64,000 nt of DNA from Emticicia sp. CRIBPO (GTDB lineage Bacteria > Bacteroidota > Bacteroidia > Cytophagales > Spirosomataceae). This document shows positions 1 through 64,000 of this stretch, piece after piece; within the stretch, counting starts at the first letter, position 1, and each line of letters begins with the position of its first letter. The notes under the pieces are model-generated. The model did not search any database. It was not told the origin of the DNA and saw only the letters and a list, made by a program, of their open reading frames with translations. A program made the position numbers and the translations under genes. The stretch lies in contig NZ_JAAAKV010000001.1 of the NCBI RefSeq assembly GCF_009905725.1, positions 620,001 to 684,000 of the forward strand, read 5' to 3'.

Positions 1-2
1 CA

Positions 3-1415
3 TTCTTTAACAACGGCTATTTCCCGAGCCTGGGTTATAGCTCTGATTTTGAAATCGGGGACGATGACGAAAGAAGGAAATACAAACTGCCTGAAAAAGA
101 AAGGATGCTGGAACAGAATGATCCGCGTGGTCTGGCGATGAACCTGTTTGGTGACGACGCTGATTATATCCGTTTTGAGATGCAGATCGGCACCTCAAAA
201 GACCAGATCGCCATTGCCCCGGGTTATCTTCAGAAAAGCTGGGAAGCGGGTGACAGGAAGTATTTCCATTACAAAATGGATGTACCGATGGTCAATTTCT
301 ACTCGATCGTCTCTGCCAGGTATGAAGTAAAACGTGACAAATGGAAGGATGTGGACCTTGAAATCTATTACCACAAAGGCCACCCTTACAACCTCGAAAC
401 GATGATGACTTCGATGAAAAGGTCCTTTGATTATTTCTCAAAAAACTTCAGCCCTTATCAGTACAGACAGATGAGGATCATGGAATTTCCGAAGTATTCA
501 GACTTTGCTCAATCTTTTGCCAATACTGTTCCGTTCTCTGAGGGCATAGGTTTTATCCAGAAAATCAAAGACCCTGAAGAAGACCTGGACATGCCGTTTT
601 ATGTAACCGCCCACGAGCTCGGACACCAGTGGTGGGGTCACCAGGTGCCGGAAGCGGGTGTGAAAGGCAATGCGATGTTATCAGAAACCCAGGCCCAGTA
701 TTCTGCCCTGATGGTCATGAAAAACAACCAGTCGCCTGAACTGATGCAGAAGTTCCTGAAATATGAACTGGACAGATACCTGAGAGGACGCTCGGCTGAA
801 CGTAAGAAAGAACAACCGCTGGTGGAAGTTGAGGCACAGGGCTATATCCATTATCAGAAAGGTGCTTTGGTGATGTATGCCCTGCAGGATTACATCGGAG
901 AAGACAAGGTAAACCTGGCCTTGCGTAACTTCCTGGCAGAATGGCAATATCCGGGGCCGGACCATCCGAAAGGCAGGTACCCGACCAGTCGTGACCTGCT
1001 AGGTTTCTTCAAAGCCCAGACACCTGACAGCCTGCAGTATGTCATTGAAGATATGTTTGAGACCATCACTTTGTATGAAAACAAAGCCGAAAAAGTAAGT
1101 TACAAAAAACTGAAAGACGGCAAATATGAAGTGACGCTGAGCGTCAACAGCGAGAAATTCAGGGCCGATAAAGAAGGCAATGAAAAAAGCATTGCCTCAA
1201 ACGACTGGATAGACCTTGGGGTGTATACCCTCGACAAAAAAGGAGAACAAAAGCTGATCTATCTGAAGAAATATAAAGTCAAAAAAGGTAAGAGTGAGTT
1301 TAAGATCATTGTTAAAGAGCTGCCTTCAAAAGCAGGCATTGACCCGATCAACAAGCTGATAGACAGACACTCTGACGACAATACCAAAACCGCTGAAGCG
1401 GCAGAGGTATCCTGA
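3..1415 (+). CDS. M1-family metallo-aminopeptidase, C-terminal part (partial)
   Basis: The reading frame is already open at the left edge, so the N-terminus lies outside the window. The visible part holds the gluzincin zinc motif HELGH (nt 612-626), followed by QWWGHQ and a downstream SET glutamate. From the second His of HELGH to that Glu there are 19 intervening residues. I recall this spacing from the Bacteroidota M1 subfamily whose peptidase domain is fused to or paired with ABC-2 permease segments; classical M1 enzymes have 18. The rest is the helical C-terminal region with a charged tail. It probably trims peptides at the cell envelope. Whether this gene carries permease helices upstream cannot be seen. 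Family assignment is firm; the substrate is unknown. Confidence 0.85.
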   Translation, partial: FFNNGYFPSLGYSSDFEIGDDDERRKYKLPEKERMLEQNDPRGLAMNLFGDDADYIRFEMQIGTSKDQIAIAPGYLQKSWEAGDRKYFHYKMDVPMVNFYSIVSARYEVKRDKWKDVDLEIYYHKGHPYNLETMMTSMKRSFDYFSKNFSPYQYRQMRIMEFPKYSDFAQSFANTVPFSEGIGFIQKIKDPEEDLDMPFYVTAHELGHQWWGHQVPEAGVKGNAMLSETQAQYSALMVMKNNQSPELMQKFLKYELDRYLRGRSAERKKEQPLVEVEAQGYIHYQKGALVMYALQDYIGEDKVNLALRNFLAEWQYPGPDHPKGRYPTSRDLLGFFKAQTPDSLQYVIEDMFETITLYENKAEKVSYKKLKDGKYEVTLSVNSEKFRADKEGNEKSIASNDWIDLGVYTLDKKGEQKLIYLKKYKVKKGKSEFKIIVKELPSKAGIDPINKLIDRHSDDNTKTAEAAEVS

Positions 1416-1418
1416 TTT

Positions 1419-1450
1419 CATTTGGCCCCGCCTGAAGGCGGGGCCAAATG
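1419..1450. terminator. 14-bp perfect hairpin with TGAA loop after the aminopeptidase gene
   Basis: A perfect 14-bp stem (1419-1432 with 1437-1450) closes a TGAA tetraloop, four bases after the stop codon. No T-run follows, so it may act as an mRNA 3' stabiliser, with the next hairpin as the actual terminator. It shares the GGCC-TGAA-GGCC-like core with hairpins at 1477, 16891 and 19845. Confidence 0.6.
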
Positions 1451-1476
1451 TCAATAATTGTTGCTCGAGGAGATTC

Positions 1477-1497
1477 CGGGCCTGAAGGCCCGTTTTT
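1477..1497 (+). terminator. Intrinsic terminator, CGGGCC-TGAA-GGCCCG plus T5
   Basis: A 6-bp GC-only stem with a TGAA loop is followed directly by five T residues, the classical Rho-independent layout. It sits 60 nt after the aminopeptidase stop codon and belongs to the same loop family as the hairpin at 1419. Confidence 0.6.
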
Positions 1498-1500
1498 AAG

Positions 1501-1534
1501 TCTGCAGATACGCACGGCTGTGCGTATCTGCAGA
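1501..1534. repeat. 15-bp perfect inverted repeat, GGCT loop
   Basis: Arms 1501-1515 and 1520-1534 (TCTGCAGATACGCAC and its complement) are perfectly complementary around a four-base loop. There is no T-run and no gene inside. The size and intergenic position suit an interspersed palindromic repeat rather than a terminator. Confidence 0.55.
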
Positions 1535-1638
1535 TTCAAAAAATACATTTTTATACCCGCCAATTTCAATTATTCCCTCTGCACTTCCAACCATCCGGCT
1601 TTAAAAAGAATCAATAAGTCAACAACAACCTTACAAAC

Positions 1639-2031
1639 ATGAAACATCTATTTGTACTTCTGGCTCTTCTTACTGCATTAAAAACCTGTGGCGATGAAGA
1701 TCCTGCTGCACGCAACGCCAACGGAGAACTTTGTTTTGTCATCAAGGGGGATGAAATTACGGTCATTAACAGAACAGGTAAAACCGCTCACTACGACCTG
1801 ATTGATGCAGAAATGCTGCCCAGAGTTAACAGAATTCCATTTGACTGCAGCAATTTTGAGATACTGGAATCCGGTAACTCCAGGACATATGACCTGAATA
1901 AACTACTGGAGGACGGAAGGAATCCACTGGTACTTACCTGGTGGGAATGCAAACGCGATAAAATCAGCAACATGGGTCACCATACCCTGGTCACCACGAC
2001 GGATATCAACTATTGCACGAGCATAAAGTAA
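1639..2031 (+). CDS. Small cysteine-rich putative lipoprotein, paralogue 1 of 3
   Basis: I do not recognise this 130-residue protein. It has a hydrophobic N-terminus ending in LKTC, a weak lipobox, then a charged linker. It shares with the next two genes a mature domain containing GELCF, V(I)NxTxKTxHYD, a DC pair, ILESG, a TWWxC motif and a terminal cysteine. Four cysteines in the mature domain are conserved in all three copies, so two disulfides and a periplasmic or surface location are likely (inference). The start is the ATG before the signal peptide. The array starts about 105 nt after a palindromic repeat and is followed by a paralogue 31 nt downstream. Confidence 0.7.
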   Translation: MKHLFVLLALLTALKTCGDEDPAARNANGELCFVIKGDEITVINRTGKTAHYDLIDAEMLPRVNRIPFDCSNFEILESGNSRTYDLNKLLEDGRNPLVLTWWECKRDKISNMGHHTLVTTTDINYCTSIK

Positions 2032-2062
2032 CACCATTACCATTCACTTTAACACTACTTCT

Positions 2063-2452
2063 ATGAAAAAGCTAAGTCTGCTTTTTGTCGTATTTTTATT
2101 GATGAACGGCTGCAAACAGGATGACCTCAAAGCCAGATCAGGAGAATTTTGTTTTGTCGTTGAAGTCGACCGCATCGAAGTAAAAAACGACACCAGGAAA
2201 ACGGTCCATTATGACATCGTGGACACTGAACTGATGGATCTGATGAACCGGTCTGCTTATGATTGTAACAACTATTTTATCCTTGAACCAGGGAAATCCA
2301 AGAGCCATGGGTTAAGCAGTTTTATTAAAGAAGGCAAAAAAACACTGAGAGCCACCTGGTGGATCTGTGAGAATAATATCATCACAGACACCAACTTTGC
2401 TGATTTTCAAACCAATCAGCACTCTTTGTTATGTGCCAAAATCAAAAATTAA
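2063..2452 (+). CDS. Small cysteine-rich lipoprotein, paralogue 2 of 3
   Basis: This 129-residue protein has a signal peptide ending in LLMNGC, an acceptable Bacteroidota lipobox, followed by acidic and lysine residues. The mature region matches its neighbours at GEFCF, NDTRKTVHYDIVDTE, DC, ILEPG, TWWxC and a final cysteine near the C-terminus. No catalytic motif is visible. The three genes sit head to tail with gaps of 31 and 23 nt and look like one transcription unit produced by tandem duplication. Function unknown. Confidence 0.75.
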   Translation: MKKLSLLFVVFLLMNGCKQDDLKARSGEFCFVVEVDRIEVKNDTRKTVHYDIVDTELMDLMNRSAYDCNNYFILEPGKSKSHGLSSFIKEGKKTLRATWWICENNIITDTNFADFQTNQHSLLCAKIKN

Positions 2453-2475
2453 TCTCAATTCTTAACTTATCATTG

Positions 2476-2859
2476 ATGAAAAAACTACTGTTATTCCCCT
2501 TGCTCCTTATGCTTTTAAATGGTTGTAAAAAAGAAAACCTGACGGCCAGAGAGGGTGAATTGTGTTTTGCGATCAAAGGGGCAGACCTGGTTGTGACCAA
2601 CCAAACTGCCAAAACCGTTCACTTTAACATCATAGATACTTCTATCTTAACCTACATAAGCAGAATGCCTATGGATTGTACCCATTTTAATATCCTGGAA
2701 CCCGGAGGATCAAAGACCTTTAAAATGGATGAACTGCTGAAAAACGGCCGTAAACCATTAAGCTTGTCATGGTGGCAATGTGAGGACGATAAAATCACGG
2801 ATTCAGGCAATAAAGAATTGCCGTCTTCCAAAGACACTATTTTCTGCACAAAATTGTAA
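2476..2859 (+). CDS. Small cysteine-rich lipoprotein, paralogue 3 of 3
   Basis: The ATG at 2476 is preferred over an in-frame upstream start at 2431, because it begins a proper lipoprotein signal peptide (MKKLLLFPLLLMLLNGC). The upstream start would add hydrophilic residues and overlap the previous gene. The 127-residue product keeps the family pattern GELCF, TNQTAKTVH, DC, ILEPGGSK, WWxC and a C-terminal FCTK. The four mature cysteines are retained although the rest has diverged, which points to selection on a disulfide-bonded fold. Role unknown. Confidence 0.75.
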   Translation: MKKLLLFPLLLMLLNGCKKENLTAREGELCFAIKGADLVVTNQTAKTVHFNIIDTSILTYISRMPMDCTHFNILEPGGSKTFKMDELLKNGRKPLSLSWWQCEDDKITDSGNKELPSSKDTIFCTKL

Positions 2860-2956
2860 TAAATCTCTTTTTTTGTACCTCAAAAAGGACGGAGAAGTCT
2901 TAACACATGGCCAAATATGCTTATTTTTGAGCATTCAACCATTTAAACCAAGTCTG

Positions 2957-5056
2957 ATGAAATTCCTCCGTCCTGTCTTGTTTTTACTCATTTCTACTGT
3001 TATCGGTTTTGCACAGGAAAAAGACCCCTGGTGGAAAAAAAACAACCTGAGGGTCATACAGACCAACCTCCCGGCATACGAAGCAGCCACCCTTCACCCC
3101 GACTCCCTGATCCGGGATCTTAAGAACTTTTCAGCCAATACCCTTCTGATCAACGCGGGTGGTATCATGGCATTCTATAAAACCGGCCTGGATTTTCATT
3201 ACAAGAACCCTTTCGTGAAAAACAACATGCTGGAGGAAGTGGTCAGGAAATGCCATGAAAATAATATCAGGGTTATTGTACGCTTTGATTTCAGCCGGGT
3301 GCATGAAAGTATTTTTAAAGCCCACCCCGACTGGTGTTATATATCTCCGAAAGGCGAAAGGATCATCAATACGGACATGTATGTGGTATCCATTAACGCT
3401 CCTTATGTGCAGGAAAAAGCCTTTAAGATCATCGAAGAGGTCATCGACCGCTTTCCCGTCGACGGCATCTTCCTGAATATGCCCGGCTACCAGGTCAATA
3501 ATCCGTATGAAGGCAAATATCATGGCATCGACCAGAATGAATCCGACAAAAAGAGATTTGCAGAATACAGCGGCGGCATGACCCTGCCCACCGTTGAAAA
3601 TAAAGCAGATACTGTCTTTCAGAAATACCTGGAGTTCAAAAAAGCGACCGTAGAAGACTGGTCAGAACGGTTGCATAAACTGGTAAAATCTAAAAGTGAC
3701 CAGATTGCAATCTGTACTTACATGGACAAGTTCGTGGACATCATCAGGCACGAATCCCAGTCCAACCCCACGGTACCTTACTGGCCTTATTCGGCGTCTG
3801 ACAATGTCAACAGTGCCGGGAGTTCATTTCCTGACCACATCATCAGCAACGCCAGCATCCAGCAGATCTCTTTCCAGTCGAGATACAATGCCGTGGAACC
3901 GCAGGAAGTAGCCATCAGGTTATATGAAAACATTGCCCACGGATCAGGACTGGACATCAGCATGATGGGCGATATGCGGGGCTATGAAGATGAAAGGAAT
4001 TATGGAGTCATCAGAAAAATATATGCCCATCACAAAAAGAACGAAGCCTATTTCGGTAAATACAAATCTGTCGCCAAAGTAGCCCTGATTGCACCGGGTT
4101 CGTGGCCATCCGGCGAACCCATGCAGGAATACCGGGGCATTCAGCTGATGCTGAAAGAAGCCCATATTCCGTTTGACATCATTGAAGACAACCAGATCAG
4201 GAACCTGGCCGAAAAAGTTAAAAGTTACAGGTTGATTCTCCTGCCCGAAATCACCTATCTGAATGCTGAAGGCATCAAAGTACTGAAAGAGGCGGTTCAG
4301 GGAGGTACGCATCTGATTGCTACCAACAGGACATTCTTTGATACTCCGGAAACACTGGAAGAGCTGTTCGGTGCCAAAATTATACAGCGGGATATGGATG
4401 GGGTTGGATTTTATCTGAAGCCGGAAAGCAGGACTATTTTCAGGAGATTCCCGGGACAAAAAATGTTGTTCTGGAAATTTAACCTCGGGCAATATGACCT
4501 TTCGGGTGCTGATTTCAAAGCCTTACCTATCCTGTCAAAAGGACGGCCGGGGCCGCCAGAAATCATCGGCGGCCATGAGCCTACAGGCTTCTGGGCGATG
4601 GGTGTGAAGAAACACGCGAACAGTTCGGCGGCGATTATACCGGCCAACCTCGGTAAATTATACTATCAGCACGGTTACCAGGAACATAAAAATATCCTGC
4701 TGGATGTGATTGATTATCTTTATCCGGATGCCGGCAAAATGGTAGAAACCAATGCCCATGAAAGGATCGAAGTGATTTTGCAGGAGTATACCCGGAATAT
4801 CCCGGAAAATAAGAACAAAAAAGAATCTGACGGACTGATACTCCACCTGGTCAATCTAACTGGATTCAGCGGCATCACTTATTTTGAACCTTTACCGGTT
4901 TTCAATCTGAATTTTAAAATCAAAGCTGCTTTCAAACCCTTGAGAGTCATTTCTCTTGACACCAAAAAGCCGCTGGCCTTCACCTGGAAAGATGGCATCC
5001 TGGAATTCAAACTGGATAAACTGGGGTCGTTTGACGGAATTGTGATCGATAAGTAA
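2957..5056 (+). CDS. Secreted glycoside-hydrolase-like protein (GHL6/family-10-like barrel plus GATase-like domain)
   Basis: The product has 699 residues, with a cleavable signal peptide (ending near GFAQ) beginning at the ATG at 2957. The open frame reaches back to 2780, but that part overlaps the previous gene. Residues about 30-350 read like the hypothetical glycosyl hydrolase 6 (GHL6) TIM-barrel families, with phrases such as VIVRFDFSR, HPDWCYISPKGE and DGIFLNMPGY. Residues about 370-560 (VALIAPGSWPSGEP, RLILLPEI, GGTHLIATN) resemble the beta-galactosidase trimerisation (class I GATase-like) domain. It probably acts on exogenous polysaccharide in the periplasm or outside. The substrate and catalytic acids cannot be assigned from sequence alone. 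Confidence 0.65.
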   Translation: MKFLRPVLFLLISTVIGFAQEKDPWWKKNNLRVIQTNLPAYEAATLHPDSLIRDLKNFSANTLLINAGGIMAFYKTGLDFHYKNPFVKNNMLEEVVRKCHENNIRVIVRFDFSRVHESIFKAHPDWCYISPKGERIINTDMYVVSINAPYVQEKAFKIIEEVIDRFPVDGIFLNMPGYQVNNPYEGKYHGIDQNESDKKRFAEYSGGMTLPTVENKADTVFQKYLEFKKATVEDWSERLHKLVKSKSDQIAICTYMDKFVDIIRHESQSNPTVPYWPYSASDNVNSAGSSFPDHIISNASIQQISFQSRYNAVEPQEVAIRLYENIAHGSGLDISMMGDMRGYEDERNYGVIRKIYAHHKKNEAYFGKYKSVAKVALIAPGSWPSGEPMQEYRGIQLMLKEAHIPFDIIEDNQIRNLAEKVKSYRLILLPEITYLNAEGIKVLKEAVQGGTHLIATNRTFFDTPETLEELFGAKIIQRDMDGVGFYLKPESRTIFRRFPGQKMLFWKFNLGQYDLSGADFKALPILSKGRPGPPEIIGGHEPTGFWAMGVKKHANSSAAIIPANLGKLYYQHGYQEHKNILLDVIDYLYPDAGKMVETNAHERIEVILQEYTRNIPENKNKKESDGLILHLVNLTGFSGITYFEPLPVFNLNFKIKAAFKPLRVISLDTKKPLAFTWKDGILEFKLDKLGSFDGIVIDK

Positions 5057-5065
5057 AGACGGGGG

Positions 5066-5099
5066 GTGTAAACATGGCCTGGTGTGGTTGTGTTTACAC
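5066..5099 (+). terminator. 9-bp hairpin after the glycoside hydrolase gene
   Basis: Arms 5066-5074 and 5091-5099 (GTGTAAACA/TGTTTACAC) flank a 16-nt loop just after the stop codon. The right arm and its flank (TGTTTACACTCTCCT) are repeated exactly at 5184-5198, so a duplication has occurred here. There is no T-run, so termination is uncertain. Confidence 0.4.
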
Positions 5100-5210
5100 T
5101 CTCCTGAAAAAGTAGTATCAGCCTCGCCTCTCGACTACGCTTGAGGTGACAATAGTGCAAAAAAGTCTACTCTGACACAGTTCTGTTTACACTCTCCTCT
5201 CTTACGTCGG

Positions 5211-5567
5211 CCCAACTGCGAGCTGCGTTACTCAAACTGCAAGATACGTAGCTCAAACTGTCAGTTACATCTCTCCAACGTAACTTTGCGTCGCTCCAAC
5301 GTAACTTTACATCGCTCCAACGCAACTTTACATCGCTCCAACGTAACTTTACATCGCTCCAACGTAACTTTACGCCACTCCAACGTAACTTTACGCCACT
5401 CCAACGTAACTTTACGCCACTCCAACGTAACTTTACGCCACTCCAACGCAACTTTACATCGCTCCAACGTAACTTTACATCGCTCCAACGTAACTTTACG
5501 CCGCTCCAACGTAACTTTACATCGCTCCAACGTAACTTTACGCCGCTCCAACGTAACTTTACGTTAA
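5211..5567. repeat. 17 tandem copies of a 21-bp unit
   Basis: The stretch 5211-5567 (357 nt) divides exactly into seventeen 21-mers. The core is TCCAACGTAACTTTAC followed by a variable five-base end, CATCGC-, GCCAC- or GCCGC-like. The three leftmost copies (5211-5273) are strongly diverged and begin CCCAACTG or TCAAACTG; copies from 5274 onward are nearly identical. It lies between two convergent genes. Because 21 is a multiple of three, ORFs run through on both strands and encode a seven-residue repeat (RSNVTLH-like), but none has a credible start or composition for a gene. Confidence 0.9.
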
Positions 5568-5599
5568 CTATTTAGGACAGGATTACAGGATTAAACGGG

Positions 5600-6916
5600 T
5601 TATCTCGCTACTTCAATTTTGAACTTCTTGCCTTTCATTTTTTCATTTTTGATACCGGCTAAAAGAGCAGCCACCTTAGCTTCTCTGACCGCCACGAATG
5701 AAATAAAATCCTGGACTTCGATCAGACCGATATCTTCTTTTTCCAGTTTTCCTTTCTGAGAAAAAAGGCCTACGATATCTCCTTTACTGACTTTGTCTTT
5801 CCGGCCGCCGCTGACATAAATCGTCTGGAATTCAGGGTGTTTGGGTACAGGCCTGTTTTTATTTACTTTGAATTCTTCCAGGTCTTCCGGTAAATAATGC
5901 GGCACTTTTTCTTCATGATGCAGAAGTACATAGGCTGTACCTGAGGCTTTCATCCTGGCGGTGCGGCCGTTGCGGTGAATAAACTCATGCTCATGAGCGG
6001 GCAAATGAAAGTGAATCACATATTTCATTTCAGGAATATCCAGTCCGCGGGCTGCCAGATCGGTAGTGATCAGGTACCTGACCGTCCCGTTTCTGAACTT
6101 GATCAGGGCACGTTCGCGGTCGTCCTGTTCCATACCCCCGTGATAAAACGAGCTGAAAATACCTTTTTCATTGAGCAACTGGCTCGTTCTTTCCACGGCA
6201 TCCCGGTGGTTACAGAAAATCAGGGCATTTTCAGAATTGAGATTACAGATCAGGTGAAAAAGGGCATTGATCTTATCTTTTTCTTCCGAAACCACCAGCT
6301 GGGTCAGAAGGGCCGTTTCTGTTTCTTCTTTAGGAATGAAATCAAGCACTACAGGCTCTTTGATCCCGGCAAACTCAGGAATCTGTATACCCGAAGTCGC
6401 TGAAACCAGGACTCTTTTTCTCAATTTCCTGAGATTGCCGATGATGAACGACATCTGCTCATGAAAACCCATGGCAAGTGATTTATCGAATTCATCCAGG
6501 ATCAGGATCTGAAGGCTGTTCAGGGAGAAAGTCCTCCTGGTCATGTGGTCGGCAATACGACCGGGGGTACCGATCAGGACCGCCGGGGGATTGCTCAGGT
6601 TATTGATTTCCGTGCTCATGTCATGGCCGCCGTAACAGGCGTTGACTTTAAATCCGGTCGACATCTTTTTCCATACCTGCTCTATCTGCAGGGCCAGCTC
6701 TCTTGACGGGGCCAGGATCAAACACTGAACGGCATTGATTTCGGGTTTTAACATGCCCGGCAAAGGTAAAAGAAAAGCCAGGGTTTTACCTGAACCGGTG
6801 GGGGAAAGCAGGAAAACATCATTTTCTTTTGTAATGTTTTTTAATGCCGATTTCTGCATGGCATTAAGACTTTCAATACCGAGATTGTCCAGAATTTGCT
6901 GTTCGTTGATTTTCAT
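5600..6916 (-). CDS. DEAD-box ATP-dependent RNA helicase, DbpA-like
   Basis: This 438-residue protein has the complete helicase core: Q-motif region, SPTGSGKT (residues 38-45), PSRELALQ, TPGRI, motif II as DEFD (141-144), SAT, LITTDLAARGLDIP and HRNGRTAR. The last ~75 residues match the DbpA/CsdA RNA-binding domain (YVSGGRKDKVSKGDIV...). It should unwind short RNA duplexes, probably during 50S ribosome assembly, since the DbpA C-terminal domain targets 23S rRNA hairpin 92 in E. coli. Motif II reads DEFD rather than DEAD, which keeps the catalytic D-E pair. The gene is monocistronic and convergent with the gene at 2957. Confidence 0.9.
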   Translation of the reverse strand: MKINEQQILDNLGIESLNAMQKSALKNITKENDVFLLSPTGSGKTLAFLLPLPGMLKPEINAVQCLILAPSRELALQIEQVWKKMSTGFKVNACYGGHDMSTEINNLSNPPAVLIGTPGRIADHMTRRTFSLNSLQILILDEFDKSLAMGFHEQMSFIIGNLRKLRKRVLVSATSGIQIPEFAGIKEPVVLDFIPKEETETALLTQLVVSEEKDKINALFHLICNLNSENALIFCNHRDAVERTSQLLNEKGIFSSFYHGGMEQDDRERALIKFRNGTVRYLITTDLAARGLDIPEMKYVIHFHLPAHEHEFIHRNGRTARMKASGTAYVLLHHEEKVPHYLPEDLEEFKVNKNRPVPKHPEFQTIYVSGGRKDKVSKGDIVGLFSQKGKLEKEDIGLIEVQDFISFVAVREAKVAALLAGIKNEKMKGKKFKIEVAR

Positions 6917-7003
6917 GCTGCAATTTAGTGAGAAAATACCGGATTAGGCGAAATTACCATGCATACGCCCTTACTCTTTATAGGATTTAAAACATAAATT
7001 CAG

Positions 7004-7011
7004 TAGTTTTG
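7004..7011 (+). promoter_or_regulatory. -7 element TAGTTTTG upstream of the alpha/beta hydrolase
   Basis: TAGTTTTG matches the Bacteroidota TAnnTTTG -7 consensus exactly and would start a transcript about 77 nt before the ATG at 7093. The -33 box is weak: TTTA at 6977-6980, 23 nt upstream. Confidence 0.45.
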
Positions 7012-7092
7012 GACACTTCTATAAAGCATGAAAACCTTGCTGTGTAAAACCGGAAACCGCGTTCACGGCACTTTAAAAGTCTGATATAAAAA

Positions 7093-8070
7093 ATGAAATG
7101 GTTCAAAAGGATCTCGATCGGAATTCTCCTGTTTATAGTATTGGTACTGCTTGCCGGATTTGTGTATGAGCAGATTTCCCGCAACATGGCCCTGAAAAAA
7201 TATCCGCCTCACGGCAGCATGACCGATATCGGTGGTTATAAATTACATGCAGACATCAGGGGTAAAGGCGGACCGGTGGTCGTTTTCGAATCAGGCCTTG
7301 ACGGCGGCGGCTCACTGGCCTGGTCAAAAGTGCAGGACAAGGTGGCCGAATTCACCACCGCCTTTTCTTACGACCGTGCAGGGATCCTTTACAGTGAAAG
7401 GGGCCCGCAACCGAAAACCGGGGAGGCCATGGCCGAAGAATTACATACCTTATTAAATAAGTCCGGACTAAAAGGACCGTATATCCTGGTGGGCCACTCC
7501 ATGGCGGGCATTATCCTCAGAAGTTTCATTAAAAACTATCCCTGGGAAGTCGCCGGAATTGTATTTGTCGACACCTCCCATCCGGAGCAACTTACGCGTT
7601 TTCCGGAACTGGCCAAAGCCATGGAAGCCCTGCCTCCTGATGCGATGGTCAAACTGGCCTCCAACCTCGGCCTGGTGAGGCTGATGGTAAAAGAAAACTA
7701 CCCGTCGACACTTCCGGCTGACCCCACCAACATCATCAATAACGCTTTGTTTCCTTCGTCGCTGAGTGCGGTACTGGAAGAAAAAAATGAATTTGCCCCC
7801 ATGTCACTGATAGCCAGGGACATCAACAGTTTCGGTAATATCCCTTTAACCGTCATCACCGGCACCAGCCCTAACCGCATCAATGATTTCCCGGATCCTG
7901 AAATGGGCAAAAAGTTTATCCCTGCCTGGCTGGGACTTCAGAAAGAACAGGTGGCCCTTTCTACCAAAGGGACGCACGTACTGGCTCCTAAAAGTGGTCA
8001 TTATGTACAGTTTGACCAACCGGACCTGGTGATCAATGCCATTCACAAAATGGTCGGAAAATCACATTAA
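7093..8070 (+). CDS. Membrane-anchored alpha/beta hydrolase
   Basis: The 325-residue protein begins with one N-terminal transmembrane segment (about residues 7-25). An alpha/beta-hydrolase fold follows: a strand leading to VVVFESGLDGGG (oxyanion region), the nucleophile elbow GHSMAG, and a late histidine in KSGHYVQFDQPD. The catalytic aspartate may be the one in VFVDTSH or one near the end. The fold resembles esterases and haloalkane-dehalogenase-like hydrolases; the substrate is not predictable. The Crp/Fnr regulator starts about 60 nt downstream on the same strand and may be co-transcribed. Confidence 0.8.
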   Translation: MKWFKRISIGILLFIVLVLLAGFVYEQISRNMALKKYPPHGSMTDIGGYKLHADIRGKGGPVVVFESGLDGGGSLAWSKVQDKVAEFTTAFSYDRAGILYSERGPQPKTGEAMAEELHTLLNKSGLKGPYILVGHSMAGIILRSFIKNYPWEVAGIVFVDTSHPEQLTRFPELAKAMEALPPDAMVKLASNLGLVRLMVKENYPSTLPADPTNIINNALFPSSLSAVLEEKNEFAPMSLIARDINSFGNIPLTVITGTSPNRINDFPDPEMGKKFIPAWLGLQKEQVALSTKGTHVLAPKSGHYVQFDQPDLVINAIHKMVGKSH

Positions 8071-8131
8071 ATTAATTTCTGTATTTATTTTATGCCAATT
8101 TGTTTAATTTCACTCCAACAATCGGGCATAT

Positions 8132-8692
8132 ATGGAATTGATCAGTTTTATCCGGCAGCATGTACAACTTCCTTCTGAAATGGAGGCGGCTCTTGACCAC
8201 GCCTTTAAAAGAGAAGAACATCCGAAGCACCATAAATTACTGCAGCCCGACAACTGGTCCAAGAAAGTATGTTTTGTGGAACAGGGCCTGGTCAGGACCT
8301 ATTACTTAAAAGACGGCAAGGATATTACACATCATTTCTTTCCTGAAAATGCCTTCAATATGCCCATTGAAAGTATTTTTTACGGCCACACTTCGCCTTA
8401 CGGAGTGGAGTTGCTTGAAAACAGCGTGGTCAGGACCATCAACTACCCGGATGTGGAGAAATACTTCGGGCAGTCTTCAGAGCTTGAGAAATTCATCCGT
8501 TTCCTGCTGATTGACGTCCTCAAATCTTTCTCCGACAGGCTGTATGCCCTGCAGTTTCAGTCGGCACAGGAACGCTACAAAACCATGATCGACAACTACC
8601 CCAACATCTTGTTAAGGGCCCCGTTGGGCAATGTTGCCTCCTACCTGGGCATCACCCAGGAAACCCTGAGCCGCATCAGGGCCGCCCGTTGA
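8132..8692 (+). CDS. Crp/Fnr-family transcriptional regulator
   Basis: The 186-residue protein has a cyclic-nucleotide-binding-like beta-roll (about residues 25-115), a dimerisation helix and a C-terminal winged helix-turn-helix. The recognition helix reads GITQETLSRIR, keeping the E-x-x-S-R triad that in E. coli FNR contacts TTGAT half-sites (established). The N-terminal cysteine cluster of FNR is absent; only one cysteine is visible near residue 50, so oxygen sensing by a 4Fe-4S cluster is not supported. The protein ends right after the recognition helix. Five bases after its stop codon lies a perfect FNR-type dyad, suggesting it controls the downstream genes. Confidence 0.85.
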   Translation: MELISFIRQHVQLPSEMEAALDHAFKREEHPKHHKLLQPDNWSKKVCFVEQGLVRTYYLKDGKDITHHFFPENAFNMPIESIFYGHTSPYGVELLENSVVRTINYPDVEKYFGQSSELEKFIRFLLIDVLKSFSDRLYALQFQSAQERYKTMIDNYPNILLRAPLGNVASYLGITQETLSRIRAAR

Positions 8693-8696
8693 TTTT

Positions 8697-8740
8697 TTGA
8701 TATAGATCAAAAGAGCTCTCTTCAGAAGACCGGAACTTTG
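8697..8740 (+). promoter_or_regulatory. FNR-type site and -7 element for the 8762 gene
   Basis: TTGAT-ATAG-ATCAA at 8697-8710 is a perfect match to the FNR/Crp-type dyad TTGAT-N4-ATCAA. Its centre (8703.5) is 36.5 nt from the G of GAACTTTG (8733-8740), a one-mismatch TAnnTTTG -7 element. If transcription starts about five bases later, the site is centred near -41.5, the class II activator position. Confidence 0.7.
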
Positions 8741-8761
8741 CATTGTCAAACAGATACAACA

Positions 8762-9232
8762 ATGCAGAACCAGACATACCATTACATTTTTATTTGCGAT
8801 GAAAGCAGTATTGATACGGCTTTTTATCAGCTAAAAGACAAACTCCGCGAAAACCGGGACCATCACGTTTCCCTGGTTTATGCCGTTGCAGAAAGTCATT
8901 TTCTGTTTAAAAGAGAATTAAAGACCCTCAAAGAGCACTTCTATCAGCAATTACAGGTATTTACCGAAACCATCGCCGAAGCTTTTCCAGCCTATATCCG
9001 CCAGGAAACCATAGAGGTGATTCTCAATGAAAACACCCGTGATCACATTTATATCGGCATCAGGGGTATCGAAGATTTTACTTTTTCTGTCAGGCAGCAA
9101 CTGGAATTTCTCGGCATTGGAGAAAGTAACGGGCTGGTAACGCTTTTTGATATAGATCAAAATAAAAGAAAAACACACGTAGCAATTTTGCAGCATCAAA
9201 TTGAATTAAACAACAGAGACAATGATAACTAA
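8762..9232 (+). CDS. Uncharacterised 156-aa cytoplasmic protein
   Basis: I do not recognise this protein. It has no signal peptide or membrane helix and an alternating charged pattern. The ATG at 8762 is preferred; a TTG extension to 8738 would start inside the -7 element of the promoter. It stands between a Crp/Fnr gene and an RND efflux operon. Its last ~30 codons contain a second FNR-type site and -7 element serving the next gene, and its stop codon overlaps the start of that gene by 11 nt. It may be a small accessory or sensor protein of the efflux regulon (inference). Confidence 0.6.
   Translation: MQNQTYHYIFICDESSIDTAFYQLKDKLRENRDHHVSLVYAVAESHFLFKRELKTLKEHFYQQLQVFTETIAEAFPAYIRQETIEVILNENTRDHIYIGIRGIEDFTFSVRQQLEFLGIGESNGLVTLFDIDQNKRKTHVAILQHQIELNNRDNDN
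9147..9190 (+). promoter_or_regulatory. FNR-type site and -7 element for the RND efflux operon
   Basis: TTGAT-ATAG-ATCAA at 9147-9160 is identical over 14 bases to the site at 8697. Its centre is again exactly 36.5 nt from the G of CAATTTTG (9183-9190). The element lies inside the 3' end of the preceding coding sequence and 31 nt before the MFP start codon. Confidence 0.7.
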
Positions 9233-10259
9233 GAAAATTTATCCCCTGATCATTACTGCCGCTGTGCTGAGTGCCTGCGGATCCAAAAAAGAAGAAAAGA
9301 CTGCTGAAATACAAGCCGTTCCGGTGGTAACAGAACAGGCTCAGAAGACCACTTCAAAACACGAAATCTCCATCAGCGGAAACATCGAAGGGCATAAGAC
9401 CGTTCGCCTGGGTTTTATGGTGGCCGGAAAAATCAACTACATTGCAGCAGCTGAAGGGCAACTGGTCAGCAAAGGGCAGCTCCTCTCGAGTCTTGACCCG
9501 GCCAGTTACAACATCGCCCATGAAATGGCTGAGATCCAGGTTAACCAGGTGCAGGACGAATACAACCGCCTGAAAATCATGAAAGACAGGAACAGTCTGA
9601 GTGAAAGCGATTTTTCGAAGGTCAGTTTCGGACTACAGCAGGCTAAAACCCAGCAAAAACTACAGGATAAAAACCTGGCCGACACCAAACTGTATTCCCC
9701 GATAAGCGGTGTATTACTTAAAAAACTGGCTGAAACCGGGGAAATTACCGGTATAGGCACTCCCCTTTTTGTGGTTTCAGATATCAGGACCGTTAAAGTA
9801 AACGCCTTTATTCCGGAAAGTGAACTGCATCACATCAAACTCGGGCAGCAGGCTACGGTTTTGATTTCTTCTTTAAACGACACTTTCACAGGCAGGGTAA
9901 CCGAAGTAGGTTCTGCCGCTGATGTAACATCCAGGGCCTTTACCATTAAAATAGAATTACCGAACCCGAAACTCCTGATCCGTCCCGGTATGATCGCAGA
10001 AGTAAAAGTAAGCTCAGACCAAAGCAGGGAAGTACTTACCCTGCCGGCAGACGCGGTACTCAGAGACAGCGACAACCAGAGTTATGTCTATGTGGTAGAT
10101 CCCAGGCAAAACAAGGCTTTCAAACGTAAAATCAGCATCGGTCAGCTGATCAACAACCAGATCGAAATCATGTCCGGGCTGTCGGAAAGCGAAGTGGTGG
10201 TAACCGGCGGACAGCACAAGCTGGATGACGCCACACCCGTTACCATTTCTCAAAAATAA
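9222..10259 (+). CDS. RND efflux periplasmic adaptor (membrane fusion protein) lipoprotein
   Basis: The 345-residue protein carries a lipoprotein signal peptide with lipobox LSAC. The AcrA/HlyD adaptor architecture follows: a lipoyl half (GNIEGHKTVRLGFMVAGKI, EGQLVSKGQLL), a short coiled-coil hairpin (about residues 95-145), the second lipoyl half (SPISGVLLKK) and a beta-barrel domain ending in VVVTGGQHKL. It should bridge the inner-membrane pump and the TolC-like channel encoded immediately downstream. The gene overlaps the preceding small gene by 11 nt and has its own FNR-type promoter inside that gene. Confidence 0.9.
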   Translation: MITKKIYPLIITAAVLSACGSKKEEKTAEIQAVPVVTEQAQKTTSKHEISISGNIEGHKTVRLGFMVAGKINYIAAAEGQLVSKGQLLSSLDPASYNIAHEMAEIQVNQVQDEYNRLKIMKDRNSLSESDFSKVSFGLQQAKTQQKLQDKNLADTKLYSPISGVLLKKLAETGEITGIGTPLFVVSDIRTVKVNAFIPESELHHIKLGQQATVLISSLNDTFTGRVTEVGSAADVTSRAFTIKIELPNPKLLIRPGMIAEVKVSSDQSREVLTLPADAVLRDSDNQSYVYVVDPRQNKAFKRKISIGQLINNQIEIMSGLSESEVVVTGGQHKLDDATPVTISQK

Positions 10260-10295
10260 GCCAACGGATTTTATCCATTCCTAAATCATACCGTT

Positions 10296-13200
10296 ATGAA
10301 TTTTGTCAAAGCATCATTAAAATATAAACAGGTCACTTTATCTGTGCTGTTGCTGGTTTTTGCCATCGGGGTAAACTCGCTGCTCAACATGCCGAGAAGA
10401 GAGGACCCGAAAATCACGGTCCGTCTGGGGCTTGTGATGGCTTACTACCCCGGAGCCAATTCGGCACAGGTGGAAGACCAGGTCACAAAAAAACTCGAAC
10501 AATACCTTTTCCAGTTTGAAGAAGTCCGTAAAGATAAAACTTACTCCACCACGCAGGATGGTATGGTGGTCATCAATGTGGAACTGGGCGAAAAGGTCAA
10601 AAATCCGGATATTTTCTGGAGTAAACTCCGTCATGAGCTGATGCTCGCTAAAAACCTTGACCTGCCTGCAGGTGTGAGGGGCCCCATCGTCAACTCAGAT
10701 TTCGGTGATACGGAAGCCCTGGTTATCGGTATTGAAGGCAAAAATGCAGATTATGCACAACTGAAAGAATATACCCAGAAACTGGAAGACCACCTGAGAA
10801 CCATCAAATCGGTTTCAAAAATCAAGAGAGTGGGTGAACAGAAAGAGCAGATCACCATCACTTCCAACTCTGAAAAACTGTCCCAGTATGGCGTCAGTTT
10901 ACAAAGGGTCGTGCAGGTATTGCAATCGCAAAACTCGATTGGTCCGACCGGCGAAATCAAAACAAAAAACAGTAAAACACCGCTCTACACTTCAGGATAT
11001 TACAATACAGAAAATGAAATAGCCAGCCAGATCGTCGATGCCAGCAAAAGCGGGGCCATCGTCAGGCTGGGCGATGTGGCCTCGATCAACAGGACCTATG
11101 CCGAGCCCAAAAGCAAGATTTCGGTCAACGGCAACAATGCGATGATCCTGACCGTACAGATGCAGGAAGGAAACAACATCGTTAAATTCGGAGAGGAAGT
11201 GCAGCAGAAAATCAGCGAAGTATCGCAACTGCTGCCGGGTGATGTTAAACTGACGACCGTTGTGAACCAGCCCAAGCTGGTGGATGAGAACATCTCACAC
11301 TTTATCAAAGAGTTTTTCCTGGCGATTATTTCGGTGGTGATTGTGGTCATCCTGCTTTTGCCCATGAGGATTGCCGCCGTGGCTGCCATGGCCATTCCGA
11401 TGACAGTGGCCGTTACTTTTGCACTTTTACACGCTTTCGGCATAGAACTGCACCAGGTTTCACTGGCCGCGTTGATAGTGGTGCTGGGCATGGTGGTTGA
11501 CGATGCGATTGTGATTGCGGACAATTACGTGGAATTGCTCGACGAAGGGGTTGACCGCTGGACAGCCGCCTGGAGAAGTGCCACAGACCTGGTGATTCCG
11601 GTCCTGGCTGCCACTGTGACCATCATCGCCTCGTTTATGCCGATGGTGATCCTGACCGGTTCAGTGGGTGAGTTTATCCATGCCCTGCCTATTACAGTAG
11701 CCATTGCCCTGGCGGCCTCGTTCATTGTAGCGATGATCCTAACGCCTCTGTTGTGTTATACCTTCATCAAAAAAGGCCTTCATGACCATTCGGATGAAGA
11801 AAAGAAAAAGAAAACGTCTCTGCTCGACCTGATGCAGAACGGGTATAATAACTTACTGGACTGGTGTGTAAAACATTCAAAACTGACCATCGGAATCAGT
11901 ATCCTCACCATCGCTCTGGCCGGTTTGATGTACACCCAGGTAAAACAGAAGTTCTTCCCGGCGGCCGAACGCAACCAGTTTGTCGTAGAGTTATGGATGC
12001 CGACCGGGACCCGTCTTGAAAAAACAGAACAGGCCATTCAGAAAGTGGAACAATTGGTCAAAAACGACAAAAGGGTTACTTCTTATGCTACCTTTATTGG
12101 CACCAGTGCTCCGAGGTTTTACTATAACTTCTCGCCTGAAGTGCCTGTAAGTAACTATGCCCAGATCCTGATCAACACCACGGACGAAAAAACAACGGAG
12201 TCTTTTGCAGAAGAACTGTCAGAAAAAACAGGAAATCTTATCCCGGAAGGAACGCCACAGGTAAAACTGATGCAGCAAGGCTCCCCGCTGAAAGCAGAAG
12301 TGGAAGTCAGGATTATCGGTGAAAATATCGATAAATTAAAACAACTGAGTACACAGGTACAGAACATTCTGAAAAAAGCCCATGGCAGCACGCTGGTGCG
12401 GAATGACTTTAAGGAGGATTATTACGGCATCAGTATCCAGCTCAAAGACGAAGCCAACAGACTGGGTTTTACCACCGAAAGCATTTCAAAAATGGTCTAT
12501 ACCGGATTCAGCGGGGCCCCGGTCTCAACGATGTATGAAGGCAATAACCCGGTAGACCTGGTATTGAGACTGGATGAGAAAAACCGCCAGACTTCAGATG
12601 ACCTGGAAAATATTTACCTGGCCTCACCGGCTACCGGAGCCAGTGTACCTTTAAGACAGATTGCCGACCTGGTACCTGAATGGCAGACCGGCAAGATCGT
12701 GCATCGCAATGGGGTCAGAACGCTGACTGTCCAGAGCGAAACGAAAGACGGTGTACTGCCTGCAGAGTTATTAAAAGAAATCCAGCCGGAAGTAGCTAAA
12801 ATTCAGCTTCCTGCAGGCTACAGAATAGAATATGGCGGGGAATATGCCAACAAAAAAGAGACTTTCAGCCAGATGATCACGGTGCTGGTCATCAGCCTGG
12901 TGTTGATTTTCTTTATTCTTTTGTTCCAGTTCAGGAATCTCAAAGAAGCGACCCTGGTGATGTTTACCATCCCGCTGAGCCTGTTCGGAGCCATTCTCGG
13001 CTTACTCATTACCCATAACAATTTCGGTTTCACGGCCTTCGTCGGGCTGGTCAGTTTATCAGGCATTGTCGTGAGAAACGCCATCATCCTGATCGATTAC
13101 ACCAATGAACTGCTTCACAAAGGCATGGATATCCCTACCGCTGCGGTAGAAGCAGGAAAACGACGTCTGAGACCTATTTTCCTGACCGCCATGGCTGCAG

Positions 13201-13364
13201 CGATAGGTGTCTTGCCGATGATTATTTCTGGTTCACCGATGTGGAGTCCCCTGGCCAGTGTACTGGCGGTGGGTGTCATCTGGTCTATGGTCATGGCCCT
13301 GCTCACCGTTCCGGTGCTTTATATCGCCATTGTTAAACCGAAAGACAAATTGCAGCATAATTAA
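10296..13364 (+). CDS. RND efflux pump, inner-membrane permease
   Basis: At 1022 residues this is a full-length AcrB/MexB-type permease: an N-terminal transmembrane helix, two large periplasmic loops and two bundles of six-transmembrane helices. The proton-relay aspartate pair is visible as GMVVDDAIV in the fourth helix, and the porter-domain regions are intact. It exports small hydrophobic or cationic compounds by proton antiport. It lies 36 nt after the adaptor gene and 7 nt before the TolC-like gene, so the three form one operon. Drug versus metal specificity cannot be decided; the sequence looks like hydrophobe (HAE-1-like) transporters. Confidence 0.93.
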   Translation: MNFVKASLKYKQVTLSVLLLVFAIGVNSLLNMPRREDPKITVRLGLVMAYYPGANSAQVEDQVTKKLEQYLFQFEEVRKDKTYSTTQDGMVVINVELGEKVKNPDIFWSKLRHELMLAKNLDLPAGVRGPIVNSDFGDTEALVIGIEGKNADYAQLKEYTQKLEDHLRTIKSVSKIKRVGEQKEQITITSNSEKLSQYGVSLQRVVQVLQSQNSIGPTGEIKTKNSKTPLYTSGYYNTENEIASQIVDASKSGAIVRLGDVASINRTYAEPKSKISVNGNNAMILTVQMQEGNNIVKFGEEVQQKISEVSQLLPGDVKLTTVVNQPKLVDENISHFIKEFFLAIISVVIVVILLLPMRIAAVAAMAIPMTVAVTFALLHAFGIELHQVSLAALIVVLGMVVDDAIVIADNYVELLDEGVDRWTAAWRSATDLVIPVLAATVTIIASFMPMVILTGSVGEFIHALPITVAIALAASFIVAMILTPLLCYTFIKKGLHDHSDEEKKKKTSLLDLMQNGYNNLLDWCVKHSKLTIGISILTIALAGLMYTQVKQKFFPAAERNQFVVELWMPTGTRLEKTEQAIQKVEQLVKNDKRVTSYATFIGTSAPRFYYNFSPEVPVSNYAQILINTTDEKTTESFAEELSEKTGNLIPEGTPQVKLMQQGSPLKAEVEVRIIGENIDKLKQLSTQVQNILKKAHGSTLVRNDFKEDYYGISIQLKDEANRLGFTTESISKMVYTGFSGAPVSTMYEGNNPVDLVLRLDEKNRQTSDDLENIYLASPATGASVPLRQIADLVPEWQTGKIVHRNGVRTLTVQSETKDGVLPAELLKEIQPEVAKIQLPAGYRIEYGGEYANKKETFSQMITVLVISLVLIFFILLFQFRNLKEATLVMFTIPLSLFGAILGLLITHNNFGFTAFVGLVSLSGIVVRNAIILIDYTNELLHKGMDIPTAAVEAGKRRLRPIFLTAMAAAIGVLPMIISGSPMWSPLASVLAVGVIWSMVMALLTVPVLYIAIVKPKDKLQHN

Positions 13365-13371
13365 TACCATC

Positions 13372-14721
13372 ATGAAAAGTCTTAAAAACATAAAAACAAG
13401 CTGGACCATCATCCTAACCCTAGGTGCCATCATTCCCGGATTTGCCCAGCAGTCTGAGCCGGTAAGCCTGCAAAAGGCCATTGACCTGGCTCTGACAAAC
13501 AACCAGCTGATCAACATCAGGAAAATGCAGATCGAAGAAAAACAGGCCAAAGTAGCGGAAGACAAGATCAGAAAATATCCGGCAGTCAGCCTGAGCTCTA
13601 CTTATCAATACAGCCAGAACCTGGGAAAACTCGTGGTACCGCAGGGTTCCTTCGGTTCACTTCCCCTGAGTCCTGAAAACACCATTGCCCTGCCTGGTGA
13701 AGAAAAAGTATTTGAACTGGGTAAACATAATAATTTCAATGCAGGGATATCCGTCTATCAGCCCTTGTCGCAACTCGACAAAATCAAAACAGGTGTAGCC
13801 GTTTCTGAAACAGAGGTAAACATAGCCGGACAGGAAAAAGTAAAAGTATCTCTTCAGATCAGACAGGCTGTTGAAAGGCTGTATTATGGTCTGCTGATCA
13901 ATCAGAAACAAAAAGAAGAGGCTTTGTCTAAAATAGAACTGAGCAAACTCAGGATATATGACGTGGAAAGTGCCTTATTGTCCGGTAAAACCATCAACAT
14001 CAGCAAGGCCGGGCTGCTGGCCTCCATAGCCGATGAAGAGCAAAACCTGCTTAAACTCAGCATTCAGGCAGAAGATTATACAGAAGACCTCAAACTGCTG
14101 ACAGGGATCAAAGCCAATGAACTCATCCTGGAACCCGTCAGCTTAAATTCTGATCAATACCTGCCGGCAGAGACTTATAAAAGCATGGCAGCTTCGCATA
14201 ACCCCGAACTGAAGATCGCATCGCTGACGCAGACCAAAGCAGAATATGGCATAAAAGCCGCCCGGCTTAGTAACAGGCCCGACTTCGGATTGATTGCCGG
14301 GTACAGTTTCCAGACCGGGAATAATCTTTTCCCTGCTCACAATCCGTTCATCGGGGCATCTTTAAAATGGAACATCCAGGACATTTTTTCCAATAAAGAA
14401 GTATTGAAACAAAGGCAGTTGAACCTGCAGCAAGCCCGCGAAAACGCAGACTACACCAAAGACCAGGTAAATAGCAGCATAGATAAAACGTACAGAAAAC
14501 TGGCCCATGCCACAGAGCTGATCAGTGTGGCTCAAAAAGCCCTGGATTACAGGAAAGAAGAATTAAAACTTCAAAATGACAAAAAAGAAGCGGGTCTGAA
14601 TATTGAAACGGACATTCTGAACACCAAAGCACTGATAGCCAAAGCCGAATCTGACCTGCTTTCAGCCCAGCTGAATTTCCGTCTTTCCCTTTCGGACCTC
14701 AAAATGCTGACAGGAGAATAA
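13372..14721 (+). CDS. TolC-family outer-membrane efflux protein
   Basis: The ATG at 13372 starts a 449-residue protein with a signal peptide (cut near GFAQ). The frame is open from 13258, but that part overlaps the pump gene. Two tandem halves of long alpha-helical coiled coil with short beta segments match the TolC/OEP family (SLQKAIDLALTNNQ near residue 30, and a second repeat from about 240). It forms the outer-membrane channel for the RND pump just upstream and ends at a strong bidirectional terminator. Confidence 0.9.
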   Translation: MKSLKNIKTSWTIILTLGAIIPGFAQQSEPVSLQKAIDLALTNNQLINIRKMQIEEKQAKVAEDKIRKYPAVSLSSTYQYSQNLGKLVVPQGSFGSLPLSPENTIALPGEEKVFELGKHNNFNAGISVYQPLSQLDKIKTGVAVSETEVNIAGQEKVKVSLQIRQAVERLYYGLLINQKQKEEALSKIELSKLRIYDVESALLSGKTINISKAGLLASIADEEQNLLKLSIQAEDYTEDLKLLTGIKANELILEPVSLNSDQYLPAETYKSMAASHNPELKIASLTQTKAEYGIKAARLSNRPDFGLIAGYSFQTGNNLFPAHNPFIGASLKWNIQDIFSNKEVLKQRQLNLQQARENADYTKDQVNSSIDKTYRKLAHATELISVAQKALDYRKEELKLQNDKKEAGLNIETDILNTKALIAKAESDLLSAQLNFRLSLSDLKMLTGE

Positions 14722-14724
14722 CAA

Positions 14725-14760
14725 AAAAGTCCGGAATGCAGCAATACATTCCGGACTTTT
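14725..14760. terminator. Bidirectional terminator between tolC-like gene and uvrB
   Basis: A perfect 14-bp stem (AAAAGTCCGGAATG and its complement, 14725-14738 and 14747-14760) with an 8-nt loop has A-runs on one side and T-runs on the other. It can stop both convergent transcripts. Confidence 0.9.
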
Positions 14761-14776
14761 CATTCAAACAGAGGTA

Positions 14777-16801
14777 TTAAACCAGCTCTTCAATTTTATC
14801 TTTCAGTTGTTTCATTTCATCCCTGAACCTGGCGGCTTGCAGGAAGTCAAGTTCTTTCGCTGCCTGCTCCATCTTGCTCTTCGTTTCTTTCATTAATTTC
14901 TCCAGCTGAGGCTTGCTCATGTAAGCCACCACAGGATCCGCCGCAATTCTCGGGGTTTCCGGTTCCACATAATAGCCCTTGGTAGTCGGTTTAAAATCAG
15001 CCACGGAAGTTTGTTCCATGATGGCCTCCTTGCTTTTGAGAATGGTTTTCGGGGTAATGCCATGCTCCTCATTATAGGCTATCTGGATAACCCTTCTCCG
15101 GTTGGTTTCGTCAATGGCTTTTTCCATGGAGCCCGTGATCCGGTCGGCATACATGATCACTTTACCGTTCTCGTTCCTGGCAGCACGTCCGATGGTTTGT
15201 ATCAGCGAACGGATATCCCTCAGGAAACCTTCTTTATCAGCGTCCATGATGGCTACTAATGACACCTCCGGTAAATCAAGTCCTTCTCTCAGCAAATTGA
15301 CCCCTACCAATACATCTATAACCCCTAACCTCAGTTCCCTCAGAATCTCCACCCTTTCCATCGTCTTGACTTCCGAGTGAATGTACCTTCCCTTGATACC
15401 GACCCTGTCCAGGTATTTACTGAGTTCTTCTGCCATACGCTTGGTCAGGGTAGTCACCAGCACCCTTTCATTTTTCTTGATGCGGTCATTGATTTCTTCC
15501 AGCAGATCGTCTATCTGGTTCAGACTTGGCCGTACATCAATCTCAGGATCAAGCAGACCAGTCGGACGGATAATCTGCTCTACCACCACTCCTTCTGCCA
15601 GCCTGATTTCATAATCGGAAGGCGTCGCACTCACAAAAATGGTCTGTGGGGTCATTTCTTCAAATTCAGCAAAAGTCAGCGGGCGGTTGTCCATCGCCGA
15701 AGGCAAACGGAAACCATACTCCACCAAAGCTGATTTACGGGAGCGGTCACCGCCATACATGGCCCTGATCTGCGGCATGCTGACATGGCTTTCGTCTACC
15801 ACCAGGAGGAAATCGTCCTGGAAATAATCGAGCAGACAGAAAGGACGCTGTCCCGGCTGGCGTTTATCAAAATACCGCGAATAATTTTCTATACCCGAAC
15901 AATAGCCCAGCTCACGCATCATTTCCAGGTCAAACTCGGTTCTTTCCTGGATCCGCTGGGCTTCTATCAATTTTCCTTCACTTTCAAAATACCGGATCTG
16001 GGCTACCATGTCATCCTGGATTTCTTTCATGGCTTCAAACATGACGTCTTTCCCGGTTACAAACAGGTTGGCCGGGAAAATAACGATTTTGCTCTCCGAA
16101 CTGATTTTTTTACCCGATTGAGGTTCTATTTTCTGGATTTCTTCAATCTCATCGCCCCAGAATACGATCCGGTAAGCAAAATCGGCAGAGCCGGGATAAA
16201 TATCTACGGTATCACCCTTCACCCGGAATGTCCCGCGGTTAAATTCCACTTCTGTCCTGGAATATAAAATAGAAACAAGCTTGTACAGAAACTGATTCCT
16301 GCTGACGGTCTCTCCCACCGCAGCTTTGATGATGCTTTGTTTGAATTCATTGGGATTTCCCGCACCGTAAATACAGGAAACAGAGGCCACCACAATCACG
16401 TCTCTCCGGCCCGACATCAAAGCCGCCACCGTCGAAAGCCTCAGTTTATCTATTTCCTGATTGATCATCAGGTCTTTTTCTATATAAGTATTCGTAGAAG
16501 CAATGAAGGCTTCCGGCTGATAGTAATCATAGTAAGAAATGAAGTACTCAATGGCGTTTTCAGGAAAAAACTGTTTGAATTCCCCGTAAAGCTGGGCCGC
16601 CAGGGTTTTGTTGTGACTCAGGATCAGCACCGGTCTGTCCAGTTTCTGTATTACGTTCGCGACCGTAAATGTCTTTCCCGAACCCGTTACCCCGAGCAAT
16701 ACATTGGACCGTTCCCCTGCTTCAATCGCATGAATCAACTGCTCAATAGCCTGAGGTTGATCTCCGGTAGGCTTATAATCTGAAATTAGCTTAAATGACA
16801 T
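14777..16801 (-). CDS. uvrB: Excinuclease ABC subunit B
   Basis: This 674-residue protein is full length for UvrB. It has the Walker A motif GVTGSGKT near residue 40, the damage-verification beta-hairpin region (SYYDYYQPEAF), the DEAD-like box DESH, helicase motifs V and VI (VGVNLLREGLDLPE, QTIGRAARN) and a C-terminal UVR coiled-coil that recruits UvrC. It verifies DNA lesions delivered by UvrA and loads UvrC in nucleotide excision repair. The gene stands alone, converging on the efflux operon. Confidence 0.98.
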   Translation of the reverse strand: MSFKLISDYKPTGDQPQAIEQLIHAIEAGERSNVLLGVTGSGKTFTVANVIQKLDRPVLILSHNKTLAAQLYGEFKQFFPENAIEYFISYYDYYQPEAFIASTNTYIEKDLMINQEIDKLRLSTVAALMSGRRDVIVVASVSCIYGAGNPNEFKQSIIKAAVGETVSRNQFLYKLVSILYSRTEVEFNRGTFRVKGDTVDIYPGSADFAYRIVFWGDEIEEIQKIEPQSGKKISSESKIVIFPANLFVTGKDVMFEAMKEIQDDMVAQIRYFESEGKLIEAQRIQERTEFDLEMMRELGYCSGIENYSRYFDKRQPGQRPFCLLDYFQDDFLLVVDESHVSMPQIRAMYGGDRSRKSALVEYGFRLPSAMDNRPLTFAEFEEMTPQTIFVSATPSDYEIRLAEGVVVEQIIRPTGLLDPEIDVRPSLNQIDDLLEEINDRIKKNERVLVTTLTKRMAEELSKYLDRVGIKGRYIHSEVKTMERVEILRELRLGVIDVLVGVNLLREGLDLPEVSLVAIMDADKEGFLRDIRSLIQTIGRAARNENGKVIMYADRITGSMEKAIDETNRRRVIQIAYNEEHGITPKTILKSKEAIMEQTSVADFKPTTKGYYVEPETPRIAADPVVAYMSKPQLEKLMKETKSKMEQAAKELDFLQAARFRDEMKQLKDKIEELV

Positions 16802-16890
16802 GTGAGAAGTTTTTCTGTTTACAAATCTAACAACAAATTGCCAGGATTAATTTGTTTTGGTATGAAAGCTATTTTTTTGAGCATCAGGTC

Positions 16891-16953
16891 CTCCGGCCTG
16901 AAGGCCGGAGCAAAGAACGTGGGGGGCTTCGGCCGGCCTGAAGGTCAGGCCGG
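16891..16953. repeat. Two GGCC-TGAA-type hairpins upstream of uvrB
   Basis: CTCCGGCC-TGAA-GGCCGGAG (16891-16910) is a perfect 8-bp stem with a TGAA loop. A second hairpin, 16933-16953, pairs 9 bp around AGG. They share the core of the hairpins at 1419, 1477 and 19845. They lie between the ends of the methyltransferase and the start of uvrB. Confidence 0.6.
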
Positions 16954-16988
16954 GGGCAGGCTTTTTCCTTTACGTACTTCTTTCCTCC

Positions 16989-17627
16989 TTATTCCTTTCT
17001 CCCTTCATAAAACACCAATGTCCCGAACAAGGTATTTTTATAACCCACCATTTCCACCGGCCAGAAACCTGCTTCAGTGATATAATCCGGCAGTTTCCCG
17101 GCCACATTATCAGAAGTAGTGTGAAAATTATCCACGAGCTGGACCAGGAAAAACAAAAACCGCATCAGGAAATTTGCAGGTTTGCCCCAGTCCGCGATGA
17201 TCATCAGTCCTCCCGGCTTCAGAATCCTGTACAACTCGCTGAAGCCCTGTTGCTTTTGTGCCTTGTCAAGATGATGAAAAACCCAGCTGGAGGCTACTTT
17301 GTCAAAATAATGATCCGGAAAAGGTAACCTTTCTCCGGCTCCAAGAATGAGTTGTGAATTTCCCAGGTTTTTCTTCCGGGCTATTTCTAAAATTACAGGG
17401 TCTACATCATACCCGTATGCTTTTACTTCCGGGTTTGTTGACGACAAAATCTCAAGCAATGTCCCCGTTCCGCATCCGAAATCCAGTACATGCTCATTAT
17501 CTTTCAGGTTTAACAGGTCAATTACCTTTCGTTTTACCAGGCTTTCGGGCATCAGCCACCTGATCACCCGGTCATAATAAGGGGTCAGGAAATGATATTT
17601 CAAAGCCGGTATGTATTTATTCTCCAT
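16989..17627 (-). CDS. Class I SAM-dependent methyltransferase
   Basis: The 212-residue protein has the SAM-binding motif I VLDFGCGTGTLLEIL (about residues 49-63), an acidic residue after motif II (YGYDVD), and the motif III region LYRILKPGGLMIIADWG. This pattern is typical of UbiE/COQ5-like methyltransferases. A hydrophobic stretch FLMRFLFFLVQLV follows, which may contact the membrane. Its start overlaps the stop of the SpecificRecomb-like gene by 11 nt, implying translational coupling. The substrate is unknown; a lipid or quinone-like acceptor would fit the context but is only a guess. Confidence 0.8.
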   Translation of the reverse strand: MENKYIPALKYHFLTPYYDRVIRWLMPESLVKRKVIDLLNLKDNEHVLDFGCGTGTLLEILSSTNPEVKAYGYDVDPVILEIARKKNLGNSQLILGAGERLPFPDHYFDKVASSWVFHHLDKAQKQQGFSELYRILKPGGLMIIADWGKPANFLMRFLFFLVQLVDNFHTTSDNVAGKLPDYITEAGFWPVEMVGYKNTLFGTLVFYEGRKE

Positions 17628-19608
17628 CCGTCTGCGGCTTTTGTTTCCCGCTTTTTTTGAGATCGCCTACCGGGTAAAAGAAAGTGCCTCCATTCTGAAA
17701 AAACTGGCCGAAAAGTTTTGAAAACAACTGCTTGATTTCTGCAAAACCCGTATTTCTCGAATTTAAAGCGATCATGATGGAAAGCCCGAAACTGACGATC
17801 ACATTCACCAGCCCGATCAGGGCAATACCCACCAGGGAATTGACCCAAAAATAAGTTGATACTTCATGTTCAAGACTCGCCACCGCTATGCCGAAATTAC
17901 CGGAAGCAAACGTGACGTGACGAATATCCAGGGGCAAGCCCAATGTAAAGCCAATGGCCGCCGTACAACCCAGAAACAACCCTAGAAAGAAATTTCCGGT
18001 TAAGCCGCCGATGTTATTTTCAAGATAAACCCCGGCTTTTTCAAGCTTTCTTTTACCGAAAATGCTGATAAGCGTTTTATTTCCCACAATCCTGGGATAC
18101 ATTTTATTGTAAATCCATTTGTTCTCATAATATCCCGAGATCAGGCCGGAAACCATCAGGTAAATACCCGCAATACCCGCATGAAACAAGGCATAACTCT
18201 CTGTAGGATTGAGGTCATTGATCATTTTCAAAGCTTTTTCCGCGTTTACAATATGCCTTCCGTTGGCGTAAAAATAGACCCAGTCCAGAAAATAGGCCAC
18301 CGGGAAAGCAATGAGGGCATTGCCGAGCAAAGAAATAAACTGGCTCCGTATCTGACGCGTCAGCAGTTTGGTCGACTGGCTCAGCCAGTCCGGGTTCTCA
18401 CCATTATTACTCAGGCTTGCGGCTATCGTCGAGGCCGTCATGGCCGGCTGTTTGGTGGCTAAGGTAAAATGAAGCACGTGAATAAGTATAAAACCAACCG
18501 AATAATTCAGACTGTAGAAAAATGCCTCCCAAAACAAGGGAAAGTGCTGAAGGGCTATCCGGGATTTAAAGCAACAGAGAAAAGCCACCACCACTCCCCC
18601 GCCCAGGGCCATCCTGAAGAGTTTCCAGTATTCCTTTTGGTTGGTAGCGATATAATGCTCCCCGGTTTTTGAAGTATTTTCAACGATTTTGAAGGATAAA
18701 AACTGAAGATTGGTAGAAAAGTGCTTTCTCAGACTGTATTTGGTGTTTTGTGTGTACACCACTTCTTTCAGTATTTTGGCTGAGATCAGGGCCCGGCCGT
18801 TCGTGTCCGGAGCTTCGATCCATTCGATCAGGTCGCGAATCCTGGTCAGGTAATTTTCCAGTTTGCGTATCATCAGCGTCATCCTCAGGGATATACCGAA
18901 ATGGTCCTTGTGTTTGTAAAGATATCCCATCTGGTTTCTGCATTGTCCCAGCATCACCAGGATGTGCTTATAGTCGTTTTCCCTGGCTGCAGTTTCGATT
19001 TCAGGTTGGTGAAGCAGTTTTTCAACGTACATGGTTACTTCCCTGTTCAAACCCAGAAACGGAGAATCAAGATCATCCAGATGAGGGATTTTCGAGATTA
19101 CTTCCCTTTCAATGCCGATCGAGGCAATTTTCTGGGCCAGCACCACAATGGTATTCAGAATTTCCTTTTCAATGTATTTCTCCTGAACCGGAAGGTCCGG
19201 CCACTTTAAAGAAGTAAAAAACTGAGCCCACTCTTCATCCGGGATTTCCCGGACCCATTTGTAATCATCTTTTTTATTGAAGTAGAAATTGAGGTCGGTC
19301 ACCAGCTCATCGTCTTCACTGACAGGCGGCAGCAACTTATAGGACAGTTTGGAAAAAGCCTCTGAAAAAATCCCGACATTGTCCCCAAAACCGGATTCTG
19401 AAAGTAGGCTGACAAATTTTTTCTGATGCACGATAGAGAAAATCTGTTCTGCCAAAAGTTCATTTTCACGTTCATCAACTACTATCTCCCTGAAACGACC
19501 GGCATCTGTTTTCTCCGGCGATTTCATCGAAATTCTCAATATCTCAATCAAATTCTTTAAAAAATCTATTCTTGGTAAAAACATAGAATCAGTGTTATTA
19601 AAATACAT
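17617..19608 (-). CDS. SpecificRecomb-family (PF10136-like) multi-pass membrane protein
   Basis: The 663-residue product has a soluble helical N-terminal half and at least six transmembrane segments in the C-terminal half. The phrase HVLHFTLATKQPAMTAST matches the signature I recall for the family named site-specific recombinase (PF10136, Neisseria). Despite the name, the visible features are those of a membrane protein, with no recombinase catalytic motif. An alternative start at 19584 (ATG) would drop eight residues. It is coupled to the downstream methyltransferase. Biological role unknown. Confidence 0.7.
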   Translation of the reverse strand: MYFNNTDSMFLPRIDFLKNLIEILRISMKSPEKTDAGRFREIVVDERENELLAEQIFSIVHQKKFVSLLSESGFGDNVGIFSEAFSKLSYKLLPPVSEDDELVTDLNFYFNKKDDYKWVREIPDEEWAQFFTSLKWPDLPVQEKYIEKEILNTIVVLAQKIASIGIEREVISKIPHLDDLDSPFLGLNREVTMYVEKLLHQPEIETAARENDYKHILVMLGQCRNQMGYLYKHKDHFGISLRMTLMIRKLENYLTRIRDLIEWIEAPDTNGRALISAKILKEVVYTQNTKYSLRKHFSTNLQFLSFKIVENTSKTGEHYIATNQKEYWKLFRMALGGGVVVAFLCCFKSRIALQHFPLFWEAFFYSLNYSVGFILIHVLHFTLATKQPAMTASTIAASLSNNGENPDWLSQSTKLLTRQIRSQFISLLGNALIAFPVAYFLDWVYFYANGRHIVNAEKALKMINDLNPTESYALFHAGIAGIYLMVSGLISGYYENKWIYNKMYPRIVGNKTLISIFGKRKLEKAGVYLENNIGGLTGNFFLGLFLGCTAAIGFTLGLPLDIRHVTFASGNFGIAVASLEHEVSTYFWVNSLVGIALIGLVNVIVSFGLSIMIALNSRNTGFAEIKQLFSKLFGQFFQNGGTFFYPVGDLKKSGKQKPQTDGE

Positions 19609-20083
19609 GGCTTAATTAAGCAACAAGCAGCTCAGAAGACAAATTCAGATCAGTAGCCGGATGACAAATATATGCCAGTTTAAAGAAAAATGCCCGGAAT
19701 AACAAATCACAAACCTTCAAACCGGCTTATCCGGACAATATTTAATGAATACTTAAAGAAAGATTCATGAATAATCCAATGGACACAGGCCTGAAGACCT
19801 GACCAAATAAACCCTTAAGGTCTGAACAAATAAAAAGAGAGAAAGGCCTGAAGGCCGCTCAACTCCGTGACGACTTATTCAAGTCTTAAGAAATAAAAAT
19901 GACGGCTAAAAAACTGATAACCAAGGCCCTGAAAAATATCGCCCCTTTTTCGCAAACCGCCGGAGCTTTCTCCTTTCATCTTTTTCCTTTCCTCCTTTCT
20001 CCTTTCCTCCTTTCTCCTTTCTCCACAATTAAGTATATTTACCAACGGAATAATTTCCCGAACCCTTTAAAGCCATTAAAACT
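19609..20083. other. Gene-free 475-nt stretch with hairpin repeats and a pyrimidine tract
   Basis: No credible gene is visible. The interval holds an imperfect TGAA hairpin (19788-19801), a perfect GGCC-TGAA-GGCC element (19845-19856) and a pyrimidine-rich run with CCTTTCCTCC/CCTTTCTCC repeats (about 19970-20031). A TATATTTA sequence at about 20034-20041 is one base from a -7 element and may be the promoter of the next gene. Confidence 0.5.
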
Positions 20084-20635
20084 ATGTTCAACCGAACCTC
20101 AGGTTTCTTTTACAGAAACGCTACGGGACGCAATGTCCTTATTTTTGTCATCCTGCAAATGCTCATCTCAGCCGTTGTTTTACCCAGACTCCAGGATTCT
20201 TTCGACCCCGAACGCACCAAAGGCCTCATGGATCTTTCTGTAGGCTTTACTCCCGACCGGGGTTATGAGATCATTGATTCTTACGGAGCTGAAGGACGTA
20301 AATCCTACCTGCTGGGTGAAATCATCATCGATGTCATTTACCCGATCATTTACAGCATTGCATTTACCTTACTGGTCAGCTTTATCTTTAAAAAGGCCTT
20401 CAGTCCGGGACAATGGATTTATAAACTGAACTTTTTGCCCCTATTTTGTGCTCTTTTTGATTTCATCGAAAACGCCGGTATCGTCAGAATGCTGACTGTT
20501 TTCCCGGCCAGGGCAGACCTGGCCGCTCAGCTGGCTTCCGGTGCCGGGCTGATGAAATGGACATTTACAGGCATTACGATACTGCTCTTCCTGACCGGGC
20601 TCATAGCCTGGGCCATCAAAGGCATCAGGAAATAA
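20084..20635 (+). CDS. Uncharacterised multi-pass membrane protein
   Basis: I do not recognise this 183-residue protein. It has about four transmembrane helices (near residues 18-36, 85-107, 118-138 and 155-175). The first periplasmic loop is hydrophilic and acidic, with the motifs LPRLQDSF and SYGAEGRKSYLLGE. No transport or enzymatic motif can be named. It is monocistronic, preceded by a weak -7 element and followed by a terminator shared with the convergent protease gene. Confidence 0.7.
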   Translation: MFNRTSGFFYRNATGRNVLIFVILQMLISAVVLPRLQDSFDPERTKGLMDLSVGFTPDRGYEIIDSYGAEGRKSYLLGEIIIDVIYPIIYSIAFTLLVSFIFKKAFSPGQWIYKLNFLPLFCALFDFIENAGIVRMLTVFPARADLAAQLASGAGLMKWTFTGITILLFLTGLIAWAIKGIRK

Positions 20636-20636
20636 C

Positions 20637-20671
20637 CAAAAAAGTGCCTGGTCGTTTCCTTCCAGGCACTT
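20637..20671 (-). terminator. Terminator for the aspartyl protease gene
   Basis: A 10-bp stem (20642-20651 with 20662-20671) is followed on the minus strand by a run of T residues (complement of the A-run at 20639-20643). It also lies just after the stop of the plus-strand membrane protein and may act on both transcripts. Confidence 0.7.
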
Positions 20672-20747
20672 CTCATTAGTTTTCATCTTCACCCCCATCA
20701 GACCCGGGCATTTCCTTTCGAGGAATGCAAATCCTGTAAACCGGATT

Positions 20748-22043
20748 TTAAATCACCCTTTTCAATCTGAAATAGGCAAATTTAAGCTGGCCATTTCTGC
20801 GTAAAAACATCTCAATTTCTTTTCCTTCTTTTTTCGACAATATTTTAAAAATATCATTGATAGTAAGGTCTTTGGTATTTACATTATTAAGAAAAATAAT
20901 TTCATCTCCTTCCATAATCCCCGCCATCTGGGCCTGTGAGCCCGGCACAACGTAGGTAATCATATAGGTTTTCAGACCGTCTCCCTTCGCCCTTACCTCT
21001 ATCCCGCTCATGTCGTGCTCAAAAGATTCGTTAAACTTGTTTTTCAGCGGTTTGAAAGCAATATAACCCAAATGATAATTCATGGTCACCTTAAATCTCC
21101 TGAGAAACTCACCTCCCACACTCCCCTGACGGTTATCATCTGTACTCTGAAATTTCATGCTGAACGAAATGCTGTCAGGAAACGAGGCCAGTACGTCATT
21201 AAAGTGATATTTACCCATCGTCACCTTGTTTACCCTCCCGATATGCCCGTTGATGCTGCCATTAAGCCCCCTCCCCAGGTTAGCCCTGATGACCTTGTCG
21301 GGCAGCTGCACCGCACTATGCTCTGTACTGTTAGTATTGGTGTTCAGCAGCAATGCGTGCCCGGCCCCGGTATCAATCACCAGCCTGAGCGGCACATCCT
21401 TGTCATTCTGCACCATTCCGATGGCGTCCATATAAGGTTTGGACTGGGTCACCACAATCGGGTATTTCTCTCCCATCTTGGAGTTAAACTTGAATTTTGC
21501 AGGCTCATAAAAGAACAGGTTCTTGGAGCCGAAGTCCATCGTGATCACAAACCTTTCAAAAAGGTCATGACCGAAAATACCGTGTACCGGAATCCCCATG
21601 TATTCCGAAAGCCGCAATATGTCTTCGTCAAGCACAACAAGATTCTGTTTAAACGCCTTGATATCACCCATTTCAACGGTATGGTTGATAGACACACCCG
21701 CTGTCAGGGCATCGCCTTCGCCAGCCCCGCTGATCTTCACCTGCCTGACATATTTCAGGTTCATTTTTTCGGCGATGACCGGGTCCGTAATAATGATAGA
21801 ACTCACCCCTGTATCCAGGATAAAATTAAGGGTGTCGGAATTATCTATCTTGACCTTTACCACAATAAGGTTGGAAAAGAGGTCAAAGGGAAACTTGGCT
21901 GTCTTCTGCCGTTTGTTCTTAAAATTGAATCCGAAAGAATCCTGTACGGGATTTCTTTTCGGAACCTGTTGCCCGGACGAAGACAACAAACAGGTGACTG
22001 TAAGCGTCACACTGACTACAAATATCTTCAGATAGGGATTCAT
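20748..22043 (-). CDS. Secreted aspartyl protease with retropepsin-like domains and C-terminal PDZ
   Basis: The ATG at 22043 is chosen because it begins a hydrophobic signal peptide; the frame can be extended to a TTG at 22079. The 431-residue product carries two D-T-G motifs, LDTGVSS and IDTGAGH, in a duplicated retropepsin-like fold. A C-terminal PDZ domain follows (about residues 340-425), with GSQAQMAGIMEGDEIIFLN as the carboxylate-binding and core segment. It is likely a periplasmic or surface protease with PDZ-controlled substrate binding. Bacteroidota commonly encode such aspartyl protease-PDZ proteins; physiological targets are unknown. Confidence 0.85.
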   Translation of the reverse strand: MNPYLKIFVVSVTLTVTCLLSSSGQQVPKRNPVQDSFGFNFKNKRQKTAKFPFDLFSNLIVVKVKIDNSDTLNFILDTGVSSIIITDPVIAEKMNLKYVRQVKISGAGEGDALTAGVSINHTVEMGDIKAFKQNLVVLDEDILRLSEYMGIPVHGIFGHDLFERFVITMDFGSKNLFFYEPAKFKFNSKMGEKYPIVVTQSKPYMDAIGMVQNDKDVPLRLVIDTGAGHALLLNTNTNSTEHSAVQLPDKVIRANLGRGLNGSINGHIGRVNKVTMGKYHFNDVLASFPDSISFSMKFQSTDDNRQGSVGGEFLRRFKVTMNYHLGYIAFKPLKNKFNESFEHDMSGIEVRAKGDGLKTYMITYVVPGSQAQMAGIMEGDEIIFLNNVNTKDLTINDIFKILSKKEGKEIEMFLRRNGQLKFAYFRLKRVI

Positions 22044-22199
22044 GACTTCGTAAGTATAACTTTTACATGAAATATACAATTATTTATCAGAAAAACCAAA
22101 CTTTTCCGTGATTAGTTTTAGATATTTCATCTAAATTTATAAAAAATTTGAGTTCCGGCCATAAATGACGAATTTTGTATCTGAAATATTCTTTATAAG

Positions 22200-23243
22200 G
22201 TGAGCAACACAAAAACAGATATCAGGAAGATAAGCTTGGATCAGTTGAAAAACTGGTTGTCAGAACATAAGCAGCCTTCCTTCAGGGCCAAACAAATATG
22301 GGAATGGCTCTGGCAAAAATCAGCAACCGACTTTGATCAGATGACCAATCTCTCGCTTCAGGTGAGGGAAGAACTCAAGGCAGATTTCAATATACTTCCG
22401 GTTAAAATAGATAAACAACAGATCAGCAGCGACAGGACCATAAAGTCCGGTTTCAGGCTTCACGACGGGCACCTTGTAGAAGGCGTCCTCATTCCTACCG
22501 ACGACCGGATGACCGCCTGTGTTTCTTCGCAGGTCGGCTGCTCGCTTACCTGTAAATTCTGTGCTACCGGATACATGAACCGGGAGCGTAACCTGGACGC
22601 CGCTGAAATATATGACCAGGTGGTCCTGATCAAAAAACAGGCAGAGGAATATTACCAGGCACCGCTTACCAATATTGTCTATATGGGCATGGGCGAGCCC
22701 CTGCTTAATTATCAGAGCGTACTTGAGTCGGTCGACTACATCACTTCGCCTGCCGGGTTGAACTGGTCGCCGAAAAGGATCACCGTTTCGACCGCCGGAA
22801 TCGCCAAAATGATCAGGAAACTGGGAGACGATGAAGTGAAATTCAACCTGGCCCTGTCGCTGCATGCCGCCAATGACATCAAAAGAAACCAGATCATGCC
22901 GATCAATGAGTCCAATACGCTCAAAAACCTTTCATCGGCCCTGAATTACTTCTACAAAAAAACCGGGAATAAAATTACGTTTGAATACATCGTTTTCCAC
23001 GGATTTAATGATACCCTGCAGGACGCCAAAGAGCTTTGGGAATTCTGTAAAAGGATACCGTCAAAGGTCAATATCATTGAATATAACCCTATTGCCGAAG
23101 CTAATTACGTCAACGCCGACCCTGAAGCGATAGATAAATTCGCTAAATTCCTGGAAGACCATAACGTGACCGTCAACATCAGAAGGAGCCGCGGAAAAGA
23201 CATTGATGCTGCCTGCGGACAGCTGGCCATCAAGGAAAACTGA
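22200..23243 (+). CDS. rlmN: 23S rRNA (adenine2503-C2)/tRNA (adenine37-C2) methyltransferase
   Basis: This 347-residue protein is a radical SAM enzyme of the RlmN/Cfr family. It shows the C-x3-C-x2-C cluster motif in CSLTCKFC, followed by ATGYMNRERNL, the MGMGEPLLN motif, and the C-terminal catalytic cysteine in DIDAACGQLA. A second conserved cysteine should be the one adjacent to the fold core. It methylates A2503 of 23S rRNA and A37 of some tRNAs, promoting translational fidelity. The start is a GTG at 22200; no ATG upstream fits the family's N-terminus. Confidence 0.96.
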   Translation: MSNTKTDIRKISLDQLKNWLSEHKQPSFRAKQIWEWLWQKSATDFDQMTNLSLQVREELKADFNILPVKIDKQQISSDRTIKSGFRLHDGHLVEGVLIPTDDRMTACVSSQVGCSLTCKFCATGYMNRERNLDAAEIYDQVVLIKKQAEEYYQAPLTNIVYMGMGEPLLNYQSVLESVDYITSPAGLNWSPKRITVSTAGIAKMIRKLGDDEVKFNLALSLHAANDIKRNQIMPINESNTLKNLSSALNYFYKKTGNKITFEYIVFHGFNDTLQDAKELWEFCKRIPSKVNIIEYNPIAEANYVNADPEAIDKFAKFLEDHNVTVNIRRSRGKDIDAACGQLAIKEN

Positions 23244-23312
23244 CTAAAGAAAAGCCGTCTTGGTAGCTAATTTTTAGGCCTATAGGGGTAAGTCATTTAT
23301 ATAACTTTTTAT

Positions 23313-24386
23313 ATGTTTACCGAAGAATCAATACGCGAGATTTATTCAAAAAATGTAGTAGGCATTCTCCCTTTCTTGGATGAAGATGAAAAAGTATCCA
23401 TATCGAAAGATTTATCCTCATCCGTAAATCACAAAAATCTCTTTGTCGAATATTTTCAATTCTGTCATATTGATCTCAACAACTTTACAAACCTTTGGAA
23501 TCATCCAGATTTAAAGGTTTATTTTTCAGACAAGAACAATTCACCCAAAGCATGGAAATTAGGGCCTAGTCCTCTTTTTGTTAGAATAAACAAACCGTTA
23601 ATAGAAGAAATTTATAGTCTTATTGAGGCATGGGATTTCCTTATCGCCGACCACGGAAGGTATCTTGGTTTTGAATGCAATTTACACACAATTAATGCCC
23701 CCTTTAATGTTAAACAAATACTAAAAGAAGTTGTTAATAAGTTTATATTTTTTCATGAAAAATGTCATTTATATCATTTACAAAACCTATCAGTATTTAA
23801 CAAAGATGGATTGTGTTTATCTACAGATGACCCAGCGAAATTTGACCAACAAAGACATGCGATTGAGCTAAATGCAGATGAGTTTGCCGTTTATATGTTA
23901 TTGGACCATATTCATCAGCTATATATAATACCATTACAAAAAAGAACTGACCTTCGTCAGAGAGTTAACTATGTTTTATGTTTGTCCGTAGCAGCAATAG
24001 CTATTCTATTTGCTTTGATCATTCAGTCCAAGATGAAAAACAATATAGGATTTTATATTTCTGAATGGAAATATCCACACCCAATAACTAGAATTTATGC
24101 TATAGTTAGGAGAATAGTCCATGAATATAATTCGAATCTTGAACATCTATTCGGAAAAGGTACAACTGAAAGCAACTTCAATGAACTCGAAACGCTTGAT
24201 CAAGTTTTGAAAATATGTACTGCAATAACCGAAAATCATGTTTCTTTTAATATATTCGATGAGTTTTACAGCATAACAATTCCGCAAGAAGGCAATATTA
24301 TTGATTATTTAAATTCGATATATGAGTATTCTAAGGATAAAGACTTTATTTTCAAAAGACCTGTAAGAGGGCAAGCTATGTTTTGA
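23313..24386 (+). CDS. Putative membrane-bound HExxH metallopeptidase, AT-rich
   Basis: I cannot name the family. The 357-residue protein contains HEKCH at residues 148-152, a zinc-binding HExxH pattern. About 30 residues later comes AIELNADEFA, resembling the third-ligand region of M48/M78-like gluzincins. One transmembrane helix follows (about 217-240), then HPITRIYAI, a motif reminiscent of M48 peptidases. The gene is far richer in A+T than its neighbours (11 G/C in the 60 bases from 23701, against 31 in the 60 from 24901 in the next gene), so it was probably acquired horizontally. A role in phage defence or stress response is possible but not shown. Confidence 0.6.
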   Translation: MFTEESIREIYSKNVVGILPFLDEDEKVSISKDLSSSVNHKNLFVEYFQFCHIDLNNFTNLWNHPDLKVYFSDKNNSPKAWKLGPSPLFVRINKPLIEEIYSLIEAWDFLIADHGRYLGFECNLHTINAPFNVKQILKEVVNKFIFFHEKCHLYHLQNLSVFNKDGLCLSTDDPAKFDQQRHAIELNADEFAVYMLLDHIHQLYIIPLQKRTDLRQRVNYVLCLSVAAIAILFALIIQSKMKNNIGFYISEWKYPHPITRIYAIVRRIVHEYNSNLEHLFGKGTTESNFNELETLDQVLKICTAITENHVSFNIFDEFYSITIPQEGNIIDYLNSIYEYSKDKDFIFKRPVRGQAMF

Positions 24387-24562
24387 TCGCACTATACCTC
24401 GATCCTAAGGTTAGAAATTAAAAGGAAATGTGAGCACGAAGATTCAATTTAACAATTTGATAATATTGGATTGTTCGTATTTTAATCCTCCTGAAAAATT
24501 ATTGTGCGATATTTGCACCGCCAATATGAATGAGTTTTAAGAAATATTAAACCCCAAAATAT

Positions 24563-25981
24563 ATGTTTGGTCTTGAATCGGACGTCTTTATTCTTCTCTT
24601 TATAGCCCTTTTAGCGGCATGTTGTTTTGAATTTATCAATGGTTTTCACGATACAGCCAACGCGGTAGCCACAGTTATTTATACCAACTCACTGAAACCT
24701 ACCCAGGCAGTTATCTGGTCAGGTGTCTGGAATTTCCTCGGTGTTATCACCGGTGGTGTGGGGGTCGGAATGAGTATTGTCAACCTGCTGCCCGTCGAAC
24801 TGCTCATTGACCAGAACGTCTATCACAGCATAGCCATGGTCATGGCCATGCTGACCAGTGCCATCATCTGGAACTTCGGCACATGGTATTTCGGCTTGCC
24901 TTCTTCCAGTTCCCATACCCTGATCGGTGCCATCCTGGGTGTTGGATTAGGATATGCCCTGCTTCCTGAAAATACCATGGGGGTAACGGCCGTCAACTGG
25001 GACAAAGCCAAAAGTGTCTTTACCGGCCTTTTCCTCGCCCCTCTCCTTGGTTTTACCATGGCTGTGGTACTGATGTTCGTTCTGAGAAGAACAGTGAACA
25101 GGAAAATGAGAACTGAGATTTTCTCAGAGCCAAAGAAGAACCAGGAACCACCGGTGTGGATCAGGGGAATCCTGATTGCCACCTGTACGCTCGTGAGTTT
25201 CTTTCACGGCAAAAACGACGGACAAAAAGGAATCGGGCTCGTGATGCTGATCCTGATCGGAGTATTGCCTTCTTACTTTGCGATCACTTCATCCAAAGAT
25301 CTTCCGAAAATCAAACCTGATCTTGCCAGAATTGAGCAGATCGTTTATAAAATTGATACCGTCGGCCTGGGTGTGGCAGAAAAGAACCTGATCACTGACA
25401 TCAAAGAAAGTATTGTTTACCTGCAGCCTTCTGTTAACGGAACTGCCTCCGACACTATTTCCAAACTTCATGTGAGAAGTGCCATCCTTAAAATCTCAAG
25501 CGACGTTAAAAAGATTTCTTCTGATGAGACCGTAAAAATCAGCCAGGAGGACAGAAATACACTGGATGCCTTAGCTACAAAAGAAGAAAAAGGGATCAGG
25601 AAAGCAACTGACTTTGCTCCTTTCTGGGTAATCCTGATGATCTCTCTTTCGCTGGGCTTAGGTACCATGATCGGATGGAAAAGAATTGTGGTCACTGTAG
25701 GTGAGAAAATCGGGAAGACCCACCTTACCTATGCTCAGGGAGCTTCTGCCGAGCTGGTTGCCGCTGCCACTATCGGTCTGGCCTCAGGATTCGGTCTGCC
25801 GGTGAGTACAACACATACCTTATCGTCAGGTATTGCCGGTTCTATGGTCGCTTCAAAAGGGATCAAGAACCTACAGGCTAATACCATCAGGAACATCGGG
25901 ATTGCCTGGGTACTTACCCTACCGGTTTCGGTAATTTTATCTGCAATTTTATTTTTATTCTTTAGGTGGATAATGGGATAG
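24563..25981 (+). CDS. Inorganic phosphate transporter, PiT family
   Basis: The 472-residue protein shows both PiT signature copies: FINGFHDTANAVATVIYTNSLKP near the N-terminus and FFHGKNDGQKGIGLVML near residue 215. A hydrophilic loop (about 245-350) separates the two transmembrane halves. It imports phosphate, probably as a metal-phosphate complex, with protons or sodium. A near-consensus -7 element (GATATTTG) lies upstream, about 60 nt before the start. A hairpin terminator follows the gene. Confidence 0.92.
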   Translation: MFGLESDVFILLFIALLAACCFEFINGFHDTANAVATVIYTNSLKPTQAVIWSGVWNFLGVITGGVGVGMSIVNLLPVELLIDQNVYHSIAMVMAMLTSAIIWNFGTWYFGLPSSSSHTLIGAILGVGLGYALLPENTMGVTAVNWDKAKSVFTGLFLAPLLGFTMAVVLMFVLRRTVNRKMRTEIFSEPKKNQEPPVWIRGILIATCTLVSFFHGKNDGQKGIGLVMLILIGVLPSYFAITSSKDLPKIKPDLARIEQIVYKIDTVGLGVAEKNLITDIKESIVYLQPSVNGTASDTISKLHVRSAILKISSDVKKISSDETVKISQEDRNTLDALATKEEKGIRKATDFAPFWVILMISLSLGLGTMIGWKRIVVTVGEKIGKTHLTYAQGASAELVAAATIGLASGFGLPVSTTHTLSSGIAGSMVASKGIKNLQANTIRNIGIAWVLTLPVSVILSAILFLFFRWIMG

Positions 25982-26009
25982 TCATTATTTTAGAGGATTA
26001 ATATAAATT

Positions 26010-26039
26010 TCGTCCCGGAGTGATAACATTCCGGGACGA
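26010..26039 (+). terminator. Hairpin after the PiT gene
   Basis: A 10-bp stem, TCGTCCCGGA (26010-26019) with its complement (26030-26039), encloses a 10-nt loop and is followed by a short T-rich stretch. It lies between the PiT stop codon and the start of the next gene at 26059. Confidence 0.6.
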
Positions 26040-26058
26040 TTCTTAAACCAATCATCTG

Positions 26059-26616
26059 ATGATCAAATACCTCTTAGCCGGTTCACTATTTCTTATTAGC
26101 CTGGTTTCATCCGCTCAAATCACAAAAGACACGACGACTGCAGTCAAAGACACGGTGAAGGCCGTTCCTGCCCCTGTTCTGAAGAAACTGGCCTACCAGA
26201 TCAATATTCCCGCCAAATGGAAAATCAAGGAAGGTTGTATAGAAACTGACTGCAGCTTACTTTCCCAGGCCGATACGCTTTCAGCCACTTTCGATAAATT
26301 CACGGAAAACATCAACATCGTTTATCAGCCCCTGCCTTCTAAAAACTACACCGTAGAGCAGTATGTGGAATACTCCAGAAAATACTTACCCTCAGTGGTT
26401 AAAGGGTTTAAGGTACATGAAAAAAAGAAAATCAAACCCAATGCCTGGATGATGGTCTACAGCGGCGAAAAAAGCGGGTATTTCCAGACCTGGAGACAAT
26501 ATTACTATGTCAAAAATGCGAAGGTATATATTGTTACTTTCGCTGCCGAAACGCCTAAATATGAGTACTTCCTGCCATTCGTAACCGAAAGCCTCAATTC
26601 ATTTAAGTTGTTGTAA
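26059..26616 (+). CDS. Secreted uncharacterised protein
   Basis: The 185-residue protein has a cleavable signal peptide (cut near SSAQ), a Thr/Val/Lys-rich linker and a compact alpha/beta domain (about residues 40-185). The domain contains NIPAKWKIKEGC, a CIETDC cysteine pair and a C-terminal YFLPFVTESLNSFKLL. I see no catalytic motif. Many Bacteroidota encode similar small periplasmic proteins with lipocalin-like or PsbP-like folds, but I cannot assign one. Its own terminator separates it from pdxH on the opposite strand. Confidence 0.7.
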   Translation: MIKYLLAGSLFLISLVSSAQITKDTTTAVKDTVKAVPAPVLKKLAYQINIPAKWKIKEGCIETDCSLLSQADTLSATFDKFTENINIVYQPLPSKNYTVEQYVEYSRKYLPSVVKGFKVHEKKKIKPNAWMMVYSGEKSGYFQTWRQYYYVKNAKVYIVTFAAETPKYEYFLPFVTESLNSFKLL

Positions 26617-26632
26617 AACATGACATCGCATA

Positions 26633-26672
26633 AAAAGCAAAGCCCGCGACCAAGGTCACGGGCTTTGCTTTT
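26633..26672. terminator. Terminator after the secreted protein gene
   Basis: A 14-bp stem (26633-26646 with 26659-26672, AAAAGCAAAGCCCG) has an inner GACC/GGTC extension and A-run/T-run flanks. It works in both orientations. Confidence 0.85.
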
Positions 26673-26731
26673 ATCGAAAATACCTGGAACAGACATTGTA
26701 TGCCACGCCTTTACCCAAGCTATGCCATCCA

Positions 26732-26827
26732 AATCACTCCCGCCCGAGCAAAACTCAGACCAGGCAGGCAATCACTCATCCAATCATTCCCGTCCGAGCA
26801 AAGCTCAGGCCGGGCAGGCATTCATTC
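26732..26827. repeat. Two diverged copies of a ~45-bp direct repeat, 50-bp period
   Basis: The segment starting AATCACTCCCGCCCGAGC at 26732 recurs with a few substitutions at 26782 (AATCATTCCCGTCCGAGC). Each copy contains a small GAGC-AAA-GCTC hairpin (perfect in the second copy) and ends in GGCAGGCA. It lies downstream of pdxH and is not coding. Confidence 0.6.
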
Positions 26828-26849
26828 ACTCAATCACTCAACATTCCCA

Positions 26850-27494
26850 TCAAGGACTCAACCTCTCAATTTTCCAGGCGGCCCCGTCATGGCTGAACAG
26901 CAACCTGTCGTGCAGCCTGTTAGGCCTTCCCTGCCAGAACTCTATCTTCTCTGGTCTCACCAGGTAACCACCCCAATGCGGCGGACGCGGAATCACTTCC
27001 ATATCCTTGAACTTGGCTTCAAAATAGTCCAGCTTTTCCTGCAGCACTTCGCGGGTTTCGACCACCGAACTCTGGTTGCTCACCCAGGCACCGATCTGGC
27101 TTCCCCGGGGTCTTGACCAGTAATATTCATCGGAATCTTTTTCACTGACTTTTTCTACCGTTCCCTCAACCCTCACCTGCCTTTCGAGGATGTCCCAGAA
27201 AAAATTCAGACTCACAAACGGAGTCTCGGCCATCTGAATTCCCTTATCACTCAGATAATTAGTATAGAAAACGAAGCCTTCTGAATCGAAGCCTTTCAAC
27301 AAAACCACCCTTGATGACGGCTTATTATCCTCAATGGTCGACAAAACCATGGCATTGGGTTCTCTAATTCCGGAATCTTTAGCATCTTTGAACCAAATTT
27401 CGAATTGCCGGACCGGATCGTTGAAAACATTTTTTTCCAGTAATTCGTTAGTAACATAATTGATCCTGAGATCAGCGACGGAAGCTTTATTCAT
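26850..27494 (-). CDS. pdxH: Pyridoxamine/pyridoxine 5'-phosphate oxidase
   Basis: The ATG at 27494 starts a 214-residue protein; a TTG extension to 27503 is less likely. It matches PdxH throughout: the N-terminal substrate-lid region, NAMVLSTIEDNKPSSRVVLLKGFD (FMN and PLP contacts), the SRPRGSQIGAWVSNQS motif and the C-terminal PPHWGGYLVRPEKIEFWQGRPNRLHDR signature. It oxidises PNP and PMP to pyridoxal phosphate with FMN and oxygen. It is divergent from the DUF349 gene. Confidence 0.97.
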   Translation of the reverse strand: MNKASVADLRINYVTNELLEKNVFNDPVRQFEIWFKDAKDSGIREPNAMVLSTIEDNKPSSRVVLLKGFDSEGFVFYTNYLSDKGIQMAETPFVSLNFFWDILERQVRVEGTVEKVSEKDSDEYYWSRPRGSQIGAWVSNQSSVVETREVLQEKLDYFEAKFKDMEVIPRPPHWGGYLVRPEKIEFWQGRPNRLHDRLLFSHDGAAWKIERLSP

Positions 27495-27505
27495 AATTAA
27501 CAACC

Positions 27506-27540
27506 TTTTGGTAGTTTTTTGCGTATAATTGTTAAATTTG
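27506..27540 (+). promoter_or_regulatory. Promoter of the DUF349 gene
   Basis: TAAATTTG at 27533-27540 is an exact TAnnTTTG -7 element. TTTTG at 27506-27510, 22 nt upstream, can serve as the -33 box. The predicted start is about 28 nt before the ATG at 27573. Confidence 0.55.
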
Positions 27541-27572
27541 CAAGATCTTTTTTGCTAACAAAATAATCTCGA

Positions 27573-29654
27573 ATGACTGAGCCGAACTTAGACTTGACTG
27601 AAAACAACACCGACATTAATGAAAGCGGTGACGAAACGAATGTTTCGGGACAATCTATTTCTTTAAACCCAAATTTTGATAGTGAAGATGCACCTTCCAC
27701 TGCAGTAGCATCCGGTAATGACACACCAAAAGAAGATTTAAGTGGACAAATATCAAATGAAAAAAGCGAAGAAAAAATGATTGAGATCAAAAACGAAGAA
27801 AAAGCTGTAGAAAGTCCGGTTTCAGAAGAAATACGGGACGAAAACGAAATCCACGAAATCGAAGTTGAAAGTGTAGAAACAGATTTTCACGAAGACTTCG
27901 GTTCCTTTGCCAAAAAGGATTTCGTGAACCTTGCAGAAAAGATGCTGGCATCACTGAGTTCAAGGGAACTGAGTATCTCCGACCTGAAGAATATTGATTC
28001 GGTTCTGAAGGAGATCAAGCCCTTGTATGAAGAATTGCACCAGAACGAGAAGAACGAAGCCAAAAAAGCGTATGTCGCTGAAAATGGCTCCGAAGAAGGC
28101 TTCGAGTTCAAAAATGACAACTTTTCTATTCGTTTCGAATCGCTCCTCATTCAGATCAGAGATAAAAAACAGTCATTCTTCCATAAATTAGAGCAGCAAA
28201 GAGAAGATTATTTCGAGATCAAAACCAAACTTCTGCAAAAACTCCGCGAAATTGTAGACATTGAAGACAAGGGGGTTCATGTAAAAGACAACTGGGAAGC
28301 TTTCAAACAGGTACAATCTGACTGGAAAGCCGCCGGAAACGTAAATTCTCCGCATAACGGAACTTTATGGTCGGCTTATAATGCCCTGGTTGACAGGTAT
28401 TTCGATATCAGAAGCATCCAGAACGAACTGAAAGACCTTGATCGTAAGAAAAATATAGAAAACAAAGCCGTTGTGGTGGCTAAAATCGAGGCCATCGCTG
28501 AAAAGCTGAAAACCGAAGACCTGACCAATTCTGTTTTGAAAAGAGCCAACGACCTGCTGAATGAATACAAGCAGATCGGTCCGGGCATCAGAGATGAGCA
28601 GGAAGCACTCTGGACCAGGCTGAAGAGCTCATTCGACGTTATTTATGAGAAAAAACGCGAACTGAACACTGAAAACAAGCAGCTGTCTGAAGAAATATTC
28701 GGAGCCAAAGCACGTCTGCTGGAAAACCTGAAGCCTTTCACAGAATTCAAAAGCGACAGCATCAATGAATGGAATGCCAGGACCAAAGAAGTAATGGCCA
28801 TTCAGGACCAGTGGAACGCGATCAAAGGCCCGATGCCGAGAGATCGTGCCAAAGAGATCAGTAAAGACTTCTGGGCCTATCTGAAGCAGTTCTTTAAGCA
28901 CAAAACGGAGTTCTTCTCGAAACTGGAAGCTCAGAGGGTTCAGAATTTCAAAGCTAAAGAAGCCCTTTGTATCCAGGTGGACGAAATACTGGCCAGCAAC
29001 GACACTTCGGCAGCCAATACCAACAAGATCATTGATCTTCAGAAAAAGTGGAAAACCATCGGTCATGTACCTGAGAAATACAAAGACTCTTTATACAACC
29101 GCTTTAAAGCCTCTTGCGACAAGTATTTCGAAGCCAAGAGAACGGAGAGCAAGGATCAGGACAATGAGTACGCCGTTAACCTGAAGAAAAAACAGGATAT
29201 CTGTGACGAAATTGAAAAACTGACCAAAAAAGGAGAAGCAGACCTTTCGAAACTGACAGAATACAAAAAAGCTTTTGCTGCCATCGGTTTTGTGCCGCGT
29301 AAAGACATGCAGAATATTCAGTCAAGGTTTGTAGCGGCCATCAACGAGTTCGTGAAAGCCAGCACCAGTCTGAACAAATCTGAAAAAGAAAAACTGATGC
29401 TTCAAAACGAAGTCGAAGTGGTATTGAAATCAGGTGGCGGTTCTAAAAACCTGGACAAACAGGAAAACGACCTTCGCCGTAAGATAAAAGGACTGGAAGA
29501 CGAAATTGCTTTGTTGAAAAACAACATCGAATTCTTTGGCAATTCTAAAAATGCAGACAAGTTCAAAGCCGAGTATGAACAAAAAATCAGCAAAGCCGAA
29601 GTTGAATTAAAAGAACTGGGCAACAAGCTGAAATTAATTATCGAGGCTTCATAA
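27573..29654 (+). CDS. DUF349-repeat protein
   Basis: The 693-residue acidic protein has a disordered, Glu/Ser/Asn-rich N-terminal ~110 residues. Several helical DUF349 repeats follow, recognisable by patterns such as W-x-A-F-K-x-V-Q-x-D-W-K, LWTRLKSSFDVIY, FWAYLKQFFKHKTEF and LYNRFKASCDKYFEAK. A C-terminal coiled coil ends the protein (about 610-693, LRRKIKGLEDEIALLKNN). DUF349 proteins are common in Bacteroidota and Actinobacteria; the function is not established. No enzymatic motif. It is transcribed alone. Confidence 0.85.
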   Translation: MTEPNLDLTENNTDINESGDETNVSGQSISLNPNFDSEDAPSTAVASGNDTPKEDLSGQISNEKSEEKMIEIKNEEKAVESPVSEEIRDENEIHEIEVESVETDFHEDFGSFAKKDFVNLAEKMLASLSSRELSISDLKNIDSVLKEIKPLYEELHQNEKNEAKKAYVAENGSEEGFEFKNDNFSIRFESLLIQIRDKKQSFFHKLEQQREDYFEIKTKLLQKLREIVDIEDKGVHVKDNWEAFKQVQSDWKAAGNVNSPHNGTLWSAYNALVDRYFDIRSIQNELKDLDRKKNIENKAVVVAKIEAIAEKLKTEDLTNSVLKRANDLLNEYKQIGPGIRDEQEALWTRLKSSFDVIYEKKRELNTENKQLSEEIFGAKARLLENLKPFTEFKSDSINEWNARTKEVMAIQDQWNAIKGPMPRDRAKEISKDFWAYLKQFFKHKTEFFSKLEAQRVQNFKAKEALCIQVDEILASNDTSAANTNKIIDLQKKWKTIGHVPEKYKDSLYNRFKASCDKYFEAKRTESKDQDNEYAVNLKKKQDICDEIEKLTKKGEADLSKLTEYKKAFAAIGFVPRKDMQNIQSRFVAAINEFVKASTSLNKSEKEKLMLQNEVEVVLKSGGGSKNLDKQENDLRRKIKGLEDEIALLKNNIEFFGNSKNADKFKAEYEQKISKAEVELKELGNKLKLIIEAS

Positions 29655-29664
29655 AATTAACGGA

Positions 29665-29699
29665 TACGTACTCTCCTGATTATCAGCGGAGAGTACGTA
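29665..29699. terminator. 12-bp hairpin after the DUF349 gene
   Basis: TACGTACTCTCC (29665-29676) pairs with its complement at 29688-29699 around an 11-nt loop. It lies 10 nt after the stop codon. There is no clear T-run, so it may protect the 3' end rather than terminate. Confidence 0.5.
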
Positions 29700-29758
29700 A
29701 TCCTTGCAAAAAGGCTCAGGCAGGCAGAAAAAAAGTTAAAAAATATTTTCAAAAACGC

Positions 29759-29789
29759 TTGCATCGTGTAATTCTGAGGCCTAATTTTG
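29759..29789 (+). promoter_or_regulatory. tRNA-Thr promoter
   Basis: TTG at 29759-29761 and TAATTTTG at 29782-29789 are separated by 20 nt, the standard Bacteroidota -33/-7 layout. Transcription would begin about 15 nt before the tRNA. Confidence 0.65.
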
Positions 29790-29808
29790 CACCACCAAAA
29801 TAAGGAAC

Positions 29809-29881
29809 GCCTCCTTAGCTCAGCTGGTAGAGCAACTGATTTGTAATCAGTAGGTCATTGGTTCGATCCCGATAGGAGGCT
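29809..29881 (+). tRNA. tRNA-Thr (UGU anticodon)
   Basis: The acceptor arms GCCTCCT and AGGAGGC (29809-29815 and 29874-29880) pair perfectly. The D-arm (AGCTCAGCTGGTAGAGC), the anticodon arm ACTGA-TTTGTAA-TCAGT with anticodon TGT, and the T-arm GGTTCGATCCC are all intact. It reads ACA and, with wobble, other threonine codons. The CCA end is not encoded. A terminator follows within 3 nt. Confidence 0.97.
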
Positions 29882-29883
29882 CA

Positions 29884-29912
29884 AGAGTCACAGAAATGTG
29901 ACTCTTTTTTTT
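29884..29912 (+). terminator. tRNA-Thr terminator
   Basis: A 9-bp stem, AGAGTCACA-GAAA-TGTGACTCT, is followed by seven T residues. This is a canonical intrinsic terminator. Confidence 0.92.
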
Positions 29913-29970
29913 GTGCCTGTTTTTAAATATTCCGCTCACAAAGGATCAATGAACAAACCCGCGATCAGGC

Positions 29971-30006
29971 AAAAAAAGTCTCCACTAAAAACTTAATGGA
30001 GACTTT
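29971..30006 (-). terminator. Terminator of the GH5-like gene
   Basis: A 10-bp stem (AAAGTCTCCA at 29975-29984 with its complement 29997-30006) precedes, on the minus strand, a run of seven T residues. It ends the transcript of the gene at 30117-31208. Confidence 0.75.
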
Positions 30007-30116
30007 GATCTTGGTTTCATTCATTTTAAATACTAATGAAACCAAATGCGTAGAATATAATCCAGGATAAATGTTTACCATCACCGCACTGACCAACAGG
30101 CAGCCCTCAAAACACT

Positions 30117-31208
30117 TTATTTCTCCTTCGTTAAACTCTTTATGAGATTCACTTCCTCTTCCCTGTAAACCGTTCCGTCTTTTCTGAAGATGTCATGAAA
30201 CCAGTCTTTAGGCTCAGCTCCGTCCGGCATCGGGTTGTTCCAGGCGTAAATGGTGTTGGTTTTACCCGCTACCAGACCCCAGTTGATGGCACCTACATTT
30301 TGTTTCTTCAGCAGAGGCATGATATTCGAAAAATTACTGCCGCGGGTACGGGCCATGTATTCGGTGCATATAAGCGGACGTCCGTGACTTTTAAGCAACT
30401 GGATGGTCTTTTCATGAGACACTTCATCAGAATAATCATGATAAGTAATGATATCCGAATTAAGAGCCTGAAAAGCGTTTAATTTTTCCAGATTCCATGC
30501 CCATAGACCTACACTCAAAGGCTGATCAGGACTCACGTCCCTTCCCCAACTGAATACCTTTTTTACCAGGTTAAGAGACTTGTCACCTTTTTTTGTATTA
30601 CCCGGCTCATTATACAAGTCCCACAGCAGTATGCGTTTGTCGTGGGCAAAAGTATTCAATATATCTTTGACGTAAACTTCCAGTGAAGCAAACTGCTTTT
30701 CGTCTTTCACTTCATCTACACCCGGATCCTGTGCCCAACCTGAATTATGAATGCCAGTTTTCGGCACAGGTTGTTTTCCGGCTTTAGGGTCGGGATTCCA
30801 GCAGTCGTCAAAAAAAACGAAAATAGTCTGAATATGATGTTTGTCAGCTATCTTCAGGTATTCACTCACCCTTGATTTAAATCCTTTCGGATCAGCCGCG
30901 TAAGCAACACTGTGTAAAAAAACCCGCATGGTATTAAAGCCAATCCCTTCCGCATACCCCAGCTCCCGGTCGATAGTTTGGGGATCAAAAGTTTCTGCCT
31001 GCCACATTTCCAGTTGATTGATGGCACTGCTTGGTATAAAATTGGCTCCGGTCATCCATTTATGCTCAGCATACCAGGCATTTGCCTTTTCTACCGACCA
31101 GATTTTACCTTTAGGCTCCGGCTTCTTTGAGGTTTGTGCAACGGAAACCGTTACAATAAGGGTTAAAACAAGTACAAGTGCAGAACGGAAAATTTTTACT
31201 GTCATCAT
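30117..31208 (-). CDS. Secreted glycoside hydrolase, GH5/cellulase-like
   Basis: The 363-residue protein has a signal peptide (cut near SVAQ) and a TIM-barrel cellulase-like domain. The acid/base glutamate is in WDLYNEPGN, the typical GH5-clan NEP motif. The nucleophile is likely the glutamate of LICTEYMAR. FNTMRVFLH and HDYSDEV mark further strands of the barrel. It probably hydrolyses a beta-linked plant or microbial polysaccharide outside the cytoplasm; exact specificity (endoglucanase, mannanase or related) cannot be fixed. It is a single gene with its own terminator. Confidence 0.85.
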   Translation of the reverse strand: MMTVKIFRSALVLVLTLIVTVSVAQTSKKPEPKGKIWSVEKANAWYAEHKWMTGANFIPSSAINQLEMWQAETFDPQTIDRELGYAEGIGFNTMRVFLHSVAYAADPKGFKSRVSEYLKIADKHHIQTIFVFFDDCWNPDPKAGKQPVPKTGIHNSGWAQDPGVDEVKDEKQFASLEVYVKDILNTFAHDKRILLWDLYNEPGNTKKGDKSLNLVKKVFSWGRDVSPDQPLSVGLWAWNLEKLNAFQALNSDIITYHDYSDEVSHEKTIQLLKSHGRPLICTEYMARTRGSNFSNIMPLLKKQNVGAINWGLVAGKTNTIYAWNNPMPDGAEPKDWFHDIFRKDGTVYREEEVNLIKSLTKEK

Positions 31209-31566
31209 TTAATAAGGTTATTTTGGTTTTACAATATTGATCTCCCCGTTTTTATCCCATGAACAACAGAGCAAAAAACGTGTAAATCGAAACAAATGTA
31301 GAAGAAACCACTTCCTTGTTGAATACTTATTTTATTGTAAAAGTGAAATTTTTTAAAAGAATTCTTCATAAAGTTAAACAAACCTTATCCTGAAGACATT
31401 TTCGAGAATTTGCAAGTGTTTGCACAAATGAAGAAAATATCACGGGATTTGGCATAAAAACCAAACAAAAAGCAGACAAAATGAAAATTTCACGAGCCTT
31501 ACCATATTTCTTCATGCAATACGGACAATTCATTTACTATTCCTTTTTTAATTTCAATCAATTATT
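31209..31566. other. Upstream region of GH5-like gene and marR, no gene seen
   Basis: This AT-rich intergenic stretch separates the divergent GH5-like gene and marR. I see no ORF with coding character and no large repeat. Apart from the marR promoter at its right end, nothing specific can be named. Confidence 0.5.
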
Positions 31567-31599
31567 TATCTTTGTAACTAAGATATTTAGAATCTAAAT
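31567..31599 (+). promoter_or_regulatory. marR promoter with palindromic operator
   Basis: TATCTTTG (31567-31574) is an exact -7 element. Eleven bases after its G begins the perfect 15-bp palindrome ATTTAGA-A-TCTAAAT (31585-31599), which would cover about +6 to +20 and end 13 nt before the ATG. This is a natural autorepression site for the MarR protein. Confidence 0.65.
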
Positions 31600-31612
31600 T
31601 ATATTTTTTCCA

Positions 31613-32098
31613 ATGTCCGGTTCTTCAGATCAGCAGCAGATTCAAACCGTCACCGAAATGGGGCGGCAATTTTCGGACGTCACTATCCTGATGCATGAAG
31701 CCATTGCAAGGAAGGCCGGACTATCCGGAACGGACCACAAATACCTGGGCATCATGATCCAAAACGGTGCCATGACAGCCGGAGAGTTGTCCAGGCTGAC
31801 AGGATTGACCACAGGGGCCGTTACGGGCCTCATAGACCGACTGGAAAAGAAACAGCTGGCCCGCAGGGAATTCGACAAAGACGATCGCAGAAAAATCATT
31901 ATTGTGCCGGACATCCAAAACGCCATGAAGCTGGTCGGCGAACCATTCAGAGAACTCCAAACCAAAATGGTCAGCCTGATTTCCAGCCTGAGTGAGCAGG
32001 AGAGGGAAATTATTGAAAAATATATGCAGTCAGCCATGCTGATTATGAAAGACGTAACCAAAAATCTGAATAAAGCCCATGAACACGATAACCGCTAA
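31613..32098 (+). CDS. MarR-family transcriptional regulator
   Basis: The 161-residue protein has the winged-helix fold with recognition helix LTTGAVTGLIDRLEKKQLARREFDKDDRRK, the MarR wing signature D-x-R/D-D-R-R. Long dimerisation helices flank it. It overlaps the next gene, a four-helix membrane protein, by 20 nt. Such pairing usually means the regulator controls its neighbour. A palindromic operator lies just downstream of the -7 element. The ligand is unknown, likely a small phenolic or drug-like compound as for other MarR proteins (family inference). Confidence 0.9.
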   Translation: MSGSSDQQQIQTVTEMGRQFSDVTILMHEAIARKAGLSGTDHKYLGIMIQNGAMTAGELSRLTGLTTGAVTGLIDRLEKKQLARREFDKDDRRKIIIVPDIQNAMKLVGEPFRELQTKMVSLISSLSEQEREIIEKYMQSAMLIMKDVTKNLNKAHEHDNR

Positions 32099-32579
32099 TT
32101 ACCTGTCAAGAGCCGAAACCTGGCTTTTCATTACCATTCTCATCTATTTCCTGATGAACGGTGCCCAGGTGTTTGAAACTGCCGTGATTGTCCCTAAATG
32201 GACTTCATCACCTCCTGACTCATTTCAATTATTTAAAAATCCTTATGGCCTTGACCTGAAAACATTCTGGATTGTTATACACTCTCTTCATGAAGTCACT
32301 TTTATCATCGCCATTGCATTTTGCTGGAAGATTGATTTTGCCAGAAACTGGCTGCTGATCCTTTTCGCGATACACTTCGCGGTCAGGGTATGGACGCTGG
32401 CCTACTTTGCCCCTAACATCATTGAGTTTCAAAAAATAGCCAACAGTGCATCCTCAGGCGTAGAACTGATGAAAAGAGTTTCGCTGTGGAAAACACTGAA
32501 TTACATCAGAGTGGGTGTATTTATAGCAGTTTCTATAGGCCTTATTCCTTTGCTGTTTAAGTTATTGAAATTGAAATAA
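32079..32579 (+). CDS. Four-helix membrane protein (DUF1772-like)
   Basis: The 166-residue protein has four predicted transmembrane helices (about residues 12-30, 62-82, 88-106 and 140-162). The N-terminal phrases TWLFITILIYFLMNGAQVFE, VPKWTSSPPDSF and FWIVIHSLHEVTFI recall the DUF1772/anthrone-oxygenase-like membrane family, but the match is weak. The start codon lies inside marR, so translation is coupled. It is probably the regulated partner of MarR, perhaps in redox chemistry or export. Confidence 0.65.
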   Translation: MNTITANYLSRAETWLFITILIYFLMNGAQVFETAVIVPKWTSSPPDSFQLFKNPYGLDLKTFWIVIHSLHEVTFIIAIAFCWKIDFARNWLLILFAIHFAVRVWTLAYFAPNIIEFQKIANSASSGVELMKRVSLWKTLNYIRVGVFIAVSIGLIPLLFKLLKLK

Positions 32580-32623
32580 TACCAGGATTCAGACGGACCC
32601 GTTTGAGGAAATGAGACAGCTAA

Positions 32624-32845
32624 GCACTATATCATAAAACACCACATCCGGAAACAGGGAACAGCATTCCGGGATGCGAATTATATTTTTACATAGACAA
32701 CATACAGATTGAGTTTGACAACGCCCTGACCGCCGGATCCAAACTGGTAAGCCCCGTCGAAGACAGAAACTGGGGCTACAAAGCCTGCTATTTGTCCAAC
32801 CCGGACGGACATATTCCGGCTTTTGAGGAGAGAATTGATAATTGA
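32624..32845 (+). pseudogene. Remnant of a VOC (glyoxalase-like) protein
   Basis: One frame here reads as the C-terminal half of a vicinal-oxygen-chelate protein: ELYFYIDNI, ALTAGSKLVSPVEDRNWG, YLSNPDGHIPAFEER, then a stop at 32843-32845. There is no start codon and the N-terminal half is missing. A stop lies upstream in the same frame at 32621. About 70 residues of a usual 120-140 survive. The metal-ligand glutamate expected near NPDGHxxEF appears displaced. It looks like a deletion remnant beside a toxin-antitoxin locus. Confidence 0.7.
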
Positions 32846-32856
32846 AAAAATATTCA

Positions 32857-32884
32857 AAATAGTTGCACTTTAGTGCAACTATTT
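32857..32884 (+). promoter_or_regulatory. Toxin-antitoxin operator palindrome
   Basis: A 12-bp perfect inverted repeat with core AGTTGCAC-TTTA-GTGCAACT spans 32857-32884 and ends 13 nt before the toxin start. A TACCTTTA (32886-32893) one base off TAnnTTTG adjoins it. Type II antitoxins of the XRE class bind such palindromes to autoregulate. Confidence 0.7.
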
Positions 32885-32897
32885 ATACCTTTACTTC

Positions 32898-33285
32898 GTG
32901 AACGGAGAAACCAAACAACGGAAAATAATATTTTATAAGGACTATTTCAAAGAGTTCTTCATAAAACAACGTGAAAACATAAAAGAGAAAATCATCTGGA
33001 CATTAGAACTGATCGAAGAGCTCCCCAAAATACCTCAAAGTTATTTAAAACACATCGAAGGCACAAACGGCTTATTTGAGATCAGAATACAATTTGGAAG
33101 CGATGTATTTCGAATATTTTGTTTTTTTTGACCATGGCAAATTGATTGTATTAGCGAACGGGTTTCAAAAAAAGGATCAAAAAACACCTAAAAAAGAAAT
33201 CGAAAAAGCATTAAAAATAAAAGATGAATACGAAAAAGAAATAGTAAAACTCAGGAAAGTAAAAAGTCATGAACAAAAAAAATAA
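32898..33285 (+). pseudogene. RelE/HigB (Gp49-like) toxin gene with poly-T frameshift
   Basis: The GTG at 32898 opens a frame that reads a Gp49/RelE-type toxin (FYKDYFKEFFIKQ, IWTLELIEELPKIP, GLFEIRIQFGSDVFRIFCFF) and stops at 33129-33131. The remainder continues in another frame, DHGKLIVLANGFQKKDQKTPKKEIEKALK, to 33285. The break falls in a run of eight T (33122-33129). Seven T would restore a single ~128-residue protein that then overlaps the antitoxin gene by 17 nt. This could be true inactivation, slippage-dependent expression or a base-calling error. RelE-fold toxins are ribosome-dependent mRNA endonucleases. Confidence 0.75.
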
Positions 33286-33571
33286 TACAATAACACTTCA
33301 GGAATTCAAAGACCAGCATTATGGCAAACCCGGCACAAAAAAAAGGGATAAACTTGATGCGGGATATGAAAATTTTAAAATCGGGGCCATGATTCATGAA
33401 GCAAGGCTCGAAAGAGGACTAACCCAGGAAGAATTAGCCGAAAAAGCAGGAACTACAAAATCTTACATTTCAAAAATTGAGAACAACATAAAGGAGGTCA
33501 GAATATCCACCTTAAAGAAAATAGTGGAACTGGGGTTAGAAGGGCATTTACACCTTTCTATTAAACTATAA
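33269..33571 (+). CDS. XRE-family antitoxin (HigA-like)
   Basis: The 100-residue protein has an N-terminal extension that would contact a toxin. A lambda-repressor-like helix-turn-helix follows, recognisable as IGAMIHEARLERGLTQEELAEKAGTTKSYISKIE (about residues 36-70). It overlaps the end of the toxin frame by 17 nt and directly abuts the following Crp/Fnr gene with no gap. Toxin-first order with an XRE antitoxin is typical of HigBA-type loci. The palindrome at 32857 is the likely autoregulatory site. Confidence 0.85.
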   Translation: MNKKNNTITLQEFKDQHYGKPGTKKRDKLDAGYENFKIGAMIHEARLERGLTQEELAEKAGTTKSYISKIENNIKEVRISTLKKIVELGLEGHLHLSIKL

Positions 33572-34144
33572 ATGGAAGCAATCAGACAAACCCTCATCTC
33601 TCTATTTAATCTCACAGAAGAAGAAGCTGACACCTTCCTTTCGGCCTTTGTCAGGATCGAAATGAAGAAAAAAGAAGTGTTTGTCGAAGAAGGGAAAGTC
33701 TGCCATAAAGTGGGCTTAATTGAAAAAGGACTCATGCTGTGTGTCTATCAAAAAGACGGAAACGAGATCATCGACGAATTTGCTTTCGAAAACAGCTTTA
33801 TCACAAATTACTACAGCTTTCTGACTCACACGCCATCGACCAAAGAAATCAGATGCCTTGAAGACACTATTCTTCACGTAGTTTCAAGAGAACAACTGAA
33901 TGAACTGGCAGCTGAACATCCTTTTATTGCCCGTATGAGCGGCTTGATGAATGAAAAGTTGTTTATCAGAGCTCATGAAAGAATAAGCTCCTTGCTGCTC
34001 GACTCAGCCGAAGAAAGATACATGAAACTCATCAGACAGAGGCCAGATTTAACCCAACGCCTGCCTCAATACCTCATTGCTTCTTATCTGAATTTAAAAC
34101 CGGAAACCATCAGCAGGATCCGTAAAAAAATCAGTGATCATTAA
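33572..34144 (+). CDS. Crp/Fnr-family transcriptional regulator, second copy
   Basis: The 190-residue protein has a cNMP-binding-like N-terminal beta-roll and a C-terminal helix-turn-helix with recognition helix NLKPETISRIRKK. This keeps the E-T-I-S-R residues identical to E. coli FNR. It lacks FNR's N-terminal cysteine cluster. The start codon follows the antitoxin stop codon without a gap, so the regulator is probably expressed from the toxin-antitoxin promoter. An FNR-type near-dyad lies 4 nt after its own stop codon, in front of the DinB gene. Confidence 0.85.
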   Translation: MEAIRQTLISLFNLTEEEADTFLSAFVRIEMKKKEVFVEEGKVCHKVGLIEKGLMLCVYQKDGNEIIDEFAFENSFITNYYSFLTHTPSTKEIRCLEDTILHVVSREQLNELAAEHPFIARMSGLMNEKLFIRAHERISSLLLDSAEERYMKLIRQRPDLTQRLPQYLIASYLNLKPETISRIRKKISDH

Positions 34145-34148
34145 TTTA

Positions 34149-34192
34149 TTGATCCAGGTCAACCACCAGATAATTTCCCTTCCATAGATTTG
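34149..34192 (+). promoter_or_regulatory. FNR-type site and perfect -7 element for the DinB gene
   Basis: TTGAT-CCAG-GTCAA (34149-34162) differs from the FNR consensus by one base. Its centre is 36.5 nt from the G of TAGATTTG (34185-34192), an exact TAnnTTTG. The distance is identical to that at 8697 and 9147, and the ATG lies 21 nt downstream. Confidence 0.7.
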
Positions 34193-34213
34193 CTTCATAA
34201 ATCAAAAAAACAA

Positions 34214-34735
34214 ATGAACCAGATCGATATACTTCTGAAACAAACAAAAGATGCCTACGAATGGGTGAATAAACTCGTCAACTCTGCTCCGATGGAAAAA
34301 TGGGAGGAAATTCCGGAAATTGTCGAATCCAGTATCAGCTGGCAAACCGGCCACCTCATCGTCAGCTTTTATTATCATACCATCATGGTTATTAAAGGAC
34401 ACCAGATGGACATTCTTCAGCAGATGCCCATGAAGCTATACAGCGACCTTTTCACCAACGGCAAACCCCGGGAGGCTGCCGGAAAAATCACTGCTTCAGA
34501 CCTACTCAGCCACCTGCAACTGATGCAGCAGAAATCCCTGTCCATCATTGAATCCCTGGATGAAAAAGAACTGGAAAAACCCCTGGAGCCTACGCCTGTT
34601 CCCCACCCTATTGCTCGCACGAAAGGAGAAGCTTTAGACTGGAACATCAAACACACCATGTACCATTGCGGGCAGATAGGCATCCTGACCCGGATTCTCG
34701 GCAAACGCTTCGATTTTGGTTTAAAAAGGGCTTAA
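34214..34735 (+). CDS. DinB-family protein
   Basis: The ATG at 34214 is chosen; a TTG extension to 34190 overlaps the -7 element. The 173-residue four-helix-bundle protein shows the DinB metal-binding histidines in SISWQTGHLI, HHTI-like (YYHTIMV) and the C-terminal NIKHTMYHCGQIG. DinB/YfiT-like proteins bind a metal ion and in some organisms transfer thiols (bacillithiol or mycothiol) to electrophiles. A role in detoxification fits control by a Crp/Fnr regulator, but this is inference. Confidence 0.8.
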   Translation: MNQIDILLKQTKDAYEWVNKLVNSAPMEKWEEIPEIVESSISWQTGHLIVSFYYHTIMVIKGHQMDILQQMPMKLYSDLFTNGKPREAAGKITASDLLSHLQLMQQKSLSIIESLDEKELEKPLEPTPVPHPIARTKGEALDWNIKHTMYHCGQIGILTRILGKRFDFGLKRA

Positions 34736-34796
34736 CAGAGAAAAAAACATGCAAAAAAGTATGGATTAAAAATATTTCTAAAACATTTGTTCATTT

Positions 34797-34829
34797 AGTT
34801 CATTTTATATTGAACTTATTGTATATTTG
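34797..34829 (+). promoter_or_regulatory. gbsR-like promoter with AGTTCA-N8-TGAACT dyad
   Basis: TATATTTG (34822-34829) is an exact -7 element 9 nt before the ATG. Just upstream, AGTTCA (34797-34802) and TGAACT (34811-34816) form a dyad where the -33 region should be. The arrangement predicts repression by the encoded regulator. Confidence 0.55.
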
Positions 34830-34838
34830 TCAGGATCA

Positions 34839-35306
34839 ATGGATTACATGACAGCATTAGAAAAATACATAGAGGATGTGGGGCTCTTTTATGAGCGATT
34901 TGGGTTGGCGAAAATGTCAGGAAGGATATTGGGACTTCTGATGGCGACGGATGAAGAAAAGGTCAGTTTTGATGACATAGTTATCCAGTTACAGGCCAGC
35001 AAAGGGTCTATCAGCGGAAATATCAACTTTTTACTGAAGCAAAAACTGATCGAAAAGTTCATGGTAACCGGCGACCGCAAATCTTATTATAAGTTTTCCA
35101 ATGAGAATGTTTTTTCACTCATTGACAGCAAACTGGATGCAACGGAATATGTTAAACAGATTTTTATGCGTGGCAATGAGCTTCATAAAGATAAAGAAAG
35201 TGCCAAGCATAAAAACATTTCAGAAGTTATTCAATTTTATGACTTTTTAGAGGAAGAGCTGCCAAAACTGAAAGAGAAATGGAAAAGTCTGAAAAAAACA
35301 GGATGA
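34839..35306 (+). CDS. GbsR/MarR-family transcriptional regulator
   Basis: The 155-residue protein has a winged-helix domain (about residues 20-80) with SFDDIVIQLQASKGSISGNINFLLKQKLIEKF, the GbsR-type recognition helix and wing. A long C-terminal helical tail follows. The family includes GbsR and OpcR of Bacillus, which control compatible-solute uptake. In Bacteroidota such regulators often sit next to efflux or osmoprotection genes, but here only a small membrane protein follows. The ATG at 34839 is preferred over the TTG at 34827, which overlaps the -7 element. Confidence 0.8.
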   Translation: MDYMTALEKYIEDVGLFYERFGLAKMSGRILGLLMATDEEKVSFDDIVIQLQASKGSISGNINFLLKQKLIEKFMVTGDRKSYYKFSNENVFSLIDSKLDATEYVKQIFMRGNELHKDKESAKHKNISEVIQFYDFLEEELPKLKEKWKSLKKTG

Positions 35307-35409
35307 AAACACGGAATATGATCATGTATTGGACCAGCTGGCATTTTCCCTGCGGCCGGACTAAGCATTTTTTTATTGGTAAGAAGCTTAAAAAATAAAT
35401 CAGATCATT

Positions 35410-35742
35410 ATGTGGGCAACTGATTCGCTCTGGTTTGAAATAGCGGTTGTAAGCGTCATTTTCGCTATCGGAAATATGGTTTTCGGTCATTTTGAGGAAC
35501 AAACACCAAAATGGCGGAGAGTCGGCAAGTTTATACTGTTTCTGGTCATCACATGCCTGATTTCGACCTATGCAGGGAGGTCTGCAGCAATGATCACCCT
35601 GGGATGCCTGATCATTCCTCTTCTTTACATCCATGGTTATTACCTTCCTCAAAAGAAAGGCATAAACGGCTGGACCGGAGAACCCAAGAGCAGATACTAT
35701 GATTTCAGGGGGTGGGACAAAAACGTATTTAAAGAAAAATAA
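35410..35742 (+). CDS. Small three-helix membrane protein
   Basis: I do not recognise the family. The 110-residue protein has about three transmembrane segments (residues 9-25, 40-58 and 60-80) and ends in a soluble tail with GINGWTGEPKSRYYDFRGWDK. It lies 100 nt after the GbsR-like regulator on the same strand and may be its target. No enzymatic motif is visible. Confidence 0.6.
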   Translation: MWATDSLWFEIAVVSVIFAIGNMVFGHFEEQTPKWRRVGKFILFLVITCLISTYAGRSAAMITLGCLIIPLLYIHGYYLPQKKGINGWTGEPKSRYYDFRGWDKNVFKEK

Positions 35743-35799
35743 AGCCCGGATAAGGGCCATTCGGCAGAGTACATCATACCTATTAAAATTAAATATATC

Positions 35800-36393
35800 A
35801 TGACACAAGAAAACGATTCTCCGGTATTCTCCTTCGCCATCTGCCTTCCTCCTGAAGCGGACATGGCGGTTTCAGGACACAAAAAAAACCTGTTCAAAGA
35901 AATCGGATGGTTTTCCAGCCGCAATTCACAGGGCCACATTACTTTTAATGGCTTCGGAGCACATGAAAGAAAACTACAGGTGATTGAAAGATATGCGAAG
36001 AGTTTCTGTGAGCAGATAACGCCATTCAGCGTATCGTTCGACTCCCTATCTGCCTATCCGTCGTCCGGGGCTTTGTGTTTGTCTCCTGAAAAAGAATCAA
36101 AAAAGCACCTCGAAAAACTGATGAGGTTATTCAACAAAAACTTTCCGTTAAAAAAAGGCCCCAGCAATGACCCTCACATTACCATTGCCAAGGAACTCGA
36201 CCAGGAGAAGCTGCAAATCGCCAGCAAACTGGCTAAAGCCGGATTTTCGGGGTTACAGTTCAACTGCAATGCCATCCATCTCAGGAAACTAGACAGGAAC
36301 GGACAATATTTCATCATCCGGACTTTTCCGTTGAAAGGGACAGATCCATCGGGCTTCAGTTCACCGCAATTAAGTCTGTGGCCTACTGACTAA
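35800..36393 (+). CDS. 2H phosphoesterase (2'-5' RNA ligase/LigT-like)
   Basis: The 197-residue protein carries the two H-x-T motifs of the 2H superfamily: GHITFNGF (about residues 46-53) and DPHITIAKEL (about residues 125-134). Members hydrolyse 2'-5' linkages or cyclic phosphates in RNA or nucleotides. The LigT-like fold is present in full. It is convergent with the GH9 gene, only 4 nt apart, without an obvious terminator. The physiological substrate is unknown. Confidence 0.85.
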   Translation: MTQENDSPVFSFAICLPPEADMAVSGHKKNLFKEIGWFSSRNSQGHITFNGFGAHERKLQVIERYAKSFCEQITPFSVSFDSLSAYPSSGALCLSPEKESKKHLEKLMRLFNKNFPLKKGPSNDPHITIAKELDQEKLQIASKLAKAGFSGLQFNCNAIHLRKLDRNGQYFIIRTFPLKGTDPSGFSSPQLSLWPTD

Positions 36394-36397
36394 ATGA

Positions 36398-38194
36398 TTA
36401 CTTAGCCTTAGTGCCCCAATGGGTCATCATCAGTAAAGCTCCCGCCGTGCCATCCATGGTAGGTTCATTTGTGCTGTAGTCTCCCAGGTCATCGTGATAA
36501 GTCACAAAATTATTCTGGAATTCGGCAAACTCATCCGGATAATCAAGACGGATGCCGATCAGATTCTTATAGATAGAAGCATACACCGGGCCGTCGACCA
36601 GGCCTCCGGGTATTTCCAGTTTCTTTAAGGCATACAAACTGGTGTGTACTTCTCTCGGAAACTCCCCTCCTTCGGGTATTCCGCTGAACATGGTGGTTCC
36701 CCATGGATTCCGTCCGAAAAGCCAGTCGCGTTGAGTCAGCATAAAATCATCATATTGTGTATCCCCGCTCATCTTCCTGTACAAAATCATCTGGGCAACA
36801 AGGCTTGTCGCGAGATTATTGGAACACCATATAAACGGCACACCGATTTTAAAAGGATTAGCCTGTCCTCTTCTGAGCGTATACTTAATCCCATCGAGGT
36901 AATATCCTTCGAGTTTCTTTTTAAACTTTTTATCTACCAGGCCGTGTAAAACATAATGCCCCATGTTGATAAAGGGATAAAGCCTGTAATGATCCGCAGT
37001 ATCTCTGACGGTCCATGAATCGGCAGTATTGCTTTGCAGAGCATAGGTTTTGGCCTGATCGAGGTATTCAGTCTGACGGGTAATTTTGTAGATTTCAGCA
37101 GCCCCCCATTCCATATCATCAGCCCAGGTGTCTTCATTGTAACGATACGGAGCCAGTACGGAGTTTCCCTGCTGATAGCCTTCTTTCGCTCTGCCCAGTG
37201 CATACAATGTGAGGGCCGCCTTACGGCATTTCGCAGCGAAAACGGGATCTTTCAGGTCTTTTTCCCAGATTCTTGAGGCAATAGCCATAGCAGCCGCACA
37301 TCTTCCCGCCAGATTAGCCAGGCCTGTTGCCATGCTTTTATATTTTCTCAGGCCCTGAGGCTGTCCGTTGGCAAAATACGCCGCCCGGTAGCTGTTGGCA
37401 CCCCATCCATAATCAGAATTATCGTTATCAGGCATTTTAAATCCTTTGTGATCACGGTCGTCGGCTACCTGGTGCAGCAGCTGATCTGGTTCAGGATGCA
37501 TTTTAAAGATCCAGTCAAGACCCCATTTAGCTTCGTCCAGCACATCCGGGATACCGTTGCTGCCCGGCTGGCCAAGAGCATTGAAATTATCTTTGAACTT
37601 ATCAGGATATAATTCATAAGTCATCAGCATGTGTGCGGTGGCATAACTACTTGTAATCAAATATTTAAGCTGATCGCCGGCGTCGTGCCATCCCCCGCTG
37701 ACATCCACAAAAGTGCTGTCTTTCATCGGACCGTAATAACTCATCCCGTCTTTCTGATGACAATAAACGTTCAACGTCGGATTATAACCGCAACGTTGCT
37801 GACGCATAAAAGCCAGGAGCGTTTCCTGGTGATCTGAAAATGCGTCGGAAGCGATCCTGAATTCCGGAGATTTTTGCCCTGATTTCTCAGCCTGAAGATA
37901 ATACTCACCATTCGTCTTTAAGGCTGTAAAATCCAACTCGTAGTAATAGTCAAAAGTCCCCCAATTGCCGTTGGTTACCTTCCGGGGTTTTATCTCAAAC
38001 CTTGTCTGGCCACCTGTTTTACTGATTACACGGAAATTTTCATCTACAGGGCTTTTCGAGAAAATGACCCCTACTTTTCTTTCTTCCGGGAAATATCCCA
38101 TCTGGTTAAACCGGAAATGAATGGTCTGGTCTTCTGAAATGACAGGCTCTGCCTGAAAAAACAACAAAATGAAGTGTAAAATAACTGTCGGCAT
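36398..38194 (-). CDS. Secreted glycoside hydrolase family 9 (endoglucanase-like)
   Basis: The 598-residue protein begins with a short hydrophobic signal and an N-terminal immunoglobulin-like CelD_N domain (FRFNQMGYFPEERKVGVI). A GH9 (alpha/alpha)6 barrel follows, with the catalytic base region DVSGGWHDAGDQLKY and a C-terminal catalytic glutamate in STNEPTMDG. GH9 enzymes cleave beta-1,4-glucans with inversion. It follows the deacetylase-like gene by 5 nt in the same operon, so the pair may process a decorated polysaccharide. Confidence 0.9.
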   Translation of the reverse strand: MPTVILHFILLFFQAEPVISEDQTIHFRFNQMGYFPEERKVGVIFSKSPVDENFRVISKTGGQTRFEIKPRKVTNGNWGTFDYYYELDFTALKTNGEYYLQAEKSGQKSPEFRIASDAFSDHQETLLAFMRQQRCGYNPTLNVYCHQKDGMSYYGPMKDSTFVDVSGGWHDAGDQLKYLITSSYATAHMLMTYELYPDKFKDNFNALGQPGSNGIPDVLDEAKWGLDWIFKMHPEPDQLLHQVADDRDHKGFKMPDNDNSDYGWGANSYRAAYFANGQPQGLRKYKSMATGLANLAGRCAAAMAIASRIWEKDLKDPVFAAKCRKAALTLYALGRAKEGYQQGNSVLAPYRYNEDTWADDMEWGAAEIYKITRQTEYLDQAKTYALQSNTADSWTVRDTADHYRLYPFINMGHYVLHGLVDKKFKKKLEGYYLDGIKYTLRRGQANPFKIGVPFIWCSNNLATSLVAQMILYRKMSGDTQYDDFMLTQRDWLFGRNPWGTTMFSGIPEGGEFPREVHTSLYALKKLEIPGGLVDGPVYASIYKNLIGIRLDYPDEFAEFQNNFVTYHDDLGDYSTNEPTMDGTAGALLMMTHWGTKAK

Positions 38195-38199
38195 AAAAT

Positions 38200-38973
38200 T
38201 CAGCGGAGTAATTGGTCTATTCTGACAAAAGTATAGTTTTTGGCTTTAAGTTCTTTGATCAACGGCTCCAAATATTGATAGAACTTATCGGTCCTTGCCG
38301 GGCTAACGCCTATGTGAACCAACAAAATAAATCCGTTCAGGCCGTTTTTATCTTTGATTTCATAATCTGTAATGCTCTTATAGATTTCCCGGCTGCTTCT
38401 GTAATTTTTCATATCCGGGGTGGTATAATCTGCATTTGACCGGGTTCCGGATGTAAAATTAATCAACTTCAATCCCTCCTGGCCTGTCCAAAAGCTGATG
38501 CTGTCATTATACCACTCAAAGGGCGGCAAAAAATAAAGGGCTTCTTTCTTAGTAATGTCAAACTTCTTCATTTCGTGATAGTTAGCCTTCAGGTCTCTGA
38601 GAAACTCAGATCCGGAAACAAGCAGACTGTCTCTTTTGACCCAGTCACAGTAAAGAAGGTGTTTATCAGAGTGAGCTCCGAGGTAATGCTTCTCCGTCTT
38701 CAGCATCCTGATCAGTGCCTCAAAAGAAGGATTGCGATAAAATTCTCCCGTAAAAAAGAAAGAAGCCTTTACTTTTTCACTCCTCAGTGTTCTAAGAATC
38801 ACTTCTCCCCCTTCCGCAAATTCATGCCCCGTAAAAACAAGAGCAATCTCCCTTTTTCCCAGGTCACCCCTCACTGTTCCACCATGGATCAAAGTGTGCT
38901 GAGCCCGGGAAATATTCACCCATAACAGTAAAACAACAAGGCAAAAGGCCCGCAAACACGGAGGAAATTTCAT
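38200..38973 (-). CDS. Secreted polysaccharide-deacetylase-like protein with atypical motif 1
   Basis: The 257-residue protein has a signal peptide and a NodB-like deacetylase fold. The metal-binding HxxxH is present as HSDKH (residues 101-105). The usual TFDDG motif, which supplies the catalytic base and a metal ligand, reads VFTGHEFAEGG (46-56), so both aspartates are missing. Other blocks (KASFFFTGEF, YFLPPFEWYN) fit the family. I have seen this altered motif in Bacteroidota homologues, so it may define a subfamily with different chemistry. Its stop is 5 nt before the GH9 gene. Confidence 0.75.
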   Translation of the reverse strand: MKFPPCLRAFCLVVLLLWVNISRAQHTLIHGGTVRGDLGKREIALVFTGHEFAEGGEVILRTLRSEKVKASFFFTGEFYRNPSFEALIRMLKTEKHYLGAHSDKHLLYCDWVKRDSLLVSGSEFLRDLKANYHEMKKFDITKKEALYFLPPFEWYNDSISFWTGQEGLKLINFTSGTRSNADYTTPDMKNYRSSREIYKSITDYEIKDKNGLNGFILLVHIGVSPARTDKFYQYLEPLIKELKAKNYTFVRIDQLLR

Positions 38974-39136
38974 CGATTTTTACTTTACTTATCTGATTTC
39001 ATCAAAAATAATCAAAAAATGAACTTCAGACGCAACCTTATTCCGGATGGTCGCGTAATGGCTCAAAATGCACAGCATTTTGCCCCTCCTGCCTTAAAAG
39101 TTCATCTTCCCGTTCTGTAATTTAATTCAAAAAATA

Positions 39137-39194
39137 TTTGCTCACCAGAAAAAAAAGTTCTACGTTTGTCCCGCCATAATTAGACTTAGTCTAA
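39137..39194 (+). promoter_or_regulatory. Promoter and 15-bp palindromic operator of the imelysin/TonB operon
   Basis: TTTG (39137-39140) and TACGTTTG (39161-39168) are perfect -33/-7 boxes 20 nt apart. Twelve bases after the -7 G lies the perfect palindrome TTAGACT-T-AGTCTAA (39180-39194), at about +7 to +21. A metal-dependent repressor such as Fur or a DtxR-like protein is the likely binder, given the downstream iron-uptake-type genes (inference). Confidence 0.75.
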
Positions 39195-39229
39195 ATAATA
39201 ATCATTTAACGTTTAAAATATCGAAAACA

Positions 39230-40390
39230 ATGTTTAAGTCAAAATCGATTCTGTTTGCCGCCCTTGCAACCTTCACCCTTTTCTCTTGCTCAGAGGAGAC
39301 AGCAGAACCGGATCTTCGTACCAAAATTGATTACTCGCTTGTTACAGCCACCACCCCTTACAAAAAACTTTTTGTTGATGCCAAAGGTGACACTACTGTA
39401 GATTTTAAAGCAGGAAACAGCCGTTACAGAATGTTCCAGGCTCTGAATTATTATTTAGGCGGTGCAGTGAGGGAAAGCAAAATACTGGACGTTGCAGTAA
39501 TGAAAAACATGTACGCCAACTCAGGCAATCCGTTTGTGGACGTCCCGACTCTGAATATCAAGGGGGCTGACCTTAACACTTCGGGTGTTCAGTTGAAAAA
39601 CGTTACTTCTTCGTCAAAATCAACTGCTGATGCTGACGTAGACAGGGCAAGACTTGAAGCTGTATTCGGAGAAATGGGTCTGGTAAGCCAGTCGCATTCT
39701 GCCAACGCTGCTAAAAACACTCCTGGTAAACTCGGAACTTATCTTGTAGACGGCAAAGGGATTGAAATCGCCCAGATCATCCAGAAATCCCTGATCGGTG
39801 CTCTTCAGTTGGACTACATCGGTAATGTACTGCTGGACAAAGGACTTACCGCCGAGAATAAAAAACTGGTTGCAGGAAAAAATTATACCCAACTGGAACA
39901 AAACTGGGACGAGGCATATGGTATGCTTACATTGAGCCCGGTTTACCTGGACAAATCTACTGACGCAGTGAGAGGGACAGCTGAGTCATTCCTGGGTTCA
40001 TACCTTTGGGAATATAACAAACCGGCCTATCCAAAAATGCACCTGGCATTTGTAAAAGGACGTGCGGCCATTGTCAACAACGACCTTACTGAAGTGAAAA
40101 CACAGGCCACATTTATCCGTACAGAATCTGAAAAAGCTATAGCAGCTGCAGCTCTGGGATATCTTGGAAAATGGAAATCAGGTACTACTGATGCCGCCCG
40201 TGCCCACGCTATCGGCGAAGGACTTGGATTTATCTATTCCCTTCGTTTCTGTAAATTAAACGGAGCAGATGCAGCATTTTCTGATGCTATTCTTGTAGGT
40301 TTAGTTGGTTCACCTGGTGGTTTCTGGGATCTGACCAACGATAAAATCAACGCAGCCAGTGAAGCAATCGCAACAAAATTTAAATTATAA
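39230..40390 (+). CDS. DUF4856 lipoprotein
   Basis: The 386-residue protein starts with a lipoprotein signal (lipobox LFSC). The DUF4856 domain spans most of the rest, with recognisable blocks such as SRYRMFQALNYYLG, GKGIEIAQIIQKSL and GEGLGFIYSLRF. DUF4856 is an imelysin-related, all-helical domain found in Bacteroidota, usually beside imelysin and TonB-receptor genes. It is probably exposed in the periplasm or on the outer membrane. It is the first gene of a four-gene operon behind a promoter with a palindromic operator. Confidence 0.85.
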   Translation: MFKSKSILFAALATFTLFSCSEETAEPDLRTKIDYSLVTATTPYKKLFVDAKGDTTVDFKAGNSRYRMFQALNYYLGGAVRESKILDVAVMKNMYANSGNPFVDVPTLNIKGADLNTSGVQLKNVTSSSKSTADADVDRARLEAVFGEMGLVSQSHSANAAKNTPGKLGTYLVDGKGIEIAQIIQKSLIGALQLDYIGNVLLDKGLTAENKKLVAGKNYTQLEQNWDEAYGMLTLSPVYLDKSTDAVRGTAESFLGSYLWEYNKPAYPKMHLAFVKGRAAIVNNDLTEVKTQATFIRTESEKAIAAAALGYLGKWKSGTTDAARAHAIGEGLGFIYSLRFCKLNGADAAFSDAILVGLVGSPGGFWDLTNDKINAASEAIATKFKL

Positions 40391-40419
40391 TCTGAGAGCA
40401 GATTAGTTTTTTAAACCAG

Positions 40420-40450
40420 TGGACTGACAGCAAAAAATACTGTCAGTCCA
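40420..40450 (+). terminator. Intercistronic hairpin between DUF4856 and imelysin genes
   Basis: TGGACTGACAG (40420-40430) pairs perfectly with its complement (40440-40450) around a 9-nt A-rich loop, and a T-rich stretch follows. It lies 30 nt after one gene and 17 nt before the next. It could work as an attenuator or mRNA-processing element that adjusts operon stoichiometry. Confidence 0.6.
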
Positions 40451-40466
40451 TTTATCATTTTCAAAT

Positions 40467-41612
40467 ATGAAGTTTTTTGACCTGAAAAAAAGTTTTGGCA
40501 TTGGTATCCTGACCATGCTTCTGTGGGCCTGCGGTAGCGGTAGTACCGATGAAAAAGACCCTGATCCGGTAGATGAAGGGAAAGACCGCAAAGCCATTCT
40601 TACCAACATTACCGACAACATTATTCTCCCTTCTTATGCCGCATTTAAAGTAAAATTTGATGTCATGGCAACCAAATCAGACGCTTTTACAGCAAAACCC
40701 GACCTTACTACGCTTACAGAACTGCGGACCGCCTACACAGAGGCTTACCTGGAATGGCAGAAAGTCGAACTGTTTGAATTTGGTCCGGGAGAAAAATATA
40801 CCATCAGGAATTTCTTCAATATTTATCCGGCTAATGTTGCAGGGATTACGGGTGACTTCGCTGATCCCAATTCTAATCTTGACACGCCGGACTCTTATGC
40901 CAGGCAAGGTTTCCCTGCCCTGGATTATCTTTTGTTTGGTGTAGGGGCCACAGATCAGGCCGTAGTGGCTTTTTATACAGCACCTGCGGAAGGGGCCAAA
41001 AGAACTGCTTCTGTCAAGAGGCTGGTCGGAAGAATGAGCACACTGTTAGGAAAAGTCATGAACGAGTGGCAGGGTTCGTACAAAGATACCTTTATCAATA
41101 AAACAGGACTGGACATCGGTTCCTCTACCTCCCTGATGATCAATGCCTATGTTTTGCATTATGAAAGATATATCCGCTCGGGCAAATTCGGTATTCCTTC
41201 TGGAGCCATGCTGAACGGCGTCCCTGCAGCTGATAAAGTAGAAGCTTATTATCAGAAAAACATATCCCTGGACCTTGCTAAAAATGCACATCAGGCGGCC
41301 ATAGATTTCTTTAACGGAAAAAGCAGCAAATCAGGAGAAGAAGGCCCGTCTTTCAAAACATACCTTAATGCCCTGGGAGCCAAAGACAGCAGCACCGGAA
41401 AACTTTTGTCAGAAATCATCAATACACAGTTTGCAGCCAGTAAACTCAAACTGGAGAGTCTTAGCCCTAACCTTTCTGATGAAGTCAAAAACAACAACCA
41501 GAAAATGAAGGACGTATATAACGAAATGCAAAAGGCTGTAAGAATGCTTAAGGTGGATATGACTTCTGCCATGAGTATCACCATCACTTACACAGATAAC
41601 GACGGAGACTGA
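40467..41612 (+). CDS. Imelysin-family (M75-like) lipoprotein
   Basis: The 381-residue lipoprotein (lipobox LWAC) is a member of the imelysin family. Its GxHxxE-like motif reads GFPALD (residues 148-153), with the His and Glu replaced, as in several imelysin-like proteins that are probably not peptidases. Two helical-bundle halves, with the characteristic QWQKVELF-like and LVGRMSTLLGKV segments, are visible. Imelysin homologues such as IrpA and EfeO-related proteins are linked to iron uptake. Here it is the second gene of an operon with an HTTM protein and a TonB receptor. Confidence 0.88.
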   Translation: MKFFDLKKSFGIGILTMLLWACGSGSTDEKDPDPVDEGKDRKAILTNITDNIILPSYAAFKVKFDVMATKSDAFTAKPDLTTLTELRTAYTEAYLEWQKVELFEFGPGEKYTIRNFFNIYPANVAGITGDFADPNSNLDTPDSYARQGFPALDYLLFGVGATDQAVVAFYTAPAEGAKRTASVKRLVGRMSTLLGKVMNEWQGSYKDTFINKTGLDIGSSTSLMINAYVLHYERYIRSGKFGIPSGAMLNGVPAADKVEAYYQKNISLDLAKNAHQAAIDFFNGKSSKSGEEGPSFKTYLNALGAKDSSTGKLLSEIINTQFAASKLKLESLSPNLSDEVKNNNQKMKDVYNEMQKAVRMLKVDMTSAMSITITYTDNDGD

Positions 41613-41620
41613 TCCGGGAC

Positions 41621-42970
41621 ATGAAAGGATATTTCTCTAAAACAGTATCAGCAGCACCCCTGGCAGTTTTCAGAATGGGCTTTGGCCTGATGATTTTTGC
41701 CGGGCTGGCACGCTTCTGGGTCAAAGGCTGGATTACCGACCTGTATATTACGCCGAAGTATTTCTTTCCGTTTTTCGGATTCGAATTTGTAAGGTCATTA
41801 GGAGCATATACTTATTTACTATTTGCCATAGCGGCCGTTTCGGCCTTAATGGTAGCTGCCGGCTGGTTTTACAGAACGGCAGCTACCACTCTTTTTATCA
41901 GTTTCACTTACATTGAACTGATCGACAAATCCACTTACCTCAATCATTATTACTTCATCAGCCTGATCAGTTTTCTGCTGATATTTTTACCTGCAAATGT
42001 TTATTTTTCTGTGGATGCCTACCGGAAGAAAGAACTGCTTGCCGGTCTGATTCCACGATGGACTATTGACGTTCTCAAGGTTTTTGTTTTTATCTTGTAC
42101 TTTTTTGCAGGACTGGCCAAAATCAACAGTGACTGGTTAGTACATGCCCTGCCCCTCAGAATCTGGCTGCCTGCCAGAAATGACATGCCTGTTATCGGTT
42201 CTTTATTTAACCATGAATGGGTCTGGTATGCCTTCAGCTGGCTGGGATGCCTCTATGATCTCAGCATACCTTTTCTATTGTTCATGAAAAAAACCAGGCT
42301 CCCGGCTTTTATGGCGGTAGTCATTTTTCACGGACTCACGGCCGTTTTATTCCCTATCGGGATGTTTCCTTATATCATGATCGTGACTGCCCTGATCTTC
42401 TTCTCAGGAGCATTTCATCAGAAAATCGTTGATATTGTTTCCGGACTGTTTAAGCTTCCGATGGAATTTACGCATTCGTCAGCAGTTTGTCAGTATTCAA
42501 AAAATACACAAATAATCACCCAATATATTTTTCTGACATTTTTTATCGTCCAGTTAGCCTTACCTTTGCGGTTTCTTTTGTATCCGGGTGAATTATTCTG
42601 GACTGAAGAAGGCTATCGCTTTTCATGGCGGGTGATGCTGATGGAGAAAGCAGGATATGCCCAGTTTACGGTCAAGGACAAAACCGGCAAAAGTGTGGTA
42701 GTCAATAATAGTGAATTCCTGACCACCCTTCAGGAAAAAATGATGTCTACCCAACCTGATATGATATTACAATACGCTCATATACTCAGGGATTATTATT
42801 CGGAAAGAAAATTCGAAGATCCTGAAGTCTATGTTGATTCCTATGTGACACTTAACGGACGTTTGGGCAAACCGCTGGTTTTACCTGAAACCAATTTGTC
42901 TGTTCAGAAAGAGTCATTTAAACATAAAAACTGGATAACTCCTTTTCATGATGAAATTAAAGGTTTTTAA
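41621..42970 (+). CDS. HTTM-domain membrane protein (VKGC-like)
   Basis: The 449-residue protein has several transmembrane helices in the first ~300 residues, with the horizontally-transferred-transmembrane pattern: PLAVFRMGFGLMIF, ELIDKSTYLNHYYFISL, FFAGLAKINSDWL and VIFHGLTAVLFPIGMFPYIMI. A soluble C-terminal domain follows. HTTM proteins are homologues of vitamin-K-dependent gamma-carboxylase; the bacterial ones have no settled function. It starts 8 nt after the imelysin gene and overlaps the TonB receptor by 23 nt, so it is tightly co-expressed with an uptake system. Confidence 0.88.
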   Translation: MKGYFSKTVSAAPLAVFRMGFGLMIFAGLARFWVKGWITDLYITPKYFFPFFGFEFVRSLGAYTYLLFAIAAVSALMVAAGWFYRTAATTLFISFTYIELIDKSTYLNHYYFISLISFLLIFLPANVYFSVDAYRKKELLAGLIPRWTIDVLKVFVFILYFFAGLAKINSDWLVHALPLRIWLPARNDMPVIGSLFNHEWVWYAFSWLGCLYDLSIPFLLFMKKTRLPAFMAVVIFHGLTAVLFPIGMFPYIMIVTALIFFSGAFHQKIVDIVSGLFKLPMEFTHSSAVCQYSKNTQIITQYIFLTFFIVQLALPLRFLLYPGELFWTEEGYRFSWRVMLMEKAGYAQFTVKDKTGKSVVVNNSEFLTTLQEKMMSTQPDMILQYAHILRDYYSERKFEDPEVYVDSYVTLNGRLGKPLVLPETNLSVQKESFKHKNWITPFHDEIKGF

Positions 42971-45374
42971 CAGCCTCATTTTCTGCTTCTTTTTAACAAG
43001 CTCCCTGGCTCAATACAAGATATCCGGCCAGTTGCTGGTCCGTAAAAATAACAGCCCGGTGGCGGCCTGCACTGTCTATCTCGACAACGACCAGACTACT
43101 GCACTGACTGACGAAAACGGCTCATTCAGCTTTTCAGGTTTAAAATCAGGCGTTTATCAGCTATACATCACCCATCCTGAATATAAAATAAGCCAGCAAA
43201 CTGTTAAAATCCATGACAAGGACATTACCTTGAATATCTTCCTGGACGGATATGACGAAGTCCTCAATGAAGTGATTGTCAGAGACAAACAGTCTGATTT
43301 CGGCTTCACCCGTATGCGGGGCGTGGAAAGCATGGGGATCTATGAAGGCAAGAAAACTGAAGTTATTTTGCCCGAAAAACTGACGGTAAATATGGCCACC
43401 AATAATGCCCGCCAGGTTTTTGCCAAAGTGGCCGGACTCAATATTTATGAAAATGAGGGAGCGGGATTACAACTCGGCATCGGCGGCCGCGGGCTTGACC
43501 CTAACCGTACGGCCAACTTCAATGTCAGGCAAAACGGCTATGACATCAGTGCTGACGCTCTAGGTTATCCTGAAAGCTATTACACCCCGCCTGTAGAGGC
43601 CCTGGGAAGAATCCAGATTGTAAGAGGTGCGGCTTCTTTGCAATATGGAACGCAATTCGGAGGTCTGCTGAATTTTGTCATGAAAAAAGCTCCTGAAAAC
43701 AAAAAGATCGAACTGACTGCCCGCCAGAGTGCCGGTTCTTTCGGGTTCTACAATGGCTTTACCAGCCTCGGAGGCACTGTGGGCAAACTGAGTTATTACA
43801 CTTTTGTACAATATAAAAAGGGTAACGGATGGCGTCCCAATTCCCATTTTAACAATCTGAACGCTTTCTTCGACGTTGATTATCAGATCTCAGAAAAGAC
43901 AAAAATCGGAATTGATTACACCCACATGGATTATCTGGCCCAACAACCGGGAGGGCTTTCGGATGCCATGTTCGCAGCAGATCCCCGCCAGAGTAACCGT
44001 GAACGCAACTGGTTTAATGTGAACTGGAACATGCTGGCCCTGCATTTCGACCATCATTTTAACGAAAAAAATGACTTCAACCTGAGGGTATTCAGCTTAC
44101 TGGCCAATCGCTATTCACTGGGATTCAGACCAAACCGCGTAGCCACGATTGATGATAACAGCGAAAGAGACCTGATCAAAGGAGACTTTCTTAACTGGGG
44201 AGCCGAAGCCCGTTATCTCAAAAGGTATTACCTGGGCAAAATGCTCTCTGTTTTGCTGGTGGGCAACCGTTATTATCATGGGTACAATCACAGTGTGCAG
44301 GGATCAGGAAGCAAAGGCAAAGATGCAGATTTCAATTTTATAGCTGACGAGCGTTTCATTACCCATGATTACGAATTCCCGAACCGCAACAGCTCTCTTT
44401 TCCTGGAGAATATTTTCTATGTTCATGATAAATTTTCCATTACTCCGGGTATCCGCTATGAATACATTTTCACTACTGCTGAAGGCTATTACGGCACTAT
44501 TTCAAGAGATCTGGCCGGAAACATTATCAATATAACCAAAACCAACGAACGCAGGACCAACGAAAGGCAGTTTGTTTTGGGAGGTCTGGGTTTAAGTTAC
44601 AAACCTGGTACTCAGACAGATATTTACGCCAATTTATCTCAGAATTACCGCTCCATCACCTTCAGTGACATGCGGATATCCAATCCGTCGTCGGTGATAG
44701 ACCCCAATATGAAAGATGAAAAAGGACAATCTGCAGACATCGGTATCAGAAGTACCCAGACAACCTTATACAATTTTGATATCAGTACTTTTTACCTCAA
44801 TTATAACAACAGGATCGGGGAAGTACAGTTTTATGATGAAAGCAACAGGGTGTTAAGAAAACGCGGCAACATAGGCCGGGCAGTTATCATGGGGATTGAA
44901 TCCTATGCTGAAGCAGATTTCCTGAAGATGCTTTATCCTAAAAGCGATGACCTGAGCGGTGTGATCTTTATCAACTTCGCGTATATCCATTCAAAATACA
45001 AGGAAAGTGAGATTGCCGGGGTGGTCGGAAAACAAGTGGAATTTGTACCTGCCACCAATTTAAAGACCGGCCTAAGAATCTCATACAAGAGATGGAAAGG
45101 CTCTTATCAGCTTTCTCATCTCTCAGAGCAGTTTACCGAGGCCACCAATGCCACCGACGGAGGCTTAACCGGTGTGGTTGGCCGCATTCCCGCCTACACC
45201 ATCATGGATGTGAGTTTGTCTTATGATTTCAAAAAATATTTCAGACTGGAGGCCAGTGTCAATAACCTGGCTAACCGCATGTATTTTACACGCAGGGCCA
45301 CCGGCTATCCCGGCCCCGGCATATTGCCCTCCGACGGACGCGGGTTTTATGCCAGCCTTCAGTTCAAAATTTAA
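42948..45374 (+). CDS. TonB-dependent outer-membrane receptor (FecA-like)
   Basis: The 808-residue protein has a signal peptide and an N-terminal carboxypeptidase-regulatory-like beta-sandwich (about residues 25-105, ISGQLLVRKNNSPVA). The TonB plug (about 115-235, IQIVRGAASLQYGTQFGGLLNFVMKK) and a 22-strand barrel to the C-terminal phenylalanine-type strand follow. It imports an iron chelate or similar ligand using TonB energy. ATG ATG at 42948 and 42951 leave the exact start open. It is the last gene of the operon starting at 39230. The ligand cannot be deduced, but ferric citrate-like complexes fit the FecA resemblance. Confidence 0.92.
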   Translation: MMKLKVFNSLIFCFFLTSSLAQYKISGQLLVRKNNSPVAACTVYLDNDQTTALTDENGSFSFSGLKSGVYQLYITHPEYKISQQTVKIHDKDITLNIFLDGYDEVLNEVIVRDKQSDFGFTRMRGVESMGIYEGKKTEVILPEKLTVNMATNNARQVFAKVAGLNIYENEGAGLQLGIGGRGLDPNRTANFNVRQNGYDISADALGYPESYYTPPVEALGRIQIVRGAASLQYGTQFGGLLNFVMKKAPENKKIELTARQSAGSFGFYNGFTSLGGTVGKLSYYTFVQYKKGNGWRPNSHFNNLNAFFDVDYQISEKTKIGIDYTHMDYLAQQPGGLSDAMFAADPRQSNRERNWFNVNWNMLALHFDHHFNEKNDFNLRVFSLLANRYSLGFRPNRVATIDDNSERDLIKGDFLNWGAEARYLKRYYLGKMLSVLLVGNRYYHGYNHSVQGSGSKGKDADFNFIADERFITHDYEFPNRNSSLFLENIFYVHDKFSITPGIRYEYIFTTAEGYYGTISRDLAGNIINITKTNERRTNERQFVLGGLGLSYKPGTQTDIYANLSQNYRSITFSDMRISNPSSVIDPNMKDEKGQSADIGIRSTQTTLYNFDISTFYLNYNNRIGEVQFYDESNRVLRKRGNIGRAVIMGIESYAEADFLKMLYPKSDDLSGVIFINFAYIHSKYKESEIAGVVGKQVEFVPATNLKTGLRISYKRWKGSYQLSHLSEQFTEATNATDGGLTGVVGRIPAYTIMDVSLSYDFKKYFRLEASVNNLANRMYFTRRATGYPGPGILPSDGRGFYASLQFKI

Positions 45375-45813
45375 CAGAAAAATGAATTTCAGGCCAGCAT
45401 TTAGCCTCAGGAAGGTCGAAATAATGTTAAAATCTTAACATAACACCACGTTAAATAATTATTTTAGTATAAATGCAATTTTTTGGTGGGGGTTTTACGT
45501 TATTAATGTATTAATATTAGATATGTAGTTTGGTGCACGCATAAAGACTTAAAATAGTGGTTTATTTTAGGGGTTAGATAAAAGCTCTCGAATTTTTCGG
45601 GAGCTTTTTCTTTTATATTCCGTCCTCGGTTCATATAAAATGCGTCAAGGTTAATTGGCTGAACTGCAATCTATAAATATCTGCCCTGCATCTGCTGTAT
45701 TTCACCCGTCCTTTTTCTGAGTTTTTATTTCATGAACTTGAAGCCGTTTAAAGCTTGATTTGTTCAGAAAAAAAGATATTTTTGTCTGCGAGTGGCCATT
45801 TAATAACCCAAAA
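45375..45813. other. 439-nt intergenic stretch between the TonB receptor and the TPR-CHAT gene
   Basis: Apart from the terminator at 45581-45609, I see only short AT-rich motifs, including GTTAA-AATC-TTAAC (45426-45439). No coding ORF is convincing. A TATGTAGTTTG at about 45520-45530 is close to, but not, a -7 element, so a short transcript ending at the terminator is possible but unproven. Confidence 0.45.
45581..45609 (+). terminator. Terminator downstream of the imelysin/TonB operon
   Basis: AAAGCTCTCGAA (45581-45592) pairs with TTCGGGAGCTTT (45596-45607), with one G-T pair, around a TTT loop and followed by more T. It is a clear intrinsic terminator, 207 nt after the receptor stop codon. 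Confidence 0.75.
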
Positions 45814-48603
45814 ATGAGAAACCTTTTCTTCCTTATTTTATTTCTTTCACGCACGGGGTTTGCACAGGAGTCGATTGTTCGTTTGTGGCAGAAGGGGAAT
45901 AAAGCAGCAAAGGTATCTAATGATGAAGCATTAATACTTTACCAGAAAGCTTTCGATCAGGCAAAAAAGGAAAATAACTTGTTATGGCAAGCAAATATTT
46001 GTGTGGACTTAAGCGGGGCGTTATTTGGTAAAGGTGACTACCAGAAAGCAACTGATCAATGTCTTAACGGACTGAAGATTCTTAAACAAAATAAAATATC
46101 CAACGATTCCACGGAATTTAAACTTCATTCTGCTGCTGCTCCTTGCTTTAGAAGTCTCTACGACTTAAAAGCTTCTTTTGCTCATTATGAAATAGCAAAT
46201 CAAATTTTCCATGAGCATCCTGAATTAGAGTATCAAATTTTACTTTATGTAACATTTCATTATTCCAACCAAGGTAGTCTATGGCATAGCTTGGGTGATC
46301 TTGATAGAGCTACACAGTATTATGAAAAAGCACTTTCGTTGGCAGAGAAATTAGAAATTAAAAGTGATTATGCATTAATTCTTCATAATCTCTGTGGAAT
46401 TCTTATTAATAAAAAAAATCATATAAAAGCTATTGAACTATATCAAAAAGCATTCAATGTTTACAATATAAAAGGTAAAACAATAAAAGATATCCATTTA
46501 GCAAATATGTACTTTAGTGTTGGTGAATCTTATTATGAATTAAAGGAATATTCTAACTCATTAACTTACCTCAATAAATCAAAAGAAATAGCTTTAGTAA
46601 ACCTGCCTCAAAGGAAAGCAATTCAACTCATAGAACAAATAGAACTTCTAAAGGCAAATATATCCTTGGAGAATAAAAACACTATTAAATCTGAGTTTTT
46701 GTTTAAAAAGATACTAGCAAAAAATATGAGTAGTGGGTTTTATTATCTTAACTTAAACCATCAAGCATTAATTGGTCTATCTCATATCGAAGTCTTAAAA
46801 GGAGATTACTTTAACGCATTAAAGTATGTTCAAAGAGCATTAATAGAGATTACAAAAGATAGTACCATAGGTGATCTAAACAATCCAACAAATATTTCAT
46901 CTATGTACACCTCGATAGGTATTCTAAATATTCTAGTAACAAAAGTTGAAATCTTGACCCTACTTTATTCGAAGGAAAAGGAAATAAAATATCTTGAACT
47001 TGCATTCAATACTCAAAAATTATCAATCGCCATTGGAAAAAAAATAAGACAAAGCCACGAAACCTTAGATTCTAGAGCTTTATTCTCTCATTCATTTTAT
47101 AATAAATATGAAAAACTAATAGAATTGAGTTTTCTACTTTATGAAAAAACTAAGCTGAAAAACTATCTAGATTATGGATTTAAAATAATGGAAGAAAGTA
47201 AATCTATTATTTTATCTGACAATTTAGCTTTACAGAATTCTTATAGAAATTCTGGATCAGATAGTCTCATTACGAAACTAAAAGCCAATCAAATATATTT
47301 AGCGTATTTAAAAGGTTCGAAAGACAAGGATAAAGAAGCTATTAAAACCTATGAATTAAAAGTTAATCAGATTTTAGAAAAACTGAGTATTGTTAACCGT
47401 TCTTATGTGGAATCTTTCAAATCAGAGAATTATTCTAATCTTAATTCTTTTCAGAAAAAATTGAATTCAAAATCCTTATACCTTAATTACAGCATTATAG
47501 GAAATTATATTTATGCTACTCTTACAAAAAAAAATAAAATTGCCTTAAAGAAAATCCCCATCCACCCAGAAGAATTTAAATTCAACAAAAATCTCTTAAA
47601 AACAGCCTTAACAACCAACCCCGGCCCCTACTCGGGCTTCAAAGCCAGAAAGAGTGCTGCTTACTTTTATAACATCCTGATCAAGCCCTTTGAAGCTGAT
47701 CTTAAAGGCATTGACAACCTGATCATTAATCCCGACAATGAAATGATCGAACTGAGTTTTGACATCCTGGTGCCTCATGAAAAATCAAATGACTACCTGA
47801 TCAAAAAATACAATATCTCCTATCTGAACTCGGCTCTTAACTATAATGATAAAATCAAAAACAAGTTTTCAAGAGCGGACCAGAACTGGCTTTCTTTTGC
47901 TCCGTTTGGTAGCAAAACCAAAAACAGCAGTGACATCAATATACAGAATCTGACGATTCTGCCTTCCACCATCAAAGAAATTAACGGTATAAAAGGGCAA
48001 TCCATCATCAACGAAAAATCAACGAAACAGACTTTTGTTAAAACCATAAGTGAATTGAAGGATAGGGTCATTCTGATCGCCACTCATGCGTCTGAGAACA
48101 ACGGAGAACCCTATCTGAACTTCTTTCCGGCCAATGACAATTATAAGTTATATGCCAACGAAATACAGTATCTCGACTTTAAAACGCCCCTGGTGATACT
48201 GGGGGCCTGTGAATCTAATGCAGGAAAGAAAATGAAAGGTAGTGGGGTATTATCTATTGCCAAGGCTTTTTCTATCGGCGGGTGTCCGTCTGTAGTAGGG
48301 AGCCTATGGGAGGTGCACGATGAAAGTATGGCCGTACTGGTCAGTTTATTTTACAAACATCTGATGCGGGGAGAAAGAAAAGATGTGGCTTTAAGATTGG
48401 CCAAGCTTGAATACCTGGAAACGGAAACGGGGCTCAGGAATGACCCTCCGTATTACTGGGCACACCTGCAAATTATCGGGGATGTTTCGCCTCTGATCAT
48501 CTGGCCGGTTATTCTCAGATATGTGATGTATGGCCTGATGGTGGTTATTCTCAGCGGGAGTATTGTTTATGGTATCCGCTCAAGAAAACGTTTTTTTAAT
48601 TAA
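45814..48603 (+). CDS. Secreted TPR-CHAT caspase-like protein with C-terminal membrane anchor
   Basis: The ATG at 45814 begins a signal peptide; an open frame extends to 45760. The 929-residue product has tetratricopeptide-type helical repeats (about residues 20-420), a variable helical region and a C-terminal CHAT protease domain. The CHAT catalytic dyad is His758 (IATHASENN) and Cys799 (LGACESNAG). A transmembrane helix ends the protein (about 895-915). CHAT proteases are caspase relatives that cleave partner proteins. The TPR half is much more AT-rich than the CHAT half. It converges with a sigma/anti-sigma-like pair and overlaps the end of the second gene by 24 nt. Confidence 0.88.
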   Translation: MRNLFFLILFLSRTGFAQESIVRLWQKGNKAAKVSNDEALILYQKAFDQAKKENNLLWQANICVDLSGALFGKGDYQKATDQCLNGLKILKQNKISNDSTEFKLHSAAAPCFRSLYDLKASFAHYEIANQIFHEHPELEYQILLYVTFHYSNQGSLWHSLGDLDRATQYYEKALSLAEKLEIKSDYALILHNLCGILINKKNHIKAIELYQKAFNVYNIKGKTIKDIHLANMYFSVGESYYELKEYSNSLTYLNKSKEIALVNLPQRKAIQLIEQIELLKANISLENKNTIKSEFLFKKILAKNMSSGFYYLNLNHQALIGLSHIEVLKGDYFNALKYVQRALIEITKDSTIGDLNNPTNISSMYTSIGILNILVTKVEILTLLYSKEKEIKYLELAFNTQKLSIAIGKKIRQSHETLDSRALFSHSFYNKYEKLIELSFLLYEKTKLKNYLDYGFKIMEESKSIILSDNLALQNSYRNSGSDSLITKLKANQIYLAYLKGSKDKDKEAIKTYELKVNQILEKLSIVNRSYVESFKSENYSNLNSFQKKLNSKSLYLNYSIIGNYIYATLTKKNKIALKKIPIHPEEFKFNKNLLKTALTTNPGPYSGFKARKSAAYFYNILIKPFEADLKGIDNLIINPDNEMIELSFDILVPHEKSNDYLIKKYNISYLNSALNYNDKIKNKFSRADQNWLSFAPFGSKTKNSSDINIQNLTILPSTIKEINGIKGQSIINEKSTKQTFVKTISELKDRVILIATHASENNGEPYLNFFPANDNYKLYANEIQYLDFKTPLVILGACESNAGKKMKGSGVLSIAKAFSIGGCPSVVGSLWEVHDESMAVLVSLFYKHLMRGERKDVALRLAKLEYLETETGLRNDPPYYWAHLQIIGDVSPLIIWPVILRYVMYGLMVVILSGSIVYGIRSRKRFFN

Positions 48604-49278
48604 TATCTGCCATTTTACCTTCAGCTTATTAACCCATGAAATCTGGTATTTGGGCTCACTGATTTTTTCTATTTCAGTCATCCAGTAGTCGGCCTTTTCA
48701 GTTTGATTATTCGAAAGATAGGCAATGCAAAGGTGCCATTCCAGGGCCTCCTTCACCTGATTCCTCAGGTCAGGCGTCTTGATAGCTTCTTCGAATAACT
48801 GAATGGCCTTAGGAAAGTCTTTTGAAGAAAAGTAACCTTGTCCCAAAACAAATTTTTCAAAGGCCACTTCCTGTCTGGATAAAATATTGGGAGAGGGCTT
48901 AAATTCACTGTTGGTCGACCTTACCACTCCGGCGTCTGCGTTAATGCCCGGCAAATAATTACCCGAAAAAGTCAGGTAGGCTATAAAAGACCCACCGATT
49001 AGCAAAATAAAAACGGCCGCCCTGCTTAAAGTTTGCCACATAAAAACATTTATCTTCCTGACAACCGGCTTTCTGAAATATGCCTCCGCCTCTTTCTGAT
49101 ATTCATAAAGCTTTATGGCTTCGGCCATTACCTTCAACTCTTCAAATTCTTTCATCAATGCAGGATCTTCCGATAATAATTTCATGATCATTTCATTTTC
49201 CTCAGTGGAGGTTAAATTCTTAATTTTCCTGAGAAACAATTCTGTGTATTCTTCTGATTGGTTCATCGTCTTAGTCAT
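48580..49278 (-). CDS. TM/TPR protein, likely partner or anti-sigma of the adjacent sigma factor
   Basis: The ATG at 49278 (or 49266) starts a ~232-residue protein. A cytoplasmic N-terminal region with SEEYTELFLRKIKNLTSTEENEM precedes a single transmembrane helix (about residues 80-105, AAVFILLIGGSFIAYL). The C-terminal part carries TPR-like helices (YFSSKDFPKAIQLFEEAIK, HLCIAYLSNNQTEKADYW). Genes of this layout directly downstream of an ECF sigma gene and near TPR-CHAT proteins are common in Bacteroidota. It overlaps the sigma gene by 8 nt. Anti-sigma activity is inferred from context only. Confidence 0.7.
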   Translation of the reverse strand: MTKTMNQSEEYTELFLRKIKNLTSTEENEMIMKLLSEDPALMKEFEELKVMAEAIKLYEYQKEAEAYFRKPVVRKINVFMWQTLSRAAVFILLIGGSFIAYLTFSGNYLPGINADAGVVRSTNSEFKPSPNILSRQEVAFEKFVLGQGYFSSKDFPKAIQLFEEAIKTPDLRNQVKEALEWHLCIAYLSNNQTEKADYWMTEIEKISEPKYQISWVNKLKVKWQILIKKTFS

Positions 49279-49864
49279 TTTTGATTCCGAATAATTGTGT
49301 ATTTCCGAAGAGCACACTGAGTTTTTTCCGTACTGACAATAGCTTTTGCTTGGCGTTATTATAATTTTTAAGATTATATTCCTCCACAATATCTACCAAT
49401 CTGCGGTCATGAATAAAAATCGCTTTAATCATATTCTTCTCTAAAACATCCAGTGACTCAATAGCTCCGAGAAAAGTTTCTCTTTTTAATTCATAATCTA
49501 CAACTTCTTCAGGATTTTGTTGTCTTTCCTCTGTGGGAATAAGATTATACCATTCTATGTCCCCTGATTTATTTAAGTTAAAAGGTGAACTTTTGATCCA
49601 GACGCTTCTCATAATCAGATAAAAGTATGAATACATATTTACCCCTTCCTGAGGCTCGTACCTGTGAGACTGAACTGCCAGGATGAATTCCAGTATCGCT
49701 GATTGAAAAATATCTTCTCCGTCAAGTCCTCCCTTTTGATTTCTGGTCCAGGCTAACACTCTCCGCTTAAATTTATCTTCCAAAATCCCGCAAGCCTGGT
49801 TTCTTTCACGGCTGTTTTCAGACCTCAGCAATTCAACTATTTCTTTATCTGAATAATTACGCAC
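49271..49864 (-). CDS. ECF-type sigma-70 family RNA polymerase sigma factor
   Basis: The 197-residue protein has region 2 (QACGILEDKFKRRVLAWTRNQKGGLDGEDIFQSAILEFILAV) with the D-I-F-Q-x-x DNA-melting/core-binding pattern. Region 4 (about residues 135-185, LDVLEKNMIKAIFIHDRRLVDIVEEYNLKNYNNAKQKLLSVRKKL) carries the DNA-binding helix-turn-helix. It is translationally coupled to the TM/TPR gene and convergent with the TPR-CHAT gene. Together the three may form a signal-transduction cassette. The target promoter is unknown. Confidence 0.87.
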   Translation of the reverse strand: MRNYSDKEIVELLRSENSRERNQACGILEDKFKRRVLAWTRNQKGGLDGEDIFQSAILEFILAVQSHRYEPQEGVNMYSYFYLIMRSVWIKSSPFNLNKSGDIEWYNLIPTEERQQNPEEVVDYELKRETFLGAIESLDVLEKNMIKAIFIHDRRLVDIVEEYNLKNYNNAKQKLLSVRKKLSVLFGNTQLFGIKND

Positions 49865-50029
49865 TTTATTTCTATAAGGTTTATTGTATTAATCTGCGTA
49901 TGGACATAAAAGGTTAGTGAGTTTTAAAAAATATCTCGAAAAAAATGAAATCTTTCATTACCTCCTCCACAAAAATAACTTAAAATAAGCTGACATTACA
50001 CAAAACCCGGGTTACAAATCGCTTTATGA

Positions 50030-51256
50030 TTATCTTTTCAAAAATTTCATTTTGAAATTAAAAAGCAGGTTCAGCTGCAGATTCAGTTTTATGTTCAGAA
50101 ATTTCATAAAAATATAATCTTCATAAATCTCCCTTCCAATCCGGATGCCTTTCTCTACGTTCTCTTTTTTATCCTGATAGAACCTGAGTATTTTCTTTTG
50201 CTGAAGCGGAACGATAGCCTCCTCCTCATTATCAAGGTGCAACAATGCCCCGTTAAGTGACTCATCTTTTATAACCGACACGCCCGCGTTTGAAGCCTCA
50301 TTCTTGATTTTTTCCAGGTGATAGGATTTAATGAGACTCAAGTCCTCAATTGGAAATACCGATGTTTCCTTTTCACCAAGAAAATCCAGGATTTCACCCA
50401 GCAAACCTGAAACATCCTCCTCCCCGAAATCAGCCATCAGATGTTGCTGAAGATTCTCAAACTTAATGACCTCCGCCGTGTTGATGGCAAAAACATGCGG
50501 CACTTTATACAAAAATTCCTTTACGATCACCTGCCGGTGGTATTCGGTACTCATGGCTGTGCCTACACATTTCAGAGTTTCCGGCTCAGGATTACCGCCG
50601 TTGGCCACCAGGTGTTTAAAACCTTTTCTTTCTTTTCCGTGAAGCAGGAAAGCGAAAGAAGCATCATCCTGCATGATGACCTGCCCCTGGAAACAGACCT
50701 CATTATTGAAGCCTTCCCGTTCGACTTTCATTACATTACCTTCCTGCCAGATCCTGTACCTGCATTTCACGTAGCGGCCTTCTTTGACATTTTTATTTAA
50801 CCCTACCCAATAGCCTTCCAGTTTTTTCAAACCCGGCAGAATCAGATGGTCAGGTTTATCCGGCGTAACCGGAACGATTCCCTCCACTGCTTTGAGGTAA
50901 TCGTTCCAGTATTTGGTTTTGCCCTGAGTTAAATAAAAGGCAAAACGATCCAGGTACCCTGGCTGAAATTTGGAATGTGTTCTTTTTACGAAATGATTGT
51001 TGATGTAATCTTCAGTGATTTCATCCTCCTCATACCTGATGAGCACAATCTTTGAAACCTTATGGGTGGTTTTTTCTTCCAGGTCTTTTATGAAATTTTT
51101 CCTCAGCCCCTGGTCCTTCCAGAATTCTTCCGGTTTTTCCCTGAAATACCCGGGAGTACAGGTCCCGATATGCTTTTCAAATTTTGTCAAAAGTTCTCCC
51201 CAAACGTATCTGATCATTTCCGGGCTGAGCTCGATTCCTTTGTTTCTCTTCGTCAT
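50030..51256 (-). CDS. Uncharacterised 408-aa cytoplasmic protein
   Basis: I do not recognise this protein. It has no signal peptide or transmembrane segment. Three regions can be distinguished: an N-terminal basic/acidic helical part (residues 1-110, with EKTTHKVSKIVLIRYEEDEIT), a central beta-rich block (about 145-260, LEGYWVGLNKN, RYRIWQEGNVMKVEREGF) and a C-terminal helical part ending in a basic, hydrophobic tail. The central block reads like a lipocalin-type or sensor domain (inference). It is monocistronic and divergent from a small lipoprotein gene. Role unknown. Confidence 0.6.
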   Translation of the reverse strand: MTKRNKGIELSPEMIRYVWGELLTKFEKHIGTCTPGYFREKPEEFWKDQGLRKNFIKDLEEKTTHKVSKIVLIRYEEDEITEDYINNHFVKRTHSKFQPGYLDRFAFYLTQGKTKYWNDYLKAVEGIVPVTPDKPDHLILPGLKKLEGYWVGLNKNVKEGRYVKCRYRIWQEGNVMKVEREGFNNEVCFQGQVIMQDDASFAFLLHGKERKGFKHLVANGGNPEPETLKCVGTAMSTEYHRQVIVKEFLYKVPHVFAINTAEVIKFENLQQHLMADFGEEDVSGLLGEILDFLGEKETSVFPIEDLSLIKSYHLEKIKNEASNAGVSVIKDESLNGALLHLDNEEEAIVPLQQKKILRFYQDKKENVEKGIRIGREIYEDYIFMKFLNIKLNLQLNLLFNFKMKFLKR

Positions 51257-51470
51257 ATTTTCGTTAGGTTTATACGAGATCGTAAAGCGATTTTATCCGA
51301 TTCAGATGGATTATTTTTTCTCGCATCAAGAGTATAAATGTTTCAATATCAATATTTTAAATCCTCAATTTCAAGTTTCGGTCAAAACCGGACTGTATCG
51401 ATCTCCATTCATTTTACCCTTTATTTTTTGACTCGAATTTTTGGTCAAGAATCAAAAATTAAAGTAAAAA

Positions 51471-51653
51471 ATGAAAACGATCGAAAAACCTGTCCGACTT
51501 GCCAAACTGGGCTTTCTGCTCTTGCTTATTTCAGGCACATCTATCCTCTATTCTTGCGAGAAAAATGACATGTCTCCTCAAAACAAACCGGATACATTCG
51601 CAGATGATGATCCACCGAAAGATGATCGACCAAAACCACCTCCCACTACCTAA
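51471..51653 (+). CDS. Short proline-rich lipoprotein
   Basis: This 60-residue ORF has an N-terminal basic stretch, a hydrophobic segment and the lipobox LYSC. The rest is acidic and proline-rich (DDDPPKDDRPKPPP). A terminator-like hairpin follows 7 nt after the stop. The coding character is plausible because it has a complete lipoprotein signal, but it could be a chance ORF. Function unknown. Confidence 0.5.
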   Translation: MKTIEKPVRLAKLGFLLLLISGTSILYSCEKNDMSPQNKPDTFADDDPPKDDRPKPPPTT

Positions 51654-51659
51654 TCAATC

Positions 51660-51698
51660 GGGATCAGTCCCGGTCCTGATTAAATCGGGACTGATTCC
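51660..51698 (+). terminator. Terminator after the short lipoprotein gene
   Basis: ATCAGTCCCG (51663-51672) pairs with CGGGACTGAT (51686-51695), and the stem can be extended by three outer pairs (one wobble). A T-rich stretch follows. Confidence 0.65.
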
Positions 51699-51898
51699 TT
51701 TATTCAAAAAACAACTCAAAAGGTTATTGTTAAACCTTAAACTAACCTTTTCCCGGAAAAAGAGAATGTAGTATCAGAACCGTTTAGATAAAGAGGCCAA
51801 ACAGGACCTCTATTTAACAAAAGCACGCCAGGAACTGATAAAACGCAAGTATTCTGAACGGCCAGTACTGAATCAGCAATCAAACAAAACAACACCCC

Positions 51899-52192
51899 AT
51901 GTTGAAGAACTTAGTCTCTTTGGGGCGAAAGCCCATGAAAACGGTATACATTATACTTTCCTATTACCTGAGCTTAGGACTGGTCATCTGTTTTTCTTTA
52001 TTCCTGATCATCGAAGGATTCATTGACCCTTTCGGCAACCTGATGATATGGGTCGGACTGCTTATCCTTTTTATTGTCCCAGTTTTACTCAGGGTATTCT
52101 TTGACTTTGCCCTCATGATGAGCAACAAAAATCACGAGAGATACCAAAGCCCCCTGAAAAAGAGAAAAGGGCCAAATGAGCAAAAAGAATAA
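51899..52192 (+). CDS. Two-helix membrane protein (DUF4282-like)
   Basis: The 97-residue ORF has two transmembrane helices (about residues 15-40 and 50-72) and a basic, hydrophilic tail. The phrase LLILFIVPVLLRVFFDFALMM resembles the second helix of DUF4282 proteins, but the match is only suggestive. The ATG at 51935 (MKTVYIILSYYLSLG) may be the true start instead of 51899, because it lies closer to the first helix. No function can be assigned. Confidence 0.55.
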   Translation: MLKNLVSLGRKPMKTVYIILSYYLSLGLVICFSLFLIIEGFIDPFGNLMIWVGLLILFIVPVLLRVFFDFALMMSNKNHERYQSPLKKRKGPNEQKE

Positions 52193-52296
52193 GCCCATAA
52201 AAAAAATTAAAAAAAATATTCCCCGCACTAACCTTTTAGTTCAGAAACTGCATTAAGTAAGTAAACCGTATCTTCTTACTTAAAATCACTCTCATT

Positions 52297-52635
52297 ATGA
52301 CTCTGGAACTAATACTAAAAGAAAACCTCTCAGAAGTTATTTTCATAACTAACAATCATCGCAGTAAAAAGCTGCGGAAAGAGAACATTCAGTATATTGA
52401 TTCTGTAGATAACTCTGCGGTCATTCATACTATTAAAGGCACTTTTCAGGAGCTGACACGTTTCAGTGAGTTTATGAAACAACTGGAAAACGACCAAGAG
52501 TTCGTAAGGGTATCGGAAAATGTTGCTGTTAATCTCAATTATGTTGATTCTATTGTTAAATATACTTTATTCATCGGAAACAAAGGTTTTCAGGTAGCTG
52601 AAAAGTACAGAGCGTCTATTTTCGAAGAAGAGTGA
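52297..52635 (+). CDS. Stand-alone LytTR DNA-binding domain protein
   Basis: The 112-residue protein is almost entirely a LytTR domain: ENIQYIDSVDNSAVIHTIKGT, ELTRFSEFMKQLEND, FVRVSENVAVNLNYVDSIV and a final basic strand KYRASIF. LytTR domains normally occur fused to a receiver or membrane sensor. Here no other domain is present, so the protein may work with a separate kinase or as a constitutive DNA-binding protein. It is monocistronic. Confidence 0.85.
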   Translation: MTLELILKENLSEVIFITNNHRSKKLRKENIQYIDSVDNSAVIHTIKGTFQELTRFSEFMKQLENDQEFVRVSENVAVNLNYVDSIVKYTLFIGNKGFQVAEKYRASIFEEE

Positions 52636-52762
52636 TATGATTTAAAATATTTTTATCATGAAGTTAAGTCTGCCGGCTTAACTTTTTTTATTATTAACCT
52701 CACAGCTTGTCTGTTTATTACGCCCGCTGTTTTAATTTTAAGGAAATTTAATAAAACAGACA

Positions 52763-53200
52763 ATGAAACCATTTCTCCTTTTCACTCTTCTATTTTCCTT
52801 TTTTAATCTTACAGCTCAGAAAAAACACCTCGCAGAAAAAGAAAAGGCCGAACACAGTGCCGTTGAATTTTTCGAAGGTCTTTCTGATTCTGATTTTCAG
52901 AAAATCAAAAAATACTCTACTTCAGATATTAAAATTATTGAAAACGGGCAGGTCTGGAACCTGGATACCCTTGCCAGGTTTACGTCTGTTAAAAGACCGG
53001 ACGATTATAAAAGGGTTAATACCCTGCAATTTATCGAGACGGTAGTCAAAGGAAAAATTGCCTGGACGAGTTATTACAACCAGGCAGAAATCTTTTCAAA
53101 GGGTAAAACATCCGTCAGAAAATGGATGGAAAGTATTGTATTTGTCAAAGAAGACGGTCTCTGGAAAATCAGGCTGATGCATTCCACTCCGCATAAATAA
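52763..53200 (+). CDS. Secreted NTF2-like protein
   Basis: The 145-residue protein has a signal peptide (cut near LTAQ) and a nuclear-transport-factor-2-like fold. The family pattern includes an N-terminal helix (EKAEHSAVEFFEGLSDSDFQKI), a strand pair (NTLQFIETVVKGKIAWTSYYNQAE) and a final strand EDGLWKIRLMHST. Many NTF2-like secreted proteins (DUF4440/SnoaL type) bind small ligands. No catalytic residues can be named. Confidence 0.7.
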   Translation: MKPFLLFTLLFSFFNLTAQKKHLAEKEKAEHSAVEFFEGLSDSDFQKIKKYSTSDIKIIENGQVWNLDTLARFTSVKRPDDYKRVNTLQFIETVVKGKIAWTSYYNQAEIFSKGKTSVRKWMESIVFVKEDGLWKIRLMHSTPHK

Positions 53201-53283
53201 TCGTGCCCGGAATAAGAAACGGCTTCATATTATTAAATAAAATTTTTGAACCCGATCCGGAGTATTAAGGTTAAAGAATAGCG

Positions 53284-53291
53284 TATATTTG
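53284..53291 (+). promoter_or_regulatory. -7 element TATATTTG upstream of the OsmC gene
   Basis: This is an exact TAnnTTTG match 30 nt before the ATG at 53322. No clear -33 box is visible at the usual spacing, which would suit an activated promoter. Confidence 0.5.
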
Positions 53292-53321
53292 TATATCAAT
53301 CTTCAATTAAAAACAATTCTT

Positions 53322-53741
53322 ATGAAACGATTTGCAACAGCCAACTGGCAGGGAACAGGCAAAGAAGGAAAGGGAACACTTACTTCACAAAGTACAGTTT
53401 TAAACCAAACTCAGTATTCTTTCGGAAGCCGCTTTGCCGAAGGTATCGGTACGAATCCTGAAGAATTAATTGCAGCAGCCCATGCAGGATGCTTCAGTAT
53501 GAAACTCAGTTTTGAATTCAATGGTGCCGGATTCACCGCAGAAAATATTGATACCAAATGTGTCATCACCCTGGATCTTGAAAAAGGAGCCATATCATCT
53601 GCTCACCTGACCGTAAGTGCCAAAGTGCCGGGCATCAGCCAGGAGAAATTTGATGAACTGGTTCTGGTAGCTAAAAATGACTGCCCGATTTCAAAGGTTT
53701 TGAATACTGAAATTACTTACGAAGCCACCCTGGTTGCGTAA
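53322..53741 (+). CDS. OsmC-family peroxiredoxin-like protein
   Basis: The 139-residue protein matches OsmC/Ohr proteins in length and motifs. The two redox cysteines are in AHAGCFSMKLS and KNDCPISKVLNTEI. It reduces organic hydroperoxides, probably using dihydrolipoyl partners, and protects against peroxides or osmotic stress. The start is the ATG at 53322, not the upstream ORF start at 53289, which overlaps the -7 element. A strong terminator follows. Confidence 0.9.
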   Translation: MKRFATANWQGTGKEGKGTLTSQSTVLNQTQYSFGSRFAEGIGTNPEELIAAAHAGCFSMKLSFEFNGAGFTAENIDTKCVITLDLEKGAISSAHLTVSAKVPGISQEKFDELVLVAKNDCPISKVLNTEITYEATLVA

Positions 53742-53761
53742 GTAATTCATGAAAACATCAG

Positions 53762-53799
53762 AATAAGGTTTCCGCGATAAACGGAAACCTTATTTTTTT
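53762..53799 (+). terminator. Terminator of the OsmC gene
   Basis: AATAAGGTTTCCG (53762-53774) pairs perfectly with its complement (53782-53794) around a 7-nt loop; T residues continue to 53799. Confidence 0.9.
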
Positions 53800-53868
53800 A
53801 TTACCATTTTTCAAATGCTTTCATTTTTGAATTAAATGCGGTAAATTCAAATCATAAATAAAAATCCC

Positions 53869-54192
53869 ATGGAAAGTAAGCAAAAAAACTACGATACTGT
53901 CAGCGAAGCCGTTAACGATCTGGCCAAAAGAGGTTACAGTACAGATTTGAGTGTCCATGAAGACGGAGAATGTCTTATATGCCATCAAGCTTCCCTCAGT
54001 CTTTCGCCTGATGAATTTAAAATTGACGAAATCCACAGGTTTGAGGGCCTTACCGATCCTGCTGACGAAATGATTGTTTTTGCCATTTCTTCAGAAAGCC
54101 ATCAAGTAAAAGGCACCATAGTCAATGCGTTCGGGGCTTATTCAGACAGCGACACTTCTAAAATTGTCCAGCACCTGTTTAAGCATATCTGA
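53869..54192 (+). CDS. Small conserved Bacteroidota protein (often named phosphoribosylpyrophosphate synthetase)
   Basis: The 107-residue protein resembles a Bacteroidota family that databases often label phosphoribosylpyrophosphate synthetase. It lacks the PRPP synthetase nucleotide and ribose-phosphate motifs, so that name is not supported. Visible features are EAVNDLAKRGYSTDLS, a CLICHQAS cysteine pair, FEGLTDPADEMIVFAISS and KGTIVNAFGAYSD. It may be a small ligand-binding protein. It converges with the HTH gene. Function unknown. Confidence 0.75.
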   Translation: MESKQKNYDTVSEAVNDLAKRGYSTDLSVHEDGECLICHQASLSLSPDEFKIDEIHRFEGLTDPADEMIVFAISSESHQVKGTIVNAFGAYSDSDTSKIVQHLFKHI

Positions 54193-54196
54193 TTTC

Positions 54197-54397
54197 TCAA
54201 TCTCCTTCTTCCAGGGTAAAAATAGCTTCTACCGGTTTGTTAAACACCCTTCCGATCTTAAGGGCCAATACTGTGGAAGGCACATATTTATTGGCTTCCA
54301 TCGCATTGATCGTCTGGCGGCTTACAGACACTTTCTGGGCGAGTTCCTCCTGGGTCAGGCCGTGAATGGCCCTTTCTACTTTTATGCTATTTTTCAT
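54197..54397 (-). CDS. Small XRE-type HTH regulator
   Basis: The 66-residue protein is a minimal Cro/C1-type helix-turn-helix: VERAIHGLTQEELAQKVSVSRQTINAMEANKYVPSTVLALKIGRVF. It resembles the small YozG-like regulators. Its start overlaps the membrane protein gene by 11 nt, so both are translated together. Operator-like inverted repeats upstream of the membrane gene are probably its binding sites. Confidence 0.85.
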   Translation of the reverse strand: MKNSIKVERAIHGLTQEELAQKVSVSRQTINAMEANKYVPSTVLALKIGRVFNKPVEAIFTLEEGD

Positions 54398-54866
54398 CGG
54401 ATTCTGCTGATTTAGAAGCTTTATATAACAAATAATTAAAACGCCCGATAAAAATGATCAATACCGTAAACATGTTGTAGATCATGACATTGAAAAAGGC
54501 GGTTCCGTACACAAACATAAAAGAAAAAAGTAACAGGATATAATTAACAAAAACGGCCCAAAGCAAAGAAGACAGCCTGATATTGGCAATAAACTCATCT
54601 TCTTTTTTCTCTCTCGAGAATCCCACCAGAAGTCCGCCGATGATAAACAAGGAACCGATAATGGTGTTCGTCATATCGGTCTTAAAAACGGTGAAAAAGA
54701 AATCTTCCTCAAATAAGGCTCCGTTAAAAATAGCAAATGTATTGAATTTGATACCGTCATATTCATATCCGAGGACCGATAAGACGATCCCGGCAATGAG
54801 TGACGGAACGAGCAGACACCATCCCACTATTTTGTATTGGTTAGGCAATAATAATTTGTTTGACAT
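54387..54866 (-). CDS. Multi-pass membrane protein paired with the XRE regulator
   Basis: The ATG at 54866 starts a 159-residue protein; an extension to 54890 is possible. About four transmembrane helices are visible (about residues 10-32, 53-75, 88-110 and 120-143). The loops are charged; no transport motif is seen. Small XRE-regulator/membrane-protein gene pairs are common in Bacteroidota and Firmicutes. The regulator likely controls the pair. Function unknown. Confidence 0.75.
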   Translation of the reverse strand: MSNKLLLPNQYKIVGWCLLVPSLIAGIVLSVLGYEYDGIKFNTFAIFNGALFEEDFFFTVFKTDMTNTIIGSLFIIGGLLVGFSREKKEDEFIANIRLSSLLWAVFVNYILLLFSFMFVYGTAFFNVMIYNMFTVLIIFIGRFNYLLYKASKSAESDEK

Positions 54867-54890
54867 AGCTTTAATTGTTTTTTTGATCAA

Positions 54891-54963
54891 ATGTAAAGTT
54901 TATTTTACATAAAGACAAATAATTTTTACTATTTGTAATAAATATATTACTTTATGTAAAATA
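54891..54963. promoter_or_regulatory. Nested inverted repeats, operator candidate of the XRE/membrane pair
   Basis: TATTTTACATAAAG (54901-54914) is perfectly mirrored at 54950-54963, giving a 14-bp inverted repeat with a 35-nt spacer. The half-site ATGTAAA occurs at 54891-54897 and 54954-54960, and its complement TTTACAT at 54904-54910. An inner pair, ACAAAT/ATTTGT (54915-54920 and 54931-54936), sits between. The tract lies directly upstream of the membrane protein gene. Confidence 0.65.
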
Positions 54964-55041
54964 TTTCTAACTAAATTATATCCACAAATAAAAAAGCCAC
55001 CGGTTTTATCTACCGGTGGCTTCGTCAGAAAGGCACTTTTT

Positions 55042-55812
55042 TTATTTCAGCCGGGTATCAGCAAAAAAACGCATGGCTTTGCTCATAAACAAGGCAAATT
55101 CCGGATTGGTCTGACCATTCACTTCTGTATACCTCGGATCATCGACATAAAGCTGTCCCAGGCCTGCATAGGCTTCTGCCTGAGCATCAGAAGAGCCGGC
55201 TGTTCCCCAGAATTTCCTGATATTCTGATAATGACGCTCTATCTGGAACTGTACCTCAGCACCTTCCGGATTGTGATGTATCAGCGAGGCCAATGCCTCC
55301 CTGATTGCTTCACTTTCTTTAACCAGTGCTTTTAAGCCTTCTTTACCCATCTTTTTTAACGTTTTTTCAGAATGCTCCACTTTTTCACTGCCCCACTTTT
55401 CAATGGCTTCGTTTCTGTAGGCTTCCGCTTTTTCTTTCGGCAGACCTTCATATAATTCCTCATGATTCATGATTTTGTTTTCTTTAAGTTTAATAATCGT
55501 TTTATCCAAAGTTTCCAACAAAGTATCGATCCTTTGTTTTCTGGCATAAAGAGCCCGCTTATGACCTTCCAGGGCCTGTATCAGGTCAAAATCAGGATCA
55601 TCGAGGATATTGCAAATCTCCTGCAACGAAAAATCAAGCTCTTTGTAGAAAAGGATTTGCTGTAGCCTGAGCAATTCCTTTTCGCCATACATCCTGTACC
55701 CGGCTTCGGTACGGAACACCGGCTTCAGCAAGCCTGTCTGATCATAAATATGTAAGGTCCTGATACTCACCCCTGCCAGTGCGGACAGTTTTTTAACTGA
55801 ATAGTTCTTCAT
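55042..55812 (-). CDS. MerR-family regulator with TipAS-type ligand domain
   Basis: The ATG at 55812 is the likely start; an in-frame ATG-less extension reaches 55833. The 256-residue protein has an N-terminal MerR winged helix (VKKLSALAGVSIRTLHIYDQTGLLKPVFRTEAGYRMYGE), a coiled-coil linker and a C-terminal helical TipAS domain. TipAL-type proteins bind thiopeptide or other drugs and activate promoters with long spacers. A dyad suited to MerR binding lies in its own promoter. The target may be itself or a multidrug function. Ligand unknown. Confidence 0.88.
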   Translation of the reverse strand: MKNYSVKKLSALAGVSIRTLHIYDQTGLLKPVFRTEAGYRMYGEKELLRLQQILFYKELDFSLQEICNILDDPDFDLIQALEGHKRALYARKQRIDTLLETLDKTIIKLKENKIMNHEELYEGLPKEKAEAYRNEAIEKWGSEKVEHSEKTLKKMGKEGLKALVKESEAIREALASLIHHNPEGAEVQFQIERHYQNIRKFWGTAGSSDAQAEAYAGLGQLYVDDPRYTEVNGQTNPEFALFMSKAMRFFADTRLK

Positions 55813-55832
55813 GCTTTTATCATTGGATAGCA

Positions 55833-55866
55833 CAAATCTAAACCATGACCTAAGGTCAGAGTCAAG
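55833..55866 (-). promoter_or_regulatory. MerR-type promoter with TGACCTAAGGTCA dyad
   Basis: On the minus strand, TTGAC (55865-55861) and TAGATTTG (55840-55833) form -33 and -7 boxes separated by 20 nt. The perfect palindrome TGACCTAAGGTCA (55846-55858) occupies that spacer, the classical position for a MerR-family activator/repressor. The leader to the ATG at 55812 is short. Confidence 0.75.
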
Positions 55867-55978
55867 TGTTTTTTTATTTTTTTTTCACAAAATCATCCGT
55901 TTCTTCTTTTAAGACGCCATTTCATTACGCTTTCCCGCAAAAAATACTACATTTGAATAAGCATTCTTCCGAAAACGC

Positions 55979-56746
55979 ATGAAGTTTCAGACTTATCTGC
56001 CTTGTGAAATATTAGAACCTTATATCAGGTTTCTGGCGATCTCCGAATCATCAGATCATCAGACTTATAAGGTTTTACCTGACACTTCGCTGGTCATGGG
56101 AATTCAATACAAAGGCCGCTTGTCTTTTGTCGCGGATGACCGGGAAACATTGCTGAGTACTGCCGGTATTACAGGACTCACAGATAGTTACAGGATATTC
56201 AAAAACACAGCCGGCACCGGAACCGTCCTTGTGTATTTCAGGGAGACCGGGGCGTCGGCTTTCTTTGAAGAGCCCTTGCATGAGTTATTTTCAGAAAGCC
56301 TTTCGCTTGATCATTTTATCAATAAATCAATACTGGATGTGTTGGAAGACCGGCTTTCATCTGTTAATTCCGACAAGGAAAGAATTGATCTCGTAGAGCA
56401 TTTCCTCATTTCACGTCTGAAAATCCTTCCTAAAGATCAGCTCGTTTTATCAGCTCTCGAGTTGATTTATCAATCCAAAGGTACGATCAGAATTCATGAA
56501 TTGGCCGAAAAACTGAATACCAGTCAAAGTCCCTTAGAAAAGAGGTTCAGGAAAGTGGTGGGAGCTTCTCCTAAAAAATTTGCTTCATTGGTAAGGTTAA
56601 ATACGATAGTCAAAAATCCTCAGAACATCGGAACCCTGACGGAAAAAGGATACGAAGCCGGGTATTTTGATCAATCACACTTTATCAGGGACTTCAAATC
56701 TTTTACCGGGGAAACGCCGGAGAACTTCTTCAGGCTAAAAGAATAA
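55979..56746 (+). CDS. AraC-family transcriptional regulator
   Basis: The 255-residue protein has an N-terminal ligand-binding domain (DUF6597-like, PDTSLVMGIQYKGRL, LTDSYRIFK) and a C-terminal double helix-turn-helix. The latter is recognisable by IRIHELAEKLNTSQSPLEKRFRKVVGASPKKFASLVRL and the second helix YEAGYFDQSHFIRDFKSFTGETPENF. It probably controls one or a few nearby genes. It is divergent from the MerR gene. Target and ligand are unknown. Confidence 0.88.
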   Translation: MKFQTYLPCEILEPYIRFLAISESSDHQTYKVLPDTSLVMGIQYKGRLSFVADDRETLLSTAGITGLTDSYRIFKNTAGTGTVLVYFRETGASAFFEEPLHELFSESLSLDHFINKSILDVLEDRLSSVNSDKERIDLVEHFLISRLKILPKDQLVLSALELIYQSKGTIRIHELAEKLNTSQSPLEKRFRKVVGASPKKFASLVRLNTIVKNPQNIGTLTEKGYEAGYFDQSHFIRDFKSFTGETPENFFRLKE

Positions 56747-56823
56747 TCGCTATTTTATTTAAAATCAAAATACTAAATTTGAATACCTTTCTGTAAATCA
56801 GTCAATTAAATCAATTTACAGCC

Positions 56824-57783
56824 ATGATTCATTACTTTATCATTCCGCTCATTTGGGTATGGAGTGCCTGCTCTGTCAGGCATTCTGAAAAAAAAGAGAT
56901 TACCCTCTCAGCCCCAAAGCAGCAAAATTATGCCTGGAGGAAAATCTTTGAAGAGGGTCCATGGAAAAAAAATTACAATTTCCAGATGTTCAGCCGGCAG
57001 GATACCCTCTGGGTTTTTCATCAGGATGGCAACTGGTTTTCGACGGATACCAGAAACTGGAAAAAATCGACCCTGCCTAATGCCATAAATAACCTGGCTT
57101 TCCTGGATTATGTATCATTCAACCATTCCATTTACGGACTGGGTCATTTCAACGGCAATATCGAAAAATTCACCTTTAAACCTGAAATCTATCGATCGGC
57201 GGATATGCAAAAGTGGAAAACGATCGCCACAAAAAGCAACCTGCCCGACCGTTTCTTTTATCATCCGTTTGAGTTCAGAGGCAAACTGTGGCTTATAGGA
57301 GGAGAAGACGCTAAAACAGCTTACGCTGATATCTGGAACTCTGAAGACGGGATCAGGTGGGTCAGACAAAAAGACAATCTTCCTTTTGGCAAAAGGTCAG
57401 GGAGTCAGTTTGTGATCCTGAATGATAAGGTTTTTATGCTCAACAATGACGTATGGAGCTCGACAGACGGTTTAAACTGGGTCAAAGTAAGCCCTGAGAT
57501 CGTCAAGGGGCAAACCCTCTTCGGATATACAGCCCTGGCGTTTGACAACAAAATCTGGCTGCTGGGGTGTACCCGCAACGGGCAGTTTACCAGCCAGGTG
57601 CTGATGAGTGAAGACGGCAAAACCTGGACAGGCATGGACGCTCCGTGGAGCCACCGCGGGGGTATTGCGGCTTGTGTGCATCATGGCAAGATCTACATGA
57701 CCGGTGGTAAATTCGGAGGCAACGACATTAACCATCCTGAGTTTGTTTACAGCAACGATCTCTGGGTTCTTGAAAAACAGTAA
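56824..57783 (+). CDS. Beta-propeller lipoprotein (Kelch/BNR-like)
   Basis: The 319-residue protein has a signal peptide with lipobox SAC. The following domain repeats a WxxDGxxW-type motif (WFSTDTRNW, WNSEDGIRW, WSSTDGLNW, MSEDGKTW) on blades of a beta-propeller, resembling Asp-box or Kelch repeats. It is a predicted surface-exposed binding or structural protein. No catalytic residues can be assigned. It is located just downstream of the AraC gene and could be its target. Confidence 0.75.
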   Translation: MIHYFIIPLIWVWSACSVRHSEKKEITLSAPKQQNYAWRKIFEEGPWKKNYNFQMFSRQDTLWVFHQDGNWFSTDTRNWKKSTLPNAINNLAFLDYVSFNHSIYGLGHFNGNIEKFTFKPEIYRSADMQKWKTIATKSNLPDRFFYHPFEFRGKLWLIGGEDAKTAYADIWNSEDGIRWVRQKDNLPFGKRSGSQFVILNDKVFMLNNDVWSSTDGLNWVKVSPEIVKGQTLFGYTALAFDNKIWLLGCTRNGQFTSQVLMSEDGKTWTGMDAPWSHRGGIAACVHHGKIYMTGGKFGGNDINHPEFVYSNDLWVLEKQ

Positions 57784-57820
57784 TAAGAATTTTACAGATT
57801 TGTATTTACCCCGACCCAAA

Positions 57821-58357
57821 ATGACGAAACAAGAAATTAACTCCCGTCTGATCGAAAACCACGAAAGATTCGCCACCCTGATCAGCGGTTTCAGTGATGA
57901 GGATTTTATGTTTGCCCCTGAAAGCAAATGGACAAGCGGACAGCAACTGGAGCATATTTACCGTTCGGTATTGCCGCTGAAACTGGCCTTAAGTTTACCT
58001 AAATGGCTTCTCAAAGCATATTTCGGCGAAGCTAACCGCCCTTCGAGGGATTACGACAGCCTTGTAGCCAGGTATAAAATGAAACTCGAAACGGGGTATA
58101 AGGCCGGCAGCAGGTTTTTACCTCAACCCGTTGAACTCTCTGCGAAAGAAAAATTAACCGGCAAACTGAAGAAAACTGTGAACAGCCTGGTGAAGCAGCT
58201 CGGTAGTTATTCTGAAGAGCAGCTTGATCTCATAATCGCCACACACCCGCTTTTAGGAAAACTTACCCTCAGAGAAATGATGTATTTTACCATTTATCAT
58301 GTAGAACATCACCAGATTCTTACTTTAAAGAACTTAGAGGGCCGTAAAAATCGTTAG
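57821..58357 (+). CDS. DinB-family protein, second copy
   Basis: The ATG at 57821 begins a 178-residue helical protein of the DinB_2 superfamily; the frame is open from 57704, but that part overlaps the previous gene. The metal-binding histidine pattern is visible in GQQLEHIYRSV and YHVEHHQILTL. A loop with LPKWLLKAYF links two helices. Members are thiol-dependent transferases or related hydrolases. It may detoxify electrophiles, but the substrate is not known. Confidence 0.8.
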   Translation: MTKQEINSRLIENHERFATLISGFSDEDFMFAPESKWTSGQQLEHIYRSVLPLKLALSLPKWLLKAYFGEANRPSRDYDSLVARYKMKLETGYKAGSRFLPQPVELSAKEKLTGKLKKTVNSLVKQLGSYSEEQLDLIIATHPLLGKLTLREMMYFTIYHVEHHQILTLKNLEGRKNR

Positions 58358-58376
58358 TAAAAAAAAAGAATATTAC

Positions 58377-59144
58377 ATGTCAATTACGTCAGAGGCAGAA
58401 CTTGCCGGAATGAAAAAGGTCAGTGAGGCCGTTGGAACCACCTTAAAGAAAATGAGAGAACACGCCAGACCAGGCATGAGCACACTTGAACTGGATGAGT
58501 TCGGGGCCGGAATACTGGAAGAATACGGAGCAAAATCAGCCCCAAAACTGACTTATGGCTTCCCGGGCTGGACTTGCATCAGTGTCAACAACGAAGTGGC
58601 ACATGGCATTCCCTCCGCTTCAAAAATCCTTAAGGCCGGTGACCTCATCAACATTGACGTGTCTGCCGAACTTAATGGTTTCTGGGGTGACAACGGTGGT
58701 TCATTTGTATTGGGAGACGACAGCAATCATCACCAGCCATTGGTTGATGCTTCAAAGGAAATTCTCAAAAAAGCCATCAGCAGGATCAAGGGTGGGGTAA
58801 AAATCTCTGAGATCGGCAAACTGATCGAAACGGAAGCCAGAAAATCAGGTTATAAAGTCATCAAAAACCTGGCAGGGCATGGTATCGGGAGAAGTCTGCA
58901 TGAAGAACCCTCCGATATTCTGAATTGCTATGACAAATACAACCATCAGAGATTTAAAAAGAACTCAGTTGTGGCCATTGAAACTTTTATTTCCACCAGG
59001 TCAAGCTACGCGGTGGAACAGAATGACGGATGGACCCTTCTCGGGAACCACGGAGGGCATGTGGCACAACACGAACACACCATCGTAGTAACAGACGGAC
59101 AACCTATCATCCTCACAGCGTCAAACGGAATATGGAATGACTAA
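58377..59144 (+). CDS. map: Methionine aminopeptidase, type I
   Basis: The 255-residue protein is a type I MetAP. The metal ligands appear as Asp in NIDVSAEL, Asp in GFWGDNGGSFV, His in GHGIGRSLHEEP and Glu in VVAIETFIS and QHEHTIVV. It removes N-terminal methionine from nascent proteins. It overlaps the cyclase-family gene by 8 nt. The core genome may contain another map gene elsewhere; this one could be a second copy. Enzymatic function is secure. Confidence 0.92.
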   Translation: MSITSEAELAGMKKVSEAVGTTLKKMREHARPGMSTLELDEFGAGILEEYGAKSAPKLTYGFPGWTCISVNNEVAHGIPSASKILKAGDLINIDVSAELNGFWGDNGGSFVLGDDSNHHQPLVDASKEILKKAISRIKGGVKISEIGKLIETEARKSGYKVIKNLAGHGIGRSLHEEPSDILNCYDKYNHQRFKKNSVVAIETFISTRSSYAVEQNDGWTLLGNHGGHVAQHEHTIVVTDGQPIILTASNGIWND

Positions 59145-60027
59145 AAGAGTAAAGTTTGATTTTGAAATATTTTTCACCAACGGAGGTAGTCTGAAAGGCG
59201 AAGATTTCCGTCTGGATATTGAAGGTGATGACATCGGCGAAAAAGCACTGGCTGATTACCTGGTGACGGATATGCGACTTCTGATGGTAGGCGAAACCAG
59301 GATCCTGAATAAGGAAATCCTGACAGAACCTCATAAAAGAAAACCTTACCAGCCTGAAAAAGGCAGTAATCTCCTGGTTGACCTGAGCCATACCATTGAA
59401 AACGGCCTGGTTACCTATAAAGGATTGCCCGCCCCGGTGATTTGCGATTACCTGAGCCGCGAAAATTCCAGGCAGTTCTATGAAGAAGGAACAGAGTTCC
59501 AGATAGGAAAAATTGAGATGGTGACCAATACAGGGACTTATATTGATTGTCCTTTTCATAGATTTGAAGACGGTAAAGACCTTTCAGAAGTCAGCCTGGA
59601 AAGGTTTGCGGATCTGGATGCCGTGGTGATCAGGATCCCCTTTTCAGAAACCCTGAGTATCACAGCAGACCACCTGAAAAATGTAGAAATCAGGAACAAA
59701 GCGGTCTTGATCCACACCGGTTGGGATGTTCACTGGAATACCCCGCTTTATTACGAAAATCACCCGTCACTGACCGAAGAGGCGGCAGAATACCTGAGAG
59801 ACTGTCACGTACAGCTCGTGGGTATAGATTCCCACAACATAGACAATACCACAGGCAAAAGCAGGCCGGTGCATACGACATTACTCGGAGCAGAAATTTT
59901 AATTGTAGAACACCTATGCCATCTCGAACTATTGCCTTCTGAAGGCTTTACTTTCAGTGCTGTACCTCCGAAATTTAAAGGGGCAGGCACATTCCCGGTT
60001 AGGGCTTTTGCCAAAGTGAAAAGATAA
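59137..60027 (+). CDS. Cyclase-family hydrolase with extra N-terminal domain
   Basis: The 296-residue protein has ~75 extra residues at the N-terminus (KRVKFDFEIFFTNGGSL, ALADYLVTDMRLLMVGE) with no recognised family. The cyclase domain (PF04199, kynurenine formamidase-like) follows from about residue 80. Its metal motif reads NTGTYIDCPFH, where the classical HTGTHxDxPxH has two His replaced by Asn and Tyr; I recall this as a variant in some cyclase subfamilies. It probably hydrolyses an amide. The gene overlaps map by 8 nt. Confidence 0.8.
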   Translation: MTKRVKFDFEIFFTNGGSLKGEDFRLDIEGDDIGEKALADYLVTDMRLLMVGETRILNKEILTEPHKRKPYQPEKGSNLLVDLSHTIENGLVTYKGLPAPVICDYLSRENSRQFYEEGTEFQIGKIEMVTNTGTYIDCPFHRFEDGKDLSEVSLERFADLDAVVIRIPFSETLSITADHLKNVEIRNKAVLIHTGWDVHWNTPLYYENHPSLTEEAAEYLRDCHVQLVGIDSHNIDNTTGKSRPVHTTLLGAEILIVEHLCHLELLPSEGFTFSAVPPKFKGAGTFPVRAFAKVKR

Positions 60028-60062
60028 AAATGAATTAATTGTCAATTAAAATACCTTTTGTC

Positions 60063-60437
60063 ATGAAAATTCCTTCTCAATATCTTCCTGTGATGCCTTA
60101 TCTGATCATCAGAGAGGCCAGGGCATTTGCAGAATTCTGCGGCTCCGTCTTTAATGCCACTACCCAGGAATGGGTGGAGGACCAGGACGGAAGAATAATG
60201 CACGGAGAAATCCGGATCAGCGACGGCGTGGTCATGTTCGGTGAAGCCAGCGAAAACTGGGCAGAAAAACCGGCTGCCATGTTTGTCTATATTGAAAAAG
60301 TGGACGAAACCTACGAAAAAGCATTAATTAACGGAGCAAAAAGCCTGGACAAGCCCAATCAGAAAGAGTACGGGTATACTGCCGGCTTTGAGGATGCTTT
60401 CGGGAACCAGTGGTTTATTGTTGAAGGAAAAAAGTAA
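60063..60437 (+). CDS. VOC-superfamily protein (PhnB-like)
   Basis: The ATG at 60063 starts a 124-residue protein. Two beta-alpha-beta-beta-beta modules are typical of the vicinal-oxygen-chelate fold, as in YLIIREARAFAEFCGSVFNA, IMHGEIRISDGVVMFGEA, and YIEKVDETYEKALINGAKSL plus EDAFGNQWFIVEG. PhnB-like members have unknown substrates; glyoxalase or fosfomycin-resistance activity is not implied. It is followed 4 nt later by an AlaX-like gene. Confidence 0.8.
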   Translation: MKIPSQYLPVMPYLIIREARAFAEFCGSVFNATTQEWVEDQDGRIMHGEIRISDGVVMFGEASENWAEKPAAMFVYIEKVDETYEKALINGAKSLDKPNQKEYGYTAGFEDAFGNQWFIVEGKK

Positions 60438-60441
60438 TTTT

Positions 60442-61086
60442 ATGCCGGTTAAAAAATTATTCTGGGATAACCCTTACCTCACTGAACTGAGTACCATCAT
60501 TACTGGTGTTTCAGGTGACACGGTCACGCTCGAATCTACCATCGCCTACGCTTTTTCCGGGGGACAGCAATCGGATGAGGGCACTCTCAACGGACTGAAG
60601 ATTATTAAAGCAGAAAAGCATGATAAAGAGATTTTTTACACCCTGGAACCAGACCATGGCCTCGAAACCGGCCAGGGAGTTTTGATTCAGATTGACTGGG
60701 ATAAAAGGTATAGAATCATGAAACTGCATTTTGCTGCAGAAATCATCCTCGAACTGGTATATCAGAACTTCGGAAGACCGGAAAAAACAGGAGCCAATAT
60801 AACCTTTGATAAAGCAAGGATAGATTTTGTCCGGGATAAAAATATCTCGGAAATGTTTCCGCTTCTCAATGAAAAAGCCCGCGAACTTATTGCTTTGGAC
60901 CTTCCTGTAGAAAGTGCTTTCAGCGATGAGGCGGCCCAGAGAAGATACTGGAGAATTGAAGGATTCGGACAGGTGGCTTGCGGAGGTACACACATCAGGC
61001 GAACCGGAGAAATCGGTCCCCTGAAACTCAAGAGGGTCAACCTGGGTCAAAACAGGGAAAGAATTGAGATTTATTTAACAGAATAA
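60442..61086 (+). CDS. AlaX-like trans-editing protein
   Basis: The ATG at 60442 starts a 214-residue protein. The AlaX/ThrRS-editing fold has a beta-barrel start (SGGQQSDEGTLNG), RYRIMKLHFAAE and CGGTHIRRTGEIG. Free AlaX proteins deacylate Ser-tRNA(Ala) and related mischarged tRNAs. The first zinc motif HxxxH reads HFAAE, so one His is replaced by Glu. The second motif, CxxxH (CGGTH), is intact. Zinc can probably still bind, but the change should alter activity. It is translationally close to the VOC gene. Confidence 0.85.
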   Translation: MPVKKLFWDNPYLTELSTIITGVSGDTVTLESTIAYAFSGGQQSDEGTLNGLKIIKAEKHDKEIFYTLEPDHGLETGQGVLIQIDWDKRYRIMKLHFAAEIILELVYQNFGRPEKTGANITFDKARIDFVRDKNISEMFPLLNEKARELIALDLPVESAFSDEAAQRRYWRIEGFGQVACGGTHIRRTGEIGPLKLKRVNLGQNRERIEIYLTE

Positions 61087-61120
61087 GGCGGCCGCCCAAA
61101 AGTACCGGGCAGCCGCCTTT
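61085..61120. terminator. Bidirectional terminator between AlaX-like and T9SS genes
   Basis: An almost perfect 13-bp stem (one C/A mismatch, AAGGCGGC core) at 61085-61097 and 61107-61119 lies between the two convergent genes. The T-run is short. Confidence 0.7.
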
Positions 61121-61123
61121 GCA

Positions 61124-62170
61124 CTATTTTTGAATTGCCAGCCTCTTTACTACAGCAGACTGGTTTGCATAGATGATTTTAACGGTGTAAATGCCGTAGG
61201 GCAAATTCCCGACACTGATTTCAGGATTCGGTTTACTTCCGGAACGGTAAACTTCACGCCCGTTCAGATTGACAATGGATACGGCTTTGACCTTATTCCA
61301 GTCGGGCGTCTTGATCGTAAACCTATCTGTAGCAGGGTTGGGGAAAACCTCAAAATTCACTTCAGGGATATCCTCAAAAAACACACTTCTTGACTTGCTG
61401 ATCGTGAAGCTGCCGTCTTTGTCTACTGATTTTAATCGGTAATAATTGTGACCGTTGGCTACCTCCGCATCTGAAAAACTGTAGTGCTTCACGGTCTTAC
61501 TCTCACCGGAAGAGCTGACAATACCCTTCGTTACCCAGTTTTTAGCGTCCAGACTATGCTGAACCTGGAAATGATCACTGTTGCTTTCCTCTGAGGTAGA
61601 CCACTTTAAATGGGCTACCTGGCCTTCTGCTTTGGCTGTAAAATCTATCAGGGACACGGGTAATGTACCATCAACATCCCCGTAAGAAGACGGGCTGTCG
61701 GTACCGGTATTTGTACTCAGATATCCTCCCGCACTTCCGTTCACCTGGTATCCGATCGATTGTCCGTTGAAACCAGAAACTACCCCTGTGATCGTAAAAC
61801 GGGTGTACGAGCCTTCAGGAATGGCCTGATTCTGAATAATGGTGATCTGATAGGTCAGTGGGTTTGTGGTACTGACCTGATTTATAGAATAGGTAAAATA
61901 ATTGGCAGGGAGGCCTGTAACAACTATCTGAGGATCATAAATCCGCGTTGTGACGATCTCTACTTCAAAGGGAGTACCACCAGGAGCCGGCCAGTTTAGG
62001 CTTCCAACTGAAGTACCCGCCTCAACACTAAAACTTACCGTTTCTCCATTGAAAAAAGGAGTATTTGTAGGTACTACAGTGCCGGTTAGACCCGAGGCAG
62101 TAACATTCGGATCCTGACCGAATGTAAAAAAAGCCGTATGCATAAAAATTATTACCAGAATCTTTTTCAT
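61124..62170 (-). CDS. T9SS cargo protein with type A sorting domain
   Basis: The 348-residue protein has a cleavable signal peptide (cut near TFGQ) and a beta-rich N-terminal domain without catalytic motifs. An intermediate LPVSLIDFTAKAEGQVAHLKWSTSEESNSDHF module is typical of Bacteroidota T9SS cargo. A C-terminal sorting domain of ~80 residues ends it (VNFEVFPNPATDRFTIKT, VNLNGREVYRS, LPYGIYTVKI). It should be secreted across the outer membrane by the type IX system. It lies in one operon with the TSP3-repeat protein upstream. Confidence 0.88.
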   Translation of the reverse strand: MKKILVIIFMHTAFFTFGQDPNVTASGLTGTVVPTNTPFFNGETVSFSVEAGTSVGSLNWPAPGGTPFEVEIVTTRIYDPQIVVTGLPANYFTYSINQVSTTNPLTYQITIIQNQAIPEGSYTRFTITGVVSGFNGQSIGYQVNGSAGGYLSTNTGTDSPSSYGDVDGTLPVSLIDFTAKAEGQVAHLKWSTSEESNSDHFQVQHSLDAKNWVTKGIVSSSGESKTVKHYSFSDAEVANGHNYYRLKSVDKDGSFTISKSRSVFFEDIPEVNFEVFPNPATDRFTIKTPDWNKVKAVSIVNLNGREVYRSGSKPNPEISVGNLPYGIYTVKIIYANQSAVVKRLAIQK

Positions 62171-62204
62171 TGATTTATTCGTTTAAGTTTAATGTCTGTT
62201 TGAA

Positions 62205-64000
62205 TTATGGGTTATAAGAAACAGTTTCCTGGTCTGCATTATTAGAAATCCGCTGCTCACCGCCGGAGCCCGATGCAATAGAGACTGTAAATACATATTG
62301 TCCGTGAGTGCCCCCCATATAAAATGTAGCTGGTACATTGAAAGTCGAATTCTGATTAACCAGGATCATGTTTGAAGTAAATAGATGATTTGCTCCTGAT
62401 AGACCTGTGTAAGTCCATCCATTCACCACATCTCCCGGGCTTAAGCCTACAATCCAATCCGCTCCTGATTTTAACCTGACAGTTATCAGTGAGCCGTCTG
62501 TAGGGGCATCATTTATCTCTATTACCCTTATTCTTAAATTAATAGGAATCGAAGACGAACCTGCCAGAGAAGAAGGAATCACCGTAAGGCTGGGAACCAG
62601 GTCAGGAATGGCTCCCAAACCTCCAAACCCATTAGGCTCGATATCCACAGCATCCGCAATCCCGTCATCATCATTGGAATCAACAAGGCCATCCACAACC
62701 CCGTCAGCATTGGAATCCAAACCACCTTTTCCGTTTTCAACGATGTCTTTCATGCCATCTCCATCACTGTCAAGATCATTGTAATCAGGCGTGCTGTCAT
62801 TATCGGTATCTTTGGGCGATGGCTGTCCCGGAGAGCCGAATACCCCGTCATTGGTATCCACACTGTCCATGATGCCGTCCTGGTCACTGTCAGAGCCATC
62901 TACTTCCCCGTTGTTATCCGTGTCCGCGTATCCGGTTAAACCGCTCTCCCTTAAATCTGAAATGCTGTCATTGTCGCTGTCAAGGTCCCTGTAATCGGGC
63001 TTATTGTCTCCATCGGTATCTTTAGAAGCGGGCAGGTCAGGGGAACCGAAAACACCATCATTCGTATCGGCACTGTCACGGATACCGTCACCATCTGCAT
63101 CGGGTCCGTCCACCACACCGTCAGCGTCTGCATCTGTTACTCCCGGCAATCCGTTTTCTTTCAGATCCGTAATTCCGTCATTGTCCGTATCCAGGTCTCT
63201 GAAATCAGCGATGCCATCGCCATCAGTATCTCTTGAAGAAACAAGACTTGGTGAGCCAAATACACTATCCTGCGTATCGGCACTGTCTCTGATACCGTCA
63301 CGATCGGCATCAGTACCATCCACTACCCCATCATTGTCTGCATCCTGAACACCGGCTACACCGTTTTCTCTCAGGTCTGTGATGCTGTCATTATCGCTGT
63401 CCAGATCCAGATAGTCAGGAATCAGATCACCGTCAGTATCTTTGGGAGTGGTCGTTGAAAGTGGGTTCGGAGTGTCCAATACACCATTGTGGTCGGCGTC
63501 GTGGCTACTTACATTAACCCCGGATTCATACAGATCCGTGATCCCGTCATTATCGCTGTCGAGATCCAGGTAATTGAAAATGCCGTCACCGTCGGTGTCT
63601 GTGTTAATACCTTCTGTATTGTCAGGGATACCGTCATTGTCAGAATCAGGGTCACAGGCATTTTTCAGGCCGTCTCCGTCGGTATCGATATAAGCTGATT
63701 TTCCGTTGGACTCGTTACAGGTATCGTTACAATCCGGGACACCGTCACCATCCGCATCCAGGTTGTCATTTCCGGAGGCACATACATCCAGGCAGTCCGG
63801 CACGCCATCTCCATCTGTATCCAACTGAACGTAAGCGTAATAAATATCATAAGTCAATGGCAATCCGGCAGAAACAAGGCCCAGGTTGACATCAATCTCA
63901 ATCTCATCAAAAGCCACCGAAGATTTTCCGCCCACAAAAGTTATCCCACCCGAGCCGCTTAGCAGATTCCCGCTGGCCAGAGACGCTCCTGTAAATTGTT
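62205..64000 (-). CDS. Large secreted protein with thrombospondin-type-3 repeats (partial)
   Basis: The frame is open to the right edge, so the N-terminus lies outside the window. The visible ~598 residues contain a beta-rich segment (about residues 1-55 as seen here), then many TSP3-type calcium-binding repeats of D-x-D-x-D-G-x-x-D form (DTDGDGVPDCLD, DSDNDGITDL, DADNDGVVDGTDADRDGI). They end in a beta-sandwich of ~110 residues. No T9SS sorting domain is seen at the C-terminus. It probably serves as a surface or adhesive protein whose rigidity depends on Ca2+. The next gene encodes a T9SS cargo protein. Confidence 0.85.
   Translation of the reverse strand, partial: QFTGASLASGNLLSGSGGITFVGGKSSVAFDEIEIDVNLGLVSAGLPLTYDIYYAYVQLDTDGDGVPDCLDVCASGNDNLDADGDGVPDCNDTCNESNGKSAYIDTDGDGLKNACDPDSDNDGIPDNTEGINTDTDGDGIFNYLDLDSDNDGITDLYESGVNVSSHDADHNGVLDTPNPLSTTTPKDTDGDLIPDYLDLDSDNDSITDLRENGVAGVQDADNDGVVDGTDADRDGIRDSADTQDSVFGSPSLVSSRDTDGDGIADFRDLDTDNDGITDLKENGLPGVTDADADGVVDGPDADGDGIRDSADTNDGVFGSPDLPASKDTDGDNKPDYRDLDSDNDSISDLRESGLTGYADTDNNGEVDGSDSDQDGIMDSVDTNDGVFGSPGQPSPKDTDNDSTPDYNDLDSDGDGMKDIVENGKGGLDSNADGVVDGLVDSNDDDGIADAVDIEPNGFGGLGAIPDLVPSLTVIPSSLAGSSSIPINLRIRVIEINDAPTDGSLITVRLKSGADWIVGLSPGDVVNGWTYTGLSGANHLFTSNMILVNQNSTFNVPATFYMGGTHGQYVFTVSIASGSGGEQRISNNADQETVSYNP

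Follow-up and report, generated by a model that had tools for sequence, protein, structure and literature searches.

In Bacteroidota, a regulator gene of the Crp/Fnr kind, a palindromic dyad just behind its stop codon and a -7 promoter element at a fixed distance from that dyad form a unit that recurs widely, and across its copies the recognition helix of the regulator and the arms of the dyad are associated. In the window, that is, the whole 64-kb stretch of DNA analysed, the protein encoded at 8132 is most likely a local class II activator of the genes at 8762 and 9222; its binding, the activation and the transcript starts are what we infer from the layout of the DNA. The proposal taken as a whole, namely that 8132 encodes an activator, that its sites are of class II, that the unit recurs and that helix and dyad change together, is in our judgement quite probable.

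Regulator, dyads and putative promoters in the window

The gene order is Crp/Fnr regulator, 156-residue protein, HlyD adaptor, RND permease and outer-membrane efflux protein, with the following features.

8132..8692, plus strand: Crp/Fnr-superfamily regulator, 186 aa, recognition helix ITQETLSRIR, one cysteine (PF00027, PDB 3dn7)
8697..8710, plus strand: FNR-type dyad 1 (sequence scan, centre 8703.5)
8733..8740, plus strand: -7-like element GAACTTTG of putative promoter 1 (5/6 letters of TAnnTTTG; predicted start about 8745)
8762..9232, plus strand: 156-aa protein, NAD-binding-domain-related family (family profile, alignment)
9147..9160, plus strand: FNR-type dyad 2 (sequence scan, centre 9153.5)
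9183..9190, plus strand: -7-like element CAATTTTG of putative promoter 2 (5/6 letters of TAnnTTTG; predicted start about 9195)
9222..10259, plus strand: HlyD/RND periplasmic adaptor, presumed target (family searches)
10296..13364, plus strand: RND permease, AcrB-type family (family searches)
13366..14721, plus strand: outer-membrane efflux protein (family search; start chosen for the search)

The first dyad, TTGAT-ATAG-ATCAA, begins at the fifth base past the TGA stop codon of the regulator gene and is followed, after a gap of 26 nt, by TTTG at 8737-8740. The preliminary description had placed this dyad 5 nt past the stop with its centre 36.5 nt from the G, and the coordinates of dyad (8697-8710), stop codon (8690-8692) and G (8740) bear it out. 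The second dyad, absent from that description and the best support for its observation, is identical in all 14 bases, is the only other copy in the window and again precedes TTTG (9187-9190) by 26 nt, with 36.5 nt from its centre to the G at 9190; both exact dyads of the window (2/2) have TTTG at gap 26. No sigma-70-type promoter match was found in 8050-9300.

The start of hlyD lies 62 nt past the end of dyad 2; the best reading of this dyad is as a promoter site for hlyD into which the 8762 frame extends. A 19-column stretch near the C-terminus of the 8762 protein, whose DNA contains dyad 2, is missing in nine of nine aligned relatives, and the octamer at 9183-9190 is found also at the lone hlyD-site dyad of two Dyadobacter loci (L148 and L182), in which an 8762 relative was not found and the one dyad stands directly before hlyD. 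A parallel to the doubled site of the window is seen in Ohtaekwangia koreensis (L156), where two identical TTAATATATATTAA sites, 25 and 1375 nt past the regulator stop and in the same operon, are both at gap 26. As for the 8762 protein, single members of its family are weak in Pfam, and the family profile matches the NAD-binding domains of ferredoxin/cytochrome b5 reductases (best E 6.6e-7); it is a lone, degenerate NAD-binding domain of ferredoxin-reductase type between regulator and efflux genes.

An activator centred at -41.5 occupies the class II position. Because the gap is 26 nt and the -7 element of F. johnsoniae, in the available part of its published account, reads T-12 A-11 ... T-8 T-7 T-6 G-5 (PMC6847099), the dyad centre falls at -41.5; the position near -41.5 proposed in the preliminary description thus follows from the published -7 numbering, counted from a predicted start. 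Among 107 sites for which only TTTG was required, A stands at -11 in 81%, and at -12 T is found in 30% and G in 55%. If the start is taken as G+5, the median leader length is 19 nt in the 99 sites with a downstream frame, the first genes of which include OEP (31), HlyD (8), DoxX-like (5) and alpha/beta-hydrolase (5) genes. Such promoter features fit weak promoters that would need contact between activator and polymerase.

E. coli FNR reads a TTGAT-N4-ATCAA dyad through E, S and R of its recognition helix at class II promoters of textbook type, and as an oxygen sensor it uses four cysteines for an Fe-S cluster. The 8132 protein resembles it in the dyad, in the E, S and R of its helix and in a dyad centre predicted near -41.5: ITQETLSRIR together with TTGATATAGATCAA has the E..SR helix and TTGAT-type arms of FNR-type DNA recognition. 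Unlike FNR, it lacks the Fe-S cysteine set, as had been noted before, and because its translation has a single cysteine, FNR-type Fe-S sensing is argued against; it is also proposed to act on the neighbouring gene, with a -7 element in place of the sigma-70 -10. The sensor domain is of the cyclic-nucleotide-binding type (PF00027, 27.8 bits vs a cut-off of 27.5), and the protein matches PDB 3dn7 over residues 3-184 (E 7e-11), recognition helix covered; no Pfam HTH model matched it at E 0.001.

In the mechanism that we propose, the product of 8132 is a one-component activator that belongs to the Crp/Fnr superfamily, acts locally and has no FNR-type Fe-S cluster. Its dimer would bind the dyad, with the centre at -41.5, and the Bacteroidota -7 element closely following the dyad is without the consensus T at -12. 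The bound protein would contact RNA polymerase in class II fashion and switch on 8762, and from the identical second site it would switch on the hlyD-RND-TolC efflux genes. The signal is possibly a compound exported by the pump.

Fixed spacing across and within genomes

Loci were picked by similarity to the 8132 regulator, and one of the peptide patterns used, with GI[TS]Q as its last residues, gives an advantage to Q at position 180. In a first set of 65 neighbourhoods from 59 genomes, collected with the 8132 protein, 19 dyads with at most one mismatch, the two of the window among them, are followed by TTTG at gap 26, and the 55 other gaps give a mean of 0.62 and a maximum of 5. A further set of 105 loci, separate from but phylogenetically not independent of the first 65, consists of 80 named records (the best 80 of 580 relatives) less one duplicate (L203 = L202) and 26 additional loci; it was scanned from -20 to +300 nt of the stop codon for 5-4-5 palindromes of any sequence. 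In this set, the best 80 of 580 relatives included, perfect palindromes are at gap 26 in 41/105 loci vs 2 at gap 27, with a mean of 0.71 and a maximum of 3 over the 55 other gaps, and palindromes with at least 4/5 pairs are at gap 26 in 73/105 vs a mean of 8.55 matches elsewhere. At one locus (L044) the regulator frame has an internal stop codon, yet a perfect TTGAT dyad stands behind it at gap 26.

A count blind to genes, over 99 genomes with that of the window included, placed 76 of 823 dyad-TTTG pairs (gaps 16-36) on gap 26, for which a uniform distribution would give 39 (p 5e-8). The enrichment of motif and spacing in genomes at large on which the preliminary description had let its reading depend is thus present (76 observed vs 39 expected in 99 genomes), and the peak is far sharper beside regulator genes. 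Among 40 loci with perfect dyads (L072-L111), 31 have a gap-26 pair; a regulator signature lies within 700 nt in 3/31 of these and in 0/18 control loci with other gaps, the signature used being too narrow, as it missed the gene beside C12:392679. For that reason the Fisher comparison made with it in the genome of the window (3/3 vs 0/20) was set aside. Given that most of these gap-26 pairs are without a nearby signature, many of those counted across genomes may be chance occurrences or distal targets. The palindrome of BT4338, also called Cur, gave no gap-26 peak in a 291-genome sample (3 of the 88 matches listed at gaps 16-36, about 4 expected), which sets it apart from 8132-type sites and would count against a phylum-wide gap-26 rule.

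The genome from which the window comes has 23 exact dyads and 4 matches to the reversed pattern. TTTG at gap 26, in one orientation, accompanies three of these dyads (8697, 9147 and C35:369007). Two of the three, 8697 and C35:369007, begin at the fifth base past an ETLSR Crp/Fnr gene; that at 9147 shares the operon of 8697, and a fourth dyad (C12:392679) lies behind another ETLSR Crp/Fnr gene at gap 27. A census of the 40 PF00027 matches of this genome, 38 of them over the cut-off, kept the 31/40 with a readable helix and dropped the 9/40 without, and accepted palindromes with at least 4/5 pairs that lie between -20 and +60 of the stop codon and have TTTG 26 or 27 nt on. Such a site is found at 16/31 genes, with 9 matches at gap 26 and 8 at gap 27 and a mean of 0.85 and a maximum of 4 at other gaps; the genome therefore uses both gaps, and the near equality of 27 with 26 counts against the main reading. 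In a control of 47 window frames of at least 180 codons, only stop 8692 is followed by a perfect palindrome that has TTTG at gap 26 or 27, and a looser rule is passed by four frames, namely 8692, 34144 (a second Crp/Fnr gene) and two others. Behind this second regulator of the window, which spans 33572-34144 and has the helix PETISR, come TTGATCCAGGTCAA at 34149-34162 and TTTG at 34189-34192, at gap 26. The small gene that comes next is presumably DinB-like.

Association of recognition helix and dyad

With helix residues numbered as in E. coli CRP, the arms of the dyad differ by helix type. In the further set, including the best 80 of 580 relatives, genes with E181 and S-R have a site in 45/64 cases, with TTGAT or TTGAC arms and G at base 3 of both arms in 43/45; those with Q, S or P181 and S-V have one in 27/33, with arms that are mostly TTAAG or TTAAT and G at base 3 in 0/27; and those with V181 have one in 1/7. 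The V181 genes of the first set have a site in 15/24, with arms of the TTAAC, TTTAC or TTATC type. Under a rule without a requirement at base 3, a site is found in 102/170 rows of both sets, again with the best 80 of 580 relatives included: G/G stands at base 3 in 61/62 E..SR rows vs 0/31 ..SV and 0/7 V..SR rows (0/38 together), the two remaining rows being L044 (G/G) and L053 (C/C). By the same rule and with the same inclusion, 36/98 E..SR genes are without a site, which counts against the association. Within the census of the genome of the window, a RETLSR gene (L265) is followed by the CRP-like TGTGAGAATTGTCACA, and PVSLSR/K genes (L256, L266 and L274) have TTATC or TTAAC arms behind them.

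In related RND operons a site is present in 20/21 and the helix matches the dyad in 20/20, seven being E..SR with TTGA and 13 ..SV with TTAA; at L147, from Spirosoma, no site was found even by a relaxed rule. Among Dyadobacter species, helix and dyad differ jointly: Dyadobacter endophyticus has ETLSR and TTGATTTAGATCAA, and D. bucti and D. frigoris have QTLSV with TTAATCCAGCTTAA and TTAATCTAGCTTAA, respectively. Consideration of descent weakens the statistics: the loci are related, the regulator tree yields only 3 well-supported independent pairs (p 0.25 in a sign test), the HlyD tree has 2 changes of helix, and tree-based tests are low in power. The covariation of helix and arms (61/62 vs 0/38; 20/20 RND operons) nevertheless backs the reading through E, S and R of the helix that the preliminary description had given.

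Rival readings, known systems and meaning

It is unlikely, though worth weighing, that 8132 binds the dyads as a repressor, which would block the upstream part of the promoter and be released by a substrate of the pump. TetR-type efflux repressors are released in just this way, and the targets are often efflux genes (OEP 31/99, HlyD 8/99), which are repressor-controlled in many bacteria. The strict gap (41 loci at 26, 2 at 27, the best 80 of 580 relatives included) suits contact with polymerase, however, -41.5 is the position which that contact needs, and the T at -12 is missing from the -7 elements in 70% of 107 sites. For repression it may be added that BT4338 both activates and represses, according to the available part of its account (PMC6989115).

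Much less probable still is that another Crp/Fnr paralogue is the main user of both sites. The genome offers 40 PF00027 matches (38 over the cut-off), and several E..SR paralogues own TTGAY dyads; against such an exchange, the helix of the adjoining gene fits the adjoining dyad in 20/20 related RND operons, and helix and arm are associated across 102 loci (best 80 of 580 relatives included). That the dyad is the terminator of the regulator gene, or a palindrome arisen by chance, is scarcely credible. It does lie directly behind the stop codon and a 9-pair hairpin is possible, but the fold, at -5.4 kcal/mol, is equalled by 132/200 shuffles and a search for terminator-like sites gave none, and on these grounds the terminator was rejected. 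Either explanation leaves the TTTG distance and the helix association unexplained, and chance does not give the gap-26 peaks described above. Activation from a class II site by 8132 itself is thus the reading that we prefer.

Parts of this picture have precedent. HcpR, HcpR2, DNR, NnrR and NssR are Crp/Fnr proteins without Fe-S cysteines, in which the identity of residues 180 and 181 is correlated with that of the arm bases and for which TTGAC, GTAAC and TTAAC motifs are given (Rodionov et al. 2005, PMC1274295, in the available part). The 8132 protein shares with them the lack of an Fe-S cysteine set and the link between residues 180/181 and arm bases; a fixed distance to a -7 element, an adjacent-gene unit and an S-V helix with TTAA[G/T] arms are found here and not in the part of that account available. 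In Bacteroides thetaiotaomicron, BT4338 is a global carbohydrate regulator with motif TATGTTnTAnAACATA, and its palindrome upstream of fusA2 lies near a putative -7 element and is needed for binding there, to the extent of the accessible portions of PMC6989115 and PMC3878776; it is like 8132 in being a Bacteroidota Crp-family protein with a palindrome so placed. The helix code thus has precedent (Rodionov 2005, PMC1274295), and the gene-adjacent fixed geometry appears to be the new part. Within the open-licence literature, subscription papers being outside its scope, no description was found of a unit in which gene and site adjoin and the Bacteroidota -7 element follows at a fixed gap.

More broadly, a Crp/Fnr gene followed at once by a class II promoter of its own for the next gene may have been multiplied in Bacteroidota until a genome carries dozens of candidates, kept apart by joint changes of helix and dyad (TTGAY, TTAAC/TTATC, TTAA[G/T] and CRP-like GTGA types), a tentative idea to which we give a little less than an even chance. 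If it is true, Bacteroidota genomes amount to a natural library, readable from sequence, of activator-promoter pairs that are largely orthogonal, and regulator-switch pairs can be proposed from genome sequence alone. A single Bacteroidota genome, that of the window, has about 40 proteins of the Crp/Fnr kind by PF00027 count, and for most of such proteins we know of no site, target or signal. Should the unit hold, site, target and transcript start would become predictable from sequence for many of them. It would also provide natural data in which helix residues can be related to bases where promoter geometry is constant, and a concrete picture of how class II activation could be laid out around the unusual -7 element of Bacteroidota.

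Two minor observations concern the same genome. Behind a regulator gene of the PEFLSK type (L263) there are two dyad-like palindromes, TTAAACTATGTTAA and then TTAAAATAGGTTAA, both within the first 60 bases past the stop codon. In the window itself, the intergenic stretch 5167-5567 holds short tandem repeats, with peptides repeated in three frames (TLERRKV, RWSGVKL and HRSNVTL).
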